In this document: one piece after another, positions 1 to 64,000 of the stretch
Layout: each line of letters starts with the position of its first letter
Position numbering within the stretch: the first letter of the stretch is position 1
DNA from: Gammaproteobacteria bacterium
Lineage (GTDB): Bacteria; Pseudomonadota; Gammaproteobacteria; Xanthomonadales; SZUA-36
Direction: 5' to 3'
Assembly (NCBI GenBank): GCA_030431095.1
Contig: JAUIJU010000008.1
Coordinates: 1 to 64,000 of the forward strand
Length of the DNA stretch: 64,000 nt
The notes under the pieces: model-generated
What the model saw: only the letters and a program-made list of their open reading frames with translations
The model's database searches: none
Told to the model about the DNA's origin: nothing
Program-made: the position numbers and the translations under genes

Positions 1-827
1 GGGCGTTCAAGCTGCGCGGCGCGACCAACGCCGTGGCCTGTCTTCGCGAACAGGGCGAAACCGCGGACGTGGCCACCCATTCGAGCGGCAACCACGGCGC
101 GGCCCTGGCCTGGGCAGCTCGCGAGGACGGGCGCAGGGCCTACGTGGTGATGCCGCGCAACGCGGTCGCCGACAAGGTGAAAGCGGTGCGCGCCTTCGGT
201 GGCGAAGTCATCTTCTGCGATCCCGGCCAGGCGCCCCGCGAGGCGGGACTGGCCGAACAGGAAGCGCTCGGGCGCCTCCCCGTACCCCCATATGATCACC
301 CGGACATCATCGCCGGCCAGGGCACGGTCGCCATGGAACTGCTGGAGCAGGCGCCGGCGCTCGATGCACTGGTCGCACCGCTGGGCGGAGGCGGACTGCT
401 GGCCGGATGCGCCCTGGCCTGCGGCGCGCTGGTGCCGGGACTGGCCGTCTGGGGCGCCGAGCCGGCGGGCGCCGCCGACGCCGCCGCCAGCCTGGAACGA
501 GGCGAACGCGTGACGCGATGGGATCCGGACACCGTTGCCGACGGGTTGCGCGCGGTCATCGGCCGGCGCAATTTCGCGCTGATCCGCGATCTCGCGGCCG
601 GGGCGCTGTTGGCGGACGACGAGGCCATCATCCAGGCCATGCGCGACGTGCTGAAGCTCACCGGTCTGCGCATCGAACCTTCCTCGGCCGTGGCCCTGGC
701 CGTGATTCGTGCGCACCCGGATCGATTCGCCGGCCGGCGGGTCGGCGTGGTGCTCACCGGGGGCAACGTGGACTTCGGGCGATTCGGCTGGATGCGGCCC
801 GGCATGGCGGAGACGGCCGGTGACTGA
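1..827 (+). CDS. PLP-dependent threonine/serine dehydratase family protein (5' end missing)
   Basis: The gene is cut by the left edge of the window; the frame is already open at base 3. The protein is a fold-type II PLP enzyme of the threonine dehydratase / serine racemase family, which deaminates hydroxy-amino acids to 2-oxo acids or racemises serine. Visible motifs: FKLRGA at the very start (the lysine forms the Schiff base with PLP), SSGNHG, and the glycine loop GGGGLL that binds the cofactor phosphate. About 275 residues are present and there is no C-terminal ACT-like regulatory domain, so it is the short catabolic or racemase type rather than biosynthetic IlvA. Its stop lies 8 bases inside the next gene, tag. 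Whether it is a dehydratase or a racemase cannot be decided from this sequence. Confidence 0.88.
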   Translation, partial: AFKLRGATNAVACLREQGETADVATHSSGNHGAALAWAAREDGRRAYVVMPRNAVADKVKAVRAFGGEVIFCDPGQAPREAGLAEQEALGRLPVPPYDHPDIIAGQGTVAMELLEQAPALDALVAPLGGGGLLAGCALACGALVPGLAVWGAEPAGAADAAASLERGERVTRWDPDTVADGLRAVIGRRNFALIRDLAAGALLADDEAIIQAMRDVLKLTGLRIEPSSAVALAVIRAHPDRFAGRRVGVVLTGGNVDFGRFGWMRPGMAETAGD

Positions 828-1404
828 GCCTTATCGCTGCGCCTGGGTCAGCGACGACGAAGAATATCGGCGCTACCACGACGAGGAATGGGGCAAGCCT
901 GAACGCGACGAGCGCCGCCTGTTCGAAATGCTCACCCTGGAAGGCGCGCAGGCGGGGCTGAGCTGGCTCACCATCCTGCGCAAACGGGACGGCTATCGGC
1001 GCGCCTTCGCCGGGTTCGATCCCGGCCGCGTGGCCGGCTTCGACGACGAGCGTATCGACCAGCTGGTTGCGGACCCGTCCATCGTTCGCCACCGGGGCAA
1101 AATCGAATCCACGGTGAACAACGCGCGCCGCATCCTGGCGCTGTGGGAGCAGGGCAGCAGCCTGTCGGAAATGACCTGGCGACTGGTCGACGGCGAGCCG
1201 CTGATCAATCGCCCCGCGCGACTCGACGAGGTGCCGGCGCGTACCGCGATGTCCGACTCGCTCAGCAGGCAGCTGAAGAAGCTCGGCTTCCGGTTCGTCG
1301 GCCCGACCACGGTCTATGCCTACCTGCAGGCCGCCGGCGTGGTCAATGATCACGAAGTGCGCTGTTTTCGGCACCCGGACCAGGCGGGTTCCCCCGGCGC
1401 CTGA
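820..1404 (+). CDS. tag: DNA-3-methyladenine glycosylase I
   Basis: Base-excision repair enzyme that removes 3-methyladenine from alkylated DNA. The 194-residue product fits the family length. The start is GTG at 820, overlapping the end of the upstream dehydratase by 8 bases; this places the conserved N-terminus (YRCAWVSDDEEYRRYHDEEWG region) at the beginning. Likely zinc ligands of the TagA family are visible: a Cys at residue 7, a His at about residue 20, and the C-terminal VNDHEVRCFRH with His and Cys. The family glutamate region LEGAQAGLSW is present. It is probably co-transcribed with the dehydratase, and it runs convergently into the FHA gene only 5 bases away. Confidence 0.95.
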   Translation: MTEPYRCAWVSDDEEYRRYHDEEWGKPERDERRLFEMLTLEGAQAGLSWLTILRKRDGYRRAFAGFDPGRVAGFDDERIDQLVADPSIVRHRGKIESTVNNARRILALWEQGSSLSEMTWRLVDGEPLINRPARLDEVPARTAMSDSLSRQLKKLGFRFVGPTTVYAYLQAAGVVNDHEVRCFRHPDQAGSPGA

Positions 1405-1409
1405 GTCCG

Positions 1410-2369
1410 TCACTCCTGTCGCAGGTCGTCCCGGAAACGTTCGGCCTGGTCCAGGAACCCCTCGATACTCTGGCCTTCGACCAGCCGCGCGGCGGGCGGC
1501 TTGAGCAGCGGATTGAGCGCGGGCAGCGAATTGAAATCGTCGCGCCGCAACCAGTCACCGAGCGCCGGGGAGCCGATCAGCACCGCGGAAACCACCACCG
1601 CGCCCAGGGCCTGCAGGCTGCGCCGGCCGTGCGCGATGTATTGCAGGTGCGCGAACAGGGCCAGGCCGATGACGGTGATTTCCGCACCGAGCTCTCCCCA
1701 GGGCGCGGCATCGTGCCAATCGAAGGCGAAGGCCAGCAATCGCACACCCTGGTCGCCGATGAACAGCCCGGCCAGCGCCAGCGCGCCGATACCCAGGTGC
1801 ACGCCGAAATTGGGTTGGTGCGAGCTCACCCGGTTCATGCCTGACCACAGGGCGGCCCAGAACAGCAGGCCGAGTATGGGATAGGCCAGCTGGTTGGCGA
1901 GAATCCCGGCACTGAGGCTGCGCGTTTCCTCCACCCAGGCATCGAATCCCAGCGCCAGGATCGCCAGCACCAGGCAGGCGAACAGCACCAGCGGGCGTCG
2001 AAACACGCTGACCCAGCCATGTGACGTGGCGTCCCGCCAGGCCGGCGGCACTGACGCGGCAGGGGATCGCAGGCGCAGGGTGCTGTGGCCCACCTGAACC
2101 TTTTGCCCATCGGACAGCGAGGCGTGGCGCACTCGTCTGCGCGCCGCCAGCCAGGTGCCATTCATGGAATCGCGGTCCTCCACGTGAACCCCTTCCGGCG
2201 TCACGACGAGGTCCAGGTGGTGTGCATCGACGAAAGGGTCGTCCAGCACCACGTCGTTGTCCAGCGCCCGGCCCACGCGAAGCACACCGGGCTGCGTCCA
2301 GACGCGCCGCAAAACCCGCCCGCCGCGATCGAGGACCTCAAGCACCCATCCTGTCGCAGTTTCGTTCAC
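1410..2369 (-). CDS. FHA-domain membrane protein
   Basis: The 319-residue protein starts at GTG 2369, which overlaps the stop of the upstream protease gene as GTGA. The N-terminal third is a forkhead-associated (phosphothreonine-binding) domain: LRVGRALDNDVVL and DRDSMNGTW match the conserved GR...S/N...NGT signature. The rest holds about five hydrophobic segments (roughly residues 120-140, 155-175, 185-205, 215-235 and 240-260) and a short cytoplasmic tail. FHA domains usually read Ser/Thr-kinase output, but no kinase is encoded nearby. It is the last gene of a six-gene overlapping unit starting at hutG. The partner is unknown; translational coupling to the trypsin-like protease suggests the two act together (inference). 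Confidence 0.85.
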   Translation of the reverse strand: MNETATGWVLEVLDRGGRVLRRVWTQPGVLRVGRALDNDVVLDDPFVDAHHLDLVVTPEGVHVEDRDSMNGTWLAARRRVRHASLSDGQKVQVGHSTLRLRSPAASVPPAWRDATSHGWVSVFRRPLVLFACLVLAILALGFDAWVEETRSLSAGILANQLAYPILGLLFWAALWSGMNRVSSHQPNFGVHLGIGALALAGLFIGDQGVRLLAFAFDWHDAAPWGELGAEITVIGLALFAHLQYIAHGRRSLQALGAVVVSAVLIGSPALGDWLRRDDFNSLPALNPLLKPPAARLVEGQSIEGFLDQAERFRDDLRQE

Positions 2370-3652
2370 GGCTGCCACCCGAACGCGCCCAGGAAACCCT
2401 CGGTAAACCGCTCGAGATTTTCCCAGCTGAATCCGGCCAGGACCAGGGTGCTCTGCAGGGCCTGGCGGTCCTCCACCAGCGAAGTCGTGCTGAGGTACGC
2501 GTCGTAGAGACCCGCCAGCTTGCGATAGGCGCGCACACAATAGGTCACCTTCATCGGCAGGCCGTCGGCCTGCACGAAGCCGGACTGGCAGCGGTAGTTG
2601 CTCACCGTGCTTTCATCGCCATCCAGGCGCAGGCGGGGATAGTAGCTGCGCCGTTCGAGCTGGCGGTAGAAGCGCAGTGGTCCCAGGCTGTCGGTGCTGA
2701 CCACGTCGTGCTGGTACTCGATGATGCCGGTGCGCAGGCTGCTGGAAAGGAAAATGTCGTCGCGCGTCTGGCAGGCGTAGTACACCAGGTCCAGGCGGTT
2801 TTCGGGGTCTTCCTCGCTGTTGCCCCAGCAATTGATGAAATCCGCCAGGCCGGCAGGGACCTGGTAGCTGTGCAGGCGGGCGTGCGGCAGGTCCGCCCCC
2901 AGGGTTCGGTCCACCAGGACCTGCTGGTTGGTCAGCAACTGCGCCGAGACCATGGCGTTGAGCTGCTCGGTGCTGGCCGGGCCGGTCACCTCCCCGGAGA
3001 GCAGCGCGATGACGTGGCGCACCGGCACCAGGAAACTGACCTGGTTACCGGCGGTCGACACGTTGACGCCCACCACCTGGCCATGGGCGTCCAGCGCCGG
3101 TCCACCGCTCATGCCGGGATTGATGGAACCGGTGAAGTGGAGCTTGTCGTACAGGGTGTTCTGCAGGTGGCCGTTGAAGGTCCCCTCCACGATGGTCAGA
3201 CCAATATCGAAGGGATAGCCGAGCGACCACAGGCGTGCGCCACGCGCGGGCAGTGCGGCGGCCACACCCAGCGGGGGGCGACGCAGACCATCAGTTCGCA
3301 GCAATGCCAGGTCGTGTACGGCGTCCACGGCCAGCAACTCCAGGGCGCCTTCCTGGCCGTCGTCAGCCACGTAGCGCGCCTCGAAGCGGCCCGGGTCGTT
3401 CACCAACCCGGCCACCACGTGGTAGTTGCTGATCACCCAGCCCGGGCGACCCGCGAAAAACCCCGAACCGATCCCCGCCTTGCTGCCGGCGGCACGGTCG
3501 ATCAGGCGGATCTGCACCACGCGGTCTTTCCACGCCGCGTAGACTTCCTCGGTCTCCTGTGCCACCGCCGGGACCATGCCGGCCAGGCCCAGCAGGAGGC
3601 AGGCCAGCATCGCCAGGCCCGGGTACCCCCCGGTTCGGGACGAAGCGCTCAC
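2366..3652 (-). CDS. Secreted or periplasmic trypsin-like serine protease (S1/HtrA-type)
   Basis: The 428-residue protein starts at GTG 3652 in a GTGA overlap with the upstream sulfoxide reductase gene. A signal peptide is visible (hydrophobic LAMLACLLLGLAGMVPAVAQ followed by QE). The chymotrypsin-fold catalytic triad is intact: His in SNYHVVAG, Asp in VHDLALL, Ser in NPGMSGGPALD. The C-terminal half of about 200 residues has no recognised PDZ domain and carries several cysteines. Periplasmic or surface proteolysis is inferred. The downstream FHA membrane protein is translationally coupled, so the protease may be linked to a signalling or envelope-quality function. Substrate unknown. Confidence 0.85.
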   Translation of the reverse strand: MSASSRTGGYPGLAMLACLLLGLAGMVPAVAQETEEVYAAWKDRVVQIRLIDRAAGSKAGIGSGFFAGRPGWVISNYHVVAGLVNDPGRFEARYVADDGQEGALELLAVDAVHDLALLRTDGLRRPPLGVAAALPARGARLWSLGYPFDIGLTIVEGTFNGHLQNTLYDKLHFTGSINPGMSGGPALDAHGQVVGVNVSTAGNQVSFLVPVRHVIALLSGEVTGPASTEQLNAMVSAQLLTNQQVLVDRTLGADLPHARLHSYQVPAGLADFINCWGNSEEDPENRLDLVYYACQTRDDIFLSSSLRTGIIEYQHDVVSTDSLGPLRFYRQLERRSYYPRLRLDGDESTVSNYRCQSGFVQADGLPMKVTYCVRAYRKLAGLYDAYLSTTSLVEDRQALQSTLVLAGFSWENLERFTEGFLGAFGWQP

Positions 3653-4116
3653 TCGACGGCGTCCAGCCAGGCCTGGGCGATTCGCCGCAAACCGGCTTCG
3701 TCGGCCCCGCCGAATCGGTCCGTGACCGGGCTGTCGATGTCCAGCACACCCAGCACGCTGTCGTCGCGGATCAGCGGCAGAACGATCTCGGAAGCCGAGT
3801 TGGCGTCGCATGCGATATGGCCTTCGAAGGCATGTACATCGGCCACGCGCTGGACCTCGCGACGGGCGGCGGCGGTGCCGCACACGCCGCGGCCCATCGG
3901 AATGTCGACGCAGGCGGGCCGCCCCTGGAACGGGCCCAGGCGCAAGGTGTCGTCAAGCAGGAAATAAAAGCCTGCCCAGTTGATTCCAGGCAACTCCTGG
4001 TACAGCAGCGCGGACAGGTTGGCGGCGTTGGCCACGCGGTCCCGGCTGACCGACATCAGGGCTTCGGCCTGGGCCAGCAACAGTTCCCAGTCGACGTCGG
4101 GGCGCATTTCAGTCAT
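3649..4116 (-). CDS. msrC: Free methionine-(R)-sulfoxide reductase (GAF-domain)
   Basis: The 155-residue single GAF domain belongs to the fRMsr (YebR/MsrC) family, which reduces free L-methionine-(R)-sulfoxide in the cytoplasm using thioredoxin. The catalytic cysteines of the family are visible in RPACVDIPMGRGVCG (two Cys) and HIACDANS (third Cys). The NWAGFYFL and EIVLPL/LGVLDIDSP motifs are also typical. The start is placed at ATG 4116, which overlaps the methyltransferase stop by 8 bases; an in-frame ATG at 4107 is possible. It sits in the middle of the hutG-to-FHA unit, an odd location for an oxidative-repair enzyme. Confidence 0.92.
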   Translation of the reverse strand: MTEMRPDVDWELLLAQAEALMSVSRDRVANAANLSALLYQELPGINWAGFYFLLDDTLRLGPFQGRPACVDIPMGRGVCGTAAARREVQRVADVHAFEGHIACDANSASEIVLPLIRDDSVLGVLDIDSPVTDRFGGADEAGLRRIAQAWLDAVE

Positions 4117-4717
4117 GGCGGAGGAACACGGCAATCAGGTTATTGGCTGGCATTTCAATGATCTCGTGCAAGGACAGTTGATGTTGCTCCGCCTCGGATT
4201 CAAGGGCCTCCAGGTCGCGCACCCCACGACCCGGATCGGCGCGGCGCAATGACTGGTCGAATCGCGCATTGCTTGCCGCCGTGTGCCGCCCCCCGCGGCG
4301 AAACGGGCCGTAGATGAACAGCTTTCCACCCGGCGCCAGGACGCGCCCTGCGCCGGCCAGCATGGCGCACACGCCTGGCCAGTGCATGATGTGCGCCGTA
4401 TTGGCGGTGAACACGGCTTCGAACGGTCCGTCCGGCCAGGGACCACGCAACACGTCGAGTTCGACCGGTTCGCACAGGTTCGGGCCGCCTTCGGCGGCGA
4501 CCCGGGCCACCAGGCCGGGAAGTTCACCGCGGCGCTCGGTGGGCCACCAGCGTACCCCGGATAGCGCCGAGGTGAAGGCCACCGCGTGCTGTCCGGTGCC
4601 TGATCCGATCTCCAGAACCCGGGCCGCGCCCGGCAATCTTGGTGTGAGCGCCTCGAGGATCGGGCCCCGGTTGCGCTCCGCCGCCGGGGCGAAAGGCAGT
4701 TCCCGCGGCGCATTCAC
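4109..4717 (-). CDS. DUF938 family SAM-dependent methyltransferase
   Basis: The 202-residue protein starts at GTG 4717 (GTGA overlap with the hutF stop). The Rossmann SAM-binding loop VLEIGSGTGQHAV lies near residues 34-46, preceded by the DUF938 N-terminal signature AERNRGPIL and followed by TANTAHIMHW. The family is widespread in proteobacteria; I know of no established substrate. Coupling to hutF and msrC suggests shared expression rather than a proven shared pathway. Confidence 0.88.
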   Translation of the reverse strand: MNAPRELPFAPAAERNRGPILEALTPRLPGAARVLEIGSGTGQHAVAFTSALSGVRWWPTERRGELPGLVARVAAEGGPNLCEPVELDVLRGPWPDGPFEAVFTANTAHIMHWPGVCAMLAGAGRVLAPGGKLFIYGPFRRGGRHTAASNARFDQSLRRADPGRGVRDLEALESEAEQHQLSLHEIIEMPANNLIAVFLRHD

Positions 4718-6075
4718 GCCCGAAGCGCCCGCATGGCGTGCGTGAACGCCGCCTCGATGTCTCGACCACGCGGGTGGCGGCCACGACGAAGTTGGCGGAC
4801 GCCACCGACCCAGACACTGTCGATCATGTCGCGATCTCCGGCAAAAATGTAGGCATCAAGCAATGAATCTCCCTGAAGTTCGCTCAATAAAGGGTGCGCG
4901 GAATTCAGGCAGACGAGATCGGCGCGGTGCCCCGTCCCGATGCGACCGACCGGTTGCGCCAACGCTCGGGCGCCACCCGACGCGGCGTCTTCCCACAGGG
5001 CTCGGCCCGTGCTTCGCTGTGCGTCGCCCAGCAGGTTGCGGGCGCCGTCGCGAAGGCGCTGACTGAACTCCAGCGCACGCAATTCCTCCGCCGCGTCCAG
5101 GCGCAGGTTACTGTCGGAGCCGATTCCCCAGGCGCCATCGGCGTCACGCCAGTCGGTAGCGCGAAACACCCCGTCGCCCAGGTCGGCCTCGGTGGTGGGA
5201 CACAAACCGGCGACCGCGCCGGTCGCCGCGGCGCGCACCAGTTCCGCGTCCTGCAGGTGGGTGGCGTGCACCAGGCACCAGCGCCGGTCCACGGGCGCGT
5301 GGTCCAGCAGCCAGGCCACGGGGGTTGCGCCCAGGTGTTTCCGGCAGGCCTCGACTTCCGCGGGTTGCTCGGCCACGTGCATATGCACCGGTTCCCCCGG
5401 CTCGGTCATGGCCAGCAGCGCATCGAGTTCATCCGGGCTGACCGCGCGCAGGGAATGCGGCGCCACGCCCGTTCGACAATTCCCGGAAGCAGCGCTCAGT
5501 TCGCGGCACCGATCCAGCAACGTGGCGAAGCTGTCCGGCGTGTGATGGAAACGGCGCTGGCCCGGCTCCACGCCCGTTCGGCCCAGGCCTGCCCGGCAGT
5601 ACAGCACCGGCAACAGGGTCAGTCCCAGCCCGGTGTCCGCGGCAGCGCGCACGGCGCGAGCGGCCAGCTCGGCGGGGTCGGCATAGGGCGTCCCGGCCGA
5701 ATCGTGGTGCAGGTAGTGAAATTCGGCGCAACTGGTGTAGCCGCCACGCAGCATGTCCAGGTACAGGCCAGCCATGCAGGCCTCGAACTGCTCCGGCGTG
5801 ATGCGTCCGGCGATGCGGTACATGGCCTCGCGCCAGGTCCAGAAGCTGTCGTCTCCCTGCTTCAGTCCGCCGAGTCCGGCCACGACACGCTGAAACCCGT
5901 GGCTGTGCAGGTTGGGCATGCCCGGCAGGACGACACCGTCGGCCACCTGGTCGCCGGGCCCGGGCGCGCCGGTTTCCAGTGACAGGATCATGCCCTTGGC
6001 ATCCAGCTCCAGCAACACGTCACGGCGCCAGCCGTCCGCGGTCAGCGCCAGCGTGCAATGAATGCGGCGGCTCAT
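4714..6075 (-). CDS. hutF: Formimidoylglutamate deiminase
   Basis: Amidohydrolase-superfamily enzyme of histidine breakdown that converts N-formimidoyl-glutamate to N-formyl-glutamate and ammonia. The 453-residue length is standard. The metal-binding HSH motif is at residues 57-59 (NLHSHGFQ), with further superfamily signatures HMHVAEQ, LVHATHL and the GSDSN Asp. The ATG at 6075 overlaps the hutG stop (ATGA). HutF and HutG together make the two-step branch used by Pseudomonas-type bacteria. No hutU, hutH or hutI is present in this window, so the upper pathway must be encoded elsewhere or be absent. Confidence 0.95.
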   Translation of the reverse strand: MSRRIHCTLALTADGWRRDVLLELDAKGMILSLETGAPGPGDQVADGVVLPGMPNLHSHGFQRVVAGLGGLKQGDDSFWTWREAMYRIAGRITPEQFEACMAGLYLDMLRGGYTSCAEFHYLHHDSAGTPYADPAELAARAVRAAADTGLGLTLLPVLYCRAGLGRTGVEPGQRRFHHTPDSFATLLDRCRELSAASGNCRTGVAPHSLRAVSPDELDALLAMTEPGEPVHMHVAEQPAEVEACRKHLGATPVAWLLDHAPVDRRWCLVHATHLQDAELVRAAATGAVAGLCPTTEADLGDGVFRATDWRDADGAWGIGSDSNLRLDAAEELRALEFSQRLRDGARNLLGDAQRSTGRALWEDAASGGARALAQPVGRIGTGHRADLVCLNSAHPLLSELQGDSLLDAYIFAGDRDMIDSVWVGGVRQLRRGRHPRGRDIEAAFTHAMRALRA

Positions 6076-6854
6076 ACCGGCCGCCAGTCCCGCAGACCGG
6101 TCACGAAGCGCTCCAGGATTGGGGTCACCGTGGCCTGCCGTTCCGGATCACGCACCGGCGGTGTTTCCCGCATGTACGCACGCTGCGCCATCTCCAGTTG
6201 CAGGGCGTGGCAACCCCGCTCCGGTTGCCCCTGGTGGCGGGTGATGTGTCCCCCACGAAAGCGCGCGTCACGCACGGTGTCGAAGCGGGCATCAGACGAC
6301 AGCGTGGTGAACGCGCCGGACACCAGGTCAGGCGCGGCGCTGCGGCCGTCATTGGTCCCCAGGCTGAAATGCGGCAACACACCCTCGAACAGCGCCGGCA
6401 CGCGACTGCGTATGGAATGGGCATCCAGCAGAACGGCGTGCCCGTGGCGGGACCGGAGCCGTTCCATCTCCTCGCCCAGAACCTGGTGGTACGGCCGCCA
6501 GTAGCGCTCCAGCCGCTGGCGTGTTTCCACATCATCCGGAGGATCGTCGCGATACAGCGGCTCTCCCGCGAACGTTTCCAGCGGCACCAGCCCCGTGGTG
6601 CGCTGTGCATACAGGGCGCCGTCATCCGCCGGGCGGTTGAGGTCGATCACGTATCGCGACCAGCGGGCGCGAAGCATGCCCACGCCCAACGCCCGGGCGA
6701 AGGCATAGAGTTCGTCGACGTACCAGTCGGTATCCGGCAGCGCGAGGGCCGAGGGGCGCAGGCGTGCAGCGACCTCGTCCGGCAGGTCGGTGCCGGCGTG
6801 GGGAACGCTGATCAGCAGCGGGGACTGGCCGCGATGAAGGTGAACGTGGTCCAT
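6072..6854 (-). CDS. hutG: N-formylglutamate deformylase
   Basis: Zinc amidohydrolase that splits N-formyl-glutamate to glutamate and formate, the step after HutF. The start is ATG 6854 (MDHVHLHRGQSPLL), giving 260 residues, the usual size. Family motifs: SVPHAG near residue 20, DTDWYVDELYAF, RYVIDLNRP, and VLLDAHSIRS. It is the first gene of the overlapping minus-strand unit and the promoter must lie in the 103-base gap to pilQ, which also carries the pilQ terminator. Confidence 0.94.
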   Translation of the reverse strand: MDHVHLHRGQSPLLISVPHAGTDLPDEVAARLRPSALALPDTDWYVDELYAFARALGVGMLRARWSRYVIDLNRPADDGALYAQRTTGLVPLETFAGEPLYRDDPPDDVETRQRLERYWRPYHQVLGEEMERLRSRHGHAVLLDAHSIRSRVPALFEGVLPHFSLGTNDGRSAAPDLVSGAFTTLSSDARFDTVRDARFRGGHITRHQGQPERGCHALQLEMAQRAYMRETPPVRDPERQATVTPILERFVTGLRDWRPV

Positions 6855-6891
6855 GGGTGCGTGTCGCGAAACAGGCCTACGGTAGCCCAAA

Positions 6892-6922
6892 AACGAAACC
6901 CGGGCGAGGCCCGGGTTTCGTT
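6892..6922 (-). terminator. Rho-independent terminator of the pilMNOPQ operon
   Basis: A perfect 14-bp stem (arms 6892-6905 and 6909-6922) closes a 3-base loop. On the minus strand the stem is followed by a short T run (complement of 6889-6891). It lies 36 bases past the pilQ stop and before hutG, so it separates two same-direction units. Confidence 0.85.
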
Positions 6923-6957
6923 GATCGTCCTGCGCCCGGCATGCCGGGCCACGGAGC

Positions 6958-9150
6958 TCAGTTGACCGGCGGGCGGTCTTCCACGATCGTCGGTGACACG
7001 AAGATCAGCAACTCACGCTTCTGGGTGCTGTTGGCCCTGCGGCGGAACAGGGCGCCCACGCCCGGGATGCTGCTCAGGTAGGGAACCTTGTCTTCGGAAC
7101 GAGCCGTCTCGTCCTGGAAAATCCCGCCCAGCACGATGGTTTCGCCGTTATTGACCAGCACGCTGGTGGCCAGCTCCCGGGTGTCGATGGACGGCACGGA
7201 GCCGCCGCGGGATGTCTCGAAGATCTCACCCACGGTGTCCTGCTTCACGTTCAGGTCCAGCTGCACCCGGTTATCCGGTGTGATCAGCGGCGTCACGCGC
7301 AGCTCCAGCACCGCTTCCTTGAACTGCACGGAGGTGGCGCCGGAAGATGTGGCTTCCTCGTACGGAATTTCCACACCCTGCTGAATGAAGGCTTCGGCCT
7401 GGTTGGCGGTCACCACGCGCGGCGTGGAAATCACTTCGCCCTCGCCCTCGGCCTCCAGCGCTGACAGCTCCAGGTCGATCAGCCAGTTGCCGGTCAGGAA
7501 CGAAAGTCCGATGCTGCCGGCTGCCGGCTGCGTGGTCGGCAGGTTCACGTTGTAGCGATTGCCCAGGCCCGGGATGTCGAGCAGACCGTCGTCACGGGGG
7601 TTGATGGACGGGTTGAGCGTGTTGGCGCCTTCGCTGGTACCGGTCACCGCCAGGATGTTGCTGCCATCATGCAGCGCGGTCACACCGAAGCGCACACCCA
7701 GTTCGTGGCTGAAATCGCTGGAAGCGATGACGATGCGCGACTCGATCTGCACCTGGCGCACCGGCCGGTCCAGTTCCGCCACCAGGCTCTGGATGGCTTC
7801 CACACGCTCCGCGGTATCCGTCACCAGCAGCGTATTGGTGCGCGCGTCGATGGACACGGAGCCACGCGGCGACAACAGGCCGTTCTCGGCATCGACGGAC
7901 GTGGCCACCGACTCCTCGATCAGTGTCTTGAGATCGGCGGAACTGGCGTAATTCACGCTGATCATGGTGGTGATCAGCGGCTCCAGTTCCCGCTTGTCCG
8001 CCGCCGCCTGCAGCAACTGCTGCTCGCGCGCCGCGATGTCGCCGGTGGGGGCGATCCAGATCACGTTGCCGTTCTCGCGCTTGTCCAGGTTGCGGGCATC
8101 GAGAATGATGTCCAACGCCTGGTCCCAGGGCACGTTGGTCAGGCGCAGGGTCAGGTTACCGGTGACGTTGTCCGCCACCACGATGTTCAGATCGGACACG
8201 TCGGCGATCAGCTGCAGCACGGAACGCACCGGAATGTCCTGGAAGTTGAATGTGACGCGGGTGCCGCTGTAGGTGCGGTCCTGGAAGAACTCCACGTCCT
8301 GGGCCTCGTCCACGGTCGCCTGGACCTCGGACACCTCGATGATCAGGTCATCGCCGGACTGGTACGCCAGGTGTTCGAACACACCGGCCACCATCATCTG
8401 CAGGCGGGTGGACTCACCGCGCTGCGATACGTCGATGATCTGCACCGGCGTGGCGAAATCCACCACGTCCAGCACCTGGTTCAGATTGTCAGGGAGATCG
8501 GCATTGAATACATCGACGGTCAGGGCGCCGGCCGACGCGTTCACCGCCACGCTGGCGCCTTCGCTGTCGAGACCCACGATGACCCGGCTCTGGCCTTCTT
8601 CACCACGGCGAAAGTCGACCGATTCGACGTTGTAGCTGCCCAGGTTGCGCGCCGCCGTGGAAGAGGGCGCTGGGGTGCTCGTCGCGGCCGCGGCGGGTGC
8701 GGCGGCGCCGCCAGCGACGGTCAGCGTCACGCTGCCGGGTGATACGGCGTAGTCGAACTCGGCATCACGCGTCAGGTCCACCAGCACGCGGGTGCGTCCG
8801 CCGGCGGACAGCGTGGAGAAGGATCGTACGGCGTTCGCGCCGACGTTGACCGGGTCGGAACCGACACTGCTGGTGGTGTCCGCCAGGTCGAGAACGATGC
8901 GCGCCGGGCTGTCGGTGGCAAACACGCTGACCACCGGTTCGTCGCCCGATGTGCTCACCGTGATGGTGACGTCACCGCCACCACCGACGGCGTAGTCGGT
9001 GCCCGTAACCTGGGTCTGCGCCCAGGCCGCGCCGGACGCGAAGACGGCCAGCAACAGGCCGCTCAGTTTGCCGAGTTTGAGAATCCTCATGTTTCTTCCC
9101 CACTTTACGGTCGGCGATTGATCTGCCTTGATCAGTTTTTCAGTGTTCAT
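6958..9150 (-). CDS. pilQ: Type IV pilus secretin PilQ
   Basis: Outer-membrane secretin through which the type IV pilus passes. The product is about 730 residues. Order of parts: signal peptide (LSGLLLAVFASGAAWAQ), two AMIN domains (about residues 30-120 and 170-270) that anchor to peptidoglycan, a linker rich in Ala/Pro/Ser, a secretin N0/N1 region (FNFQDIPVRSVLQLIADVS), and the C-terminal secretin barrel (RVQLDLNVKQD, ETIVLGGIFQDE, LLIFVSPTIVED). ATG 9150 has a reasonable ribosome-binding site and leaves a charged 20-residue extension before the signal peptide. ATG 9090 (MRILKLGKL), behind GGGGAAG, is a good alternative. It is the last gene of the operon. Confidence 0.95.
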   Translation of the reverse strand: MNTEKLIKADQSPTVKWGRNMRILKLGKLSGLLLAVFASGAAWAQTQVTGTDYAVGGGGDVTITVSTSGDEPVVSVFATDSPARIVLDLADTTSSVGSDPVNVGANAVRSFSTLSAGGRTRVLVDLTRDAEFDYAVSPGSVTLTVAGGAAAPAAAATSTPAPSSTAARNLGSYNVESVDFRRGEEGQSRVIVGLDSEGASVAVNASAGALTVDVFNADLPDNLNQVLDVVDFATPVQIIDVSQRGESTRLQMMVAGVFEHLAYQSGDDLIIEVSEVQATVDEAQDVEFFQDRTYSGTRVTFNFQDIPVRSVLQLIADVSDLNIVVADNVTGNLTLRLTNVPWDQALDIILDARNLDKRENGNVIWIAPTGDIAAREQQLLQAAADKRELEPLITTMISVNYASSADLKTLIEESVATSVDAENGLLSPRGSVSIDARTNTLLVTDTAERVEAIQSLVAELDRPVRQVQIESRIVIASSDFSHELGVRFGVTALHDGSNILAVTGTSEGANTLNPSINPRDDGLLDIPGLGNRYNVNLPTTQPAAGSIGLSFLTGNWLIDLELSALEAEGEGEVISTPRVVTANQAEAFIQQGVEIPYEEATSSGATSVQFKEAVLELRVTPLITPDNRVQLDLNVKQDTVGEIFETSRGGSVPSIDTRELATSVLVNNGETIVLGGIFQDETARSEDKVPYLSSIPGVGALFRRRANSTQKRELLIFVSPTIVEDRPPVN

Positions 9151-9196
9151 TGCATTACCCTCTGGGTCGTGCGGCGCTCCGCGCCTTCCGCCGTGT

Positions 9197-9748
9197 TCAG
9201 CCCCCTTCCAGGGCAATTGATGCTTCGCGCAACAGCCAGCCTCCGCTGCCGTCGTTGATCAGCTCGGACAGGTGAATCTCCGAATCCTCGATGTCGATGA
9301 TCTGGCCGTGGTTCTTGCCCATGTAGTCTTCCAGCGCCACGCGGTGCACCACGCCGTCCGGGTCGCGCACCAGGCCCCAGTAGCTGCCATCCTGGGCAAA
9401 CGTGCCCACCATGACGAGCGTGTCCAGTTCGAAACGCTCCAGGTATTCCTTGGGACGATCGAAGTCCGGCCGCGGACCCGCTGCACCCGGCGAAGTGGAC
9501 GATTGCGCCACCTCCCTGCCCTCACTGGAGGAACTGCGGAAGGGATCCCGCGCCGCCAGCCCCTCGTACTCGTAGGGTGAATAGGTTTTGACCGGCGGGA
9601 TCGGCTCGATCGGCGTGGCCGGACGGGCCTTCACCTCGGCGATGTACTGCTGCAGGTCGCCCATGTCCCCGGTACAGGCGGCCAGGGCCATGCCCGTTGC
9701 CGCGACCAGGGCCACCACGCGGCCTGTTCTCAGGATTGACGTGTTCAT
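9197..9748 (-). CDS. pilP: Type IV pilus lipoprotein PilP
   Basis: Inner-membrane lipoprotein that links the PilMNO platform to the PilQ secretin. The 183 residues begin with a lipoprotein signal peptide ending in lipobox LAAC (Cys about 25). The linker contains the conserved YEYEGLAARDPFR segment, followed by the C-terminal beta domain (DTLVMVGTF...YWGLVRDPDGVVHRV). The ATG overlaps the pilO stop (ATGA). Confidence 0.95.
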   Translation of the reverse strand: MNTSILRTGRVVALVAATGMALAACTGDMGDLQQYIAEVKARPATPIEPIPPVKTYSPYEYEGLAARDPFRSSSSEGREVAQSSTSPGAAGPRPDFDRPKEYLERFELDTLVMVGTFAQDGSYWGLVRDPDGVVHRVALEDYMGKNHGQIIDIEDSEIHLSELINDGSGGWLLREASIALEGG

Positions 9749-10377
9749 GGCGCTGCAGTCTCCCCTTCAGTCTGCTGCTGAATTTCCGACCCTTCGAGGT
9801 AGCGGTAGGTCTTGACCTGCCCCTCGAGGATCAGGCGTCCGTCAGGGCCATCCGTGTTGGCGCGTCGCAGGGACACGTTGTGCATGGTCAGGATGACCAC
9901 CCGCGGCAGGGCCGCCACGCTGTCGACGAACTCGCCGAACTCGTGGTAGTTACCGAGCATGCGGATGGAAATCGGCCGTTCGGCGTAAAAGTCCTGCTGC
10001 GCCTCGACCTGGGGCTCGAACAGTTCGACATCGATGCCCGCGGCCAGCGCGGACTGCGAAATATCGACCAGCAACTTGTCCATTTCGGTCTTGCTGGGCA
10101 GCTGGCGGAACATGGTTTCCAGCAGTTCCTGCATGTCCTCGAGTTGCTGTTCGTAAGCGTCCAGGTTGGCCGCCTTGCGCTGCTTCTCCTCGAAGTCGGC
10201 GCGCAGGGCCAGTTCTTCCTGTTCCGCGCGCTCCAGCTCGTTCCACTTGTCCTTGATCATCAGGAAGTAGCCGACCACCAGCAGGGCCACCAGCAACAAT
10301 CCAAGCAGGAAGACCTTGACCGCCGAGGTGGCGTTTCCAAGATCGGAAAAATCGGTATCACGGAGATCGTTGAGCAT
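9745..10377 (-). CDS. pilO: Type IV pilus inner-membrane protein PilO
   Basis: A 210-residue bitopic protein that forms heterodimers with PilN in the pilus alignment complex. It has one N-terminal membrane helix (about residues 21-42), then a coiled coil (about 45-95), then the ferredoxin-like periplasmic domain (PISIRMLGNYHEFGEFVDSV and following). The ATG shares one base with the pilN stop. Confidence 0.95.
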   Translation of the reverse strand: MLNDLRDTDFSDLGNATSAVKVFLLGLLLVALLVVGYFLMIKDKWNELERAEQEELALRADFEEKQRKAANLDAYEQQLEDMQELLETMFRQLPSKTEMDKLLVDISQSALAAGIDVELFEPQVEAQQDFYAERPISIRMLGNYHEFGEFVDSVAALPRVVILTMHNVSLRRANTDGPDGRLILEGQVKTYRYLEGSEIQQQTEGETAAP

Positions 10378-10979
10378 CAGTTGGACCCTCCGTTATCGAA
10401 GTCCTCGAAGCCCGCTTCCTCCGCTTCGTCCAGCGGCGAACGCAACCTGACCGACAGGGAAAACTCGAAAGTCTCCTGCGGGTTGGTGGGGTCCTGGGCG
10501 GCCCGCACGAAGTTCAGATCGGGGTCGACGAACAATTCGTTGTCCGCCAGCGACTGCAGGTACGCGGACACGCGGGCATTGGACTGGCTGGTGCCCGCCA
10601 GGGTCAGGTTCATCCCCTGCTGGGCGATGGCGTTGAGGGTCACGCCCATCGGGATGGTCTTGGCCAGCTGGTCCATCATCTCGACGGTCAGCGATCGACT
10701 GGCCTGGAGTTCCTCGATGATGCGCTTGCGCGACAACAGCTGCGACTTGGTCTGCTCGAGCTCCTCGATGCGGCGGATCTGCACCTGGAGGCGGCTGATT
10801 TCACCCTGGATGGTCTGGTTACGCGTGCGCTGCTGGTTGATGGCCCGGTCGAAGGCCAGGCTGACCAGGAACACGATCACCACGCCGGTGATGGCGGTCA
10901 TCAGCGCGGACAGGGCGAATTTCCGCTGTCGCTCCTGGCGCAGCTCCTCGCGCCAGGGTAACAGGTTGATCTTGGCCAT
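10377..10979 (-). CDS. pilN: Type IV pilus inner-membrane protein PilN
   Basis: A 200-residue bitopic partner of PilO. The N-terminal cytoplasmic motif INLLPWREE, which binds PilM, is at residues 4-12. One membrane helix (about 22-45) is followed by a long coiled coil (about 50-105) and a ferredoxin-like periplasmic domain. Start and stop each share a base with neighbouring pil genes. Confidence 0.95.
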   Translation of the reverse strand: MAKINLLPWREELRQERQRKFALSALMTAITGVVIVFLVSLAFDRAINQQRTRNQTIQGEISRLQVQIRRIEELEQTKSQLLSRKRIIEELQASRSLTVEMMDQLAKTIPMGVTLNAIAQQGMNLTLAGTSQSNARVSAYLQSLADNELFVDPDLNFVRAAQDPTNPQETFEFSLSVRLRSPLDEAEEAGFEDFDNGGSN

Positions 10980-12037
10980 CAGTCAAATCCCCTTAGTGCC
11001 AGTCCCATGGCCACCATCAGGTTGGGCGTGTTGCGCTTGAGCGCCGACACGGCCACGGAAGGTGCCACATCCATGCCTGAAATCGGGTCCGCCACGCGGG
11101 TGGTCAGCCCCAGTTCCTGCTGCACCATCGCCGCCAACCCTTTCAGGGAGGCCGTTCCGCCCGCCAGGTAGATGGTGCTGATCGGCGAGTAGTCGTTGCT
11201 GGACGCGAAAAACTGCAGCGCGCGGCTGATCTGGTGAACGATGTTGAGCTGGAACGGCTCGAGGACTTCCGCCTCGAAATCTTCCGGCCCGTCTTCGGCG
11301 CGCTCGAAGAAGCTCGCCTGCTCAGGCGTCATGTCGTATCGACGCATCGTCTCCTCCAGGAGCTGGTGCCCGCCGAAGGGGTGCTCCCGGTTGTAGATCA
11401 CCCGGCCGCCGCGCAGCACCAGCAGGGTGGTCAGGTCACGGCCGATGTCGAAGATGCCCACCGCCTCGTTCTTGCTGAGGTGGTCGCGCTGACGGATCAG
11501 TTCGAAGGCGTTGGCGATGGCGAAGGCCTCGACGTCCACCACCCTGGCGGTCAGCCCGACGGCTTCCAGGGCGTCCTGGCGGCTCTCCACGTTCTCGCTC
11601 TTGCTGGCGGCCAGCAGGATGTCGATGAGATCGGGGTTGCGGGCCGAGGGGCCGAGGATGTCGAAGTCGAGACTGACTTCGTCAAGCGGGTAGGGTACGT
11701 ACTGGTTGGCTTCGATCTGGACCTGGCTCTCGACGTCCGACTCGGCCAGGTTGGCCGGCAACGCGATGGTCTTGGTGAATACGGCCGGCCCGGAGACGGC
11801 GATGGCGCACGCCTTGGAACGGGTGCCCGAGTTCTTGACCGCGCGATCGATGGCGTTGGAGATCGCCTCGATGTCCTGCACGGTCTTGTCGACCACCACG
11901 CCCTCACGCAACGGCTCCACCGCGAAATGCTCGATGCGATAACCGCCCCCGGATTCCGACAGTTGCAATGCCCTGACGTAGGACGAACCAAGGTCCAGGC
12001 CAATGACTGGCGCTTTCTTATTCCCGAACAGTTTCAA
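10979..12037 (-). CDS. pilM: Type IV pilus assembly ATPase-like protein PilM
   Basis: Actin/FtsA-like cytoplasmic protein that recruits the PilNOPQ complex and responds to the PilN N-terminus. The 352-residue length is typical. Nucleotide-binding motifs: GLDLGSSYVRAL near the N-terminus, GIFDIGRDLTTL in the middle, IYLAGGTASLKG near the C-terminus. The start is TTG at 12037, preceded by AAGGGA eight bases upstream; there is no ATG that preserves the conserved MKLFG N-terminus. First gene of pilMNOPQ. Confidence 0.94.
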   Translation of the reverse strand: MKLFGNKKAPVIGLDLGSSYVRALQLSESGGGYRIEHFAVEPLREGVVVDKTVQDIEAISNAIDRAVKNSGTRSKACAIAVSGPAVFTKTIALPANLAESDVESQVQIEANQYVPYPLDEVSLDFDILGPSARNPDLIDILLAASKSENVESRQDALEAVGLTARVVDVEAFAIANAFELIRQRDHLSKNEAVGIFDIGRDLTTLLVLRGGRVIYNREHPFGGHQLLEETMRRYDMTPEQASFFERAEDGPEDFEAEVLEPFQLNIVHQISRALQFFASSNDYSPISTIYLAGGTASLKGLAAMVQQELGLTTRVADPISGMDVAPSVAVSALKRNTPNLMVAMGLALRGFD

Positions 12038-12375
12038 TGTTTTAGTCCCTTAATTTATCGCCAAAGGCTTTGCGACCAATGGCTTATTGAAACTTTCTCC
12101 AGATGGTTTTAACAGAAAGCCTGCCAAACCTCAATGGCGGCCTGAAAAACGATTCTGGAAAAACCCCGTCCCCTCCGGCCGCTTGCCGCTGCCGTCATTC
12201 ATGTCTCGCCGCAGGAACTCCTCGAGACGATCGGCAGTCAGACCGGAACACGACCCGTCGAAGTCTGTCACTCAGATTCGGACCAGCTTTTTTCCCTGTG
12301 AAGGCATGGTGCGAAAAGGCACAATACCCATTCAGCCTCTTTTTGTTAACTACTTCAGCATAACAGGTTAACAGC
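12038..12375. other. Divergent promoter region between pilM and mrcA
   Basis: A 338-base non-coding gap between two divergently read genes, both starting with TTG. It is noticeably more AT-rich near both ends (around 12040-12120 and 12330-12375). I see no convincing open frame, repeat or terminator in it. It should carry promoters for both the pilus operon and PBP1A. Confidence 0.6.
12107..12134 (-). promoter_or_regulatory. Candidate sigma-70 promoter for pilMNOPQ
   Basis: On the minus strand, TTGAGG (plus 12129-12134) and TTAAAA (plus 12107-12112) are separated by 16 bases, about 70 bases upstream of pilM. The match to consensus is moderate, so this is a candidate only. Confidence 0.3.
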
Positions 12376-14862
12376 TTGAAGAAACTATTAAAATGGATTT
12401 TGCGACTGGGCATCCTGTGCGTCCTGCTCGGAATTGCCGGGGTCGCGGTGCTGTGGTTTACGCTTGGACGCGACCTGCCGGACGTGGAAACCCTGCGCGA
12501 TGTGCAGTTGCAGGTCCCACTGCGGGTGTACACCCGGGACGGCAAGCTGATCAGCGTGTTCGGCGAGCAGCGCCGTATCCCCGTGGGCATCGAGGACATC
12601 CCCGAGCACCTGAAAAACGCTTTCATCGCGGGCGAGGATGCACGGTTCTATGAACACCCCGGCGTGGACTACCAGGGACTGACCCGCGCCGTGATCACGC
12701 TGGCCACCACGGGCGAGAAAAGCGTCGGCGGATCCACCATCACCCAGATGCTCGCACGCAACTTCTTCCTCACGCTGGAGAAAACCTACACCCGCAAGAT
12801 TCGCGAGATCTTCCTGGCCCTGCGGATCGAGCGCGAGTTCTCCAAGGACGAAATCCTGGAACTGTTTCTGAACAAGATCCTGCTCGGCCACCGCGCCTAC
12901 GGCGTCGGCGCGGCGGCGGACGTCTACTATGGCAAGTCCCTGGACGAACTGACCCTGGCGCAATGCGCGATGATCGCCGCGTTGCCCAAGGCGCCCTCGA
13001 GGATCAATCCCATCACCTCCCCCGAGCGCGCGCTTGAGCGCCGTGACTACGTGCTCTCACGCATGCTCGAACTCGGCTACATCGACCAGGCCGAACACGA
13101 CCACGCCGTGGCGTCGCCGGACGATGCCTTCTACCACGGTGCCACCACCGAGATCAGCGCACCGTACCTGGCGGAAATGGTACGCGCGACCGCGCTGGAA
13201 CAACTGGGCAACGACGCCTACACCGGCGGCTACGTGGTGCACACTTCCATCGATTCAGCCATGCAGCTGGCCGCCAACGAAGCCGTGCGCACCGGCCTGG
13301 AAGAATACGATCACCGGCACGGCTACCGCGGACCGGAGGCGCGCATCGACCTGGGCGAGGCGACCGGCCCGGCGCAGTGGGAAGAAGCCCTGGCGCCCTA
13401 CCGTTCGGTGGCCGGCCTGGTTCCCGCACTGGTCACGGAGGTGGACGAAGACCTGGCCCTGGTCACCCTCGGCGACGGCCGCACGGTGGCGCTCGGGCTG
13501 GAACAGGTCGCCTGGGCCAAGAAATTCATTTCCCGGGATCGCTGGGGCCACCCGCCGGAATCCGTCGACCAGGTGCTCAGCGCGGGTGACGTGATTCGCG
13601 TGCGCCTGGATGACGAAGGCGACTGGCTGCTCGGCCAGCTGCCGGACGCGGAGGCCGCACTGGTTTCGCTGGACCCGAGCGACGGCGCCATTCGCGCGCT
13701 GGTCGGTGGCTACGATTTCTCGCGCAGCAAGTACAACCGGATCACCCAGAGCAAACGCCAGCCGGGATCTTCATTCAAGCCGTTCCTGTATTCCGCCGCG
13801 CTGGAGCGAGGTTTCACCACCGCCAGCCTGATCAACGACGCGCCCATCGTGTTCGAGGACGACGAGCTGGAACGCACCTGGAAACCGCAGAATTTCAGCG
13901 AAAAATTCTTCGGCCCGACGCGCCTGCGCGAAGCCATGGTGAACTCGCGCAACCTGGTGTCCATCCGCCTGTTGCGGCGCGTGGGCATCCCGCCGGCGCG
14001 CGAGTACATCAGCCGTTTCGGCTTCACCGTGGACGAGCTGCCGGCCAACCTGACCATGGCGCTGGGCAGCGCCACGGTGCCGCCGCTTAGCATGGCGCGC
14101 GGCTATGCCGTGTTCGCCAACGGTGGTCACCTGGTCGACCCCTGGTACATCGAGCGGATCGTCGACGGCGACGGCAACACCGTGTACCGCGCCGACCCGG
14201 CCGTGGTCTGCGATGACGACTGCACGGCGCCGGCGACCGTCGAAACGGCGGACGACACCACCGCATCGGGCCCCGCCCGTGACGAGCCGCTGTACCGTCC
14301 GCTGGCCCTGGGGGGCAGTGAAAATGGTGACGAGCGCTCCACCATCGACCTGTCCGCGCCGGCCAGCCACCCGGCACCGCGCGTGATTTCCGAGCAGAAT
14401 GCCTACCTGGTCCGCTCGATGATGGCCGACGTGATCCGCCGCGGCACGGGCAAGAAAGCCATGGAACTGGGTCGCAACGACCTGTCCGGCAAGACCGGCA
14501 CCACCAACGACCAGCGTGACGCCTGGTTTTCCGGCTACAACGCCCACCTGGTGACCACCGTGTGGGTCGGCTTCGACGATCATTCCAGCCTGGGACGCGC
14601 CGAGGTCGGTGGGCGCGCCGCCTTGCCGGTGTGGGTGGACTACATGGGCCAGGCGCTGCAGGGAATGCCCGATGAGCCGGCCGTCATGCCGCCGGGCATC
14701 ATCCAGGCCAGGATCAACCCCGACACCGGTCAGCTCGTGGCACTTGATACCAGGGGTGGAATCATGGAAGTATTCCAGGCAGGACGCCTTCCCGAGATGG
14801 AAGCCACTGAAGGAGTCGACCGGGATGCCACGACGGAAGAAGACCCGTACGACATCTACTGA
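12376..14862 (+). CDS. mrcA: Penicillin-binding protein 1A (bifunctional class A PBP)
   Basis: Peptidoglycan glycosyltransferase/transpeptidase, 828 residues, inner-membrane anchored. It has an N-terminal membrane helix (about 7-29). The GT51 domain shows EDARFYEHPGVD (catalytic Glu), GGSTITQMLARN and FLNKILLGHRAYGVGAAA. An OB-like insert lies at about 310-430. The transpeptidase domain has SSFK (active Ser), SRN and KTGTTND. The start is TTG 12376, with AGG eight bases upstream, and puts the membrane helix at the expected place. The gene is divergent from pilM, a common gammaproteobacterial arrangement. Its 3' end overlaps the next gene by 38 bases. Confidence 0.95.
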   Translation: MKKLLKWILRLGILCVLLGIAGVAVLWFTLGRDLPDVETLRDVQLQVPLRVYTRDGKLISVFGEQRRIPVGIEDIPEHLKNAFIAGEDARFYEHPGVDYQGLTRAVITLATTGEKSVGGSTITQMLARNFFLTLEKTYTRKIREIFLALRIEREFSKDEILELFLNKILLGHRAYGVGAAADVYYGKSLDELTLAQCAMIAALPKAPSRINPITSPERALERRDYVLSRMLELGYIDQAEHDHAVASPDDAFYHGATTEISAPYLAEMVRATALEQLGNDAYTGGYVVHTSIDSAMQLAANEAVRTGLEEYDHRHGYRGPEARIDLGEATGPAQWEEALAPYRSVAGLVPALVTEVDEDLALVTLGDGRTVALGLEQVAWAKKFISRDRWGHPPESVDQVLSAGDVIRVRLDDEGDWLLGQLPDAEAALVSLDPSDGAIRALVGGYDFSRSKYNRITQSKRQPGSSFKPFLYSAALERGFTTASLINDAPIVFEDDELERTWKPQNFSEKFFGPTRLREAMVNSRNLVSIRLLRRVGIPPAREYISRFGFTVDELPANLTMALGSATVPPLSMARGYAVFANGGHLVDPWYIERIVDGDGNTVYRADPAVVCDDDCTAPATVETADDTTASGPARDEPLYRPLALGGSENGDERSTIDLSAPASHPAPRVISEQNAYLVRSMMADVIRRGTGKKAMELGRNDLSGKTGTTNDQRDAWFSGYNAHLVTTVWVGFDDHSSLGRAEVGGRAALPVWVDYMGQALQGMPDEPAVMPPGIIQARINPDTGQLVALDTRGGIMEVFQAGRLPEMEATEGVDRDATTEEDPYDIY

Positions 14863-15493
14863 TGGCCACGACCGTGGCCATTGGGACCCCCCCAGCGTTC
14901 GCAAGCTCAACAACATCCGCCGTGATGTCGCCGTCGAGGCGGCACGCATCATGGCGACCGAGGGCCAGCGAAACTACATGACCGCCAAGCGCAAGGCCGC
15001 CGACCGCGTCGGCGCCAGTACGCGCCTGGCCCTGCCATCCAATCGCGAAGTGGAAGACGCCCTGAAGGCCTACCAGGGCTTCTACGGCGGAGCGCGCCAC
15101 GCGGACAATCTGCAGCAATTGCGTGAAACCGCCATCGAGGTGATGCGCGGGCTGGAGAATTTCCGGCCGCGGCTGGTCGGGCCGGTACTCGACGGCACGG
15201 CGGACAGCCACTCGCGGGTGTCGCTGCACCTGTTCAACGACCCACCGGAAAACGTCCTGTTTCACCTGCAGGAACGGGGTATCGACTTTCACCAGGAACA
15301 GCGTCGCATACGCTGGCACGACGGCAGCCATCGCGATATCCAGCTGCTGGTGACCGACGTCAACGACGTGACGGTGGAACTGGCGCTGTTTTCGCTGATC
15401 GACCTGCGGCAGGCGCCGCCCAGCCCGGTGGATGGCCGGCCGCAGCGCCGGGCCAGACTGCCCGACGTGGAGATCCTGCTGGCCGCGGCCTGA
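14825..15493 (+). CDS. Conserved hypothetical protein, nucleotidyltransferase-like
   Basis: I do not recognise a characterised function. ATG 14825 follows AGGAG by nine bases and lies 38 bases inside the mrcA 3' end, giving 222 residues. The N-terminal part is basic and helical (RRDVAVEAARIMATEG, YMTAKRKAADRVG). The central part (FRPRLVGPVLDGTADSHS, VSLHLFNDPPENV) resembles the strand-loop-strand of nucleotidyltransferase-fold proteins; that is a weak inference. The C-terminus ends in SPVDGRPQRRARLPDVEILL. Similar conserved proteins occur in other gammaproteobacteria. It may be co-expressed with PBP1A. Confidence 0.7.
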   Translation: MPRRKKTRTTSTDGHDRGHWDPPSVRKLNNIRRDVAVEAARIMATEGQRNYMTAKRKAADRVGASTRLALPSNREVEDALKAYQGFYGGARHADNLQQLRETAIEVMRGLENFRPRLVGPVLDGTADSHSRVSLHLFNDPPENVLFHLQERGIDFHQEQRRIRWHDGSHRDIQLLVTDVNDVTVELALFSLIDLRQAPPSPVDGRPQRRARLPDVEILLAAA

Positions 15494-15511
15494 ACCGCGG
15501 CGTGGCCCGGC

Positions 15512-16804
15512 TTATCCCCGCGAGGAGATGTCCGTGTAGTCGCGCTCGACCGGGCCCGTGTAGACCTGGCGCGGACGGCCAATGGGCGTCGGGTTGTTAT
15601 GGTGCTCCAGCCAGTGGCTGACCCAGCCCACGGTACGCGCGATGGCGAACATCACCGTGAACATGCTCTTGGGAATGCCCAGCGCCTTGTAGATGATGCC
15701 CGAGTAGAAGTCCACGTTCGGGTAGAGCTTCTTCTCCACGAAGTAATCGTCTTCCAGGGCGATCTTTTCGAGTTCCATGGCCAGGTCCATGAGCGGATCC
15801 TTGCGGCCGAGTTCGGCGAGAACGTCGTGCGCCGCCTGACGGATGATGTTGGCACGCGGGTCGTAGTTCTTGTACACGCGGTGGCCGAACCCCATCAGGC
15901 GGAAAGGATCGTCGCGGTCCTTGGCGCGGTCGATGAACTCGCCCACGCGCGACACGTCGCCGATCTGCTCCAGCATGTTCAGCACCGCCTCGTTGGCGCC
16001 GCCGTGCGCCGGCCCCCACAGGGCCGAAATGCCCGCCGCCACGGAGGCGTAGGGGTTGGCGCCGGTCGAGCCCACCAGGCGCACCGTGGACGTGCTGGCG
16101 TTTTGCTCGTGGTCGGCATGCAGGATGAACAGCAGGTCGAAGGCCTTGGCGGCGACCGGGCTGACCTTGTACTCCTCGGCCGGCACACTGAACATCATGT
16201 CCAGGAAGCGCTCGGTGTAGTTCAGGGAATTGCGCGGATAGGCGGTGGGCCAGCCCATGTGGTGCCGGTAGCAGGCCGCGGCGATGGTCGGCATCTTGGC
16301 GATCATGCGCTTGGCCGCCAGCATGCGCTGCGCCGGGTCGCTCATGTCCAGGCGGTCGTGGTAGAAGGCCGCCAGCGAACCCACCACGCCGGCCATCATG
16401 GCCATGGGATGGGCGTCATAGTGGAAGCCCGTCATGAAGGTGTTGAGCTTCTCGTGCACCATCGTGTGGTAGGTGATGTCGCGCCGGAAATCATCGAACT
16501 CACCCTGGTCGGGCAGTTCGCCGTTCAGCAGCAGATAGGCCACCTCCAGGAAGGTGCTCTTTTCCGCCAGCTGCTCGATGGGGTAGCCCCGGTAGCGCAG
16601 GATGCCCTTGCCGCCGTCGATGAAGGTGATGGCGCTGCTGCAACTCGCGGTGGCGGTGAAACCGGGGTCGTAGGTGAAGTAGCCCAGCTCCTTCGGCAGC
16701 GACTTGATGCTGAGGGTGGGTTCACCTTCGGTGCCACGCACCACGGGCAGTTCCAGCGTTTTTCCACTGGCTTCGTCTGTGACGATCACGGGTTTGTCAG
16801 ACAC
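15512..16804 (-). CDS. gltA: Citrate synthase
   Basis: TCA-cycle entry enzyme that condenses acetyl-CoA and oxaloacetate. The 430 residues fit the type II, NADH-sensitive hexameric form of Gram-negatives. Active-site motifs: AHGGANEAV (His), [14 protein letters not shown] (His) and the Asp region [21 protein letters not shown]. The start is GTG 16804 behind GGAG. It lies downstream of rpmE2 on the same strand, separated by a strong terminator, so it needs its own promoter in 16805-16877. Confidence 0.97.
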
Positions 16805-16877
16805 GTTGGTCTCCTGGATGGGGGGCGTTCAGGCCCCGTCTCGATGTACCGGGATGATGGGGGTGTGGCGCCACGAA

Positions 16878-16909
16878 AAAGCCCGGCGAGTCGAAACCAG
16901 CCGGGCTTT
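16878..16909 (-). terminator. Rho-independent terminator of rpmE2
   Basis: A 10-bp perfect stem (16878-16887 with 16900-16909) and a 12-base loop. On the minus strand it is followed by a T run complementary to 16876-16880. It is 18 bases past the rpmE2 stop. Confidence 0.85.
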
Positions 16910-16926
16910 GTCTTGGGCCAAGCGCC

Positions 16927-17169
16927 TTACTTCTGGTAGCGGCGCTTGAAGCGGTCCACGCGACCACCGGAATCGAGCACCTTGTGCTTGCCGGTGTAGA
17001 ACGGGTGCGACGCGCTGGAAATATCGATCTTGATCAGCGGGTACTCTTCGCCATCTTCCCACTTGATCGTTTCCTTGCTGTTCATCGTAGAGCGGGTCAG
17101 GAACGAAAAGTCTGCCGAGACGTCCTGGAAAACCACCTTACGATATTCAGGGTGAATGCCAGATTTCAT
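16927..17169 (-). CDS. rpmE2: 50S ribosomal protein L31 type B
   Basis: An 80-residue large-subunit protein. ATG 17169 follows AGGA by seven bases (an earlier in-frame start at 17196 lacks support). The sequence ([36 protein letters not shown]) is type B. It has no cysteine at all, so it is the zinc-independent (C-minus) form that in many bacteria is induced when zinc is scarce. It has its own promoter and terminator. Confidence 0.95.
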
Positions 17170-17210
17170 GACGGTTTTCCTGCTATCGGGTTTCAAAAAA
17201 AGAGCCGGGC

Positions 17211-17239
17211 ATTTTAACGACGCGCCTCCCTCAATGCAA
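17211..17239 (-). promoter_or_regulatory. Sigma-70 promoter of rpmE2
   Basis: On the minus strand, TTGCAT (plus 17234-17239) and TAAAAT (plus 17211-17216) are 17 bases apart, about 40 bases upstream of the start codon. Both boxes are close to consensus and the spacing is ideal. I do not see a clear Zur-type palindrome here. Confidence 0.6.
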
Positions 17240-17255
17240 GACGTGACGCACGATT

Positions 17256-18425
17256 TCAGGTCGACGCCCGATCCGCCTCCGCCGGCAGGAACAACGCCTG
17301 CAGGTCATTGCAGAACCGCCAGCCCAGTTCGGTGGGGCGAAAGCCGTCGTCCCGCGGCTCCAGCAAGCCGTCGGACAGCGCCCGGGACAGGGGCTGCGTG
17401 ACCCGGTCGGGATCCAGGCCGGTTCGTGATGAAAAGTGCTGGAGCGTGAAACCGCGCCGCAGCCGCAGGGCGCCCAGGAAGTACTCGAACACGCGATCCG
17501 CGGGCGGTACGGCGCGGTCGAGCGCCACGCGGTCACCGGCCAGGTAACGCCGCGGGTGGCGGGTCTTGGCGTAGCGGCGAACCTCGCTCCTCGCGGGCAG
17601 GGTCAGCTTGGCATGTGCGCCGGCGCCGATACCCAGGTAGTCGCCATACGTCCAGTAATTGGTATTGTGCCGGCTCTCACGACCCGGCCGGCACCAGGCC
17701 GATACCTCGTAATGTTCGAAGCCGCTGGCAACCAGCAGCTCGGCGCTGACTTGCTGCATGTCCCAGCCGGTCTCGTCATCCGGCAGCGGCGGGGGAACGG
17801 CGGCAAAAGCCGTGTTCGGCTCGAGGGTGAGCTGGTAGTGGCTCAGGTGGGCTGGCCTGGCGGTCAGGGCCAGGCGTACGTCCTCCAGCGCCTGGGTCAC
17901 GCCCTGGCCGGGCAGGCCGAACATCAGGTCGACGTTGAAGTCATCCAGCCCGGCGCGCGCCAGGGACTCCAGCGAGCGGTGAATTTCGTCCGGCCCGTGG
18001 ATGCGCCCGATGGCTCGCAACAGATCGGCATCAAAGCTTTGCGCGCCCAGCGAAACGCGATTCACGCCCGCCTCGCGATAGGCCGTGAAACTGTCGCGCT
18101 CCACCGTTCCGGGATTGGCCTCCAGCGTGATCTCAGCCGTCGGCGCCAGGTCCACGCGCGCGCGGATTCCCGCCAACAGCTCGCCGACCAGGCCCGCATC
18201 GAACAGACTGGGCGTGCCGCCGCCGAGGTAGATGCTGGACACCACGCGGCCCCAGACCAGCGGCAGATCGCCCTCCAGGTCACGCAACAGCGCCTGCACG
18301 TATTCCGCTCCGGGCAGTTCGGACTTCAGCTCGTGGGAATTGAAATCGCAGTAGGGGCACTTGCGCACGCACCAGGGCAGGTGGACGTACAGCCCCAGCG
18401 GCGGCAGCCCCGGTTCAGTCACCAT
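17256..18425 (-). CDS. hemW: Radical SAM heme chaperone HemW
   Basis: The 389-residue protein belongs to the coproporphyrinogen-III-oxidase-like group now called HemW, which delivers heme to respiratory proteins. The radical SAM cluster motif CxxxCxxC is in [15 protein letters not shown] near residues 17-26; [10 protein letters not shown] and TLEANPGT follow. The C-terminal HemN_C part is present. As expected for HemW, there is no HNPP/CCHF-type motif of true HemN at the N-terminus. The start is ATG 18425, overlapping rdgB by 11 bases; GTG 18422 is an alternative. Last gene of rph-rdgB-hemW. Confidence 0.92.
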
Positions 18426-19026
18426 CGTCGGCGGCGCGCCGCAGCGCCGCCAGCAGCCCCGCGACGGCCTGCCCGCGGTGGCTCAGCCGGTTCTTGGTCG
18501 CCACCGGCAACTCGGCGGAGGTGCAATTCTCACCCGGCACGAGGAACAGCGGGTCGTAGCCGAACCCGCCATCGCCGCGCGGGGCCATCAGGATGCGCCC
18601 GTGCCACTGGCCCGTGCTGATCACGGGCGCCGGATCGCGCGGATGACGCATCATCACCATCGCACAGTAGAAATGCGCCGCGCGCTGCTCGCCGCCCAGG
18701 GTGTTCATCTCGGTCAGCAGGCGCGCATTGTTGGCCGCGTCGGTGCCTTCGCGACTGAAACGCGCGGAGTGAATCCCCGGCTCGCCGCCCAGGGCCGGCA
18801 CCACCAGCCCCGAATCGTCCGCGATGGCCGGCAGACCCGTGTGTGCTGCGGCGTGGCGGGCCTTGATCAGGGCGTTCTCGACAAAGCTCAGGCCATTCTC
18901 GTCGGCCTCGGGCGTGCGCCATTCCGACTGCGGCCGCAGATCCAGGCCGAGCGGCGCGAGCAACTCACCCAGCTCCCGAAGCTTGCCGGCGTTGCCACTG
19001 GCCAGCACCACCCTGCCCATGTTCAT
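18415..19026 (-). CDS. rdgB: dITP/XTP pyrophosphatase (RdgB/HAM1)
   Basis: House-cleaning enzyme that hydrolyses dITP, ITP and XTP to keep deaminated purines out of DNA. The 203 residues start at ATG 19026 (MNMGRVVLASGNAGKL; the second Met at 19020 is also possible). Family motifs: ASGNAGKLREL, FVENALIKARHAA, ADDSGLVVPAL, GFGYDPLF, and SHRGQA. It sits between rph and hemW, the usual gammaproteobacterial order. Confidence 0.95.
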   Translation of the reverse strand: MNMGRVVLASGNAGKLRELGELLAPLGLDLRPQSEWRTPEADENGLSFVENALIKARHAAAHTGLPAIADDSGLVVPALGGEPGIHSARFSREGTDAANNARLLTEMNTLGGEQRAAHFYCAMVMMRHPRDPAPVISTGQWHGRILMAPRGDGGFGYDPLFLVPGENCTSAELPVATKNRLSHRGQAVAGLLAALRRAADDGD

Positions 19027-19040
19027 GCCCCCCGCCGTCC

Positions 19041-19757
19041 TCAGCCGTCCAGCGCCTCGGACTGCGCCCGGAACAGTTCGCCGATACCGCTGGCCGCCAG
19101 GTCCAGCAACTGGTCGAGCTCGCCACGGCGAAAGGCGTGGCCCTCGGCGGTGCCCTGCACTTCGATGAAGCCGCCACCGTCGTTCATGACCACGTTCATG
19201 TCGGTTTCCGCGGTGGAATCCTCTGCGTAGTCCAGGTCCAGCACCGGGGTGCTGCCATGAATCCCCACCGATACCGCCGCCACCTGGCCGTGCACGGGGT
19301 CGCGCTCGATGCGCCTCTTGTCCCGCAGCCAGCGACACGCATCCACCAGCGCCACGTAGGCGCCCGTGATGGCGGCCGTGCGGGTCCCGCCGTCGGCCTG
19401 GATCACGTCGCAATCGAGGGTGATGGTGCGCTCACCAATGGCCGAACGATCCACCACCGCACGCAGGGAACGGCCGATGAGACGCTGGATCTCCAGCGTG
19501 CGCCCACCTTGCTTGCCGAGGCCGGCCTCGCGGCGCATTCGCCCGCCCGTGGAACGGGGCAGCATGCCGTACTCCGCGGTCACCCAGCCCTCGCCCTTGC
19601 CGCGCAGCCACGGCGGGATCCGATCTTCCACCGAGGCGGTACACAAGACCTTGGTGTTGCCACAGGCGATCAGCACCGAGCCCTCCGCGTGCATCGTGTA
19701 GTTTCGACGGATGCTCACGGGGCGCATCTGGTCGGGCGTTCTCTGGCTGGGTCGCAT
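19041..19757 (-). CDS. rph: Ribonuclease PH
   Basis: Phosphorolytic 3'-5' exoribonuclease that trims tRNA 3' ends; 238 residues. ATG 19757 follows GGAGG by four bases. Conserved features: [64 protein letters not shown], and the C-terminal EVQGTAEG. The reading frame is intact. It is divergent from yicC with a 120-base promoter region. Confidence 0.96.
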
Positions 19758-19877
19758 GGCGCCTCCGGTGAAAGGGCGTGAATGTCGGGGCGGGTTCTGG
19801 CCCGCACCCGGTAACGGGTTCTGCTCCCGGCAGGGAGCCGGTACCATTGTGCCATTGCCCATCACGTGGAACCAAAG

Positions 19878-20747
19878 ATGATCCGCAGCATGACCGGCTT
19901 CGCCGCCAGCGAGCACCAGTACGATTTCGGGCGCTTGAGCTGGGAAGTGCGTAGCGTGAACCACCGTTACCTGGAGTACAGCCTGCGCCTGCCGGAAGAA
20001 TTCCGCGTACTCGAACCCGCCGTGCGCGATCTGCTCGGCCGTTTCGTCAAGCGCGGCAAGATCGACGCCACGTTGCGTTTTCACGAGATGGCGGGTCGGG
20101 CCGGCGGGGGCGTGGCGCTGAACCGCGAACTGGCTGCGCGGCTGCTGGAGATCCACGAGGACCTGGGAAAGATGGCCGGCAGTGAACACGAGCCGGACCT
20201 GCTGGCACTGATGCGCTGGCCCGGCGTGGTGGCCGAACAGCTGCCCGACCCCGCCCCCCTGCACGCCGCCGCGATGAACCTCCTGGAGCAGGCCGCGGCG
20301 GACCTGGTCGGGGTGCGCGCCCGCGAAGGCGAGAAAATGGCCGCCATGGTGCGCGAGCGGCTGGACGGCGTCACGACGTTGACCGAACAGGTGCGCGACT
20401 GGCTGCCGGAGATTCGCGACGCGTTGCGCACGCGCATGAACGAGCGGGTCGCCGACATGGGGCAGAACCTGGACGCCGATCGCCTCGAGCAGGAAGTCGC
20501 CGTCCTGGCGCAGAAGATGGACGTGGACGAGGAACTCGACCGACTCGACGCCCACGTGGCCGAAACGCGCCGGACCCTGGAGCGCGAAAAGCCGGTGGGT
20601 CGGCGGCTCGACTTCCTGATGCAGGAGTTCAACCGCGAATCGAACACGCTCAGCTCCAAGTCCGTGGACCAGCGCACCACCCAGGCCGCCGTGGATCTCA
20701 AGGTGCTGATCGAACAGATGCGCGAACAGGTGCAGAATGTCGAGTGA
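19878..20747 (+). CDS. yicC: YicC family endoribonuclease-like protein
   Basis: The 289-residue protein begins at ATG 19878 (MIRSMTGFA, the family N-terminus). YicC proteins have an N-terminal YicC-like domain and a C-terminal DUF1732 domain ([39 protein letters not shown]). E. coli YicC has been linked to RNA turnover as an endoribonuclease. It is divergent from rph and overlaps gmk by 11 bases. Confidence 0.94.
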
Positions 20748-21360
20748 GGGCCGCCTGTTCGTGGTGGCCGCGCCGTCCGGGGCCGGCAAGACCAGCCTGG
20801 TCAACGCGCTGGTGGCCAATGACCCGCGCCTGGTCATCTCGGTGTCCTACACCACGCGGGCGCCGCGACCGGGCGAGACCGACGGCGTGCACTACCACTT
20901 TGTAACGCCCGCCACCTTCGAGCATCGTTGCGAAGCCGGTGAATTCCTGGAGCACGCCGAGGTGTTCGGCCACCGCTACGGCACGCACGGGGACACCACC
21001 GGGGACATCCTCGCCACCGGCCAGGACGTCATCCTGGAAATCGACTGGCAGGGCGCACGGCAGGTCAAGACTTCCTTTCCCGACTGCCGGTCCATTTTCA
21101 TCCTGCCGCCCTCGGTGGAGGCCCTGCGCACCCGGCTCGGCGCACGGGCGCAGGATTCGGAATCGGTCATCCAGCGGCGCATGGCCGAGGCGAAGGCGGA
21201 GCTGTCCCACTGCGACGAATTCGACTACGTGGTCGTCAACGACGATTTCGACACCGCCCTGGGTGACCTGCAGGCCGTCATCGCGCACTGCCGGGGCGAA
21301 GGCCCCTGGACCCAGGACAATCACGACGAACTGCTGGCGGAATTGCTTGAAAATGGATAG
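20737..21360 (+). CDS. gmk: Guanylate kinase
   Basis: Phosphorylates GMP to GDP with ATP; 207 residues. P-loop APSGAGKTS near residues 12-20, the GMP-binding stretch [20 protein letters not shown], and [11 protein letters not shown] are intact. ATG 20737 lies 11 bases inside yicC. It is upstream of rpoZ and spoT, the classical nucleotide/stringent-response cluster. Confidence 0.97.
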
Positions 21361-21416
21361 AATTGAAGGCTTCGCTCCGCAGAAAATCTGCTTGATCACC
21401 GAACCAGGAATTTCCA

Positions 21417-21680
21417 ATGGCACGAATTACCGTTGAAGACTGCCTTCACGAGGTCAACAACCGCTTCGAGCTGGTGCTGACCGCCACCCGCCGCGCACGC
21501 CAGATCGGCCACGGCGCGGAGCCCATGGTGGATGAAGAGAACGACAAGCCCACCGTGATCGCCCTGCGCGAAATCGCCGACGGGCTGATCGACGCCGAAA
21601 AGGTCGACATGATCCAGGCCGAGATCGAGGCCGCCCAGGTGTTCGACGTGGAGGGCCTGGAGGAAGACCCCGACTCCTGA
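21417..21680 (+). CDS. rpoZ: RNA polymerase omega subunit
   Basis: An 87-residue subunit that helps RNA polymerase assembly and, in E. coli, contributes to a ppGpp-binding site. The N-terminus [20 protein letters not shown] and [15 protein letters not shown] are diagnostic. It lies between gmk and spoT with a 56-base leader that contains a TAGAAT box at 21358-21363; a clear -35 is lacking. Confidence 0.97.
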
Positions 21681-21690
21681 CGGAGCCCCC

Positions 21691-23811
21691 ATGCTGGCGA
21701 CCTCGAGCTTTCCGGAACCGGTTCTCGAACTCAGGGACCTCCTGAACACCTACCTGGAGCCCGACAAGGTCGCCGTCATCCTCCGCGCCTTCGAGGTCGG
21801 CGCCAGGGCCCACGAGGGCCAGACCCGCAAGACCGGCGAGCCCTACATCCTGCATCCCGTCGCCGTGGCCAGCATCCTGGCCAAGCTGCGCATGGACCAC
21901 CACAGCGTGGCCGCGGCGGTGCTGCACGACACCATCGAGGACACCCCCCTCACCAAGACCGAGATCGCCGACCAGTTCGGCGGCGAGATCGCCGAACTGG
22001 TGGACGGGGTCACCAAGCTGGACAAGATGAAATTCCGCACCCGCCGCGAGGCGGACGCGGAGAGCTTCCGCAAGATGCTGCTGGCCATGTCCCGCGACCT
22101 GCGGGTGATTTTCATCAAGCTGGCCGACCGCCTGCACAACATGCGCACGCTGGGCGCCATGGCGCCCGACTCGCGGCGCCGCATCGCTCGCGAGACGCTG
22201 GATGTCTACGCCCCGATTGCCGATCGCCTGGGCATGAACGTACTCAAGTCGGAACTCGAGGACCTGGGCTTCGCCAACCTGCACCCCTGGCGGCACCGCA
22301 CCATCGCCGAGCACGTGCAGGAGGTCACCGGCAACCGCGAGGAAGTCATCGAGACCATCCGCAAGGCGCTGAAGCGCCGCATGAGCGAGACCGGCGTACC
22401 CTGCCGCATCCAGGGCCGCGAAAAGACCCCCTACAGCATCTACCGCAAGATGCGCTCCCGCGACCTGTCCTTCTCGGAAGTGATGGACGTGTACGCCTTT
22501 CGCATCATCACCCACTCCGAACCGCACTGCTACATGGCGCTGGGCGCGGCCCATGCCCTGTACCAGCCGCGCCCGGGGCGCTTCAAGGACTACATCGCAT
22601 TGCCCAAGGCCAACGGCTACCAAAGCCTGCACACGGTGCTGGCCAGCCCCTACGGCCTGCCCGTGGAAATCCAGATCCGCACCGAGGAGATGGACGTGAC
22701 CGCGGAAAAGGGCGCGGCCGCGCACTGGCAATACAAGAGCGGCGAGACCACGGCCGGCACGGCGCAGGTACGCGCCCGCGAGTGGCTGATGCAACTGGTG
22801 GACGTGCAGCGCCACACCGGCGACTCGCTGGAGTTCCTGGACGGCGCCAAGTCAGACCTGTTCCCCGACGAGATTTTCGTGTTCACCCCCAAGGGCAAGA
22901 TCATCGACCTGCGCCGCAATGCCACGGCGCTGGACTTCGCCTACGCGATTCACACCGATGTGGGCAATCACACGCGCGGCGTGCTGGTGGACAAGGAAGA
23001 GGCGCCGCTGTCCCTGCGCCTGGACCACGGCCAGACCGTGGAGGTGATCACCGACCCCGACACCCACCCTTCGCCGGAATGGCTGAATTTCGTGGCCACC
23101 GCCAAGGCGCGCACCGCGATCCGGCACTACATCAAGTCGCTGGAGTCGCGGGACACGGTGCGCCTGGGCCTGCACATGCTGGAAACAGCCCTCAACGCGC
23201 GCGGCAGCTCCGTCGAGGCGGTGCCCCAGGAACTGCTCGAAAGCTTGCTCGCGGACAACCAGCTCGAACGCCAGGAAGACCTGTTCCGGGACCTGGCCAT
23301 GGGCAATCTGCTGGTCAAGGTGGTGGCCGCGAGGCTGGCGCCGGACGCCGCGGACGACGGTCGCGCCGAGGCATTGATGATCGCCGGCTCGGAGGGCAGC
23401 GTGGTGGACTTCGGCGCCTGCTGCCACCCGATCCCCGGCGACAACATCATGGGCTACGTGTCCGCCGGCAAGGGCGTGGTGGTGCACCGCGCCAACTGCC
23501 GCAACGTGCGTGAACTGCGCAAACATCCCGACCGCTGCCTGGCCGTGCGCTGGGCATCCATCACCCACAGCCTGTTCCCGGTCGCCCTGAAGATCATCAG
23601 CGAAAACGTCCCCGGCAGCCTCGCCAACATTTCCGCCAGCATCAACGAGGCGGGCAGCAACATCGAAAAGGTGGAGCAGCCCGAGGCCAATCCCGAGACC
23701 GCCACCCTGATGTTCGTGATCAGCGTCAGGGACCGCGACCACATGGCCCGCGTCATGCGGCGCCTGCGGCGGAATCGAAAGGTGTTGAAGGTGAGCCGGG
23801 TGACGACGTGA
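21691..23811 (+). CDS. spoT: Bifunctional (p)ppGpp synthetase/hydrolase SpoT
   Basis: A 706-residue long RSH protein of the stringent response. The HD hydrolase domain is intact (His 41, His 55 and the HD pair at 79-80; LADRLHNMRTLG later), so hydrolysis should work. The synthetase domain follows (YRKMRSRDLSFSEVMDVYAFR; KDYIALPKANGYQSLHT; EIQIRT). Then come a TGS domain (DEIFVFTPKGKIIDLRRNATA), a conserved-cysteine region (DFGACCHPIPGD) and a C-terminal ACT domain. The gene order rpoZ-spoT supports SpoT rather than RelA. Its stop overlaps ridA (GTGA). Confidence 0.97.
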   Translation: MLATSSFPEPVLELRDLLNTYLEPDKVAVILRAFEVGARAHEGQTRKTGEPYILHPVAVASILAKLRMDHHSVAAAVLHDTIEDTPLTKTEIADQFGGEIAELVDGVTKLDKMKFRTRREADAESFRKMLLAMSRDLRVIFIKLADRLHNMRTLGAMAPDSRRRIARETLDVYAPIADRLGMNVLKSELEDLGFANLHPWRHRTIAEHVQEVTGNREEVIETIRKALKRRMSETGVPCRIQGREKTPYSIYRKMRSRDLSFSEVMDVYAFRIITHSEPHCYMALGAAHALYQPRPGRFKDYIALPKANGYQSLHTVLASPYGLPVEIQIRTEEMDVTAEKGAAAHWQYKSGETTAGTAQVRAREWLMQLVDVQRHTGDSLEFLDGAKSDLFPDEIFVFTPKGKIIDLRRNATALDFAYAIHTDVGNHTRGVLVDKEEAPLSLRLDHGQTVEVITDPDTHPSPEWLNFVATAKARTAIRHYIKSLESRDTVRLGLHMLETALNARGSSVEAVPQELLESLLADNQLERQEDLFRDLAMGNLLVKVVAARLAPDAADDGRAEALMIAGSEGSVVDFGACCHPIPGDNIMGYVSAGKGVVVHRANCRNVRELRKHPDRCLAVRWASITHSLFPVALKIISENVPGSLANISASINEAGSNIEKVEQPEANPETATLMFVISVRDRDHMARVMRRLRRNRKVLKVSRVTT

Positions 23812-24212
23812 GACGTAACTTGACCAAAACCCCCATCCACACCCCCGACGCCCCCGCCGCCATCGGCACCTATTCGCAGGCCATCCGCCACGGCGACCTG
23901 GTGTTCCTGTCCGGGCAGATTCCGCTGGACCCGGCCACCATGGAAGTGGTCGAGGGCGACATCGAGACACAGGTCCGGCGCGTGTTCGACAATTTGTCCG
24001 CGGTGTGCGCGGCGGCCGGCGGCAGCCTGGACGACGTGCTGAAGCTCAACGTGTTCCTGGTCGACATGGGCGACTTTCCCGTGGTCAATGCGGTCATGGG
24101 CGAGGTGTTCGACGAACCTTTTCCTGCGCGCGCCGCGGTGGGCGTGGCCGCGCTGCCGAAAGGCGTTGCCGTGGAAATGGAAGCCGTGATGGCCGTGCCG
24201 GGTGACGGCTGA
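23808..24212 (+). CDS. ridA: RidA family enamine/imine deaminase
   Basis: A 134-residue YjgF/YER057c/UK114 protein that hydrolyses reactive enamine/imine intermediates such as those released by PLP dehydratases. Signatures: PAAIGTYSQAI, VFLSGQIPLDP, the active-site Arg in PARAAVGVAALPKG, and VEMEAV. The start is GTG 23808 in a GTGA overlap with spoT. Confidence 0.95.
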   Translation: MRRNLTKTPIHTPDAPAAIGTYSQAIRHGDLVFLSGQIPLDPATMEVVEGDIETQVRRVFDNLSAVCAAAGGSLDDVLKLNVFLVDMGDFPVVNAVMGEVFDEPFPARAAVGVAALPKGVAVEMEAVMAVPGDG

Positions 24213-26274
24213 GGGGCTGGAGCAACTCGAGGGGGTCGGCCCCCGCCTGGCCGAACGCCTGCACGGCCTGGGCATTCACGGCGTCAACGACCTGCTGTTC
24301 CACCTGCCGCTGAGGTACGAGGACCGCACCCGCCTGCAGCCCATCGGCGCCCTGCACCCCGGCGCCGTGGCCCAGGTCGAGGGCGAGGTGGAGCATGCGG
24401 CCATCGTGCGCGGCCGGCGCGCCATGCTGGTGGTGGTGCTGGCCGACGGAACCGGGCGCATTACCCTGCGTTTTTTTCATTTTCGCGCGCACCAGAAACA
24501 ACAGCTGTCGCGCGGCGCGCGCCTGCGCTGTTACGGCGAGGTCCGGCCCGGCTTTCGCGGCCTGGAAATGATCCACCCCAGCTACACGCGGCTGCGACCC
24601 GGCCACGAAGCACCGCTGGCCGACCGACTGACCCCGGTGTACCCCAGCACCGAGGGCCTGGGCCAGAACACCTGGATCAAGCTCAGTGACCAGGCCCTGG
24701 ACCGCCTGCGCTGCGGCCAGCTGGCGCTGGACGAACTGCTGCCTGAGCGCCTGCTGCACAACCTGAGCCTGCCCTCCCTGGCCGAAGCGCTGCAGTTGAT
24801 TCACCGCCCACCCCCGGGAGAAAACGTCGCTGCCCTGATGGCGCGCGACCATCCAGCCCAGCACCGGCTGGCGCTGGAAGAACTGCTGGCGCACAACCTG
24901 AGCATGCGGTTGCTGCGTCGGCGCCAGCGCGCGCGCCGGGCGCCCGTCCTGGCGGACGCGCCGGATCTGGAACGACGGTTCATCGACGACCTGCCGTTCG
25001 AACTCACCGGGGCCCAGCAGCGGGTGCTGGAGGAGATCCGCCGGGACATGGGGGGCGCTCACCCGATGCTGCGCCTGGTGCACGGCGACGTGGGCTCGGG
25101 CAAAACCGTCGTGGCCGCGCTGGCCGCCCTGCGCGCGGTGGGCAACGGCGTACAGGTGGCGGTGGTGGCGCCCACCGAATTGCTGGCCGAGCAGCACCTG
25201 CGGGTGTTCGGCGCGTGGCTCAATCCGATGGGCATCGAGCCCGCCTGGCTCAGCAGCAAGGTCAAGGGCAAGGCCCGCGAGGCGGCCCTGGCCGCCATCG
25301 CCGGCGAGGCCGGCGTGGTGATCGGCACCCACGCGCTGATGCAGGAAGGCGTGACGTTCCGCCGGTTGGGCCTGGTCATCGTCGACGAGCAGCACCGCTT
25401 CGGCGTGGGCCAGCGCATGGCGCTGATGGGCAAGGGCGATGACGGCCAGGCGCGCCCCCACCAGTTGATCATGACCGCCACCCCGATTCCGCGAACGCTG
25501 GCCATGACCGCCTATGCCGGCCTGGAAGTTTCGGTGATCGACGAACTGCCAAGCGGCCGTAAACCGGTACGTACCGCGGTGGTCTCGGCCGAACGTCGCG
25601 ACGAAGTGGTGGCCCGCGTCGCCGCGGCCTGCGCGGAGGGTCGGCAGGCGTACTGGGTCTGTACCCTGATCGATGAATCCGACGCGGTGGAGGCGCAGGC
25701 CGCCAGCGAGGTGGCGACGGAGCTCGGCGAACGCCTGCAGGGCCTGTCCATCGGCCTGGTGCACGGGCGCATGAAGCCGGGAGAAAAACAGGCTGTCATG
25801 AACGCCTTCAAGGCGGGCGAGCTGCAACTGCTGGTGGCCACCACGGTGATCGAGGTGGGCGTGGACGTGCCCAACGCCTCGCTGATGATCATCGAGAACG
25901 CCGAGCGCCTGGGCCTGTCGCAACTCCACCAGCTTCGCGGCCGGGTCGGTCGCGGCTCGGCGCAGTCCTCCTGCGTGTTGCTCTACGGTGCGCCCATCGG
26001 TGACATGGCCAGGCAACGACTGGACATCATGCGCCGCACCACCGACGGCTTTCGCATCGCCGAAAAGGACCTGGAGCTGCGAGGTCCCGGCGAGGTGCTG
26101 GGCACCCGCCAGACCGGGCTGGTGCAGTTTCGCGTGGCCGACCTGGCGCGCGACGCCCATCTGCTCGAAGGCATTCCGCCGGTGGCCGAGGAGTTGATCG
26201 ACCACCACCCGGAGCAGGCCCGAAGGCTGATCCGGCGCTGGGTAGGAGACGCCACGCGCTTCGCCGGCGTGTGA
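24202..26274 (+). CDS. recG: ATP-dependent DNA helicase RecG
   Basis: Branch-migration helicase that remodels stalled forks and Holliday junctions; 690 residues (E. coli 693). It has an N-terminal wedge/OB domain, then Walker A GDVGSGKTVVA, DEQH box VDEQHRFG, TATPIPRTLAMT, VHGRMKPGEK, VIEVGVDVPNAS and QLRGRVGRG. The start is GTG 24202, overlapping ridA by 11 bases. End of the gmk-rpoZ-spoT-ridA-recG run. Confidence 0.97.
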   Translation: MTAEGLEQLEGVGPRLAERLHGLGIHGVNDLLFHLPLRYEDRTRLQPIGALHPGAVAQVEGEVEHAAIVRGRRAMLVVVLADGTGRITLRFFHFRAHQKQQLSRGARLRCYGEVRPGFRGLEMIHPSYTRLRPGHEAPLADRLTPVYPSTEGLGQNTWIKLSDQALDRLRCGQLALDELLPERLLHNLSLPSLAEALQLIHRPPPGENVAALMARDHPAQHRLALEELLAHNLSMRLLRRRQRARRAPVLADAPDLERRFIDDLPFELTGAQQRVLEEIRRDMGGAHPMLRLVHGDVGSGKTVVAALAALRAVGNGVQVAVVAPTELLAEQHLRVFGAWLNPMGIEPAWLSSKVKGKAREAALAAIAGEAGVVIGTHALMQEGVTFRRLGLVIVDEQHRFGVGQRMALMGKGDDGQARPHQLIMTATPIPRTLAMTAYAGLEVSVIDELPSGRKPVRTAVVSAERRDEVVARVAAACAEGRQAYWVCTLIDESDAVEAQAASEVATELGERLQGLSIGLVHGRMKPGEKQAVMNAFKAGELQLLVATTVIEVGVDVPNASLMIIENAERLGLSQLHQLRGRVGRGSAQSSCVLLYGAPIGDMARQRLDIMRRTTDGFRIAEKDLELRGPGEVLGTRQTGLVQFRVADLARDAHLLEGIPPVAEELIDHHPEQARRLIRRWVGDATRFAGV

Positions 26275-26332
26275 GTCCGGGCGACTGGTAGAATCGACGC
26301 TTCGCGCGACGTTTCGGGAGACCGCATCGACC

Positions 26333-27106
26333 ATGGGCTACAAGGACGAATTGAGAATACTGCAGATCGAACTGTGCAAACTGCAGAACTGGCTTCAGGC
26401 CAGCGGGGAGCGGGCCATCGTGATTTTCGAGGGACGCGATTCGGCCGGCAAGGGCGGCATGATCAACACCATCCAGGAACGGGTCAGCCACCGCGTGTTC
26501 CGCAGCGTGGCGCTGCCCAAGCCCAGCCGGGAGGAGTCCTCCCAGTGGTACTTCCAGCGCTACATCGCGCATTTTCCTTCCGCCGGCGAGCTGGTCCTGT
26601 TCGATCGCAGCTGGTACAACCGCGCCGGCGTCGAGCGCGTCATGGGGTTCTGCACCGTGGAGCAACTGCAGCGCTTTTACCGCAACACCCCGGACTTCGA
26701 ACGCGCCGTGGCCTCGTCCGGGATCAAGCTGGTCAAGTACTGGCTGGAGATCGACCACGAAGTGCAGATGGAACGTCTGACCGAGCGGCTGGAAGACCCG
26801 CGCAAGTACTGGAAGCTGAGCCCCATGGACCTGGAGTCGCAACCGCGCTGGTACGACTATTCGCGCGCCCGCGACGTGATGTTCGAGCACACCGACATCG
26901 AGGAGGCGCCGTGGATCGTGGTGCCCTCCAACGACCAGAAAACGGCGCGGCTCAACTGCATTCGTCACCTGCTCTCGCTGTTCGACTACGACGGCGCCGA
27001 CTACGAGTCGCTGGACGTCAAGGAGATTCCCGGCGTGGACGAATCGTCGGCCTACGATGACCGGGCCAGTCTGGCCAGCGTGGCGTGCGTGCCGCAGCAC
27101 TATTGA
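26333..27106 (+). CDS. ppk2: Polyphosphate kinase 2 family protein
   Basis: A 257-residue PPK2-family kinase that moves phosphate between polyphosphate and nucleotides. Walker A GRDSAGKGG (about 36-44), Walker B / lid region LFDRSWYNRAGVERVMGFC, and KYWLEIDHEVQMERL. It is a one-domain PPK2; the class (NDP- or NMP-phosphorylating) cannot be fixed by eye. Located between recG and the TolB-TPR gene. Confidence 0.93.
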   Translation: MGYKDELRILQIELCKLQNWLQASGERAIVIFEGRDSAGKGGMINTIQERVSHRVFRSVALPKPSREESSQWYFQRYIAHFPSAGELVLFDRSWYNRAGVERVMGFCTVEQLQRFYRNTPDFERAVASSGIKLVKYWLEIDHEVQMERLTERLEDPRKYWKLSPMDLESQPRWYDYSRARDVMFEHTDIEEAPWIVVPSNDQKTARLNCIRHLLSLFDYDGADYESLDVKEIPGVDESSAYDDRASLASVACVPQHY

Positions 27107-27124
27107 CGGGGCGGAAACGCCCCG
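27107..27124. terminator. Stem-loop between ppk2 and the TolB-TPR gene
   Basis: A 7-bp GC stem (27107-27113 with 27118-27124) closed by a GAAA tetraloop, in the 26-base gap between convergent genes. There is no T run on either strand, so termination is only presumed. Confidence 0.4.
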
Positions 27125-27132
27125 CGCCTTCA

Positions 27133-29346
27133 TCAACGCATGGTCAGGGAGCGCTGACTGATTTCCGCACGCGCCTGGCGCAGGTCGTCCTCGATCGCCT
27201 GGCGCAATTCGATGAAGCCCGGTCGGTCCCGTAGCGGGTCCAGCCGCCCGTCGATCTCGAGCACCCAGGCCTGTCGCCAGCCGCGGTCGTAGGCCTCGCG
27301 CAGGTCCGCCATGGCCGCGTCGAGATCATTGTGCAGCACGTCGATCACCGACTGGGTGTAGTACAGGTCGGCGTGGTCGATGCCGTTGACCCGGGCCCGG
27401 TTCAGGGCGCGCTCGGCCTGCGCGAGCCGCTCACGCGCCAGGACGGGATCGCCCACCTGGCCGTGCAGGAAGGCCGCCATGGTCAGCGTGAACAGCTGGT
27501 CGCCGTCGAAGGTCGCCATCTCGTCCGGGTTGATGGCCTGCTCGAACTCCACCAACGCCGCCTGCAGGTCGCGTTCCACCACGCTGACCAGGCCCATCTG
27601 GAAGTGGTAGTAGCGCTGGAAATTCTCCGGCAGGCCCTCGATGTCCTCACCGAACAGGTCGCGCACCACGCCGCGGGCCTCCTCGAGGCGTTCGTCGAGC
27701 AACAACAGCATGAAGTACTGCGATCGCAGGTCGCGATTGTCGCCCAGCGTCTCCAGGGCGTCGCGCACCAGGGCCATGGCCTGTTCGTAGTCGCCCAGCT
27801 CCATCCAGGTCTTGGCCATGGACTGGATGACCGCCGGGCTTTCCGGCTCCAGCTCGTAGGCGCGTTGCGCCAGTTCCCAGCCCTTGACCAGCTCGCCGTT
27901 GACCAGTGACAGGCCGGCGTAGGTGCGCAGCAGGCTGGACGAGTCCGGTTTCACCAGGATCAGGTCGCTGAGCAGCTGTTCGGCGTGTTCGTAGTCGCCA
28001 CGGCTGTTCATGTTGCCGGCGTAGTTGACGGCCAGCAGTTCATTGAGCGGATCGATCGCCATGGCGTCACGCAGCACCACGGCCTGCTCGCCGATGCGCC
28101 CGGTCTGGCCCAGCAGGTTGCTCAGCCACAGGCGCGCGGGGATGTAAGCGTCGTTCAGGCGCACCGCCTGGCGCAACGACGACTCGGCCGAGTCATGCTG
28201 GCCGATCTCCATGCGCGCCAGCCCCAGGGCCGCAAAGGCTTCCGCCGACTCGGGATCCAGCGCCAGCGCCTTCTCGATCATCGGTTGCGCGCGCTCGATG
28301 GCGCGCATCGGATCGACGTTGCCGTACAGCGACAGCAGAATCCACGAATCGGCGATGGCGGCGTAGGCCGGTGCGTACTGGGGATCGTGTTCCAGCGCCT
28401 GGGCGAACAACCGGATCGCCGCCTGCAGTTCGGAGGGCGAGCGCCGCCACCAGTGCAGGCGACCGTTGCGATAGGCCTCGAACGCCGCCAGGTTCCGGGT
28501 TCGCGCGGCCGGGCTGTCGGTGCCCAGCCCTTCGAACGAATCCACCAGGGCGTCGGCGATGGCGCTGGCGACTTCGTCCTGCAGCGTGAAGACGTCGTCC
28601 AGTTCCTTGTCGAAGGTCTGTGACCAGATGTGGTAGCCGTCCTCGACATTGATCAGTTGCGCCGTCATTCGAATGCGGTTGCCCGAGGTGCGCACGCTGC
28701 CCTCGAGCACGGTTCTGACGTTCAGGGCGCGGCCGATCTCACGAATGTCGGACTGCGGATTGCGAAAGGCGAAGGACGAGGTGCGCGCGGCCACGTGCAG
28801 GCCGTCGACCTGGGCCAGCAGGTTGAGGATTTCCTCGGCCATGCCGTCGGAGAGGTGTGCCTGGTTGCCTCCTTCCGAGAGGTCGGCAAAGGGCAGCACG
28901 GCGATCGAGTTTTCCGGCGCGCTGAAACTTCGCCCACCCGGAGCGGCCAGCGGCGTGGCGGTGAGCGCCGGCGCGTCGTCTTCGAACACCCCCGCGTAGT
29001 ACTGGTAAAAACCCAGTGCGAGGGCGCCGGTGGCCGCCAGCATCACGGCAAACAGGGAGAAGGTTTGCCCTGGCCCGAGCATGCTTTCGTCGCTGGTGCG
29101 GCGCACGCCCTCGCCGGTCACGTCGAATTGCCAGGCCAGGATGAACACCAGCGGGAAACCGAGAATCAGCGCGACCACCACCACCGTCGGCAGCCAGTCC
29201 GGCAGTCGCAGCGGCTCCACCGCCGCGTCCATGAGCTGCAGGATCACGAACACGCCAACGGCGTAGGCGCCCACGGTCTTGAGCACCTTGCGGCGGGTGA
29301 GTTCCCCCATCACCGCCGATACGAATGACCTGTTTTCCTCCCCCAT
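27133..29346 (-). CDS. Membrane-anchored TolB-like / TPR repeat protein
   Basis: About 737 residues. The N-terminus (ELTRRKVLKTVGAYAVG) and three hydrophobic helices anchor it in the inner membrane. A TolB/FlgO-like domain follows (NSIAVLPFADLSEGG, LSDGMAEEILNLL, VLEGSVRTSGNRIRMTAQL). The C-terminal half consists of tetratricopeptide repeats. This architecture is common in gammaproteobacteria, often in place of an N-terminal adenylate cyclase or DNA-binding domain, neither of which is present here. ATG 29346 is chosen; TTG 29361, overlapping the upstream stop, is possible. Function unknown; a scaffold or sensor is likely. Confidence 0.85.
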   Translation of the reverse strand: MGEENRSFVSAVMGELTRRKVLKTVGAYAVGVFVILQLMDAAVEPLRLPDWLPTVVVVALILGFPLVFILAWQFDVTGEGVRRTSDESMLGPGQTFSLFAVMLAATGALALGFYQYYAGVFEDDAPALTATPLAAPGGRSFSAPENSIAVLPFADLSEGGNQAHLSDGMAEEILNLLAQVDGLHVAARTSSFAFRNPQSDIREIGRALNVRTVLEGSVRTSGNRIRMTAQLINVEDGYHIWSQTFDKELDDVFTLQDEVASAIADALVDSFEGLGTDSPAARTRNLAAFEAYRNGRLHWWRRSPSELQAAIRLFAQALEHDPQYAPAYAAIADSWILLSLYGNVDPMRAIERAQPMIEKALALDPESAEAFAALGLARMEIGQHDSAESSLRQAVRLNDAYIPARLWLSNLLGQTGRIGEQAVVLRDAMAIDPLNELLAVNYAGNMNSRGDYEHAEQLLSDLILVKPDSSSLLRTYAGLSLVNGELVKGWELAQRAYELEPESPAVIQSMAKTWMELGDYEQAMALVRDALETLGDNRDLRSQYFMLLLLDERLEEARGVVRDLFGEDIEGLPENFQRYYHFQMGLVSVVERDLQAALVEFEQAINPDEMATFDGDQLFTLTMAAFLHGQVGDPVLARERLAQAERALNRARVNGIDHADLYYTQSVIDVLHNDLDAAMADLREAYDRGWRQAWVLEIDGRLDPLRDRPGFIELRQAIEDDLRQARAEISQRSLTMR

Positions 29347-29357
29347 GGCGTTTGAGC

Positions 29358-30239
29358 TCAATGCTTCCCGTTGTCCGTGGCGCGCTTGATGCGTATCAGC
29401 GCGGATGTGTCGTCGTCATGGCCGCCGGCGTCGACAAGCGCCGTGTAGTCCGCGATGGCGGCCTCGACCATTGGCAAAGTACAATCCAATTCCCGTGCCA
29501 GCGCTGTGCAGATCTGCAAATCCTTCAGCAACAGGCCCGACTTGAAGCCGGGTTCGAATCGATCCGCCAGCATGGTGCGTCCGCGGTGATCGAGGAACCA
29601 GTTTCCGGCGGCTCCTGCCGCAAGTACCTCTATTAGACGCTCCGAGGGCAGATTTAGTTTCTCCGAAAACGCCAATGCCTCGCACACGGCCTCGGCGATG
29701 CCGGCGACCATCACCTGGTTCACCGCCTTGGTGGCCTGGCCCGAGCCGACCGGCCCCATGTGCGTGATGCGACCCGCGAAGGCCTCCAGGACTGGTCGAA
29801 TTCGCGACAAATCGGCGGAATCGCCCCCCGCCATGACCGACAGGGTGCCGTTCCGGGCGCCTTCCACACCGCCTGAGACCGGCGCGTCTACCCACGCCAC
29901 GCCCTGCCCCGACAGTTGCTGCGCCAGGCGCCGCGTCAGCGTCGGACTGACCGTCGACGTGTCAACCAGCACGTCACCGGTCGACATGCCCGGCGCGCAG
30001 GCCGCGATCACTTCCTGCAGGTCTTCGTCGCGCGAGACGCAGGTCAGCACCACATTGCAGCGGCCGGCCAGGTCTGCCGGCCCGCTGGCCCGCGCCACGC
30101 CCAATTCCTCGGCCACGGTGGCGGCGCGTGACGCGGTGCGGTTCCACACCGCCGCGAGCAGGCCCACGCCGGCCAGGTGACGGGCCATGGGTGCGCCCAT
30201 GGCGCCCAGGCCGATCACCCCGGCATCGAGTCGGTTCAT
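29358..30239 (-). CDS. NAD(P)-dependent beta-hydroxyacid dehydrogenase (HIBADH family)
   Basis: A 293-residue 3-hydroxyisobutyrate / tartronate-semialdehyde reductase-type enzyme. NAD(P)-binding GLGAMG at residues 10-15, substrate loop DAPVSGGVEGARNGTL, and the catalytic Lys in GSGQATKAVNQ are present. Substrate cannot be assigned: no valine-degradation or glycerate genes are adjacent. The stop is followed within a dozen bases by the TolB-TPR gene on the same strand. Confidence 0.9.
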   Translation of the reverse strand: MNRLDAGVIGLGAMGAPMARHLAGVGLLAAVWNRTASRAATVAEELGVARASGPADLAGRCNVVLTCVSRDEDLQEVIAACAPGMSTGDVLVDTSTVSPTLTRRLAQQLSGQGVAWVDAPVSGGVEGARNGTLSVMAGGDSADLSRIRPVLEAFAGRITHMGPVGSGQATKAVNQVMVAGIAEAVCEALAFSEKLNLPSERLIEVLAAGAAGNWFLDHRGRTMLADRFEPGFKSGLLLKDLQICTALARELDCTLPMVEAAIADYTALVDAGGHDDDTSALIRIKRATDNGKH

Positions 30240-30346
30240 GTCAATCGATTCCTTCCTGGTCGGTGGAGCCTGGGAAGAGTGACCATGGTCAAGTGGATGG
30301 GTTCAGAAAAGCGGGCGTGCCCGGGACGAGCGGAGACCGGGGCAGG

Positions 30347-31011
<665 letters not shown>

Positions 31012-31124
31012 CCCGAAGCCCGGGCGCCTCAGGCGCGTTCCTACAGCGCTTTCATCCTCCGGCGACAGCCGGACAGTGCCCCATGGCGCACACTGGACAC
31101 CCAACCGGCATCGCGGAGGGCCAC

Positions 31125-32645
31125 ATGGGACTGGCCAGGGTCTACAGCCGAGCCTGCGCGGGGGTGGAGGCGCCCCAGATCACCATCGAAGCGCACCTGT
31201 CGGGCGGGTTGCCCAAGGTGCAGATCGTGGGCATGCCCAAGAAGGCCGTGACCGAGGCGCGTGATCGCGTCCGCGCCGCCCTCATGACCTCCGGGTTTCA
31301 CTGGCCGTCGGAACGCATCATCACCGTGGCGCTGGCCCCGGCGGAATTGCCGAAGGACGGCGGCTGCTTTGACCTGCCCATCGCGCTGGGCGTGATCGCC
31401 GCCTCCCGGCAGGTCAAGGCCACCCGCCTGGAAGACACGGAGTTTCTCGGCGAACTGTCGCTGAGCGGCGCCCTGCGCCCGGTCCGTGGCGCGTTGCCTG
31501 CCGCCATCCGCGCCCGTGACGCCGGGCGCACGCTGGTTCTGCCGCGGGCCAATGCCGCTGAAGTGGCTTTGCTGGGCAGTGGGCGCTTTCTGTGTGCCGA
31601 CAGCCTGGCCGAGGTGGTGTCCTGGATGGGCGGCAAGCTGGCCTTGATCCCACCCTCACCGGGCGACCTGCCGGACCCTTCGCCGATGCCCGACCTGGCC
31701 GACGTGGTCGGACAGCACAGGGCCCGGCGAGCCCTGGAAGTGGCGGCCGCGGGCGGCCACAACCTGCTGTTCAGCGGTCCGCCGGGTACCGGCAAGACCA
31801 TGCTGGCCTCGCGCCTGCCCGGGATCCTGCCGCTGATGAGCGAGGAGGAGGCCCTGCAGACCGCGGCCATCCATTCCGTCAGTCGTCGTGGCCTCGACCC
31901 CGGCGAATGGCGCCGCCGCCCGTTTCGCGCACCCCACCACACGGCCAGCGCGGTGGCGCTGGTGGGCGGCGGGCCGACACCGAGACCGGGTGAAGTCTCC
32001 CTGGCGCACAATGGCGTGCTGTTTCTCGACGAACTGCCCGAGTTCAACCGACACGTGCTGGATGTGCTGCGTGAACCCCTGGAATCGGGCCACATCATGA
32101 TTTCGCGTGCTGCGCAGCAGGCGGAGTTTCCCGCCGACTTTCAGCTGGTTTGCGCCATGAACCCCTGTCCCTGCGGGCGGGGCGGCGAGCCGTCGGGGCA
32201 ATGCAGTTGCAGCGGCGACCAGGTGCAGCGCTACCGGAACCGGGTGTCCGGCCCCCTGCTGGACCGCATCGACCTGCAGGTCAGCGTGCCACGACCGAAC
32301 GCGGACGTGTTGCGTCCCGGTGGCGAACCCGGCGAGACCTCGGAACGGGTGCGCGAACGTGTGGTCACCACCCGCGCACTGCAACTCGATCGTGCCGCTG
32401 TGGTCAACGCACGGCTGGACAACGCGGGGGTCGCCAGATGGTGCGAACTGGCCGCACCATCCTGGCAGTGCCTGCGGCGCGCCGCCCGGCGTTTCGACCT
32501 CAGCCCGCGGGGCTGTCACCGCATCCTGAAAGTGGCGCGAACCGTGGCCGACCTGGACCGGTCCGACCGCATCGACGAGGCGCACCTGGCCGAGGCCATC
32601 GCCCTGAGGCGCTCCCCCGGGATGGATAACGGAGCCAGGTTCTGA
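31125..32645 (+). CDS. comM: YifB/ComM family Mg-chelatase-like AAA ATPase
   Basis: A 506-residue hexameric helicase; ComM promotes branch migration during integration of transformed DNA. ATG 31125 follows GGAGG by five bases. It has an N-terminal Lon-like ChlI domain (MGLARVYSRACAGVEAPQI), Walker A GPPGTGKTML, Walker B LFLDELPEF, the zinc-like stretch NPCPCG...CSCSGDQ, and a C-terminal helical Mg-chelatase domain. Together with the type IV pilus operon in this window, its presence is compatible with natural transformation (inference). Confidence 0.95.
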   Translation: MGLARVYSRACAGVEAPQITIEAHLSGGLPKVQIVGMPKKAVTEARDRVRAALMTSGFHWPSERIITVALAPAELPKDGGCFDLPIALGVIAASRQVKATRLEDTEFLGELSLSGALRPVRGALPAAIRARDAGRTLVLPRANAAEVALLGSGRFLCADSLAEVVSWMGGKLALIPPSPGDLPDPSPMPDLADVVGQHRARRALEVAAAGGHNLLFSGPPGTGKTMLASRLPGILPLMSEEEALQTAAIHSVSRRGLDPGEWRRRPFRAPHHTASAVALVGGGPTPRPGEVSLAHNGVLFLDELPEFNRHVLDVLREPLESGHIMISRAAQQAEFPADFQLVCAMNPCPCGRGGEPSGQCSCSGDQVQRYRNRVSGPLLDRIDLQVSVPRPNADVLRPGGEPGETSERVRERVVTTRALQLDRAAVVNARLDNAGVARWCELAAPSWQCLRRAARRFDLSPRGCHRILKVARTVADLDRSDRIDEAHLAEAIALRRSPGMDNGARF

Positions 32646-32887
32646 GCCGTTCCGGGCATCCAGCGGGGAGTCATTGCAGGGCCGCCGGAAGATGGTAAGC
32701 TGTTTCTCCGCGTCGCCCGAACCGGGACGCCCGTTCCGCACCGAACGGGGTCGATTCCAGCGGCGGCACACCACGCGTTTGCGGCAATCCCGCGAACCAT
32801 GCCGGCTTCACCATGGCAACGGCGACGCGATACGGTCCCGGGGGGGACCACGTAACCGAGGAAGCTGCGAGACCGTCACGACTCCGA

Positions 32888-33712
32888 GTGAACACGCCGG
32901 CCACCAAGATCCTGCAAGCCCTAATCGTGGATGACGAGGCGTTGGCCAGGCGCGGGCTCAAGCATCGCCTGAAGACCATCGACGGCGTGGACATCGCCGG
33001 CGAGGCGCGGAACGGGCGCGAGGCGGTGCAGAAGATCCGCGAGCTGACGCCTGACATCGTGTTTCTCGATATCCAGATGCCGGGGATGAACGGTTTCGAC
33101 GTGATCCGCGAACTGCAATCCGAGGACCTTCCGGCCATCCTGTTCGTCACCGCCTACGACGAGTTCGCCATCGACGCGTTCGAGGTCAACGCGGTGGACT
33201 ACCTGCTCAAACCCATCGACGACCAACGCCTGGACCGGGCCCTGAGCAAGGTGCGCGACCGCCTGGGCCGGCGCCGTGCCGAATCGCAGAAGGACCTGCT
33301 GCTCAAGCTTCTCGGCGAGCTCACTGGGGAACCCGTCACCAGCGTACGCGACCTGGAAAGCCGCGGGATGGACCGGCTGGGCAAGCGCGAGTATGCCAAG
33401 CTCGCCATTCGCGACGCCGGCAAGACCACGTGGGTACGCCAGGAAGACATCGAGTGGGTGGACGCCGCCGGCGACTACATGTGCGTCCACGCGCTGGGCG
33501 AAACGCACATCATGCGCAAGACCATGAAGGAACTCGAATGCGAGCTGGACGCCGACTTCCTGCAGCGCATTCACCGCTCCACCATCGTCAACGTCAACTG
33601 CGTGCGCGAAATGCAAAGCCACATCAACGGCGAATACTTCCTGACCCTGGAAAGCGGCCACACGGTCAAACTCTCGCGCACCTACAAGGACAAACTCGAG
33701 TACCTCCAGTAG
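32888..33712 (+). CDS. LytTR-family response regulator (AlgR-like)
   Basis: A CheY-like receiver followed by a LytTR DNA-binding domain. Receiver: acidic pair in IVDDEALARRG, phospho-acceptor Asp in VFLDIQMPG, Thr in FVTAYDE, Lys in YLLKPID. The LytTR part is about the last 100 residues (TTWVRQEDIEWVDAAGDYM; IHRSTIVNVNCV). The start is uncertain: GTG 32888 puts the receiver near the N-terminus (274 residues); ATG 32813 would add 25 residues with no ribosome-binding site. AlgR-type regulators control type IV pili and exopolysaccharide in Pseudomonas. No histidine kinase is adjacent. Confidence 0.9.
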   Translation: MNTPATKILQALIVDDEALARRGLKHRLKTIDGVDIAGEARNGREAVQKIRELTPDIVFLDIQMPGMNGFDVIRELQSEDLPAILFVTAYDEFAIDAFEVNAVDYLLKPIDDQRLDRALSKVRDRLGRRRAESQKDLLLKLLGELTGEPVTSVRDLESRGMDRLGKREYAKLAIRDAGKTTWVRQEDIEWVDAAGDYMCVHALGETHIMRKTMKELECELDADFLQRIHRSTIVNVNCVREMQSHINGEYFLTLESGHTVKLSRTYKDKLEYLQ

Positions 33713-33978
33713 GCGCGCCGCGGCTTCATCTGCCTCACGCTTCGTCGACAGCCGGCCTCAGGTCGGCGCAACCGTGACCATCGTCATGGGGCGATCCCCT
33801 GCCACCTGCCTAAGCTGGGGTCGTCGCCGTCGGGTGTAACCATTTAACGCCCTGCCGCGTCAAAGGATTAACGGTTGCCGAGGCGAGCATGCACTCCCCG
33901 GCATCCGCGGTCACACCAGGACGGGGTCTTGTTTTCTCCCTGATCATCGTCTGACCAACGATCCCAGCCTGGTCTGAA
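33713..33978 (+). other. Non-coding leader ahead of an isolated terminator (possible sRNA)
   Basis: About 266 bases follow the LytTR gene without a convincing open frame and lead directly into a strong terminator. The segment 33820-33960 is less GC-rich than its surroundings. It could be a long 3' untranslated region or a separate small RNA. No known RNA family was recognised by eye. Confidence 0.3.
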
Positions 33979-34021
33979 GGCCCCGGCGGAGCTCCCTCTC
34001 TCCGCCGGGGCCGACTTTTTT
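33979..34021 (+). terminator. Strong Rho-independent terminator
   Basis: A perfect 12-bp GC-rich stem (33979-33990 with 34001-34012), a 10-base loop, and a run of T from 34015 to 34021 on the plus strand. It lies 266 bases after the LytTR stop and 63 bases before the HAD gene. Confidence 0.9.
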
Positions 34022-34083
34022 CAGCGGGGCGCACGCCAGCGAAGCGGCCGCCGCCACCCTGCCCGAAACGCTACCATTCCCCC

Positions 34084-34740
34084 ATGACGCGACCCTGTCT
34101 CCTTGACCTCGACGGCACGCTGATGCCCAGCCACGACGTGGACAACCGGTGCTACTGGCAGGCGGTGCACGAGGTCTTCGACCGGCCCGGCGACACCGTC
34201 GACCTGGCGCGATTCCGGCACGTCACGGACAGCGGCATCCTCGATGAATGGTGTCGTGACGCCCTGGGCCGCGCGCCAGCCGACCACGAGGTTCGCGCCG
34301 TGAAAGCACGGTTTCTGGCGCAGCTGGAGGACGCCGCGAACGCCGACGCCGCGGCGTTCACGCCGCTGCCGGGTGTGCGCGCCTGGCTACGCAGGCGGCC
34401 GGCGGGCACCGTCGCCATCGCCACCGGTGGCTGGGAGCACAGCGCGCGCTTCAAGCTGCGGGTCGCCGGATTGGCGAAGTTCAAACTGCCGCTGGCCGGC
34501 TCGGACTCTGAGCACCAGCGCACCGCGATCATGCGCAGGGCGCACCGCCTGCTGGGCGCCGCTCAGCGCGACCGGTTGCCCGTCTACTTTGGTGACGGGC
34601 CATGGGACCTGGCCGCGGCCGGCGCGCTGGGCTGGGGTTTCGTTGGCGTGGCCGAGGGCCCACGCGGTGAGCGCTTACGACGGGCCGGCGCCGACGTCGT
34701 GGTGGCGAATTTTCGCGAAGCCGCGAACCTGGATTTCTGA
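34084..34740 (+). CDS. HAD-superfamily hydrolase
   Basis: A 218-residue phosphatase-like protein. Motif I is LLDLDGTLM (nucleophile Asp and acid/base Asp), motif II TGGWEHSA, a Lys in KFKLPLAG and motif III FGDGPWDLAAA, all in order with an alpha-helical cap between I and II. It resembles phosphoglycolate-phosphatase-like HADs, but the substrate is unknown. It stands alone between a terminator and a secreted-protein gene. Confidence 0.88.
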   Translation: MTRPCLLDLDGTLMPSHDVDNRCYWQAVHEVFDRPGDTVDLARFRHVTDSGILDEWCRDALGRAPADHEVRAVKARFLAQLEDAANADAAAFTPLPGVRAWLRRRPAGTVAIATGGWEHSARFKLRVAGLAKFKLPLAGSDSEHQRTAIMRRAHRLLGAAQRDRLPVYFGDGPWDLAAAGALGWGFVGVAEGPRGERLRRAGADVVVANFREAANLDF

Positions 34741-34853
34741 CCTACGGCTTCCCGCGATCGAGTGAATCGGTCCTTCCACCGCAAGGTTCGCCCACCGGCG
34801 TGCCACACCACGAATTTTTTCGTATGCTGGACCGGAGCCCCGGGGGAGACAGC

Positions 34854-35921
34854 ATGCAAGGGACCCCTGCCAAGCGAATCGCGCTCTCAGCCTGGCTGAT
34901 GGCCGTCGTCCTGGCCGGCGCCGGCGCGCCGGCAAGCGCCCAGGAACGTCCGGACTGGACGCGGTTTTCCGCGCGCCTGGCCGAAGGCCGCGTGGACAGT
35001 TCCGCCACCGTTCAGACCCTGGTCAATAGAACCGTATCCGGCGCCGACTCGGATGTACTGTCACTGCTGGAAGCCACCCGGCAACGCCCCGACTGGCCGG
35101 CGCCGGCGCGCGACAGCGCCGTGTATCGATTCACCCACGCCCTGCGTGAGCTGCCGGCCGGCGCGGTCTCGCCCACCATCGTCACCTACCTCAAAGCCTA
35201 CGAACCGAACACGCTGGTGCCCCACGAGGACCACCCGCAGGGACGGGTGCCGCTGTACAACGTGCGTGCCGCCGCCGCGGGCCTGGAACATGGCTGGATG
35301 CGCCAGGAGGCCCTGCTGGAAGGCCTGGCACTTCTGAAATCGAACCCGCGCGGCCTGGCGGACGCCTTTGCCCTGGAGGGCGACCGTCCGTTGCGGGCCG
35401 GTTACCTGCAGGCTGTGAGCCAGGCCAGCCCGACCCAGCTGCAGGGCGTGGTCGCGGAAACGGCCCGGCGACTGCCTGCCAATCCGGACCTGACCCCCCT
35501 GGCGGCGCGCGCCGCCGCACTCGCCGGCGACGCTGAGGCCATCGTGCAGGTACTCGACCACGGCGCGGGACCCGCGGTGCACCGGATGCTGCGTTCGGTC
35601 GCGGATTCCGCGGACACGCCATTGCTGATGGCGCTGCTGCCGGCCGGACTGGGCAGCGCCAACCGCGAATCCGGCGCCCTCGTGCTCGCCGAGCTCTATC
35701 CCCGCCTTGCCGGCCGGCCTGATGCCGACGCCGTCCTGCTGGCGCGGTTGGGCGACCCCGACCTGGGGGCGGGCGCGGCCCTCGCGCTGGCACGCTCGCC
35801 GTCCCTGGACACGCGCCTGGCCCTGGAAGCCCTGGCCGCGACAACAGATCGACCGGTGGCGCGGCGGGCACGACTGGCGCTGGACCTGCGGGAACAATTG
35901 GACCTGGAGGCCGCGCCGTGA
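34854..35921 (+). CDS. Secreted protein of unknown function, alanine-rich helical
   Basis: The 355-residue protein starts at ATG 34854, six bases after GGGGGAG. A signal peptide is clear (about residues 1-29, ending ASAQ). The remainder is Ala/Leu/Arg-rich and looks like repeated short helices, reminiscent of HEAT-like repeats without a firm match. A short conserved-looking stretch is YEPNTLVPHEDHPQGRVPLYN. The stop overlaps the GTG of the downstream M14 peptidase (GTGA), so the two are translationally coupled and the protein may assist or chaperone that secreted peptidase (inference). Confidence 0.75.
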   Translation: MQGTPAKRIALSAWLMAVVLAGAGAPASAQERPDWTRFSARLAEGRVDSSATVQTLVNRTVSGADSDVLSLLEATRQRPDWPAPARDSAVYRFTHALRELPAGAVSPTIVTYLKAYEPNTLVPHEDHPQGRVPLYNVRAAAAGLEHGWMRQEALLEGLALLKSNPRGLADAFALEGDRPLRAGYLQAVSQASPTQLQGVVAETARRLPANPDLTPLAARAAALAGDAEAIVQVLDHGAGPAVHRMLRSVADSADTPLLMALLPAGLGSANRESGALVLAELYPRLAGRPDADAVLLARLGDPDLGAGAALALARSPSLDTRLALEALAATTDRPVARRARLALDLREQLDLEAAP

Positions 35922-38532
35922 AGCATCTTCGCTCGATGCGCAACGCCATCGTCTTCGCGGGGCTGCTGTTCACCGGCGGCGCGGACGCCCAGAACGGCGT
36001 GCTGGTGGAGTGGGTGGAGAACAACCCGTTCAACGCCCAGGACCGGATCGCCCTGGGCTACCCGGTGCCGATTCCCGTCGACACGCCTCTGCCTTTCGAC
36101 GGATTTCGGACGTACGCCGGCCTGCATGCCCGCCACATGGACCTGGCCGCCGGCACGCCGTGGGTGCATCCCGAAACGGTCGGGAACACGCGCAAGGGGC
36201 GCACCCTGTGGGCCTATCGCCTGGGGACCGCCTCACCCCCTGGGGCCTGCCGGAAGCGGCCATGCTGACCAACGGTGGCATCCACGCACGCGAGTGGCAA
36301 AGCCCGGAGACGGTGACCGGCATCCTCGAGTACCTGGCCACCGCGCCGTCCGATCGCCACCTGGTCGACTACCTGCGCGACCAGGTCAACGTGGTGGTCA
36401 TCCCGGTGATGAACATCGACGGATTCCTGCAGACCCAGCGTTTTCCGACCCGGAACTGGCTGCTGACCGATCCGAACGACCCGATGTTCTCACCCCGTGA
36501 TGGACGCATGCGGCGCAAGAACCTGCTGAATTCCGACGAGGTCCTGGCCAGCCAGGCCGACCACCTGTTCGGGGTCGACCTGAATCGCAATAACCCGCCC
36601 TACTGGGACACCTCCGGTGGCAACAACTCCTCGGACGACACGCGGTCCCTGGTGCACCACGGCGCCACGCCGCATTCGGAACCGGAAACCCGGGCCCTGG
36701 ACGTGGCGGCCGCGCTGGGTCCTGCCGATCAGCTGCGGGTGTACACCGACGTGCATTCCTTCTCCATGGTGCATTTCTGGGTGCGCACCGGCAACGACCG
36801 CCTGGCGCAACAGACCGAACAGGTGCTGGACCTGTTTTCCGACCACCACCAGGCATTTCCCGCCGGCAAGTGGTACGCCTGGAATGGGCGCTTTGGTGTG
36901 CCCAGCAACCGTGGCATCGGCACCACGGACGAGTACTTCACGGTCAACTACCAGGTGCCCTCGTGGACGCTGGAGATCGAACCCAGCAATGGCCAGGCGG
37001 TTCACGCGCCGCTGCCGGGCAGCGGCGCCGACTACGGCGGCGCGGGCGTCAACGGACACGACGGATTCATCCTGCCCGAGGCGGAAATCCGCCGGGTTCG
37101 CGAGCAACTGGCCCAGACCTTCGCCGCCGTCTATTTCCGCCAGTCCGGACCACCGCACCTGCAGTCGTTGCGTGTGTACGATGCCGACAGCGACGCGCTG
37201 GTCTTCGAGGCCGACTGGGACCCACTCAGCGACCTGGCCAGGGCGCCGCACCGGCAACAGCTGCAACCGCTGGAATTCGGCCGCGACTACGTGGTGTGGC
37301 TGGGCTACAGCAAGCCCATGCGCTGGCTGGACGACGGCCAGGTGACCCCCTTTCCTGGACAGTCGCCGGGTGTGACCGACACGTCGATCACGGCGCTGGC
37401 GGGCGCGAAGATCGTCGACATCACCCTGGAAGAACCGCCGGAGGTCCTGCTGGAGCCGGGCGGGGCGCCCGACGGCTACCGCCTGTACCGCACGGACGCC
37501 AGCCGTACCACGCTGCGCATCCCGGGAACCGCCGCCAACCGCGACGCGTTGGCCGGTGAAGGCAGGCTGTCACTGCGAATCCGCACCCGCGACATGAACG
37601 GTCTGGGCCTGGACGCCGACCCCGCCACCGTCGCCGGCTGGGCGGAGGGCCACTGGGTTCGGTACGAAGACACCCTGGGCAACGCCACCGACGCCGGTGG
37701 CGCCGACCAGAGCATCACGCTAGAGGTCAGCACCGAATCGGTGGCCGACCCCTTCGTGCTGGAACCGGGCATCGCCGGCGCCTGGTTCGACCCGCTACGC
37801 AGCGGCGAGGGATTCATCATCGAGATGCTGCCCGACGACGACGCCGTGCTCTACTGGTTCACCTACGACGACGACGGCCAGCAGGACTGGCTGATCGCCG
37901 GCGGCCGGGTCAGCGGCAACCAGTTGCTGTTTGACGAACTGCTGCGGGTTTCCGGCGGCGTGTTCGGCCCCGGGTTCGACCCGGACGCGGTGGAACGCAC
38001 CGTGGTCGGGGCCGCGACCTTCACCTGGTCGGGTTGTGACAGCGGCACCATGGACTGGCACATCGGCAACCGCCGCGGCCGGCAGTCACTGAGCCGGCTG
38101 AGCCGCGTCCAGGGCCTGGACTGCGGTCTGCCCATGGGCAAGCCGATCCGCCAGGAAGCCCAGTACAGCGGCGCCTGGTACGACCCCGGCCACTCCGGCG
38201 AGGGGTACACCCTGCAGATCCTGGAAGACAACAGTGCCCTGGTCTACTGGTTCAGCTTTGGCCCGGACGGCGCGCGCCGCTGGTTTTTCGGCGAAGGACA
38301 GCAGGTGGATGGTACCTGGGTGTTCCCGGAATTGCTGACCACCGCCGGGCCGCGTTTCGGCGACGCCTTCGACCCGGAAGATTTCGACACCCTGCCCTGG
38401 GGCACGCTGGAACTGGACCTGTCCTGCGAGGGCGGTGAGGCGCGCTACGCCGCGTCGGAGACGGGTTTCGGCCAGGGCAGCCTGCAACTGGTGCAACTGA
38501 CCCGCCAGGACGGTCCCGCCTGCCCGCCATGA
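35918..38532 (+). pseudogene. Secreted M14 zinc carboxypeptidase, broken by a one-base frameshift
   Basis: The N-terminal part starts at GTG 35918 with a signal peptide (IVFAGLLFTGGADAQ) and reads to a premature stop at 36268. The rest of the enzyme continues in the -1 frame to 38532. Inserting one G in the run at 36223-36226 restores a continuous frame (..AYRLGDRLTPWGLPEAAML..), exactly at the family-conserved position. M14 residues are intact: zinc ligands HARE and DVHS, catalytic Glu in WTLEIEPS. A linker and two tandem copies of a C-terminal module follow (37768-38124 and 38161-38526). If the base loss is an assembly error the gene is functional; if real, only the inactive N-terminal piece, or a truncated protein from ATG 36262, is made. 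Confidence 0.85.
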
Positions 38533-38615
38533 TGACCCTGGCCGCCACTGTCGAAGACGGCGGCGTGGTCGGCTAAAATACGCGCCCCTCTGCGACCCTC
38601 ACAGGACCCGACCCC

Positions 38616-38876
38616 ATGAACGAAATGGAAACCCACAACGAGTGCACGCGGCGATTCGTCGAACTGGCCAATGCCATGAAAGACGAGGGCGTGGACATTC
38701 GCCTGGTCAGTGCGGCGCTGATGGCCGCCAGCGGCGTGTACGCCACCTACACCGTGGCCGGCAATGCGGGCGCCCTGGAACCCACCGGCGTGGACAAGGT
38801 GGTGTCGATGTACCGCCAGAACCTCGAACACATCCAGCAGCGCCGCAAGGAAGAGCTCCAGTCCGGTAATGCCTGA
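38616..38876 (+). CDS. DUF3144-like small protein
   Basis: An 86-residue cytoplasmic protein with no signal peptide. The pattern RRFVELANAMKDEG...VSAALMAASGVYATY...RQNLEHI resembles DUF3144 proteins of gammaproteobacteria, which have no known function. ATG 38616 follows AGGA; TAAAAT at 38574-38579 may be its -10 box. It is convergent with the MoeB-rhodanese gene three bases away. Confidence 0.75.
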   Translation: MNEMETHNECTRRFVELANAMKDEGVDIRLVSAALMAASGVYATYTVAGNAGALEPTGVDKVVSMYRQNLEHIQQRRKEELQSGNA

Positions 38877-38879
38877 GTG

Positions 38880-40019
38880 TCAGGTGTAGCGATTCATGCC
38901 CGGGTCGACACGCTCGGCCCAGGCGTCGACGCCCCCCTCGAGCACCGCCAGGCGCTCGAAGCCTTCGCGCCGCAATAGCCGATAGGCCTGCTCGGCGCGC
39001 GCGCCCTTGTGGCAGGTGATGACGTAGGCGCGGTCCTTCGACAGTTCGCACAACCGCGCGGAAAGCTCCGGCAGCGGAATCTCCAGCACGTCGTCCAGCC
39101 GGGCGATGTCCAGTTCCACCGGGTTGCGCACATCCAGCACCAGCGGTGGCGCGGCGCCCACGCGGGCATCGTGCAATTCCTCCGGCCGGATGGTTCGCAC
39201 CGGCTCGCCACCCCCGGTCGACTCCCCGCAAAACGCGACCGTATCGACCGGCTCGGTGATTCTGGGCGAAACCCCGCAGACCGGGCACTGCGGCGACTTG
39301 CCGACGCTGACCTCGCGGAAGCCCATGCCCAGGCCATCGAACAGCAGCAGGCGACCGATCAGCGGCTGTCCCACGCCCAGGATCAGCTTGAGGGCCTCCA
39401 GGCCCTGCAGGGCGCCGATGATCCCTGGCAGGACGCCCAGCACACCGCCCTCGGCGCACGAAGGCACCGCGCCGGGCGGCGGCGGCTCGGGAAACAGGCA
39501 GCGGTAGCAGGGGCCGCGAGTCGCGTCGAAAACGCTGACCTGCCCATCGAAGCGCAGCACGCTGCCGTAGACGCACGGAAGTCCCGCGAGGACGCAGGCG
39601 TCGTTGACCAGGTAACGGGTGGGAAAGTTGTCGCTGCCGTCCACCACCAGGTCATACCCGTGCACCACGTCCATGACGTTGCCGGCGTCCAGGCGCAGCG
39701 AATGCGTGACCACCTCGATTCCTGGATTGAGGCCGTGCAACCGTTCGGCGGCGACCTCGAGCTTGGGTCGGCCCACGTCGGCGGTGTCGTAGAGCACCTG
39801 GCGCTGAATGTTGCTCAGGTCCACGACATCGTCGTCCACCAGGCCCAGCGTGCCCACACCCGCGGTGGCCAGGTACAGGCCCAGCGGCGAGCCGAGCCCG
39901 CCGGCGCCCACGCACAGGACGCGCGCCGCTTTCAGTTTCGCCTGCCCCTCGAGCGTGATTTCGGGCATGACGAGGTGCCGGGAATAGCGATTGATTTCGT
40001 CCTGCGTCAGGCGGCTCAT
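38880..40019 (-). CDS. moeB: MoeB/ThiF-type sulfur-carrier adenylyltransferase with rhodanese domain
   Basis: A 379-residue E1-like enzyme fused to a C-terminal rhodanese domain (MoeZ/MOCS3 architecture). It adenylates the C-terminal Gly-Gly of a ubiquitin-like sulfur carrier and then passes sulfur to it. ATP loop [22 protein letters not shown], zinc Cys pairs (YRCLFPE and CPVCG), and a Cys in PSCAEGG. The rhodanese Cys is in [12 protein letters not shown]. It is divergent, with a 50-base gap, from the BNR/MoaD-like pair, so its carrier may be the protein at 41179-41490. Confidence 0.93.
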
Positions 40020-40069
40020 GCCCCTATATTAGAGGGCAGGGCCGAAGTTGGCATGCCGGGAGAGGACGT

Positions 40070-41178
<1,109 letters not shown>

Positions 41179-41182
<4 letters not shown>

Positions 41183-41490
41183 GCGAGGCGAACCGGGTGG
41201 AGGTGCTGCTGCCGCTGCTGCTGAGTCGCCTGGCCAGAACCGGCGCCTCGGTGCGACTCGAGGTGGCGGCGCCGGTGACCCAGCGTCGGGTGCTCGAGGC
41301 GCTGGAGGAAACCTTTCCCGCCCTGGGCGGCACCACCCGCGACCGCGCCACCGGCCAGCGCCGCGCCTACCTGAGGCTGTTCGCCTGCGGCGAGGACTGG
41401 TCGGACCGCCCGCTGGACGACGAGCTGCCCGAGGCCGTGGCGAACGGCCGCGAACCGTACATGATCGTCGGCGCCATGTCCGGCGGCTGA
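41179..41490 (+). CDS. MoaD/ThiS-family ubiquitin-like sulfur-carrier protein
   Basis: A 103-residue protein read from GTG 41179 in a GTGA overlap with the BNR gene. It has the beta-grasp pattern of MoaD/ThiS ([34 protein letters not shown]...LDDELPEAV), and it ends in Gly-Gly (GAMSGG), the C-terminal tail that E1-like enzymes adenylate and thiocarboxylate. It is longer than classical MoaD (about 80 residues). The adjacent divergent MoeB-rhodanese enzyme is the obvious candidate activator; the final sulfur acceptor is unknown. Confidence 0.85.
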
Positions 41491-41553
41491 CCCGATGCAC
41501 GTACAATGACACCCGGATTCCGGCCCCGACGAAACGCAGGAGATTGTTCCATC

Positions 41554-42075
41554 ATGAATTCCGACACACGACTGAAGGGGGTGTTGCTGGCCCTGTCACT
41601 GGCCCTCGTGCTCACGGCCTGCTCCGATTCCACGGAAGATTCGGCCCAGGTGGAAACGAATCCCGACACGGCCGTATCCGCCGCTCCGGGCGCACCGGAA
41701 ATCGCCGAACCTGCCGCGAGCGAAAACACGGAACTCGCCGGCACCGCCTGGGAGTTGCTGGAGATCCAGTCCATGGACGACAGTTCCTGGGCGCCCGACG
41801 ATCCGTCACGCTACACGCTGGTGTTCGGTGAGGACGGCCAGGCCAGAATGCAACTGGACTGCAACCGCGGCATGGGCAGCTGGCGTTCGGAAGGGCCCGG
41901 TCAACTGACCTTCGGTCCCGTTGCCGGCACCCGCGCCCTGTGCCAGGACGACGGCCTGTCGGAACGCTACGCCGCCCAGTTCGAGTGGGTGCGCACCTAT
42001 GTTCTGGAAGACGGCCACCTGTTCCTGGCCACCATGGCAGACGGCGCCATCATCGAGTTCCAGCCGGCCGAGTAA
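41554..42075 (+). CDS. META-domain lipoprotein
   Basis: The 173-residue protein starts at ATG 41554 with a lipoprotein signal ending in lipobox LTAC. A low-complexity linker precedes a META domain (HslJ type): LAGTAWELLEIQ, FGEDGQARMQLDCNRGMGSW, LTFGPVAGTRALC. META lipoproteins sit in the outer membrane or periplasm and some are linked to stress or antibiotic tolerance. TACAAT at 41502-41507 may be its -10 box. Confidence 0.88.
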   Translation: MNSDTRLKGVLLALSLALVLTACSDSTEDSAQVETNPDTAVSAAPGAPEIAEPAASENTELAGTAWELLEIQSMDDSSWAPDDPSRYTLVFGEDGQARMQLDCNRGMGSWRSEGPGQLTFGPVAGTRALCQDDGLSERYAAQFEWVRTYVLEDGHLFLATMADGAIIEFQPAE

Positions 42076-42083
42076 GCGAGCAC

Positions 42084-42734
42084 GTGGTATCGCTTTTTTC
42101 CCGGAAGCCGAAACGAAGGTTCGGCTTCAACAAGGTGTTCTGCATCGGCATGAACAAGACGGGCACCAGCAGCCTGCACCAGGGCCTGCTGCGGCTGGGT
42201 CTTCGCTCGCTTCACCATGGACCCACCGGCCACGACTCGCTGGCCATGCACATGAAAATGGCGCAGGAACTGTCGCGAACCATGGCGCGCCACCTCGACC
42301 AGGACGAAGACCCCCTGCAGGACTTGCCGCAGTTCGACGCCTACTCGGACATCGATACCGTGGTGTACCGCTTCGACGAGATGGACCGACACTATCCGGG
42401 CAGCCGCTTCATCTACACCCTGCGGGACACGCCGTCATGGCTGGAAAGCCGCCGTAAGCACGTGCTCAGGAACCGGGAGAACGTACGCAAGGGCCTGTAC
42501 CAGACCGATTTCCTGGACATCGATTTTGACGCCTGGGTCGAGGAAAAGGAACGGCACCTGGCGCGGGTGAAGTCCTGGTTCACCGGCCGACCGGATGACC
42601 TGTTGTTCATGGACATCACCCGGGGCGACGGGTTCGAGGCCTTGTGCCCCTTCCTGGGTCTACCCCTGCCGGGAAAGGACGTGCGGTTTCCTCACCGCAA
42701 CGAGGCGCCGGGCGTTGCGGCCGGCGCCGACTGA
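42084..42734 (+). CDS. Sulfotransferase family protein
   Basis: Read from GTG 42084, giving 216 residues. The PAPS 5'-phosphosulfate loop CIGMNKTGTSSLHQGL is near residues 18-35, and the family arginine stretch RFIYTLRDTPSWLESRRKH is present. The acceptor is unknown; possible roles are sulfation of a carbohydrate or lipid. The start lacks a good ribosome-binding site, and eight bases separate it from the META lipoprotein stop, which suggests coupling. Confidence 0.85.
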   Translation: MVSLFSRKPKRRFGFNKVFCIGMNKTGTSSLHQGLLRLGLRSLHHGPTGHDSLAMHMKMAQELSRTMARHLDQDEDPLQDLPQFDAYSDIDTVVYRFDEMDRHYPGSRFIYTLRDTPSWLESRRKHVLRNRENVRKGLYQTDFLDIDFDAWVEEKERHLARVKSWFTGRPDDLLFMDITRGDGFEALCPFLGLPLPGKDVRFPHRNEAPGVAAGAD

Positions 42735-42762
42735 GGCGCACAGCGCACGAAACACCGTGCCA

Positions 42763-43449
42763 TCAGTCCTGGTCGGGGCCAACCCGTCCCGGGCCATAGC
42801 GTTCGAACCGGAGCCGTACCTGCTCGACCTCCTCGTCCGATAGCAGGCGGGGCGACCCCAGCGGCAATAACTGGACATATTGCCTCGCGAGCGTCTCCAC
42901 TTCTTCCGCCAGCCACAAGGCCCGTTCCAGGGTCGGCCCCATGGCGATCATGCCGTGGTTGGCCAGCAGGCAGGCCAGGCGCCCCTCCAGGGCTTCCAGG
43001 GCCGCCGCCGACAACGCGCCGGTACCGAACGTCTCGTAGCGGGCACAACGGATGGTGGGTCCACCCGCCGCCGCGATCATGTAGTGAATGGCCGGGATCT
43101 CGCGCCCGAGTATCGCCAGGGTGGTGCAATAGGGCGGATGGGCGTGCACCACCGCGCCCGCCTCCGGTCGGCGACCCAGAATATCGCGGTGAAAACGCCA
43201 TTCGCTGGAAGGCGCCAGCGGGTGTGACCAGCGTCCGTCGCCGTCCATGTAAACCATGTCTTCCGCGCTCAGCCGGTCAAGGGGCACGCCACTGGGCGTC
43301 ACCAGGAAACCCGCCCCGTGGCGGACGCTGAGATTCCCGGACGTGCCCTGGTTCAGGCCGGACGCGTTCATCCGGCGGTAACCGTCCACCAGGGACTGGC
43401 GCAGTTCGAGTTCGTCCACATGGCTTCCCGAGTTCGCTGAGCGGGCCAT
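42763..43449 (-). CDS. Class II aldolase/adducin family protein
   Basis: A 228-residue zinc aldolase/epimerase-fold protein related to L-fuculose-phosphate aldolase. The zinc ligands are in VVHAHPPYCTT and LLANHGMIAMG; the catalytic Glu is in SSEWRFHRDI; the phosphate-binding part NQGTSGNLS is near residues 33-41. It acts on a small hydroxy/keto compound, phosphorylated or not. It is divergent from the TonB receptor across a 223-base promoter region with a candidate operator, and forms the left edge of the accessory island. Confidence 0.9.
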   Translation of the reverse strand: MARSANSGSHVDELELRQSLVDGYRRMNASGLNQGTSGNLSVRHGAGFLVTPSGVPLDRLSAEDMVYMDGDGRWSHPLAPSSEWRFHRDILGRRPEAGAVVHAHPPYCTTLAILGREIPAIHYMIAAAGGPTIRCARYETFGTGALSAAALEALEGRLACLLANHGMIAMGPTLERALWLAEEVETLARQYVQLLPLGSPRLLSDEEVEQVRLRFERYGPGRVGPDQD

Positions 43450-43564
43450 TGTCGGGTTTGCGGGCCTGGGTGTCCAAGCCTGGAAGCCCTGCCGGCCCAG
43501 GAGACGCGGTGTCTTCGATGCCTATCCGCGGGTGCTGTTCTGCTATTTTGTAGACATAAAATCG

Positions 43565-43579
43565 TAAAGTGTTGACAGT
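43565..43579. promoter_or_regulatory. Candidate operator, island site 1
   Basis: TAAAGTGTTGACAGT in the divergent aldolase/TonB-receptor region. It contains the palindrome TGT-TG-ACA and also a perfect -35 hexamer TTGACA at 43572-43577 on the plus strand, so a repressor bound here would block the receptor promoter. It matches the site at 50624-50638 in 13 of 15 bases. The half-sites resemble GntR/FadR-type operators, and a GntR gene lies at 46793. Confidence 0.45.
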
Positions 43580-43672
43580 CTGCATTTTCTGAACCATTGT
43601 AAATAGACAAAAAAGGAAGAACGTGCTCACTCCCGGGGGCCAGAACCCGTTCCGGCTCCAGAATTCAACGTC

Positions 43673-46039
43673 ATGCGGGTAAATCCAATGCTCAAATCAA
43701 CTCAGCGCTTTGTCCTGTGCACCACGTTTCTGTTCGCAACCACCAACGTCCTGGCACAGGACGCCGAGAACGAATCGACAACCCACCGGGGCGTGCTCGA
43801 AGAAGTCCTGGTCACCGCGCGGAAACGCGAGGAGTCCCTGATGGCGATTCCGGTTTCCGTCTCGACGATATCCGACGTCCAGATCGAAAACGGCGTCGCC
43901 ACCGACCTCCTGAAGCTCGGAGAACTGGCGCCCCAGGTGCTCATCGGTCGCGCCACCAATGGCACCGGCGGGTTCCTGACCATCCGCGGCATCAGTTCCT
44001 CGGCAACGGACGCCGGCCTGGAACAGAGCGTGGCGCTGAGTTTCGACGGCGTACCCATCGCGCGCGGCCGAATCGTCACGGCGAACATCTTCGACGTCGA
44101 CCAGGTGGAAGTCATGCAGGGCCCCCAGGCCCTGTTCTTTGGCAAGAACTCGCCGGCCGGCGTGATCTCGGTACGCACCGCGGATCCAACCGACACCCGG
44201 GAGGGCTATCTCAAGGGCGGCTATGAATTCGAGGCGGACGAGCGCTACCTCGAGGGCGCCGCCACCCTGCCGGTATCGGACACCTTCTCGGCCCGGATCG
44301 CGGCGCGCTTCAGCTGGATCGAAGGGTGGATCAAGAATGTCGCGCAGCCGGTGGCGAACCCGCTCGATCCCAGCGTAACCCTGCCCGGCGCCACCTTCGG
44401 TGACCGGGGACCGGAAGGCCACAACTACTCGGCCCGCGTGACCCTGGCCTGGACGCCCTCCGACACCTTCGACGCCAATTTCAAGTTGACCTACGACACC
44501 CAGGAACTGAACGCCATGGACGCCTACCTGGAGCTGTTCTGTGTCGGCGACAAGGTCCAGCCCACGCAGCTGGGCATCCCGATGCCGGGCGCGGACTGTG
44601 AGAAAAACCAGGTGAAAGCGGAATCGTCCCAGGCCCCCGAGTACTCGGACAACTACAACTACGGCAATGGCGGTGTCCCGTACTACGACTCGGACTTCAT
44701 CCTGGGTTCGCTGAACCTGAACTGGACGCTCGGCGACCTGACGCTCAGCTCGACCACGGGCTACTACGATCAGTCCATCGCCGGTGGCACCAGCGCGGAC
44801 TACAGCCCGTTCACACTGATCTACGACACGCAGCAGGAAGACTACCGCCTGTTCACCCAGGAATTGCGCCTGTTCTCCAATTTCGACGGACCGGTGAACT
44901 TCATGGTGGGCGCCTACTACGAGGATTCCGCGCGCGACTGGGGCAACTTTCCGGACATTTTCCATTTCTACAACGCGGCCGCCGACAGCTACGTGCTGGT
45001 GGAAACCGTTTCGCGCGAGGACACCAGCAGCTACTCGTTCTTCGGACAGCTGGAATGGAACCTGACCGAGGCACTCACCCTGTCGGCAGGTGCGCGTTAC
45101 ACCAGCGACGACAAGAAGGGCCGGTACGAGAACCTGTCGTTCGCGGCGCCGCTGTATCCCTGGCGCCCGGTCGGTGACCCCCTGCTCGCCCATTACGACG
45201 ACGACAACGTTTCTCCGGAAGTCACGCTGACCTGGAACTTCGCTGACGAGCAGATGATTTATGCCGGCTACAAGACCGGCTACAAGGCCGGCGCCATCTC
45301 GAACGGCGCCCTGCTGTTCGACACGTTCACACCGGAAAGCGTGCTGGTCGACCCCGAGGAAACCGACGGCTTCGAGGTGGGTTACAAGGGCCTGGTGGCG
45401 AATGGCCGCCTGCGCCTGGACGTCACGGCCTACGACTACGACTACGACGGCCTGCAGGTGGCGGCATTCGACGAGGAGACCTTCAGTTTCGTGATCGGCA
45501 ATGCGGCGGCGGCCAGCACCCGTGGCATCGCGGCGAACGTGGACTGGGCGGTCACCGACCGCCTCTCGCTCAATGCCGGTCTCGGCTACAACCGGGCGCG
45601 CTACGAGGACTACCGGGATGCGCAGTGCTACACCGCGCAGACCCCCGAGGAAGGCTGCGTGGACAACGTGCAGGACCTGACGGGCAAAGCGCTCAACCGC
45701 GCCCCCGACCTGATGTTCAACCTGGGCGCCGACTACGCCATGGTTTTCGATGGTGGCTGGATGCTGGACCTGTCCGGCGGCGCGTTCTACACCGACGACT
45801 ACCAGGCCGCCACCGACTACAACCCGGCCGGGGTGCAGGAATCGTTCTGGCGTTTCAATACGGCGCTGCACCTGACCACGCCAAGCAACCGCCTGCGGTT
45901 TTCGCTGATCGGCCGCAACATCACCGACGAGTACTACCAGATTTCAGTGACCAGCCACCCGACAGGCACGCCGGACCAGTTCATCGGCATCTTCAACCGG
46001 CCTCGCGAAGTGCTGCTGCAGGCCGAATGGCTGTTCTGA
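43673..46039 (+). CDS. TonB-dependent outer-membrane receptor
   Basis: A 788-residue ligand-gated channel. A signal peptide (about residues 1-29, ending VLAQ), a TonB box-like region (LEEVLVTARKREESLM), a plug domain (PVSVSTISDVQI, FLTIRGISSSATDAG, VEVMQGPQALFFGKNSPAGVISVRT) and a 22-strand type barrel follow; the C-terminus ends in Phe (AEWLF) as outer-membrane barrels do. It is of the type common in alphaproteobacterial and gammaproteobacterial catabolic loci, probably importing the substrate of this island. The ATG at 43673 lacks a ribosome-binding site; ATG 43688 is possible. Confidence 0.93.
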   Translation: MRVNPMLKSTQRFVLCTTFLFATTNVLAQDAENESTTHRGVLEEVLVTARKREESLMAIPVSVSTISDVQIENGVATDLLKLGELAPQVLIGRATNGTGGFLTIRGISSSATDAGLEQSVALSFDGVPIARGRIVTANIFDVDQVEVMQGPQALFFGKNSPAGVISVRTADPTDTREGYLKGGYEFEADERYLEGAATLPVSDTFSARIAARFSWIEGWIKNVAQPVANPLDPSVTLPGATFGDRGPEGHNYSARVTLAWTPSDTFDANFKLTYDTQELNAMDAYLELFCVGDKVQPTQLGIPMPGADCEKNQVKAESSQAPEYSDNYNYGNGGVPYYDSDFILGSLNLNWTLGDLTLSSTTGYYDQSIAGGTSADYSPFTLIYDTQQEDYRLFTQELRLFSNFDGPVNFMVGAYYEDSARDWGNFPDIFHFYNAAADSYVLVETVSREDTSSYSFFGQLEWNLTEALTLSAGARYTSDDKKGRYENLSFAAPLYPWRPVGDPLLAHYDDDNVSPEVTLTWNFADEQMIYAGYKTGYKAGAISNGALLFDTFTPESVLVDPEETDGFEVGYKGLVANGRLRLDVTAYDYDYDGLQVAAFDEETFSFVIGNAAAASTRGIAANVDWAVTDRLSLNAGLGYNRARYEDYRDAQCYTAQTPEEGCVDNVQDLTGKALNRAPDLMFNLGADYAMVFDGGWMLDLSGGAFYTDDYQAATDYNPAGVQESFWRFNTALHLTTPSNRLRFSLIGRNITDEYYQISVTSHPTGTPDQFIGIFNRPREVLLQAEWLF

Positions 46040-46071
46040 CCAGGACGTAATTGACTCAGAAGGAGAACACC

Positions 46072-46668
46072 GTGTCCAGAACCCATCTTGTTTTCAGGAA
46101 AGGCGATTTTCCCGGCACCCCGGACAAATCCACCCGCCAGGCCCTGGATGAGCTGTTCGGCAACGTCGAGTGGATGTTCGGTTCCGATCCGGAAACCGTC
46201 ATTCCCGGCAGCGCCTCGGCCTTCGCCATCGTGGCGCGAACGCCGAAGCTGGCCAACAAGCTGATCGAATTGAGCAACTACATGCTCCAGGAGATGGAAT
46301 GGACCACCAGGCGCAAGGCGATCAAGCAACTGGCGATCCAGACCCTGAACCTGGAGCTCAATTGCCACTTTTCCTACCAGTCGCACATCGTGTCCGCCGA
46401 GCGGGACGGGCTCTCGGTCGAGCAGCAAACCCAGATCCCATTCTGGGAAACCACCAACGTGTTCAACGACGAACAGCGAATGGTCATCGAGTACACGCTC
46501 GCGGTGGTCCGGGGAGATGTGCCCGGGGAGCTGTTCGCCCGGGTGGTCGATCAGTATGGCGAATCCGAAGCGATCGAATTCACCGTCAGTATCGGATGGT
46601 GGGCGCTCTGGGCCATGCTGATCAACGCCACGGACACGGACTACGACTTTGGCTTCGGGACGAAATAG
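46072..46668 (+). CDS. Carboxymuconolactone decarboxylase-fold protein (paralog 1)
   Basis: The 198-residue protein starts at GTG 46072, six bases after AGGAG. It belongs to the CMD/AhpD-like superfamily, which includes gamma-CMD and alkylhydroperoxidases. The equivalent of the AhpD active site reads NCHFSYQSH: the first Cys and the final His are kept, but the second Cys of CxxC is replaced, so thiol peroxidase chemistry by a disulfide is unlikely. It is closely similar to the protein at 52019-52591 (EEQRMVIEYTLA vs EEQRLVIEYALA; WWALWAMLINA vs WWAFWAMIINA). It lies 32 bases downstream of the TonB receptor. Confidence 0.85.
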   Translation: MSRTHLVFRKGDFPGTPDKSTRQALDELFGNVEWMFGSDPETVIPGSASAFAIVARTPKLANKLIELSNYMLQEMEWTTRRKAIKQLAIQTLNLELNCHFSYQSHIVSAERDGLSVEQQTQIPFWETTNVFNDEQRMVIEYTLAVVRGDVPGELFARVVDQYGESEAIEFTVSIGWWALWAMLINATDTDYDFGFGTK

Positions 46669-46792
46669 GCGCCTTGGCGCCTGCCCGATGCGATGCGATG
46701 CCGTGATCGGGGCGACCCACCGGCATGGCCGAGTGGCGGCACGGCGCGAAACTGCGTCAGAATAGCCGCTGGACACAGGCGTTTCCGAATCA

Positions 46793-47488
46793 ATGACAGA
46801 TCTCCTTGACCAGAAAGTGCAGGTTCAGTCGCTGGTGGACATCGTGACCGAGCGACTCGAGGCCGCGATCATCAGTGGCAACCTGGAGCCGGGCAGCCGG
46901 CTACAGGAAAAAACCCTGTCCGCATCGCTGGGCGTCAGCCGTGGGCCACTCAGGGAAGCGATCCGCCGACTGGAAGGTCGGCGGCTTGTCGAGCGCACGC
47001 CCAACAAGGGGGTTCGCGTCACCTCGCTGACCCGCAAGGATTTCTCGGAACTGCACCGTCTGCAGGAGGTGCTGCAGGGCCTGGCCAGCGCCCTGGCCGC
47101 GGAACACGTCACCGACGAAGAACTCCGGACGCTGGAAGAAACGCTGGCGGCCCACCGTGAACGCGCGGCATTGAAAGGGGCGGACCTGGAGTACGCCGAA
47201 GACCTTGATGCCAAGTTTCACACCCAGATCATCAAGGCCAGCCGCAATGAGCGCCTGATCGACCTGCTCAGTGGCGACCTGCACTTCCTGATCCGGGTCA
47301 ACCAGTACAAGTTCACCGTTTCACCCAAACGCGCCCAGGCGGTGCTCGACGAGCATGCGGCCATCCTCGACGCGCTGAAGAAACGCGACCCCGAGGCCGC
47401 CGAGCACACGATGCGCGAACACATTCGTGCCGGGAGGAGGGAACTGGAAAGCCAGTTCGCCGGATCCCTCGAACCGACGCCGGACTGA
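46793..47488 (+). CDS. GntR family transcriptional regulator (FadR/FCD type)
   Basis: A 231-residue repressor-type protein. A winged-helix GntR domain (residues about 15-80: SRLQEKTLSASLGVSRGPLREAIRRLEGRRLV) is followed by an FCD effector domain with metal-binding pattern (Asp in DLDAKFHTQ, then His in DEHAAIL and MREHI). FCD regulators usually sense small organic acids. It is the best candidate to bind the TGT-NN-ACA sites in the island's divergent promoters. Confidence 0.93.
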   Translation: MTDLLDQKVQVQSLVDIVTERLEAAIISGNLEPGSRLQEKTLSASLGVSRGPLREAIRRLEGRRLVERTPNKGVRVTSLTRKDFSELHRLQEVLQGLASALAAEHVTDEELRTLEETLAAHRERAALKGADLEYAEDLDAKFHTQIIKASRNERLIDLLSGDLHFLIRVNQYKFTVSPKRAQAVLDEHAAILDALKKRDPEAAEHTMREHIRAGRRELESQFAGSLEPTPD

Positions 47489-47546
47489 ACCGCCGGCCAT
47501 TCAGCGCGACCACGGGCGCTCGGTAACCCACGTGACGGAGCGCCCG

Positions 47547-48752
47547 ATGAGCTACCTCAGAGAATTTCGGATCAACTGGCGCGCCCTGGCGGCCGCCTCG
47601 ATCGGCATGAGCGCCGGTTACAGCCTCGTCAACTACATCAACAACCTGTTCACGCCGCAGCTGCTGGATGCCTTCGACTGGACCCGGGCCGACATCGCCC
47701 TGGTGGGCGTCACGGCGTTCCTGGGGGTCGTCACCCAGCCCATCGCGGGGCGACTGACCGATGCGTTCGGGGTACGGCCGGTGGCCGCCGTTGGGGTGGT
47801 CTGCGCACCACTGGCCTTTCTCGGCCTGAGCGCGATGACCGGCCCTTTCTACCAGTTCTTCGTGCTCAGCTTCCTGCAGATCATCATCGTCGGTGGCACC
47901 ACGGGCGCCGTGGTCTATGCCCGGCTGATCGCCTCGGACTTCACCGCGGCACGTGGCGTCGCCCTGGCCATCGCGGCCTCGGCCGCGCCCGTTGCCGGCG
48001 CCGTGTGCACGCCCTTCCTGTCCGCCCTGATCGAGGCACAGGGCTGGAGAGCCGGCTACGTGGCCCTGGCCGGGGGCACCGCGATCGCGGGACTCATCGC
48101 TTTGTGCCTGGTGCCGAAACGCCGGGCGGAACCCGCTGTCAACATGGACGCGCCGGAACCGATGAAAGTCGGCTACGGCCCCATTTTCCGTTCGCGCGCT
48201 TTCCAGTTGATCACCGGCGGAATCGTGCTGTGCAACCTGGCCTTCGTGATGCTGACCGCGCACCTCAAGGTCATCCTTCTGGACAAGGGCGTGACGTCGT
48301 CCACCGGTTCGTGGCTGGTTTCGCTGTTCGCCTTCAGCGTGGTCGTGGGCAGGATCGTGTGCGGCGTCGCGCTGGACCGATTTCCTTCCTACCTGGTCAC
48401 GGCCATCGCCCTGGGACTGCCCGCCATCGGCCTGGGCACGCTGGCCCTGGACCTGTCCGCCATCGCGGTCCTGACGTTCGCCGTCATGCTGCTGGGTCTG
48501 TCACTGGGCGCCGAGGGCGACATCCTTGCCTACATCGTGCGCGACTACTTTCCCATGGAGATTTTCAGCTCCGTGCTGGGGCTGGTCATCGGCGGGCTGG
48601 CCCTGTCCGTGTCCGGTGGAGCGATGCTGCTGAGCTGGACGGTTGGCATGACCGAAACCTACACCCTGTTCCTGGGCGTCAGCTCCATCGCCGCGATGAT
48701 CGGCTGCATGCTGCTGTTCCTGCTGCAACGCGAACCGCTGGCCACGGAGTGA
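47547..48752 (+). CDS. MFS transporter (island transporter 1)
   Basis: The 401-residue protein starts at ATG 47547 behind GGAG. About twelve membrane helices are visible; MFS loop motif GRLTDAFGVRPV lies between helices 2 and 3. It resembles oxalate/formate antiporter-like and monocarboxylate-type MFS proteins (inference from SIGMSAGYSLVNYINNLF and the general pattern). It lies 58 bases after the GntR gene and is likely a permease for the island's substrate or product. Confidence 0.9.
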   Translation: MSYLREFRINWRALAAASIGMSAGYSLVNYINNLFTPQLLDAFDWTRADIALVGVTAFLGVVTQPIAGRLTDAFGVRPVAAVGVVCAPLAFLGLSAMTGPFYQFFVLSFLQIIIVGGTTGAVVYARLIASDFTAARGVALAIAASAAPVAGAVCTPFLSALIEAQGWRAGYVALAGGTAIAGLIALCLVPKRRAEPAVNMDAPEPMKVGYGPIFRSRAFQLITGGIVLCNLAFVMLTAHLKVILLDKGVTSSTGSWLVSLFAFSVVVGRIVCGVALDRFPSYLVTAIALGLPAIGLGTLALDLSAIAVLTFAVMLLGLSLGAEGDILAYIVRDYFPMEIFSSVLGLVIGGLALSVSGGAMLLSWTVGMTETYTLFLGVSSIAAMIGCMLLFLLQREPLATE

Positions 48753-48768
48753 CGCCCGCGATGCGGGG

Positions 48769-50508
48769 TCATTCGTAGCCGCTGTTCGAACCACCGGCGC
48801 CGAGGTTGTCGCCCGGTTCTCCGTACCAGGTCCGGAATTCCGCCACGTCGGGCATCATGCTCATTTCGTTGTTGGCCACCGGGTCGATCTCGACGTGAAT
48901 CACCGCGGGTTTGCCGGATGCCAGGGCCCGCTCCATGGCTGGCGCGATCTCCTCCACCTTCTCGACATACTCGCCGTGGGCGCCGAAACTCTCGGCGGTC
49001 CTGTCCAGTCGAACGCCCTGGCTCCAGTGACCCTCGGGCTCCCCCGTGTCCGGACCGAGAATGGCCCGGTACGAGGCCACCTCGATTCCCCAGGCATGGT
49101 CGACGCCGACAACGCAGATGATCGGCAGGTTCTTGCGCACCGCGGTTTCCAGTTCGGACACGTGAAACAGGAACGAGGAATCCCCGGTCATCAGCACGAC
49201 GCTCCGATCGTTGCCGACTCCCAGCTGGGCGCCGCAAGCATACGGCAGGCCCGGCCCGATACTGCCGTAGTTGGCGTTCCAGAACAGGTCACGCGGAAGA
49301 AATTGCAGGTAGTGGGCGAAATAAAGGCCGGTGGCCCCGCCGTCACGGATGATGACGCTGTCCCTGGGAATGACCTTCGAAACCTCCATGGCCAGCCGAC
49401 CGGGATGCACCGGGCTGGATTGCGCCGGGCAGGCATCGAACGACGCCTGGCGGGCGGCGTCCCGCGCCTTCGTCCACGTTTCGATCCGCGCGTCCGCGCT
49501 GCGCTCCAGGGATGCAGCGGCCCGGGTCAGCTGCGGCACCACGTCCCGCAGATCGCCCACCAGCGCGACATCGATCGGGCGGTTGGCGCCGATCGTCGTG
49601 GGATCCCGCTCGATGTGAATCCACTTGCGGTCGGTGTTGCCCTTACTCCAGTGCTGGCCCCTGCCGTAATGCACGGGCTCCCCGAGCTCGGTGCCGATGG
49701 CGACGACCACGTCCGCTTCACCGGCAATTTCCGCACCGGTGGCCGTGCCGTACTGAAAAGTCTGGTCCTCGATGCCCTCGGGAACGCTGCAACCCCCACT
49801 GGTCTGCAAGACCGGGCAGGCCAAGGTCTTCGCCAGCCGGGCCACCGCCTCGTGGCTGCGCGTGGCGAACGCCGCGGAGCCGACCAGCAACACGGGAAGG
49901 CTGGCATCGCGCAACAACCCGACGGCGCGCTCGACCGCCTCGGTGCCGGCCTCCTGCTTCACCAGGCGATAGGCGCTCGGGGGCGGCGCCGGCGGCAGAT
50001 CCAGTTTGGCAAACAACACGCTCATCGGGAAGTCGACATAAACCGGTCCCGGCGTGCCACTGGTCGCCTGGCGAAACGCCTCCTGGATGATTTCATCGAC
50101 TTGTTCGGGGTACTCGATGACGCCGACATACTTGCAGAACGATTCGAAAAACTGGGGCTGGCTCAGGTACTGGATCTTTCCCCGGCGAGCCCGTTGCTCA
50201 TAGATGCGGTGTCGCTGTCCGCCGATGAACACCGTCGGTGCCAGTTCCTTGGCCGAATGGATCGCCCCGGACACCAGGTTGGCGACCCCCGGCCCCTTGT
50301 TGGCCACGACCACACCCGGCTTGCCCGTCATCCGGTACAGGGCGTCGCTCATGAAGCACGCCGCTTCCTCGTGATGCGGCGCCACGATGCGCATCCCCCG
50401 TTTTTCCGCCTCGACGTACATGCCGAAAAAGCTCGGGTCGGGAATACCGAGAATGGTGTCGATGTCTTCCGCCTGGATGAGGTCGATGATGCGTTCGTGC
50501 ATGAGCAT
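48769..50508 (-). CDS. Thiamine-diphosphate-dependent enzyme (acetolactate synthase-like superfamily)
   Basis: A 579-residue three-domain ThDP enzyme. The catalytic Glu is in PHHEEAACFMSDAL; the PP domain has GDSSFLFHVSELETAV, where the usual GDG is GDS, and the terminal NN of the cofactor motif reads VD (VVGVDHAWG). A middle FAD/ADP-type domain is present (GSAAFATRSHEAVARL). It resembles 2-hydroxyacyl-CoA lyase or benzaldehyde lyase more than biosynthetic acetolactate synthase. It probably cleaves or joins a 2-keto or 2-hydroxy acid in the island's pathway. It is divergent from MFS transporter 2 and its ATG is preceded by AGGG. Confidence 0.88.
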   Translation of the reverse strand: MLMHERIIDLIQAEDIDTILGIPDPSFFGMYVEAEKRGMRIVAPHHEEAACFMSDALYRMTGKPGVVVANKGPGVANLVSGAIHSAKELAPTVFIGGQRHRIYEQRARRGKIQYLSQPQFFESFCKYVGVIEYPEQVDEIIQEAFRQATSGTPGPVYVDFPMSVLFAKLDLPPAPPPSAYRLVKQEAGTEAVERAVGLLRDASLPVLLVGSAAFATRSHEAVARLAKTLACPVLQTSGGCSVPEGIEDQTFQYGTATGAEIAGEADVVVAIGTELGEPVHYGRGQHWSKGNTDRKWIHIERDPTTIGANRPIDVALVGDLRDVVPQLTRAAASLERSADARIETWTKARDAARQASFDACPAQSSPVHPGRLAMEVSKVIPRDSVIIRDGGATGLYFAHYLQFLPRDLFWNANYGSIGPGLPYACGAQLGVGNDRSVVLMTGDSSFLFHVSELETAVRKNLPIICVVGVDHAWGIEVASYRAILGPDTGEPEGHWSQGVRLDRTAESFGAHGEYVEKVEEIAPAMERALASGKPAVIHVEIDPVANNEMSMMPDVAEFRTWYGEPGDNLGAGGSNSGYE

Positions 50509-50623
50509 GATGGATTACCCTGTGTTGGATGGTATTCGCCCGGTTTCCGCGCAGGCGCTCGCCGGGCCGTGAGCCGTGTTGGCCACCCCGTGCCGGTCGG
50601 TAGCCAACCCGTTCACGATAGCA

Positions 50624-50638
50624 TAAAGTGTCAACAGT
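50624..50638. promoter_or_regulatory. Candidate operator, island site 2
   Basis: TAAAGTGTCAACAGT in the divergent region between the ThDP enzyme and MFS transporter 2, with the palindrome TGT-CA-ACA. It matches site 1 (43565-43579) in 13 of 15 bases; the flanking bases TAAAG and AGT are identical. Confidence 0.45.
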
Positions 50639-50682
50639 TTACTTTCATAATTACTACAACCTCATCAAACAGGCTCATTCCT

Positions 50683-51999
50683 ATGAGGACACGTGGAGCA
50701 AGCCCCGGCGGAGCGTGGTACGTGGTCGGCGTACTCGCCGTCCTGCTGGCCTTTTCCTACTTCGACCGATTCATTCTCGCGCTCCTGGCAGACGCCATTT
50801 CCCAGGACCTCGACCTGAGCGACCAGCAGATGGGCGTGCTCATCGGGTTCGGCTTCGCGCTGGTGTACAGCCTGGCTGGCCTGCCGATCGCCTGGTACCT
50901 CGACCATGGCAACCGCGTCCTGGGCGTCGCCCTGGGGGTGCTGGTGTGGAGCGCGTGCACCGTGGCATCCGGCTTTGCGCAGAGTTTCGAAGGGCTGCTG
51001 GTGCTCCGGGCCGGGGTGGCCATCGGCGAAGCCGTGCTCACACCCGCGCTGGTCTCGATGGTGGCGGACATGTTCATGCCGGAAAAACGCGGCAAGCCGA
51101 CAGCCATCTACCTGGCCCTGGGCACGGTCATGACCGGCGGCGCCTTTGTCGCCGGCGGCTTTGCCGTGCAGCTGGCCGAATGGCTGCAACCCGCGTTCGC
51201 CGACCTGGCGGTCTGGCGCCTGACCCTGGTGATCGTGGGTCTGCCAGGCACGCTGCTGGTGGTGCTGTTGCTGCTGACTGTCGCTGAACCGGTACGGCGC
51301 CCCGACACACCTTCGCCGGATGGGAGCACGGTCAGCGTCAATTCCGCGCTGGCGCACATGCGGTCCCACGCGGCCTTCTACATCCCTTTCTACGTGTGCT
51401 ACGGCTTCGGTGTCTCGCTGGGCTTCGCGGCGTTCAGCTGGGTGCCGACGATCCTGGTGCGATCCCACGGCTTCGACGTGTCGGGCTCCGGGTTCGCGTT
51501 TGGCAGTGTCGCCATTCCGGCCATCGTTGCCGGCACCCTGTTCTGGAGCTGGCTGGTGGACCGTATGGGCTATCGGGGCGCCGGACCGACGATCACGCTG
51601 CTGATCGGCGTCGCCCTCACCCTGTTCGCCGCCCTGGCCGGGCTGCTCGCCCGGGACACCCTGGTAACCGTGGTGGCGGCCGCGCTGCTGTGCGCCGGCT
51701 CGGGGGTGTTCACACCCGTGTTCGCGCTGGTCGTCCAGCAGGCCACGCCGCCCCGTTTGCATGCCCGGTTAATGGCGGTCGCCCTGCTGGCGGCAAGCAT
51801 CATCGGCTCCGGGGTCGGTCCGCTCGCCCCGCCCGTGCTGGCTCCCTGGTTCGGCGACAGCCCGGACGCGCTCAGGCTTGCCGTGTTTTCCTACGTGCTG
51901 GTCGTCGGCGTGGTGGTCATCGCCGGTCTGCTTCTGGGCGCGCCGGGTTATCGCAGGCTGGCGCAAGCGAACCCTGCAATCGAACGCGCAGGCGCCTGA
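50683..51999 (+). CDS. MFS transporter (island transporter 2)
   Basis: The 438-residue protein starts at ATG 50683. It has about twelve membrane helices with SYFDRFILALLADAI in the first, typical of the aromatic-acid/H+ symporter and spinster-like MFS groups (DRF/DR motif), and LDHGNRVLGVALGV in loop 2-3. The second MFS gene in the island is not closely similar to the first. It is convergent with CMD paralog 2. Confidence 0.9.
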   Translation: MRTRGASPGGAWYVVGVLAVLLAFSYFDRFILALLADAISQDLDLSDQQMGVLIGFGFALVYSLAGLPIAWYLDHGNRVLGVALGVLVWSACTVASGFAQSFEGLLVLRAGVAIGEAVLTPALVSMVADMFMPEKRGKPTAIYLALGTVMTGGAFVAGGFAVQLAEWLQPAFADLAVWRLTLVIVGLPGTLLVVLLLLTVAEPVRRPDTPSPDGSTVSVNSALAHMRSHAAFYIPFYVCYGFGVSLGFAAFSWVPTILVRSHGFDVSGSGFAFGSVAIPAIVAGTLFWSWLVDRMGYRGAGPTITLLIGVALTLFAALAGLLARDTLVTVVAAALLCAGSGVFTPVFALVVQQATPPRLHARLMAVALLAASIIGSGVGPLAPPVLAPWFGDSPDALRLAVFSYVLVVGVVVIAGLLLGAPGYRRLAQANPAIERAGA

Positions 52000-52018
52000 C
52001 CGTTTTCCACCCGGCGAG

Positions 52019-52591
52019 TCAGTCGTTGTCCAGGTCCGGCTTCGCGGCATTGATGATCATGGCCCAGAACGCCCACCAGGCGACGGCCGCGGTGAACTCC
52101 ACCGTCCCCCGCTCGCCAAATTGCGCCTTGACCCGCTCCAGCAACTCATCCGGAATGTCCCCATCCACGGTCGCCAGGGCGTACTCGATGACCAGCCGTT
52201 GCTCTTCGTCAAACAGGCTGCTCGATGCCCAGTAAGGAATGGCTGCCTGCTGCTCCGCGGTGATTCCCTCCGCGATAGCGACGTCGTAGTGGCAACGAAA
52301 CGAGTACTCACAGTTGAGGGCATAGTTCAGTGACTGAACGGCGAGCTCGCGAAGATCCCTGCGTTGCGCCCACTTCAGCTCCATCACGAAAAACTTGCTC
52401 ATTTTGCCCAACTGGAGCGCCAGCTCCGGGTTGTGCGCAACGATCGCAAATCCGAGTTTCGTCTGTTTGAAGACGGGGTCGTCTTCGCCGGGACAGGCAA
52501 ACTCGAACAAGGCCTTCGCCGCGACCGCTTCCTCTTCACTCAGGTCATCGGGAACATCCGTTGGGCGTTTTACGAGGTCAATTCGGCTCAT
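52019..52591 (-). CDS. Carboxymuconolactone decarboxylase-fold protein (paralog 2)
   Basis: A 190-residue protein; ATG 52591 follows GAGAGGAG by seven bases. The active-site-like segment is NCEYSFRCH: again the second Cys of AhpD CxxC is a Ser, with Cys and His kept. It is related to the protein at 46072-46668 across its whole length, so the two are duplicated enzymes in one island, perhaps for two steps or two substrates. It lies 23 bases downstream of iclR on the same strand and is probably co-transcribed. Confidence 0.85.
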   Translation of the reverse strand: MSRIDLVKRPTDVPDDLSEEEAVAAKALFEFACPGEDDPVFKQTKLGFAIVAHNPELALQLGKMSKFFVMELKWAQRRDLRELAVQSLNYALNCEYSFRCHYDVAIAEGITAEQQAAIPYWASSSLFDEEQRLVIEYALATVDGDIPDELLERVKAQFGERGTVEFTAAVAWWAFWAMIINAAKPDLDND

Positions 52592-52614
52592 TCAATTTCT
52601 CCTCTCTTCGTTGA

Positions 52615-53361
52615 TCACACCACCCCCTGCTGATGAAATTCATCCACCCGGCGCTTGAGCAAGTCGCCAAGCGCCGCGGCCTGGTCCTCGATCCGCGATA
52701 TCGGTCCCCCGATGGCGATCGAGTTGCGGCGGCCATTGAAGGCGAACGGCACGGCAATTCCGGCGACGCCGGGCGCGAACATGCCCAGGTTGGCGTACCA
52801 GCCTTGCGCAGCCTGCGCTTCCAGGTCGGCTTCCACTTCCTGCGGGGACTGGAAACTCTCCAGTGCGTAATGCTGGTAGTCGATACGCGCCAGCACCGCG
52901 TTTCGCTCCGAGGGCGCGTACTGGGCCAGGATGGCCTTGCCTGCCGAGGCCACGTGAATCGGCAGCCGCTGGCCGATGGTCGCGATGAAGCGGATATCCG
53001 CGCTGGACTCCACCACGTCGATGAACACCACGCTGGCGCCCTCCGGCGCGGCCAGGCAGACCGTCTCACCCGTTTCATCCGCCAGTGCTTCGAGCAAATG
53101 GTGAACCGCTTCGGGCAGCGGCTGGGATTCGGCGAACACCTGCGCGAGGTCCATCCAGCGCGTTGTGGGGAAATAGCCGCCGCGCGGGGCGGGCTGGTAA
53201 AGGTACCCCTCATCGACCAGGGTCTGGACCGTGTTGAAGGTACTGGAGCGAGGCCAGCCCAGCTCATCCACGATCTCCCGCACCGAGAGTGGGCGGCGCC
53301 TCTGCGCGAACAGGTCCATCAACCGGAATAGATTGGCAATCTGCCTGACCTTTGTTGACAT
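52615..53361 (-). CDS. IclR family transcriptional regulator
   Basis: A 248-residue protein with an N-terminal winged helix (FRLMDLFAQRRRPLSVREIVDELGWPRSSTFNTVQTLV) and a C-terminal effector-binding domain (VCLAAPEGASVVFIDVVES; RLPIHVASAGKAILA; GVAGIAVPF). IclR proteins usually control catabolic operons in response to the substrate. It is divergent from the UGSC operon with a 105-base gap that holds a good palindrome; its own ATG codon overlaps a TGTTGACA sequence at 53353-53360. Confidence 0.93.
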   Translation of the reverse strand: MSTKVRQIANLFRLMDLFAQRRRPLSVREIVDELGWPRSSTFNTVQTLVDEGYLYQPAPRGGYFPTTRWMDLAQVFAESQPLPEAVHHLLEALADETGETVCLAAPEGASVVFIDVVESSADIRFIATIGQRLPIHVASAGKAILAQYAPSERNAVLARIDYQHYALESFQSPQEVEADLEAQAAQGWYANLGMFAPGVAGIAVPFAFNGRRNSIAIGGPISRIEDQAAALGDLLKRRVDEFHQQGVV

Positions 53362-53403
53362 GGCTACGTGTTCGCCCCAGTATAGTCTTTATAACTAGAT
53401 TTT

Positions 53404-53425
53404 ATAGTCCAGTATTTTGGACTTT
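53404..53425. promoter_or_regulatory. Candidate IclR operator of the UGSC operon
   Basis: An inverted repeat, AGTCCA at 53406-53411 and TGGACT at 53418-53423, extended by near-symmetric AT bases on both sides (seven of eight pairs match in each arm). It lies 41 bases before the UGSC start. TATAGTC, which begins the left arm at 53403, also occurs at 53381-53387, 22 bases upstream (two helical turns). Confidence 0.5.
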
Positions 53426-53466
53426 AATTCAAGCTCTTTTTCACGTCACTGCTGGAGGACGCACCC

Positions 53467-54033
53467 ATGGCACTCGGCACGGTACTGGACCCCACGGCAC
53501 GGTCCACCGACGACATCAGCGCTCCCGGCCCCGACGCCGGGCCACTGGCCGGCAAGACCGTCGGCTTCCGCCTCGACGAGATCTGGCGCGCCTGGGACTG
53601 GATCGTCGAATCCTGGGGCGAGGCATTCCAACAACAGGGCGCCGCGGTGAAGGTCTGGCGCTCCCACCAGGGGCGCACGGGCGCCGCGGGCGAACGCGTG
53701 GCGGCCGAACTGGACGCGTTTCTCGATTCCATCGATATCGCGGTAGTCGGCCTGGCCAACTGCGGCTCATGCACCGGCTGGACCGTGCGCGACGCCCTGG
53801 CGGCCGCCGACAAGGGCCTGCCGACCACCGCTGTGTGCACCGAGGTGTTCCAGGAACTGGCGCAGAACCTGGCCGCCCGGGGGGGGCGCAGCGGCCTGCG
53901 CCTGCACGTACTGCCTTATCCCCTGAACGAAAAGGAACACGATGAGGTCACCGCCGTGGCCCGGTCCCACGTCGAGGGCCTGCTGCACACCATGGGTTGC
54001 ACGACCGGCGAACTGAAGGAGGCCAGCGGATGA
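53467..54033 (+). CDS. UGSC-family protein, cysteine form
   Basis: A 188-residue cytoplasmic protein of the UGSC family, first noticed as selenoproteins in marine metagenomes (Sec-Gly-Ser-Cys motif). Here the motif is Cys-Gly-Ser-Cys in VVGLANCGSCTGWT, with a TGC codon in place of TGA, so no selenocysteine is needed. A CxxC-like pair in this setting suggests thiol redox chemistry or metal binding; I know of no proven reaction. ATG 53467 follows GGAGG by eight bases. It is coupled (ATGA) to the next gene and controlled by a divergent IclR gene. Confidence 0.8.
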   Translation: MALGTVLDPTARSTDDISAPGPDAGPLAGKTVGFRLDEIWRAWDWIVESWGEAFQQQGAAVKVWRSHQGRTGAAGERVAAELDAFLDSIDIAVVGLANCGSCTGWTVRDALAAADKGLPTTAVCTEVFQELAQNLAARGGRSGLRLHVLPYPLNEKEHDEVTAVARSHVEGLLHTMGCTTGELKEASG

Positions 54034-55193
54034 TGCGCACGATCAGCCAGAACACCGTGAAGACGCAGAAATCCGTCGACCTGCGTGATTGCGGACCGGA
54101 AGGCTGCGATATCGACTGGCTGTCGAGCCGCAGGCACGAAACCGAGATCGACGACGTGATGGCCTTCACCGAGTTCGCCACCGCCCTGGGCTGGGGTGAC
54201 GGATTGCCGGTGATCCCACCGACCGAGTCCCGGGTGCGGGAATTTCTCAATCGAAACAACCGATACGCAGACGAGCAGATCTGCATCCTGCCCCCGGCCG
54301 ACGGTGAGTGCACCGTCGAAAAAATCGCCATCAACGCGGTCATGGCGGGCGCCCCGGCGGAATCCCTGCCATTGCTGATCGCCACCATGGAAGCCATCGC
54401 CGATCCGGACTTCGAGCTGTTCGGACTGAATACCACGACGGCGCCGGTGCTGCCGCTGGCGGTGGTGAACGGGCCGGTCCGTGACCTGCTGGATATCCCT
54501 TACCAGCACGGCTGCCTGGGCGGCGCCCGAACCCGCGCAACGGCCATCGGACGCGCCATTCGACTGCTGATCCGCAACGTCGGCGGCCAGGAAGCGAACG
54601 TCACGTCACAAACCACCTTCGGCTCCCCCGGGCGCATCGGCGGAATCCTGTTCGCCGAGTGGGAGGAGCGCTCGCCCTGGCCGCCGTTCGCGGAGCGCCG
54701 CGGCGTGAACGGTGACGCGGTGTCCGTTTACGGCACCATGGGCACGCAGAACATCATCGACACCACCTCGACCCGGGGGCAGGAATTCCTCGAAATGATC
54801 GGCAAGTCCCTGGGCTATCCGGGCGCCAACGGCTACTCACCGGCAATGCCGTTCGCCGAAATGATGGTGGCCATCAACCCGGTGTGGGCCGAGATCATTC
54901 ACCGCGACGTGCCGCGCCTGGAAGACGTCCAGGAGTTGATCTGGAAGCACGCGGCGATCGATGCCGACCGACTGCTGCCCAAGCACCGGGAACAGCTGGA
55001 GGCCCAGGACCGGATCGTCGGCGGCAAGGCCTACGTCACGGTGGAACCCAAGGACGTACTGATCGTGTGCTGCGGCGGTACCGGCGGACTTCACGCCACC
55101 GGCTTTCACAGCTTCGGCAGCTGCCTCACCCAGACCCGCGCCCTGGTCCCCGGACCGGACCACACCGACCCGCAGGCGCCAGCGAAGTCGTAA
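54030..55193 (+). CDS. Conserved partner of the UGSC protein, function unknown
   Basis: The 387-residue protein starts at ATG 54030 (overlap ATGA), behind AAGGAGG. No signal peptide or membrane helix is seen. Conserved-looking stretches: FATALGWGDGLPVIPPTE, INAVMAGAPAESLPL, GLNTTTAPVLPLAVVNGP, and near the C-terminus CCGGTGGLHATGFHSFGSC, which has several Cys and a second GSC. I recognise no characterised domain. Coupling to the UGSC gene suggests a two-subunit enzyme. The last codons fall inside a direct repeat (55183-55260). Confidence 0.75.
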   Translation: MMRTISQNTVKTQKSVDLRDCGPEGCDIDWLSSRRHETEIDDVMAFTEFATALGWGDGLPVIPPTESRVREFLNRNNRYADEQICILPPADGECTVEKIAINAVMAGAPAESLPLLIATMEAIADPDFELFGLNTTTAPVLPLAVVNGPVRDLLDIPYQHGCLGGARTRATAIGRAIRLLIRNVGGQEANVTSQTTFGSPGRIGGILFAEWEERSPWPPFAERRGVNGDAVSVYGTMGTQNIIDTTSTRGQEFLEMIGKSLGYPGANGYSPAMPFAEMMVAINPVWAEIIHRDVPRLEDVQELIWKHAAIDADRLLPKHREQLEAQDRIVGGKAYVTVEPKDVLIVCCGGTGGLHATGFHSFGSCLTQTRALVPGPDHTDPQAPAKS

Positions 55194-55260
55194 AAGAGCA
55201 ACTTCGGGAAAGTTTCGAGGCGTGGGCGATTTTCACCCGAAGGGTGAAAGAAGCGCACGC
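55183..55260 (+). repeat. Direct repeat copy 1
   Basis: A unit of about 78 bases repeated 128 bases further on. The last 42 bases (55219-55260) match copy 2 at all but one position; the first part is more diverged. Each copy has a perfect 8-bp hairpin (TTTCACCC, loop GAA, GGGTGAAA). This copy includes the stop codon of the UGSC partner gene. Confidence 0.85.
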
Positions 55261-55310
55261 GTCCCGCCTCGTAGCCACAACAAGTCCCTGATGATGCAGT
55301 AGAGCAACCA

Positions 55311-55388
55311 CGAAGTCGTGGAATAACAATCACGGGAAAGATCCAAGGCGTGGGCGGTTTTCACCCGAAGGGTGAAAGAAGCGCACGC
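55311..55388 (+). repeat. Direct repeat copy 2
   Basis: The second copy of the 78-base unit, ending nine bases before the 3' end of the tRNA-Ile2 gene. It contains the same 8-bp hairpin. It is probably a member of an intergenic repeat family of this genome (inference). Confidence 0.85.
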
Positions 55389-55396
55389 CGGTAGAA

Positions 55397-55473
55397 TGGT
55401 GGGCCCTGCAGGACTTGAACCTGCGACCAAGCGATTATGAGTCGCCTGCTCTAACCAACTGAGCTAAGGGCCC
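55397..55473 (-). tRNA. ileX: tRNA-Ile2 (CAU anticodon, read as lysidine-AU)
   Basis: A 77-base gene on the minus strand with an encoded CCA end. Cloverleaf: acceptor stem GGGCCCT/AGGGCCC, D-arm GCTCAGTTGGTTAGAGC, anticodon stem-loop with CAT at plus 55437-55439, T-arm with GGTTCAAGTCC. The acceptor and anticodon stems match the minor isoleucine tRNA (CAU, modified by TilS to read AUA) rather than elongator or initiator tRNA-Met. Confidence 0.93.
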
Positions 55474-55489
55474 CGTCGAGTGAGGCCCT

Positions 55490-55518
55490 ATTCTAGCGCC
55501 TGCCCGCCCCGGGCGGCA
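55490..55518 (-). promoter_or_regulatory. Candidate promoter of tRNA-Ile2
   Basis: On the minus strand TAGAAT (plus 55490-55495) lies 17 bases before the tRNA 5' end, followed by a GC-rich discriminator as at stable-RNA promoters. The -35 region is a poor match. Confidence 0.35.
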
Positions 55519-55661
55519 CCGAAAAAACGACCGGCACGCTTCGCCCCTGGGCACGAACCTCCTGTCTTTGCGACCGCTCGCTCCTGCGACCATCGCCTAT
55601 AGTGAACTCACACCCTTCGCGCCGGCCAGGCCGGCACCCTGAAGTGACCGAGGAGACGTCC

Positions 55662-56033
55662 ATGAATCCCAATCCCGTCGGCTGGTTCGAAATCTACGTG
55701 CAGGACATTGACCGCGCCAGAATCTTTTACGAGACCGTGCTGGAAGTGACGCTGGAGGCGATGGACTTCCCGGGCATCGAGATGTTCACCTTTCCCATGG
55801 ACCACACGGCGCCGGGCGCCGGCGGCGCCATTCTGAAGGTGCCGGACGTTCCCTCCGGCGGCGGCGGCACCATGGTGTATTTCAGTTGCGAAGATTGCGC
55901 GACGGAAGCGGCACGCGCGGATGCCAGCGGCGGCGACATCGTGCAGGCCAAGATGCAGATCGGTGAGCACGGCTTCATCTGCGTGGTGAAAGACCCGGAT
56001 GGCAACGTGTTCGGACTGCACTCGATGCAGTGA
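55662..56033 (+). CDS. VOC (glyoxalase/bleomycin-resistance fold) family protein
   Basis: The 123-residue protein starts at ATG 55662 behind GAGGAG. A single VOC domain: NPVGWFEIYVQDIDRARIFYETVL at the start and VVKDPDGNVFGLHSM at the end, with the metal-ligand type Glu in FEIYV. The substrate is unknown; such proteins may be dioxygenase-like, isomerases or binding proteins. Confidence 0.9.
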   Translation: MNPNPVGWFEIYVQDIDRARIFYETVLEVTLEAMDFPGIEMFTFPMDHTAPGAGGAILKVPDVPSGGGGTMVYFSCEDCATEAARADASGGDIVQAKMQIGEHGFICVVKDPDGNVFGLHSMQ

Positions 56034-56067
56034 CACGCCCGCGCAGCAAACCTGCGCAGTCCAAACA

Positions 56068-56094
56068 AAAACGCCCGGTTGGGCCGGGCGTTTT
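56068..56094. terminator. Bidirectional Rho-independent terminator
   Basis: An 11-bp stem (56068-56078 with 56084-56094) with A/T runs at both ends, between the convergent VOC gene and the small gene at 56117. It can serve both strands. Confidence 0.85.
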
Positions 56095-56116
56095 CACGGG
56101 AAATCGAACAGGCTCG

Positions 56117-56395
56117 CTAGTGCCGCATGTCGCGGCTGCCGCCGCCGCTCATGACCACGTCGCCCGAGGCCTTCATGCGCTCTTCCAGCGCGTCGCGCAG
56201 GGACTGGATCTGGTAGACGTCTTCGAGCATGCCCCACAAGGCGTCGTAAACCAGTTCGAGGCGATCGGCGTCGCAGCGCACCGCGAGCGAATCCATGCTG
56301 CCATACAGCTGCTGCAGGCGCGCGGCCAGTTCATCCAGCAACTCTTCCGGACTCAGCTTCGGATTCACGATCATGCGCGGTTCGGATTTGTCCAT
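56117..56395 (-). CDS. Small hypothetical protein
   Basis: A 92-residue acidic, helical protein (PEELLDELAARLQQLYGSM; LYGSMDSLAVRCDADRLEL) with a Gly/Ser-rich tail. No domain recognised. ATG 56395 has a weak GAGGG upstream. It lies downstream of rpoD on the same strand, past a palindrome. Confidence 0.55.
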   Translation of the reverse strand: MDKSEPRMIVNPKLSPEELLDELAARLQQLYGSMDSLAVRCDADRLELVYDALWGMLEDVYQIQSLRDALEERMKASGDVVMSGGGSRDMRH

Positions 56396-56417
56396 GGATC
56401 AGCCCTCGGCGAACGGC

Positions 56418-56443
56418 GGGGTCAGAGTCCTGACTCTGACCCC
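56418..56443. repeat. REP-like perfect palindrome after rpoD
   Basis: A perfect 12-bp inverted repeat (GGGGTCAGAGTC at 56418-56429, GACTCTGACCCC at 56432-56443) with a 2-base centre. There is no T run, so it is not a typical terminator. It resembles the GGGGTCAGAGTC-type repetitive palindromes scattered in several gammaproteobacterial genomes, often linked to REP-associated transposases. Confidence 0.65.
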
Positions 56444-56450
56444 ATGACTC

Positions 56451-58265
<1,815 letters not shown>

Positions 58266-58343
58266 GGTGTTGGGCCGTTAATGCCTAAATATAGACGATG
58301 CTCATCACCCCGGCGACAGGCCGGTTCCGGATGAACCCCTGTT

Positions 58344-60077
58344 TCAATTGTTGCGTCCGCGCAGGCTGTCTCTGAGCCTGGTTTTCTCCGCCTGGAGCGC
58401 ACGGAATCGCTCTCTCTGGCCGGGATCCTGGTCCACGATTCGTGGCAGGCCGGCGAGCTCCGCTTCCACCTTCTGCAGCCGGATTCCGGCCAGGGCATCA
58501 AGGAACTCGCGGCTGACCTTTTCGGTTTCGCCGGGGAGGTTCCAGAGCGCAAGTTTGACGAGGTGTGCGTGGGCTTCGTGGTCCCGCAGTTTTTCAAGTA
58601 CCTGGGCTGTGGATAGGTTGGGGCGACCGTCGCATATCTCAACCAGATGGCGCAACAAATCCGCGCCCTTGATCGTCGCGTCGTCCAGGTCGTCGAGATC
58701 TTCGGCCTGCCCGGCCAGTCCCGGGTTCTGCACCAGCAGCGCCAGGGCCAGCCGCATGGGCGTGCGCTGCGCCGAGCCGGCGGCCGCCTGCGTTTCGCGT
58801 GGCGGCCGGTGCACCGGTGCGGCGACGTGCAAACGGTGCCGGGCCAGCTCCTGCAACCGTTCGTGCATCATCTCCCTGAACACGCCTTCGGGCAAACGCT
58901 CCAGCAGCGGCGCGGCGTCCCGGACCATGCGCGCCCTGCCGTCGATGCTTTCCATGTCCACATTCAACGTCATCCGCTCGAAAAATACATCAGACAGCGG
59001 TTGCGCCGCCGCCAGCAACTCGCGGAAATGGTCCGCCCCGCGGGCGCGCACGAGACTGTCCGGATCCTCGCCCTCGGGCAAGAACAGGAACCGCGCCTGC
59101 TTGCCGTCGCGCAGCTGCGGCAGGGTGGCCTGCAGGGCTTTCCACGCCGCCTTGCGGCCCGCCTCGTCACCGTCGAAGCAGTACACCACCGTATCGGTCG
59201 CCCGCATCAGGATGCCCGCCTGCTCGGGCGTGGTCGCCGTACCCAGCGTGGCGACCGCGTTGTTGATTCCGAACTGCGCCAGCGCCACCACGTCCATGTA
59301 GCCTTCCACCACCAGCAATTCGTTCAGCTTGCCGGCGCGTTTACGCGCCAGGAACAGGCCATACAGCTCGCGGCCCTTGTGGAACAGCTCCGTTTCAGGA
59401 GAGTTCAGGTACTTGGGACCGTCATCGGCGATGGCGCGCCCACCGAAGGCGATGACCCGCCCACGGCGGTCGTGGATGGGAAACATGATGCGATCGCGAA
59501 ACTTGTCGTAGGCCGAGCTGTCGCCCTGGCTGAGCAGGCCGCCGCGCTTCATCAGCGCCGTGGATTCGGCATCGGTGCCCAGTTGCTTGTGCAGCGCGTC
59601 CCAGCTGGCCGGCGCGTAGCCCACGCCAAAATCCCGGCATACCTCACCAGACAGGCCGCGCTGCTTGAGATAGTCGATGGCCGGCGGGTGGGTCTTCAGT
59701 TCCTGTTGGTAGAAACCGGCTGCGCGTTCCATGATTTCGAGCAGGCCCTTTTTCGGACGCGGCGCGGCGCCGGCCGCCTCCTCCGGAATCTGCATGCCCG
59801 CGGACTGCGCCAGGTCTTCCACCGCGTCGCGAAACTCCAGTCCCTCGTACTGCATCAGGAAACCGATGGCGGAGCCATGCGCCCCGCAACCGAAACAGTG
59901 GTAGAACTGCTTCGCCGGGCTCACGGTGAATGAAGGCGATTTTTCGTTGTGGAAGGGACAGAGCGCCTGGAATTCGTTACCCGCCCGCTTGAGGGGTACG
60001 CGCCGATCGATGATTTCGACGATGTCCGTGCGCGCCAGCAGTTCTTCGATGAAGGAATCGGGTATGCGCCCCGGCAT
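58344..60077 (-). CDS. dnaG: DNA primase
   Basis: A 577-residue primase that makes RNA primers at replication forks. The N-terminal zinc ribbon (CPFHNEKSPSF...YHCFGCGAHG), the TOPRIM core (LLVVEGYMDVVAL with the catalytic Glu, and FDGDEAGRKAA with the Asp pair), and the C-terminal DnaB-binding domain are present. ATG 60077, 14 bases after yqeY. Confidence 0.97.
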   Translation of the reverse strand: MPGRIPDSFIEELLARTDIVEIIDRRVPLKRAGNEFQALCPFHNEKSPSFTVSPAKQFYHCFGCGAHGSAIGFLMQYEGLEFRDAVEDLAQSAGMQIPEEAAGAAPRPKKGLLEIMERAAGFYQQELKTHPPAIDYLKQRGLSGEVCRDFGVGYAPASWDALHKQLGTDAESTALMKRGGLLSQGDSSAYDKFRDRIMFPIHDRRGRVIAFGGRAIADDGPKYLNSPETELFHKGRELYGLFLARKRAGKLNELLVVEGYMDVVALAQFGINNAVATLGTATTPEQAGILMRATDTVVYCFDGDEAGRKAAWKALQATLPQLRDGKQARFLFLPEGEDPDSLVRARGADHFRELLAAAQPLSDVFFERMTLNVDMESIDGRARMVRDAAPLLERLPEGVFREMMHERLQELARHRLHVAAPVHRPPRETQAAAGSAQRTPMRLALALLVQNPGLAGQAEDLDDLDDATIKGADLLRHLVEICDGRPNLSTAQVLEKLRDHEAHAHLVKLALWNLPGETEKVSREFLDALAGIRLQKVEAELAGLPRIVDQDPGQRERFRALQAEKTRLRDSLRGRNN

Positions 60078-60091
60078 CTCAGGCGATCGGC

Positions 60092-60538
60092 TCAGGCATT
60101 CAGACGCGCCCGCACCACCCCGGACAAGGCCTTCATGTCGGCCCGGCCCTGGACGCGCGGTTTCAGGAAGCCCATCACGGCGCCCATGTCCTGCATGCCC
60201 GAGGCCCCGGTGCTGCCGATGGCTTCGTCCACCAGTTGCGCCAGCTCCGCCTCGTCCAGCGGCTCGGGCAGGTACTCGGCCAGCACTTCGAGTTCGTAAC
60301 GCTCCTGCGCGGCCAGGTCGTCGCGGCCGGCTTTCTCGTACTGCTCGAGCGACTCGCGGCGCTGTTTGGCCATCTTGTCGAGCACGGCATTGACGCCGGC
60401 GTCGTCCAGGTCTTCGCGGGTGTCCACTTCCACCTGCTTGATGGCGGCGGACACCATGCGCAGCACGCTGATGCGCTCCCGGTCACGGGCGCGCATGGCG
60501 TGCTTGATGTCTTCCTGGATGCGGGATTTCAGGGACAT
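60092..60538 (-). CDS. yqeY: GatB/YqeY domain protein
   Basis: A 148-residue protein with the tRNA-binding YqeY domain (MSLKSRIQEDIKHAMRARDR; VLRMVSAAIKQVEVD; YELEVLAEYLPEPLDEAEL). Related to the tail of GatB, it may interact with tRNA; function unsettled. It is the usual neighbour between rpsU and dnaG. Confidence 0.95.
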   Translation of the reverse strand: MSLKSRIQEDIKHAMRARDRERISVLRMVSAAIKQVEVDTREDLDDAGVNAVLDKMAKQRRESLEQYEKAGRDDLAAQERYELEVLAEYLPEPLDEAELAQLVDEAIGSTGASGMQDMGAVMGFLKPRVQGRADMKALSGVVRARLNA

Positions 60539-60591
60539 GACGAACTCACCTGCGACCGGGCCGCGCCGGTCGGGCGTCCCGGACAGGTCGC

Positions 60592-60807
60592 TCAGTACAG
60601 ACGCTGGCGACGGTTGGCTTCACGCGCCAGGCGGCGCAGATTGCGCTTCACCGCGGCGGCGGCCTTGCGCTTGCGTTCCTGCGTGGGCTTTTCGTAGTAC
60701 TCCCGGCGACGGGTTTCCGCCAGGACGCCAGCCTTCTCACAGGAGCGCTTAAAGCGACGCAGGGCGTACTCGAAAGGCTCGTTTTCGCGAACTTTTACGC
60801 TAGGCAT
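60592..60807 (-). CDS. rpsU: 30S ribosomal protein S21
   Basis: A 71-residue basic protein needed for initiation on natural mRNAs ([40 protein letters not shown]). First gene of the rpsU-yqeY-dnaG-rpoD operon, with a strong promoter just upstream. Confidence 0.98.
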
Positions 60808-60883
60808 TGCTACTCCAGTTCCAATTCAGATCAATGGTTAAAAAGTTTCAAATCGGTCCAGCCCTTCTTGGGCATAGCCGCTT

Positions 60884-60913
60884 ATTATATCGCGCTTTTA
60901 CCCGTTGATGCAA
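60884..60913 (-). promoter_or_regulatory. Sigma-70 promoter of the rpsU-dnaG-rpoD operon
   Basis: On the minus strand, TTGCAT (plus 60908-60913) and a perfect TATAAT (plus 60884-60889) are 18 bases apart. The leader to rpsU is about 75 bases and contains a short hairpin (GCCC-AAGAA-GGGC, plus 60861-60873). The -35 box nearly touches the stop of the GGT-like gene. Confidence 0.65.
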
Positions 60914-60917
60914 AGCT

Positions 60918-62516
60918 TTAGACGCCCTGATTTTCACCGCCCGCCGCTGGCCTGACCGCACCGGCCAACGCCACCTCGCCGCCGCGCCGCGGGTCGCCCG
61001 CGCCGAGAAATTGACCGTCGGCGGAACGGCCGGCCAGGTGTACGCCGCCGAAAAACAGGCTCGGTTCGGGCCAGGCCTCGGCATCCGGCCAGCGCTCGTG
61101 CAGGGCGGCGACGGCGGCCGCATCGACGCCGGCCTCGAAGCTCAGCCGCTCGCCCTCCAGGTGCATGCGCGAGGCAGCCACCGCGTCTCGCGGCGCCAGG
61201 CCGAAGGCGCACAGGTTGAGCAGCACCTGCAACACCGCGCTGCGAATGCGGTTGGAGCCGCCGGTGCCCAGGGCCACCTCGCTGCCGTCCGGCAAACGCG
61301 CCAGGGTCGGGCACATCATCGACGCCAGGCGGTGGCCGGGTTGCCAGCGGTGAAAACCACGAGGGTTGAGGTCTTCCTCACCCAGCATGTTGTTCATCAT
61401 CACACCGGTACCCGGTATCACATAGCCACACCCTTCGCCGTTGGACGTGGTCAGGCTGGCCAAGTTGCCCTGGCCGTCGACCACGCTCAGGTGGGTGGTG
61501 CCGCGGCGGAACACCTGCTCTGGCATGGCCAGCGCGCGCCATTCCGCCAGGCGCTCCTCCGACGCCAGCTCGACTGCCAGCCATTCACCCATCTCTCCTG
61601 ACTCGGAGCGGGCGCGCAGGCGATTGGCCGCTTCCATGGCGCCGGCCACGGCCAGGCAATGACGCGCGCCCCCGGCATCACCGGGCGCCAGGGTAACCGG
61701 TTCGAGCAACGCCAGCGCAAAGGCCAGCAGGCTGCCGCCCGGCGAGGGCGGCGCATTGAACCAGAATTCGCCGCCCAGGCCCACCGCATGCACGGGCCGG
61801 CGCCGGATCACCCGGTAATCCGCCAGGTCGCAGTGCTGCAATTGCCCGCCCCGCTCCTCGCAGTCGGCCAGCAGGCGGCGCGCAGGCGCGCCCTGGTAGA
61901 ACCAGTCGCGCCCCTCTCGCGCGAGGGCTTCCAGCGTGTCGGCCAGCTCGGGATGCCGGACGAGTTCACCGGCACGCGCCGGGCGCTCACGGTCCTCCGG
62001 CCCAGCCACCAGGGCCATTGCCCCGGGCGACAACGACAGGATGCTCAGCAGAATCTCGCTGATGTGCGCCTGGTAGCGGGTCATGCGAACACCATCGCGG
62101 GCCAGGCGCACCGCGGGGGCGACGATCTCGGTCAGCGGCATCGACCCCAGCGCCGCGTGCACCTCCACCAGGCCCGCGGCGATGCCCGGCACGGCCGACG
62201 AACCCAGGCCTACGTGGAATTCCTGGGTGGTGGTGCCGAAATCGGCCAGGATGGGGTGAAAGTCCAGCGCCTCAGCGGGCAACTTACGGCTCGGTGTCTG
62301 CACGAAGAAGTCGAACACTTCGGGCTCGCCCCCGGCAGGACGCGCCAGCAGGAAGCCGCCGCCGGCCAGGCTCGTCAGCAAGGGTTCACAGACCGTGGCC
62401 GCACACAGCGCGCCCAGGGCGGCGTCAAAGGCATTGCCACCCTGCTCGAGTATCACGCGGCCGGCCGCGGAGGTTTCCGCGTGGCCGGAAGCGACAATAC
62501 CCGTGCTGGCGCCCAT
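60918..62516 (-). CDS. Gamma-glutamyltranspeptidase-family protein, no signal peptide
   Basis: A 532-residue Ntn-hydrolase that self-cleaves before a Thr nucleophile. The nucleophile is Thr 340 in [12 protein letters not shown], and the substrate loop [27 protein letters not shown] is typical. The start is ATG 62516 ([19 protein letters not shown]), which begins at what is normally the mature N-terminus: no secretion signal is visible, unlike periplasmic GGTs. It may act in the cytoplasm on glutathione conjugates or be a related acylase. It sits between rpsU and tsaD, a junction that is often direct in gammaproteobacteria. Confidence 0.9.
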
Positions 62517-62630
62517 GGCGTTCCCCAGGTGGCGAAAAGCGGCCAGTGTACCCCGCCCCGGACGCCCGGAGGGTTTACAATGCACGGCTCCCGAACAGCG
62601 ACCACGAAACGGCAACCCGGCCCCAGAACC

Positions 62631-63674
62631 ATGCGAGTCCTCGGCATCGAAACCTCCTGCGACGAAACCGGCGTCGCGCTCTTTGACAGCGAGCGCGGAC
62701 TGCTGGCGCATGCCCTGCACAGCCAGGTGGAACTGCACGCCGAGTACGGCGGCGTGGTGCCGGAAATCGCTTCGCGGGACCACGTGCGCAAACTGTTGCC
62801 GCTGGTCAGCCACTGCCTGGCCGAAGCAGGTCTCGATCGCGACGACATCGACGGGGTCGCCTACACCGCCGGCCCCGGACTGATCGGCGCCCTGCTGGTC
62901 GGCGCGTCCACCGGGCGCAGCCTGGCGCTGGCCCTGGGCGTGCCGGCCCTGCCGGTGCACCACATGGAAGGCCACCTGCTGGCGCCCATGCTCGAAGCCG
63001 ACCCCCCCGAACTGCCGTTCGTGGCCCTGCTGGTGTCCGGCGGGCACTCCATGCTGGTGGAGGTGCGCACCATCGGCGACTACCGCCTGCTGGGTGAAAC
63101 CCTGGATGACGCTGCCGGTGAAGCCTTCGACAAGACCGCCAAGCTGCTGGGACTGGGCTATCCGGGCGGGCCGGCGCTGGCGCGCCTCGCCGAGCAAGGC
63201 GACCCGAGCCGATTCCCTTTCCCGCGCCCCATGACTGACCGCCCGGGGCTGGATTTCAGTTTCAGCGGCCTGAAGACACACACGCGCAACCTGTACCAGC
63301 GTCACGCCGCTGAGCGCGACGCCGACGTCACCCTCGAAGCCGACATTGCGGCCGGCTTCCAGCTGGCGGTGGTGGATACCCTGGCCATCAAGTGCCGGCG
63401 GGCCATGCAACACACGCGGGCCCGCCAACTGGTGATCGCCGGCGGCGTGGGCGCCAACCTGACCCTGCGCGAGCGCCTGAAAGCCGACGGTGAGAAGCAC
63501 GGCTGGGCGGTGGCCTACCCACGCCTGGCGTTTTGCACCGACAACGGCGCGATGATCGCCTACGCCGGCTGCCAGCGGCTGCTGGCCGGGGAACACACCG
63601 GCCTGGGCATCGCCGCGCGGGCGCGCTGGCCGCTGGATGAACTCAAGCCCCCCGCCACCGAGGCCGCGGCATGA
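62631..63674 (+). CDS. tsaD: tRNA N6-adenosine threonylcarbamoyltransferase
   Basis: The 347-residue enzyme that transfers the threonylcarbamoyl group to A37 of ANN-decoding tRNAs with TsaB/Tsa[18 protein letters not shown] at the N-terminus, metal ligands in [10 protein letters not shown], nucleotide region [10 protein letters not shown], and [16 protein letters not shown] 62631 chosen; in-frame ATG 62580 would add a non-conserved tail. Its stop overlaps folB (ATGA). Confidence 0.97.
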
Positions 63675-64000
63675 GCGACCGGGTGTTCATCGAGGACCTG
63701 CGCATCCAGACCGTGATCGGCGTGTATGACTGGGAGCGGGAAATCACCCAGACCGTGAGCCTGGACCTGGAGATGGATTTCGACATTCGTCCCGCGGCCG
63801 CCTCGGACCACATCGACGACACCCTGGACTACAAGGCCGTCGCCAAGCGCCTGATCGCCTTTGTCGAGGGCAGCGAATTCCAGCTGGTCGAGGCGCTGGC
63901 GGAACGATGCGCCGGCATCGTGCTCGACGAGTTCCCCGTCAGCCGGGTGCGACTGAAACTGAGCAAACCGGGCGCGGTGCGCGGTTCCAGCGCCGTGGGC
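63671..64000 (+). CDS. folB: Dihydroneopterin aldolase (3' end beyond window)
   Basis: The first 110 residues of FolB, the folate-pathway enzyme that converts 7,8-dihydroneopterin to the 6-hydroxymethyl pterin. The N-terminus [24 protein letters not shown] and the catalytic region [16 protein letters not shown] and [12 protein letters not shown] are typical. The ATG overlaps the tsaD stop. The gene is cut by the right edge; only a few residues are likely missing. Confidence 0.95.

Follow-up and report, generated by a model that had tools for sequence, protein, structure and literature searches.

The window, i.e. the whole stretch of 64,000 nucleotides that was analysed, contains two overlapping genes on its forward strand, which are faced by genes on the reverse strand. 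The features at this locus are:

48769–50508, minus strand: ThDP-dependent enzyme (acetolactate synthase / 2-hydroxyacyl-CoA lyase-like)
52019–52591, minus strand: weak CMD/AhpD-like protein; linkage not conserved
52615–53361, minus strand: divergent IclR-family regulator (PF01614, PF09339)
53406–53423, no strand: putative IclR operator AGTCCA-N6-TGGACT, a perfect 6+6 palindrome
53467–54033, plus strand: UGSC-family protein, Cys form, 188 residues (PF24696, E-value 8.4e-34)
53761–53772, plus strand: CGSC motif, residues 99–102, codons TGC GGC TCA TGC
54030–54033, plus strand: ATGA stop/start overlap of the UGSC gene and the partner gene, as read from the sequence
54030–55193, plus strand: partner protein, 387 residues, unnamed family; no Pfam, NCBIfam or PDB sequence match; relatives adjoin UGSC
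54090–54107, plus strand: CGPEGC near the N-terminus of the partner, residues 21–26, from the alignment
54189–54224, plus strand: partner signature GWGDGLPVIPPT, residues 54–65, from the alignment
55068–55079, plus strand: CCGG, residues 347–350; only its two glycines are widely conserved
55116–55124, plus strand: GSC, residues 363–365; Cys 365 occurs only in the window's clade

The product of the first gene of the pair matches the UGSC family profile PF24696 with 117.6 bits, the cut-off being 25. The position of selenocysteine (Sec) is occupied by Cys 99, the first cysteine of the CGSC motif; its codon is TGC and no in-frame TGA stands at the active site, so the protein is not a selenoprotein. 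It possesses the motif, C99-G-S-C102, as well as D109, G117, and F128, which are the residues that 28 aligned rows retain at a level of 90% or more. The score for the equivalog NF041046 (UGSC_fam) is 69.3 bits, below the cut-off of 125. In the genome of the window, which is 87% complete, no SelB was found above the cut-off (best score 68.4 vs. 242.25 bits). The first-pass annotation had read CGSC as the cysteine form of the UGSC motif, and the protein is indeed a UGSC-family member with Cys in place of Sec. As this form needs no selenocysteine, it could be expressed in E. coli.

The gap of 105 bp between the IclR gene and the UGSC gene holds the palindrome AGTCCA-N6-TGGACT. With at most one mismatch allowed, this is the sole match in the window (mean of shuffled sequences: 0.08), and the genome of 3.2 Mb contains one exact copy, namely this one. 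Sites with one mismatch occur elsewhere in the genome 10 times, compared to four for the pattern read backwards, and the palindrome was set aside as a marker of a regulon. Mangrovimicrobium (L009) and Aestuariicella (L010) carry the complete palindrome in the corresponding gap; the version of Pseudomaricurvus (L011) has an intact right half and two altered positions in the left one. In all three cases a relative of the IclR gene is divergent to the pair. Thus, a divergent IclR regulator with a clear palindrome, as proposed beforehand, is found here.

Pairing of the UGSC protein and its partner

The two genes share the nucleotides 54030–54033, which bears out the ATGA-coupled operon with a partner of 387 residues as initially annotated. 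According to the first-pass annotation, the observation would be refuted if homologs of the partner almost never occurred next to UGSC genes; this is not the case. Loci were considered which had been found by means of the partner alone, in genome contigs and in plasmid records. In 23 of 24 plasmid records from bacteria and haloarchaea, a UGSC domain is adjacent or fused to the partner; the motif [U/C]GSC is replaced by MGTS in two of these 23 and by CSTC in five. The remaining record, from Haladaptatus (L125), has no UGSC within 4 kb on either side of the partner. The hosts of these plasmids belong to Pseudomonadota, Actinomycetota, Bacillota, and haloarchaea. Among the genome loci found in the same way, UGSC lies directly upstream in 6 of 7; the seventh (L015) is cut by the end of the contig. 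Single-chain fusions, always with UGSC first, account for 9 of the 24 plasmid records (L057, L058, L059, L128, L129–L133); five of them stem from closely related Neorhizobium, and the reading frame of L133 is broken. The fusions of Sporomusa and Vibrio (L057, L058), which carry MGTS and hence neither cysteine, adjoin aconitase X; the thiol is consequently dispensable in some members.

When UGSC was taken as the starting point, all 30 short loci (L021–L050) had the partner next to it. A set of 41 longer loci contains 44 copies of the partner, of which 43 have a UGSC gene within 82 bp; L020 has two partner genes in tandem, and the second of them is the exception. UGSC had led to 25 of these longer loci, 11 of which coincide with short loci. 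Among 398 Pseudomonadota genomes, PF24696 and the partner profile (A3) were found in the same five (G000, G139, G143, G277, and G311), and neither occurred alone elsewhere. This agreement is circular to some extent, since all five partners had gone into profile A3, and the nominal chance of about 1e-9, computed with the own genome excluded, has to be read with the same proviso. What is new in this count is that a partner without UGSC was found in none of the other 393 genomes. In the order to which G139 belongs, 75 of 76 genomes contain UGSC in one to six copies, and every one among the matches listed has a TGA inside the UGSC match. UGSC and its partner thus constitute a real two-protein module, whose pairing is nearly constant throughout the family.

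The first-pass annotation had also described the family as known mainly from marine surveys, which is too narrow. UGSC proteins do rank among the commonest selenoproteins of ocean surveys, but according to the accessible part of the GOS survey, which reports 255 of them, UGSC selenoproteins are more abundant in its non-marine samples (PMC2398784); moreover, plasmids from soil bacteria and from haloarchaea proved to carry members of the family. UGSC makes up 8.2% of selenoprotein genes in the accessible text of a further study (PMC9402790), and a 2026 review, as far as available, lists it among the largely uncharacterised selenoproteins (PMC13188914). The GOS survey also contains "Unknown_1", a conserved domain fused to UGSC (PMC2398784, accessible part), which may be identical to the partner family. 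Apart from this fusion, the accessible UGSC literature on selenium and metalloproteins, from which subscription papers are mostly missing, mentions neither a partner gene nor a relation to GrdB nor adjacency to TrxB; the accessible glycine reductase literature, including PMC1794560, contains nothing on UGSC.

The partner was called uncharacterised, and a known enzyme domain in it was to count against the observation. Our profile searches detected no such domain: for 44 members, neither Pfam (best E-value 0.023, in single members) nor NCBIfam (best 0.031) gave a credible match, and nothing was found in the PDB by sequence. The family has a signature of its own, GW(T/G)DGLPxxPPT, followed by INAVMAG, NGP, IGRAxRL, and a C-terminal GG; D57, G58, and P64 are invariant in 44 rows. 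The CCGG and GSC clusters emphasised in the initial annotation are both present at residues 347–350 and 363–365. A general metal or redox site at these clusters is not supported, because their cysteines occur only in the window's clade: in the alignment of 44 rows, C365 is found in 7 of 7 clade rows, C348 in 5, and C347 in 4, and none of the three occurs in the 37 other rows. A metal site as a family feature was rejected for this reason. Within the clade, five cysteines (21, 26, 94, 162, and 365) are kept in all 7 rows, and the motif CGxxGC near the N-terminus is likewise present in 7 of 7 and was not seen in other rows. Among the 37 rows outside the clade, C162 occurs in 7, C85 in 5, C21 in one, and the other five in none; none of the partner's cysteines is conserved family-wide in the alignment of 44 rows.

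In the UGSC tree, the window's clade consists of seven sequences (the window, three Gammaproteobacteria, and three Sphingomonadales MAGs), all of them with Cys, which form a group with 100/100 support on a long branch. In the rest of the tree Cys and Sec interchange, and well-supported branches force at least three changes. As L020, L055, L056, L019, and L062 form long and unsure branches, only the clade of seven and the minimum of three changes were used. The pair of the window is a divergent, Cys-only form with extra cysteines in the partner.

Neighbouring genes and a proposed thioredoxin link

The first-pass annotation suggested that the neighbouring ThDP enzyme and the AhpD/CMD-like proteins may reveal the role of the pair; a linkage to the pair is supported in part for the former and not supported for the latter. 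The ThDP enzyme is encoded 3 kb from the pair on the other strand. In two of six close relatives of the pair (L010 and L011), a relative of this enzyme is encoded immediately behind the pair, and L012 ends too soon; the linkage is confined to some members of the window's clade. Its nearest named relatives are a mixture of acetolactate synthase, oxalyl-CoA decarboxylase, and 2-hydroxyacyl-CoA lyase; consequently the enzyme does not name a substrate. The CMD-like protein is below the Pfam cut-off (19.6 vs. 23 bits), and neither tblastn nor blastp gave a match beside the pair in L009–L014, for which reason this gene was rejected as a part of the system. Within about 6 kb of the pair, L011 encodes a flavin oxidoreductase of the Old Yellow type, a TauD-family dioxygenase, and an aldehyde dehydrogenase. 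The neighbourhood in the window's clade looks like an inducible catabolic cluster. Binding proteins of the TctC type are frequent neighbours of the pair; they were given little weight.

Some neighbours would fit sulfur chemistry. Instead of a reductive elimination of the amino-acid type, the pair might handle a thiol adduct or a C–S bond, i.e. catalyze a desulfonation, the cleavage of a thioether or the detoxification of an organometal: the TauD-family gene of L011 is located about 2 kb from the pair, neighbours annotated as phosphosulfolactate synthase are found in Arthrobacter and Natrinema, and a reactive Sec or Cys would suit such a chemistry. However, sulfur-related neighbours are sporadic among the annotated loci, and we consider this function improbable.

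A TrxB-like gene was found at 13 of 55 loci (L019, L020, L055, L056, L061, L127, L128, L135, and five Neorhizobium), which represent nine lineages, two of them Variovorax. The query was the protein of Arthrobacter (L056), and identities to the other TrxB-like genes were about 28–46%. The background amounted to 38 matches in 13 genomes of altogether about 68 Mb, which gives an expectation of about 0.45 for the 0.8 Mb of loci; note that the background genomes belong mostly to one order and that the loci are not a random draw. In Arthrobacter the gene order is trxB-trxA-partner-UGSC; in L019, the TrxB-like gene is located 2.7 kb from the pair on the other strand. Further hints come from the partner itself. 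In L017, L019, L110, and L113 its N-terminus is extended by a segment that contains CxxC and VP(T/A). For L019 the extension reaches 20.3 bits against PF00085 (Thioredoxin, threshold 23.5), for L113 Thioredoxin_2 is likewise sub-threshold, for L017 only TraF appears at 0.048, and for L110 Pfam gives no match of the thioredoxin type. In addition, many partners have a C-terminal CxxC or CxDGxC, as in CVDCEPPK and CADGACAV. The window's clade has neither a Trx-like extension nor a C-terminal cysteine tail. The pair of the window has no thioredoxin gene next to it, the loci of six close relatives yielded no TrxB-like gene, and the single one of the window's genome is located on another contig. A supply by thioredoxin is thus supported by these computations across the family, not at the locus of the window.

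Predicted folds and the remote relation to GrdB

An AlphaFold2 model of the UGSC protein, based on 19 sequences, has a mean pLDDT of 88.5 and predicts a five-stranded, Rossmann-like alpha/beta domain, in which Cys 99 is placed between the strand 91–97 and the helix 100–115. The best 50 rows of VIA-align (Z 9.1–11.0) comprise MilB, DNPH1, quinone reductases, and small GTPases; these are common alpha/beta folds, so that the comparison indicates a fold class and not a function. By sequence, the PDB contained nothing credible. The predicted fold is contrary to the thioredoxin fold suggested in the accessible part of a survey from 2008. According to the latter idea, UGSC would be a thiol-disulfide protein of the Trx-fold or peroxidase-like type, which repairs or reduces its partner. 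The CxxC/UxxC spacing and the TrxB-like neighbours would fit, but given the Rossmann-like model and the fact that no chain named thioredoxin is found among the best 50 VIA-align and the best 50 Foldseek rows, which in itself proves nothing, we regard this as the least probable of the alternatives.

GrdB carries a UxxC motif in a setting similar to that of UGSC. PF07355 (GRDB) matched in 2 of 200 Pseudomonadota genomes and, within the class that includes G035 (taken as Alphaproteobacteria), in 24 of 240; 31 of these proteins were used for a GRDB profile, and 28 sequences for a UGSC profile. The Pfam matches of the GRDB proteins stop at the active site or shortly ahead of it, and at this site 22 of the 31 genes have an in-frame TGA (L081 could not be resolved). 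These proteins are therefore probably selenoproteins, which ordinary gene calling would truncate.

The comparison of the two profiles gave a probability of 81.4 and an E-value of 1.2e-5 over 121 columns, with Cys/Sec aligned on Cys/Sec. For the UGSC profile and 11 further families drawn from this set of loci, including the partner, the best value was 5.8% (E-value 0.0065), and for the reversed GRDB profile 0.3%. Splitting the UGSC profile lowered the probability to 30.2% for the window's clade alone and to 60.4% for the other UGSC sequences; a single GRDB sequence compared with UGSC gave 54.3%. In a HMMER search with PF07355 and E-values up to 10, none of the 28 UGSC members matched. Due to these weaker results, the profiles argue for a remote relation and not for membership, the GRDB set being defined by PF07355 matches, none of which has proven activity. 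PF09338 (GrdE/PrdA-type) was found in none of 22 genomes, most of them GRDB-bearing; the positive controls were silent as well, which makes this search uninformative. The partner was rejected as a relative of GRDB (hhalign 1.0%) and of UGSC (0.3%).

The structure model of the partner (pLDDT 80.4, 33 sequences) gave as best Foldseek matches class I fumarases with an E-value of 7.6e-5 and a probability of 0.97, at TM-scores of only 0.18–0.31; cyclic amide hydrolases of the Toblerone fold followed with E-values of 0.0075 and above. VIA-align signaled a chorismate-mutase-like subdomain at 235–364 with Z up to 5.0, and Z-values of 3.7–4.2 for fumarases. The matches of this model are weak, and we do not give the partner a fold name.

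These matches nevertheless suggest another function: the partner could be a hydratase, lyase or hydrolase in the catabolism of small di- or tricarboxylates, with UGSC as an accessory subunit whose thiol stands outside the chemistry. The annotated neighbours are consistent with such a role, as they include CoA ester lyase, isocitrate lyase/PEP mutase, aconitase X, CoA-transferases, malonyl-CoA synthase/decarboxylase, and tripartite tricarboxylate or TRAP binding proteins. In the two fusions adjoining aconitase X, the UGSC motif is degenerate (MGTS); the scaffold can serve without the cysteines, which keeps a non-redox function alive. Against it, the low TM-scores and Z-values (5.0 at most) may reflect a mere shared subdomain, the lack of a partner cysteine kept across the family means that there are no conserved Fe-S ligands, and the TrxB-like neighbours as well as the use of Sec argue for redox chemistry. 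A non-redox partner is in our view unlikely, yet deserves more credit than the sulfur-related or the repair function.

A candidate two-subunit reductase and its known counterparts

The best supported, if unproved, reading is that of a reductase: UGSC and its partner may be the subunits of one thioredoxin-fed, GrdB-like enzyme, an interpretation to which we assign slightly less than an even chance. UGSC, as a distant relative of the Sec domain of the GrdB/PrdB family, would supply a reactive thiol or selenol (Cys 99 here, Sec elsewhere) on a Rossmann-like domain, and the partner would bind or hold the substrate and contribute the other half of the active site. The thiolate of Cys 99, placed at the N-terminus of a helix, would attack the bound substrate and reductively expel a leaving group; Cys 102 would resolve the adduct. 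Thioredoxin would then reduce the adduct or a Cys 99–Cys 102 disulfide and restore the dithiol, being recruited, depending on the lineage, through TrxB/TrxA neighbours, a Trx-like extension, or the cysteine tails of the partner. The operon of the window, Cys-only and controlled by IclR, would probably have a catabolic substrate as its inducer. The enzyme itself might act on a small carboxylic acid that bears a substituent.

A more specific version appears rather doubtful to us, namely that the pair represents a third type of GrdB/PrdB-like reductase, which consists of two subunits, is fed by thioredoxin, and strips an alpha-substituent from small di- or tricarboxylic acids. Its hosts would be bacteria and haloarchaea, and Sec and Cys would be exchanged in the attacking subunit; the link to thioredoxin would be made by TrxB/TrxA, the Trx-like extension, C-terminal CxxC/CxDGxC tails, or, in the window's clade, by CGxxGC. 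For the family as a whole, the nearly constant partner, the remote tie to glycine and proline reductases, and the link to thioredoxin turn an orphan into a two-subunit enzyme that can be tested.

Several known systems can be compared with the pair. To our knowledge, GrdB/PrdB enzymes are known in anaerobes, and the UGSC hosts are not those organisms. With these enzymes UGSC shares the profile likeness over 121 columns in which UxxC and CxxC are aligned; it differs in length (188 residues compared to 225–453 for GRDB proteins), and its partner is not recognisably the GrdE/PrdA of these systems. Glycine reductase also draws on thioredoxin, through GrdA, according to the accessible text of PMC13188914. 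Class I fumarases resemble the model of the partner with the above Foldseek E-value, whereas the TM-score is about 0.25 and no PDB entry matches by sequence. Unknown_1 is likewise a conserved domain fused to UGSC, and the accessible part of the GOS survey (PMC2398784) links it neither to an adjacent gene nor to thioredoxin or GrdB. The closest counterpart is the UGSC family of PF24696 and NF041046 itself: the protein of the window has the same whole domain, the same position of the motif, and the same adjacency to the partner, but carries Cys instead of Sec and belongs to a long-branched Cys clade of seven sequences.

Downstream gene and a plasmid-borne pair

In the window, the pair formed by the UGSC-family gene and its partner gene is succeeded, just downstream, by the following gene:

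55602-56033, + strand: VOC/glyoxalase-family protein (PF00903)

On plasmid pFER4 of Paracoccus ferrooxidans (L054, 1-15110), selA and selB flank a Sec-UGSC/partner pair, whose annotated gene is broken into two by a TGA; it is as if the Sec machinery moved together with the pair.

Haloarchaeal arrangements

The haloarchaeal plasmids L062, L124, L127, and L134 have the gene order partner-UGSC-partner, which suggests two partner paralogues for each UGSC. In Halorientalis (L062), UGSC and the second partner lie between the CoA ester lyase and partner genes and the TAXI gene. Haladaptatus (L125) has retained CoA ester lyase, partner, and TAXI and is devoid of UGSC and the second partner; perhaps a deletion between two partner copies explains this loss.

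Fused genes and apparently broken or truncated genes

In the UGSC-partner fusions of Sporomusa (L057, 8362-10086) and Vibrio (L058, 8374-10059), MGTS replaces UGSC, and both are neighboured by aconitase X and DUF126. Neorhizobium plasmids (L129-L133) carry CSTC-partner fusion genes with a TrxB-like (thioredoxin reductase-like) gene about 30 bp past the partner match. In L133, the sole annotated record among these, the fusion is frame-broken and malonyl-CoA decarboxylase and synthase lie upstream.

The UGSC gene of one Pseudomonadota genome (G277; L018, 8793-9335) looks broken: a TGA is located elsewhere than at the usual position, and the N-terminal part is in a different frame. The reading frame of its partner is open.

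Genes resembling GRDB (glycine/proline reductase protein B, PF07355) lie at the Pseudomonadota loci L063-L091, L051, and L052. For 22 of the 31, an in-frame TGA coincides with the end of the Pfam match or follows shortly after it, so these sequences look like selenoproteins cut short by gene callers.
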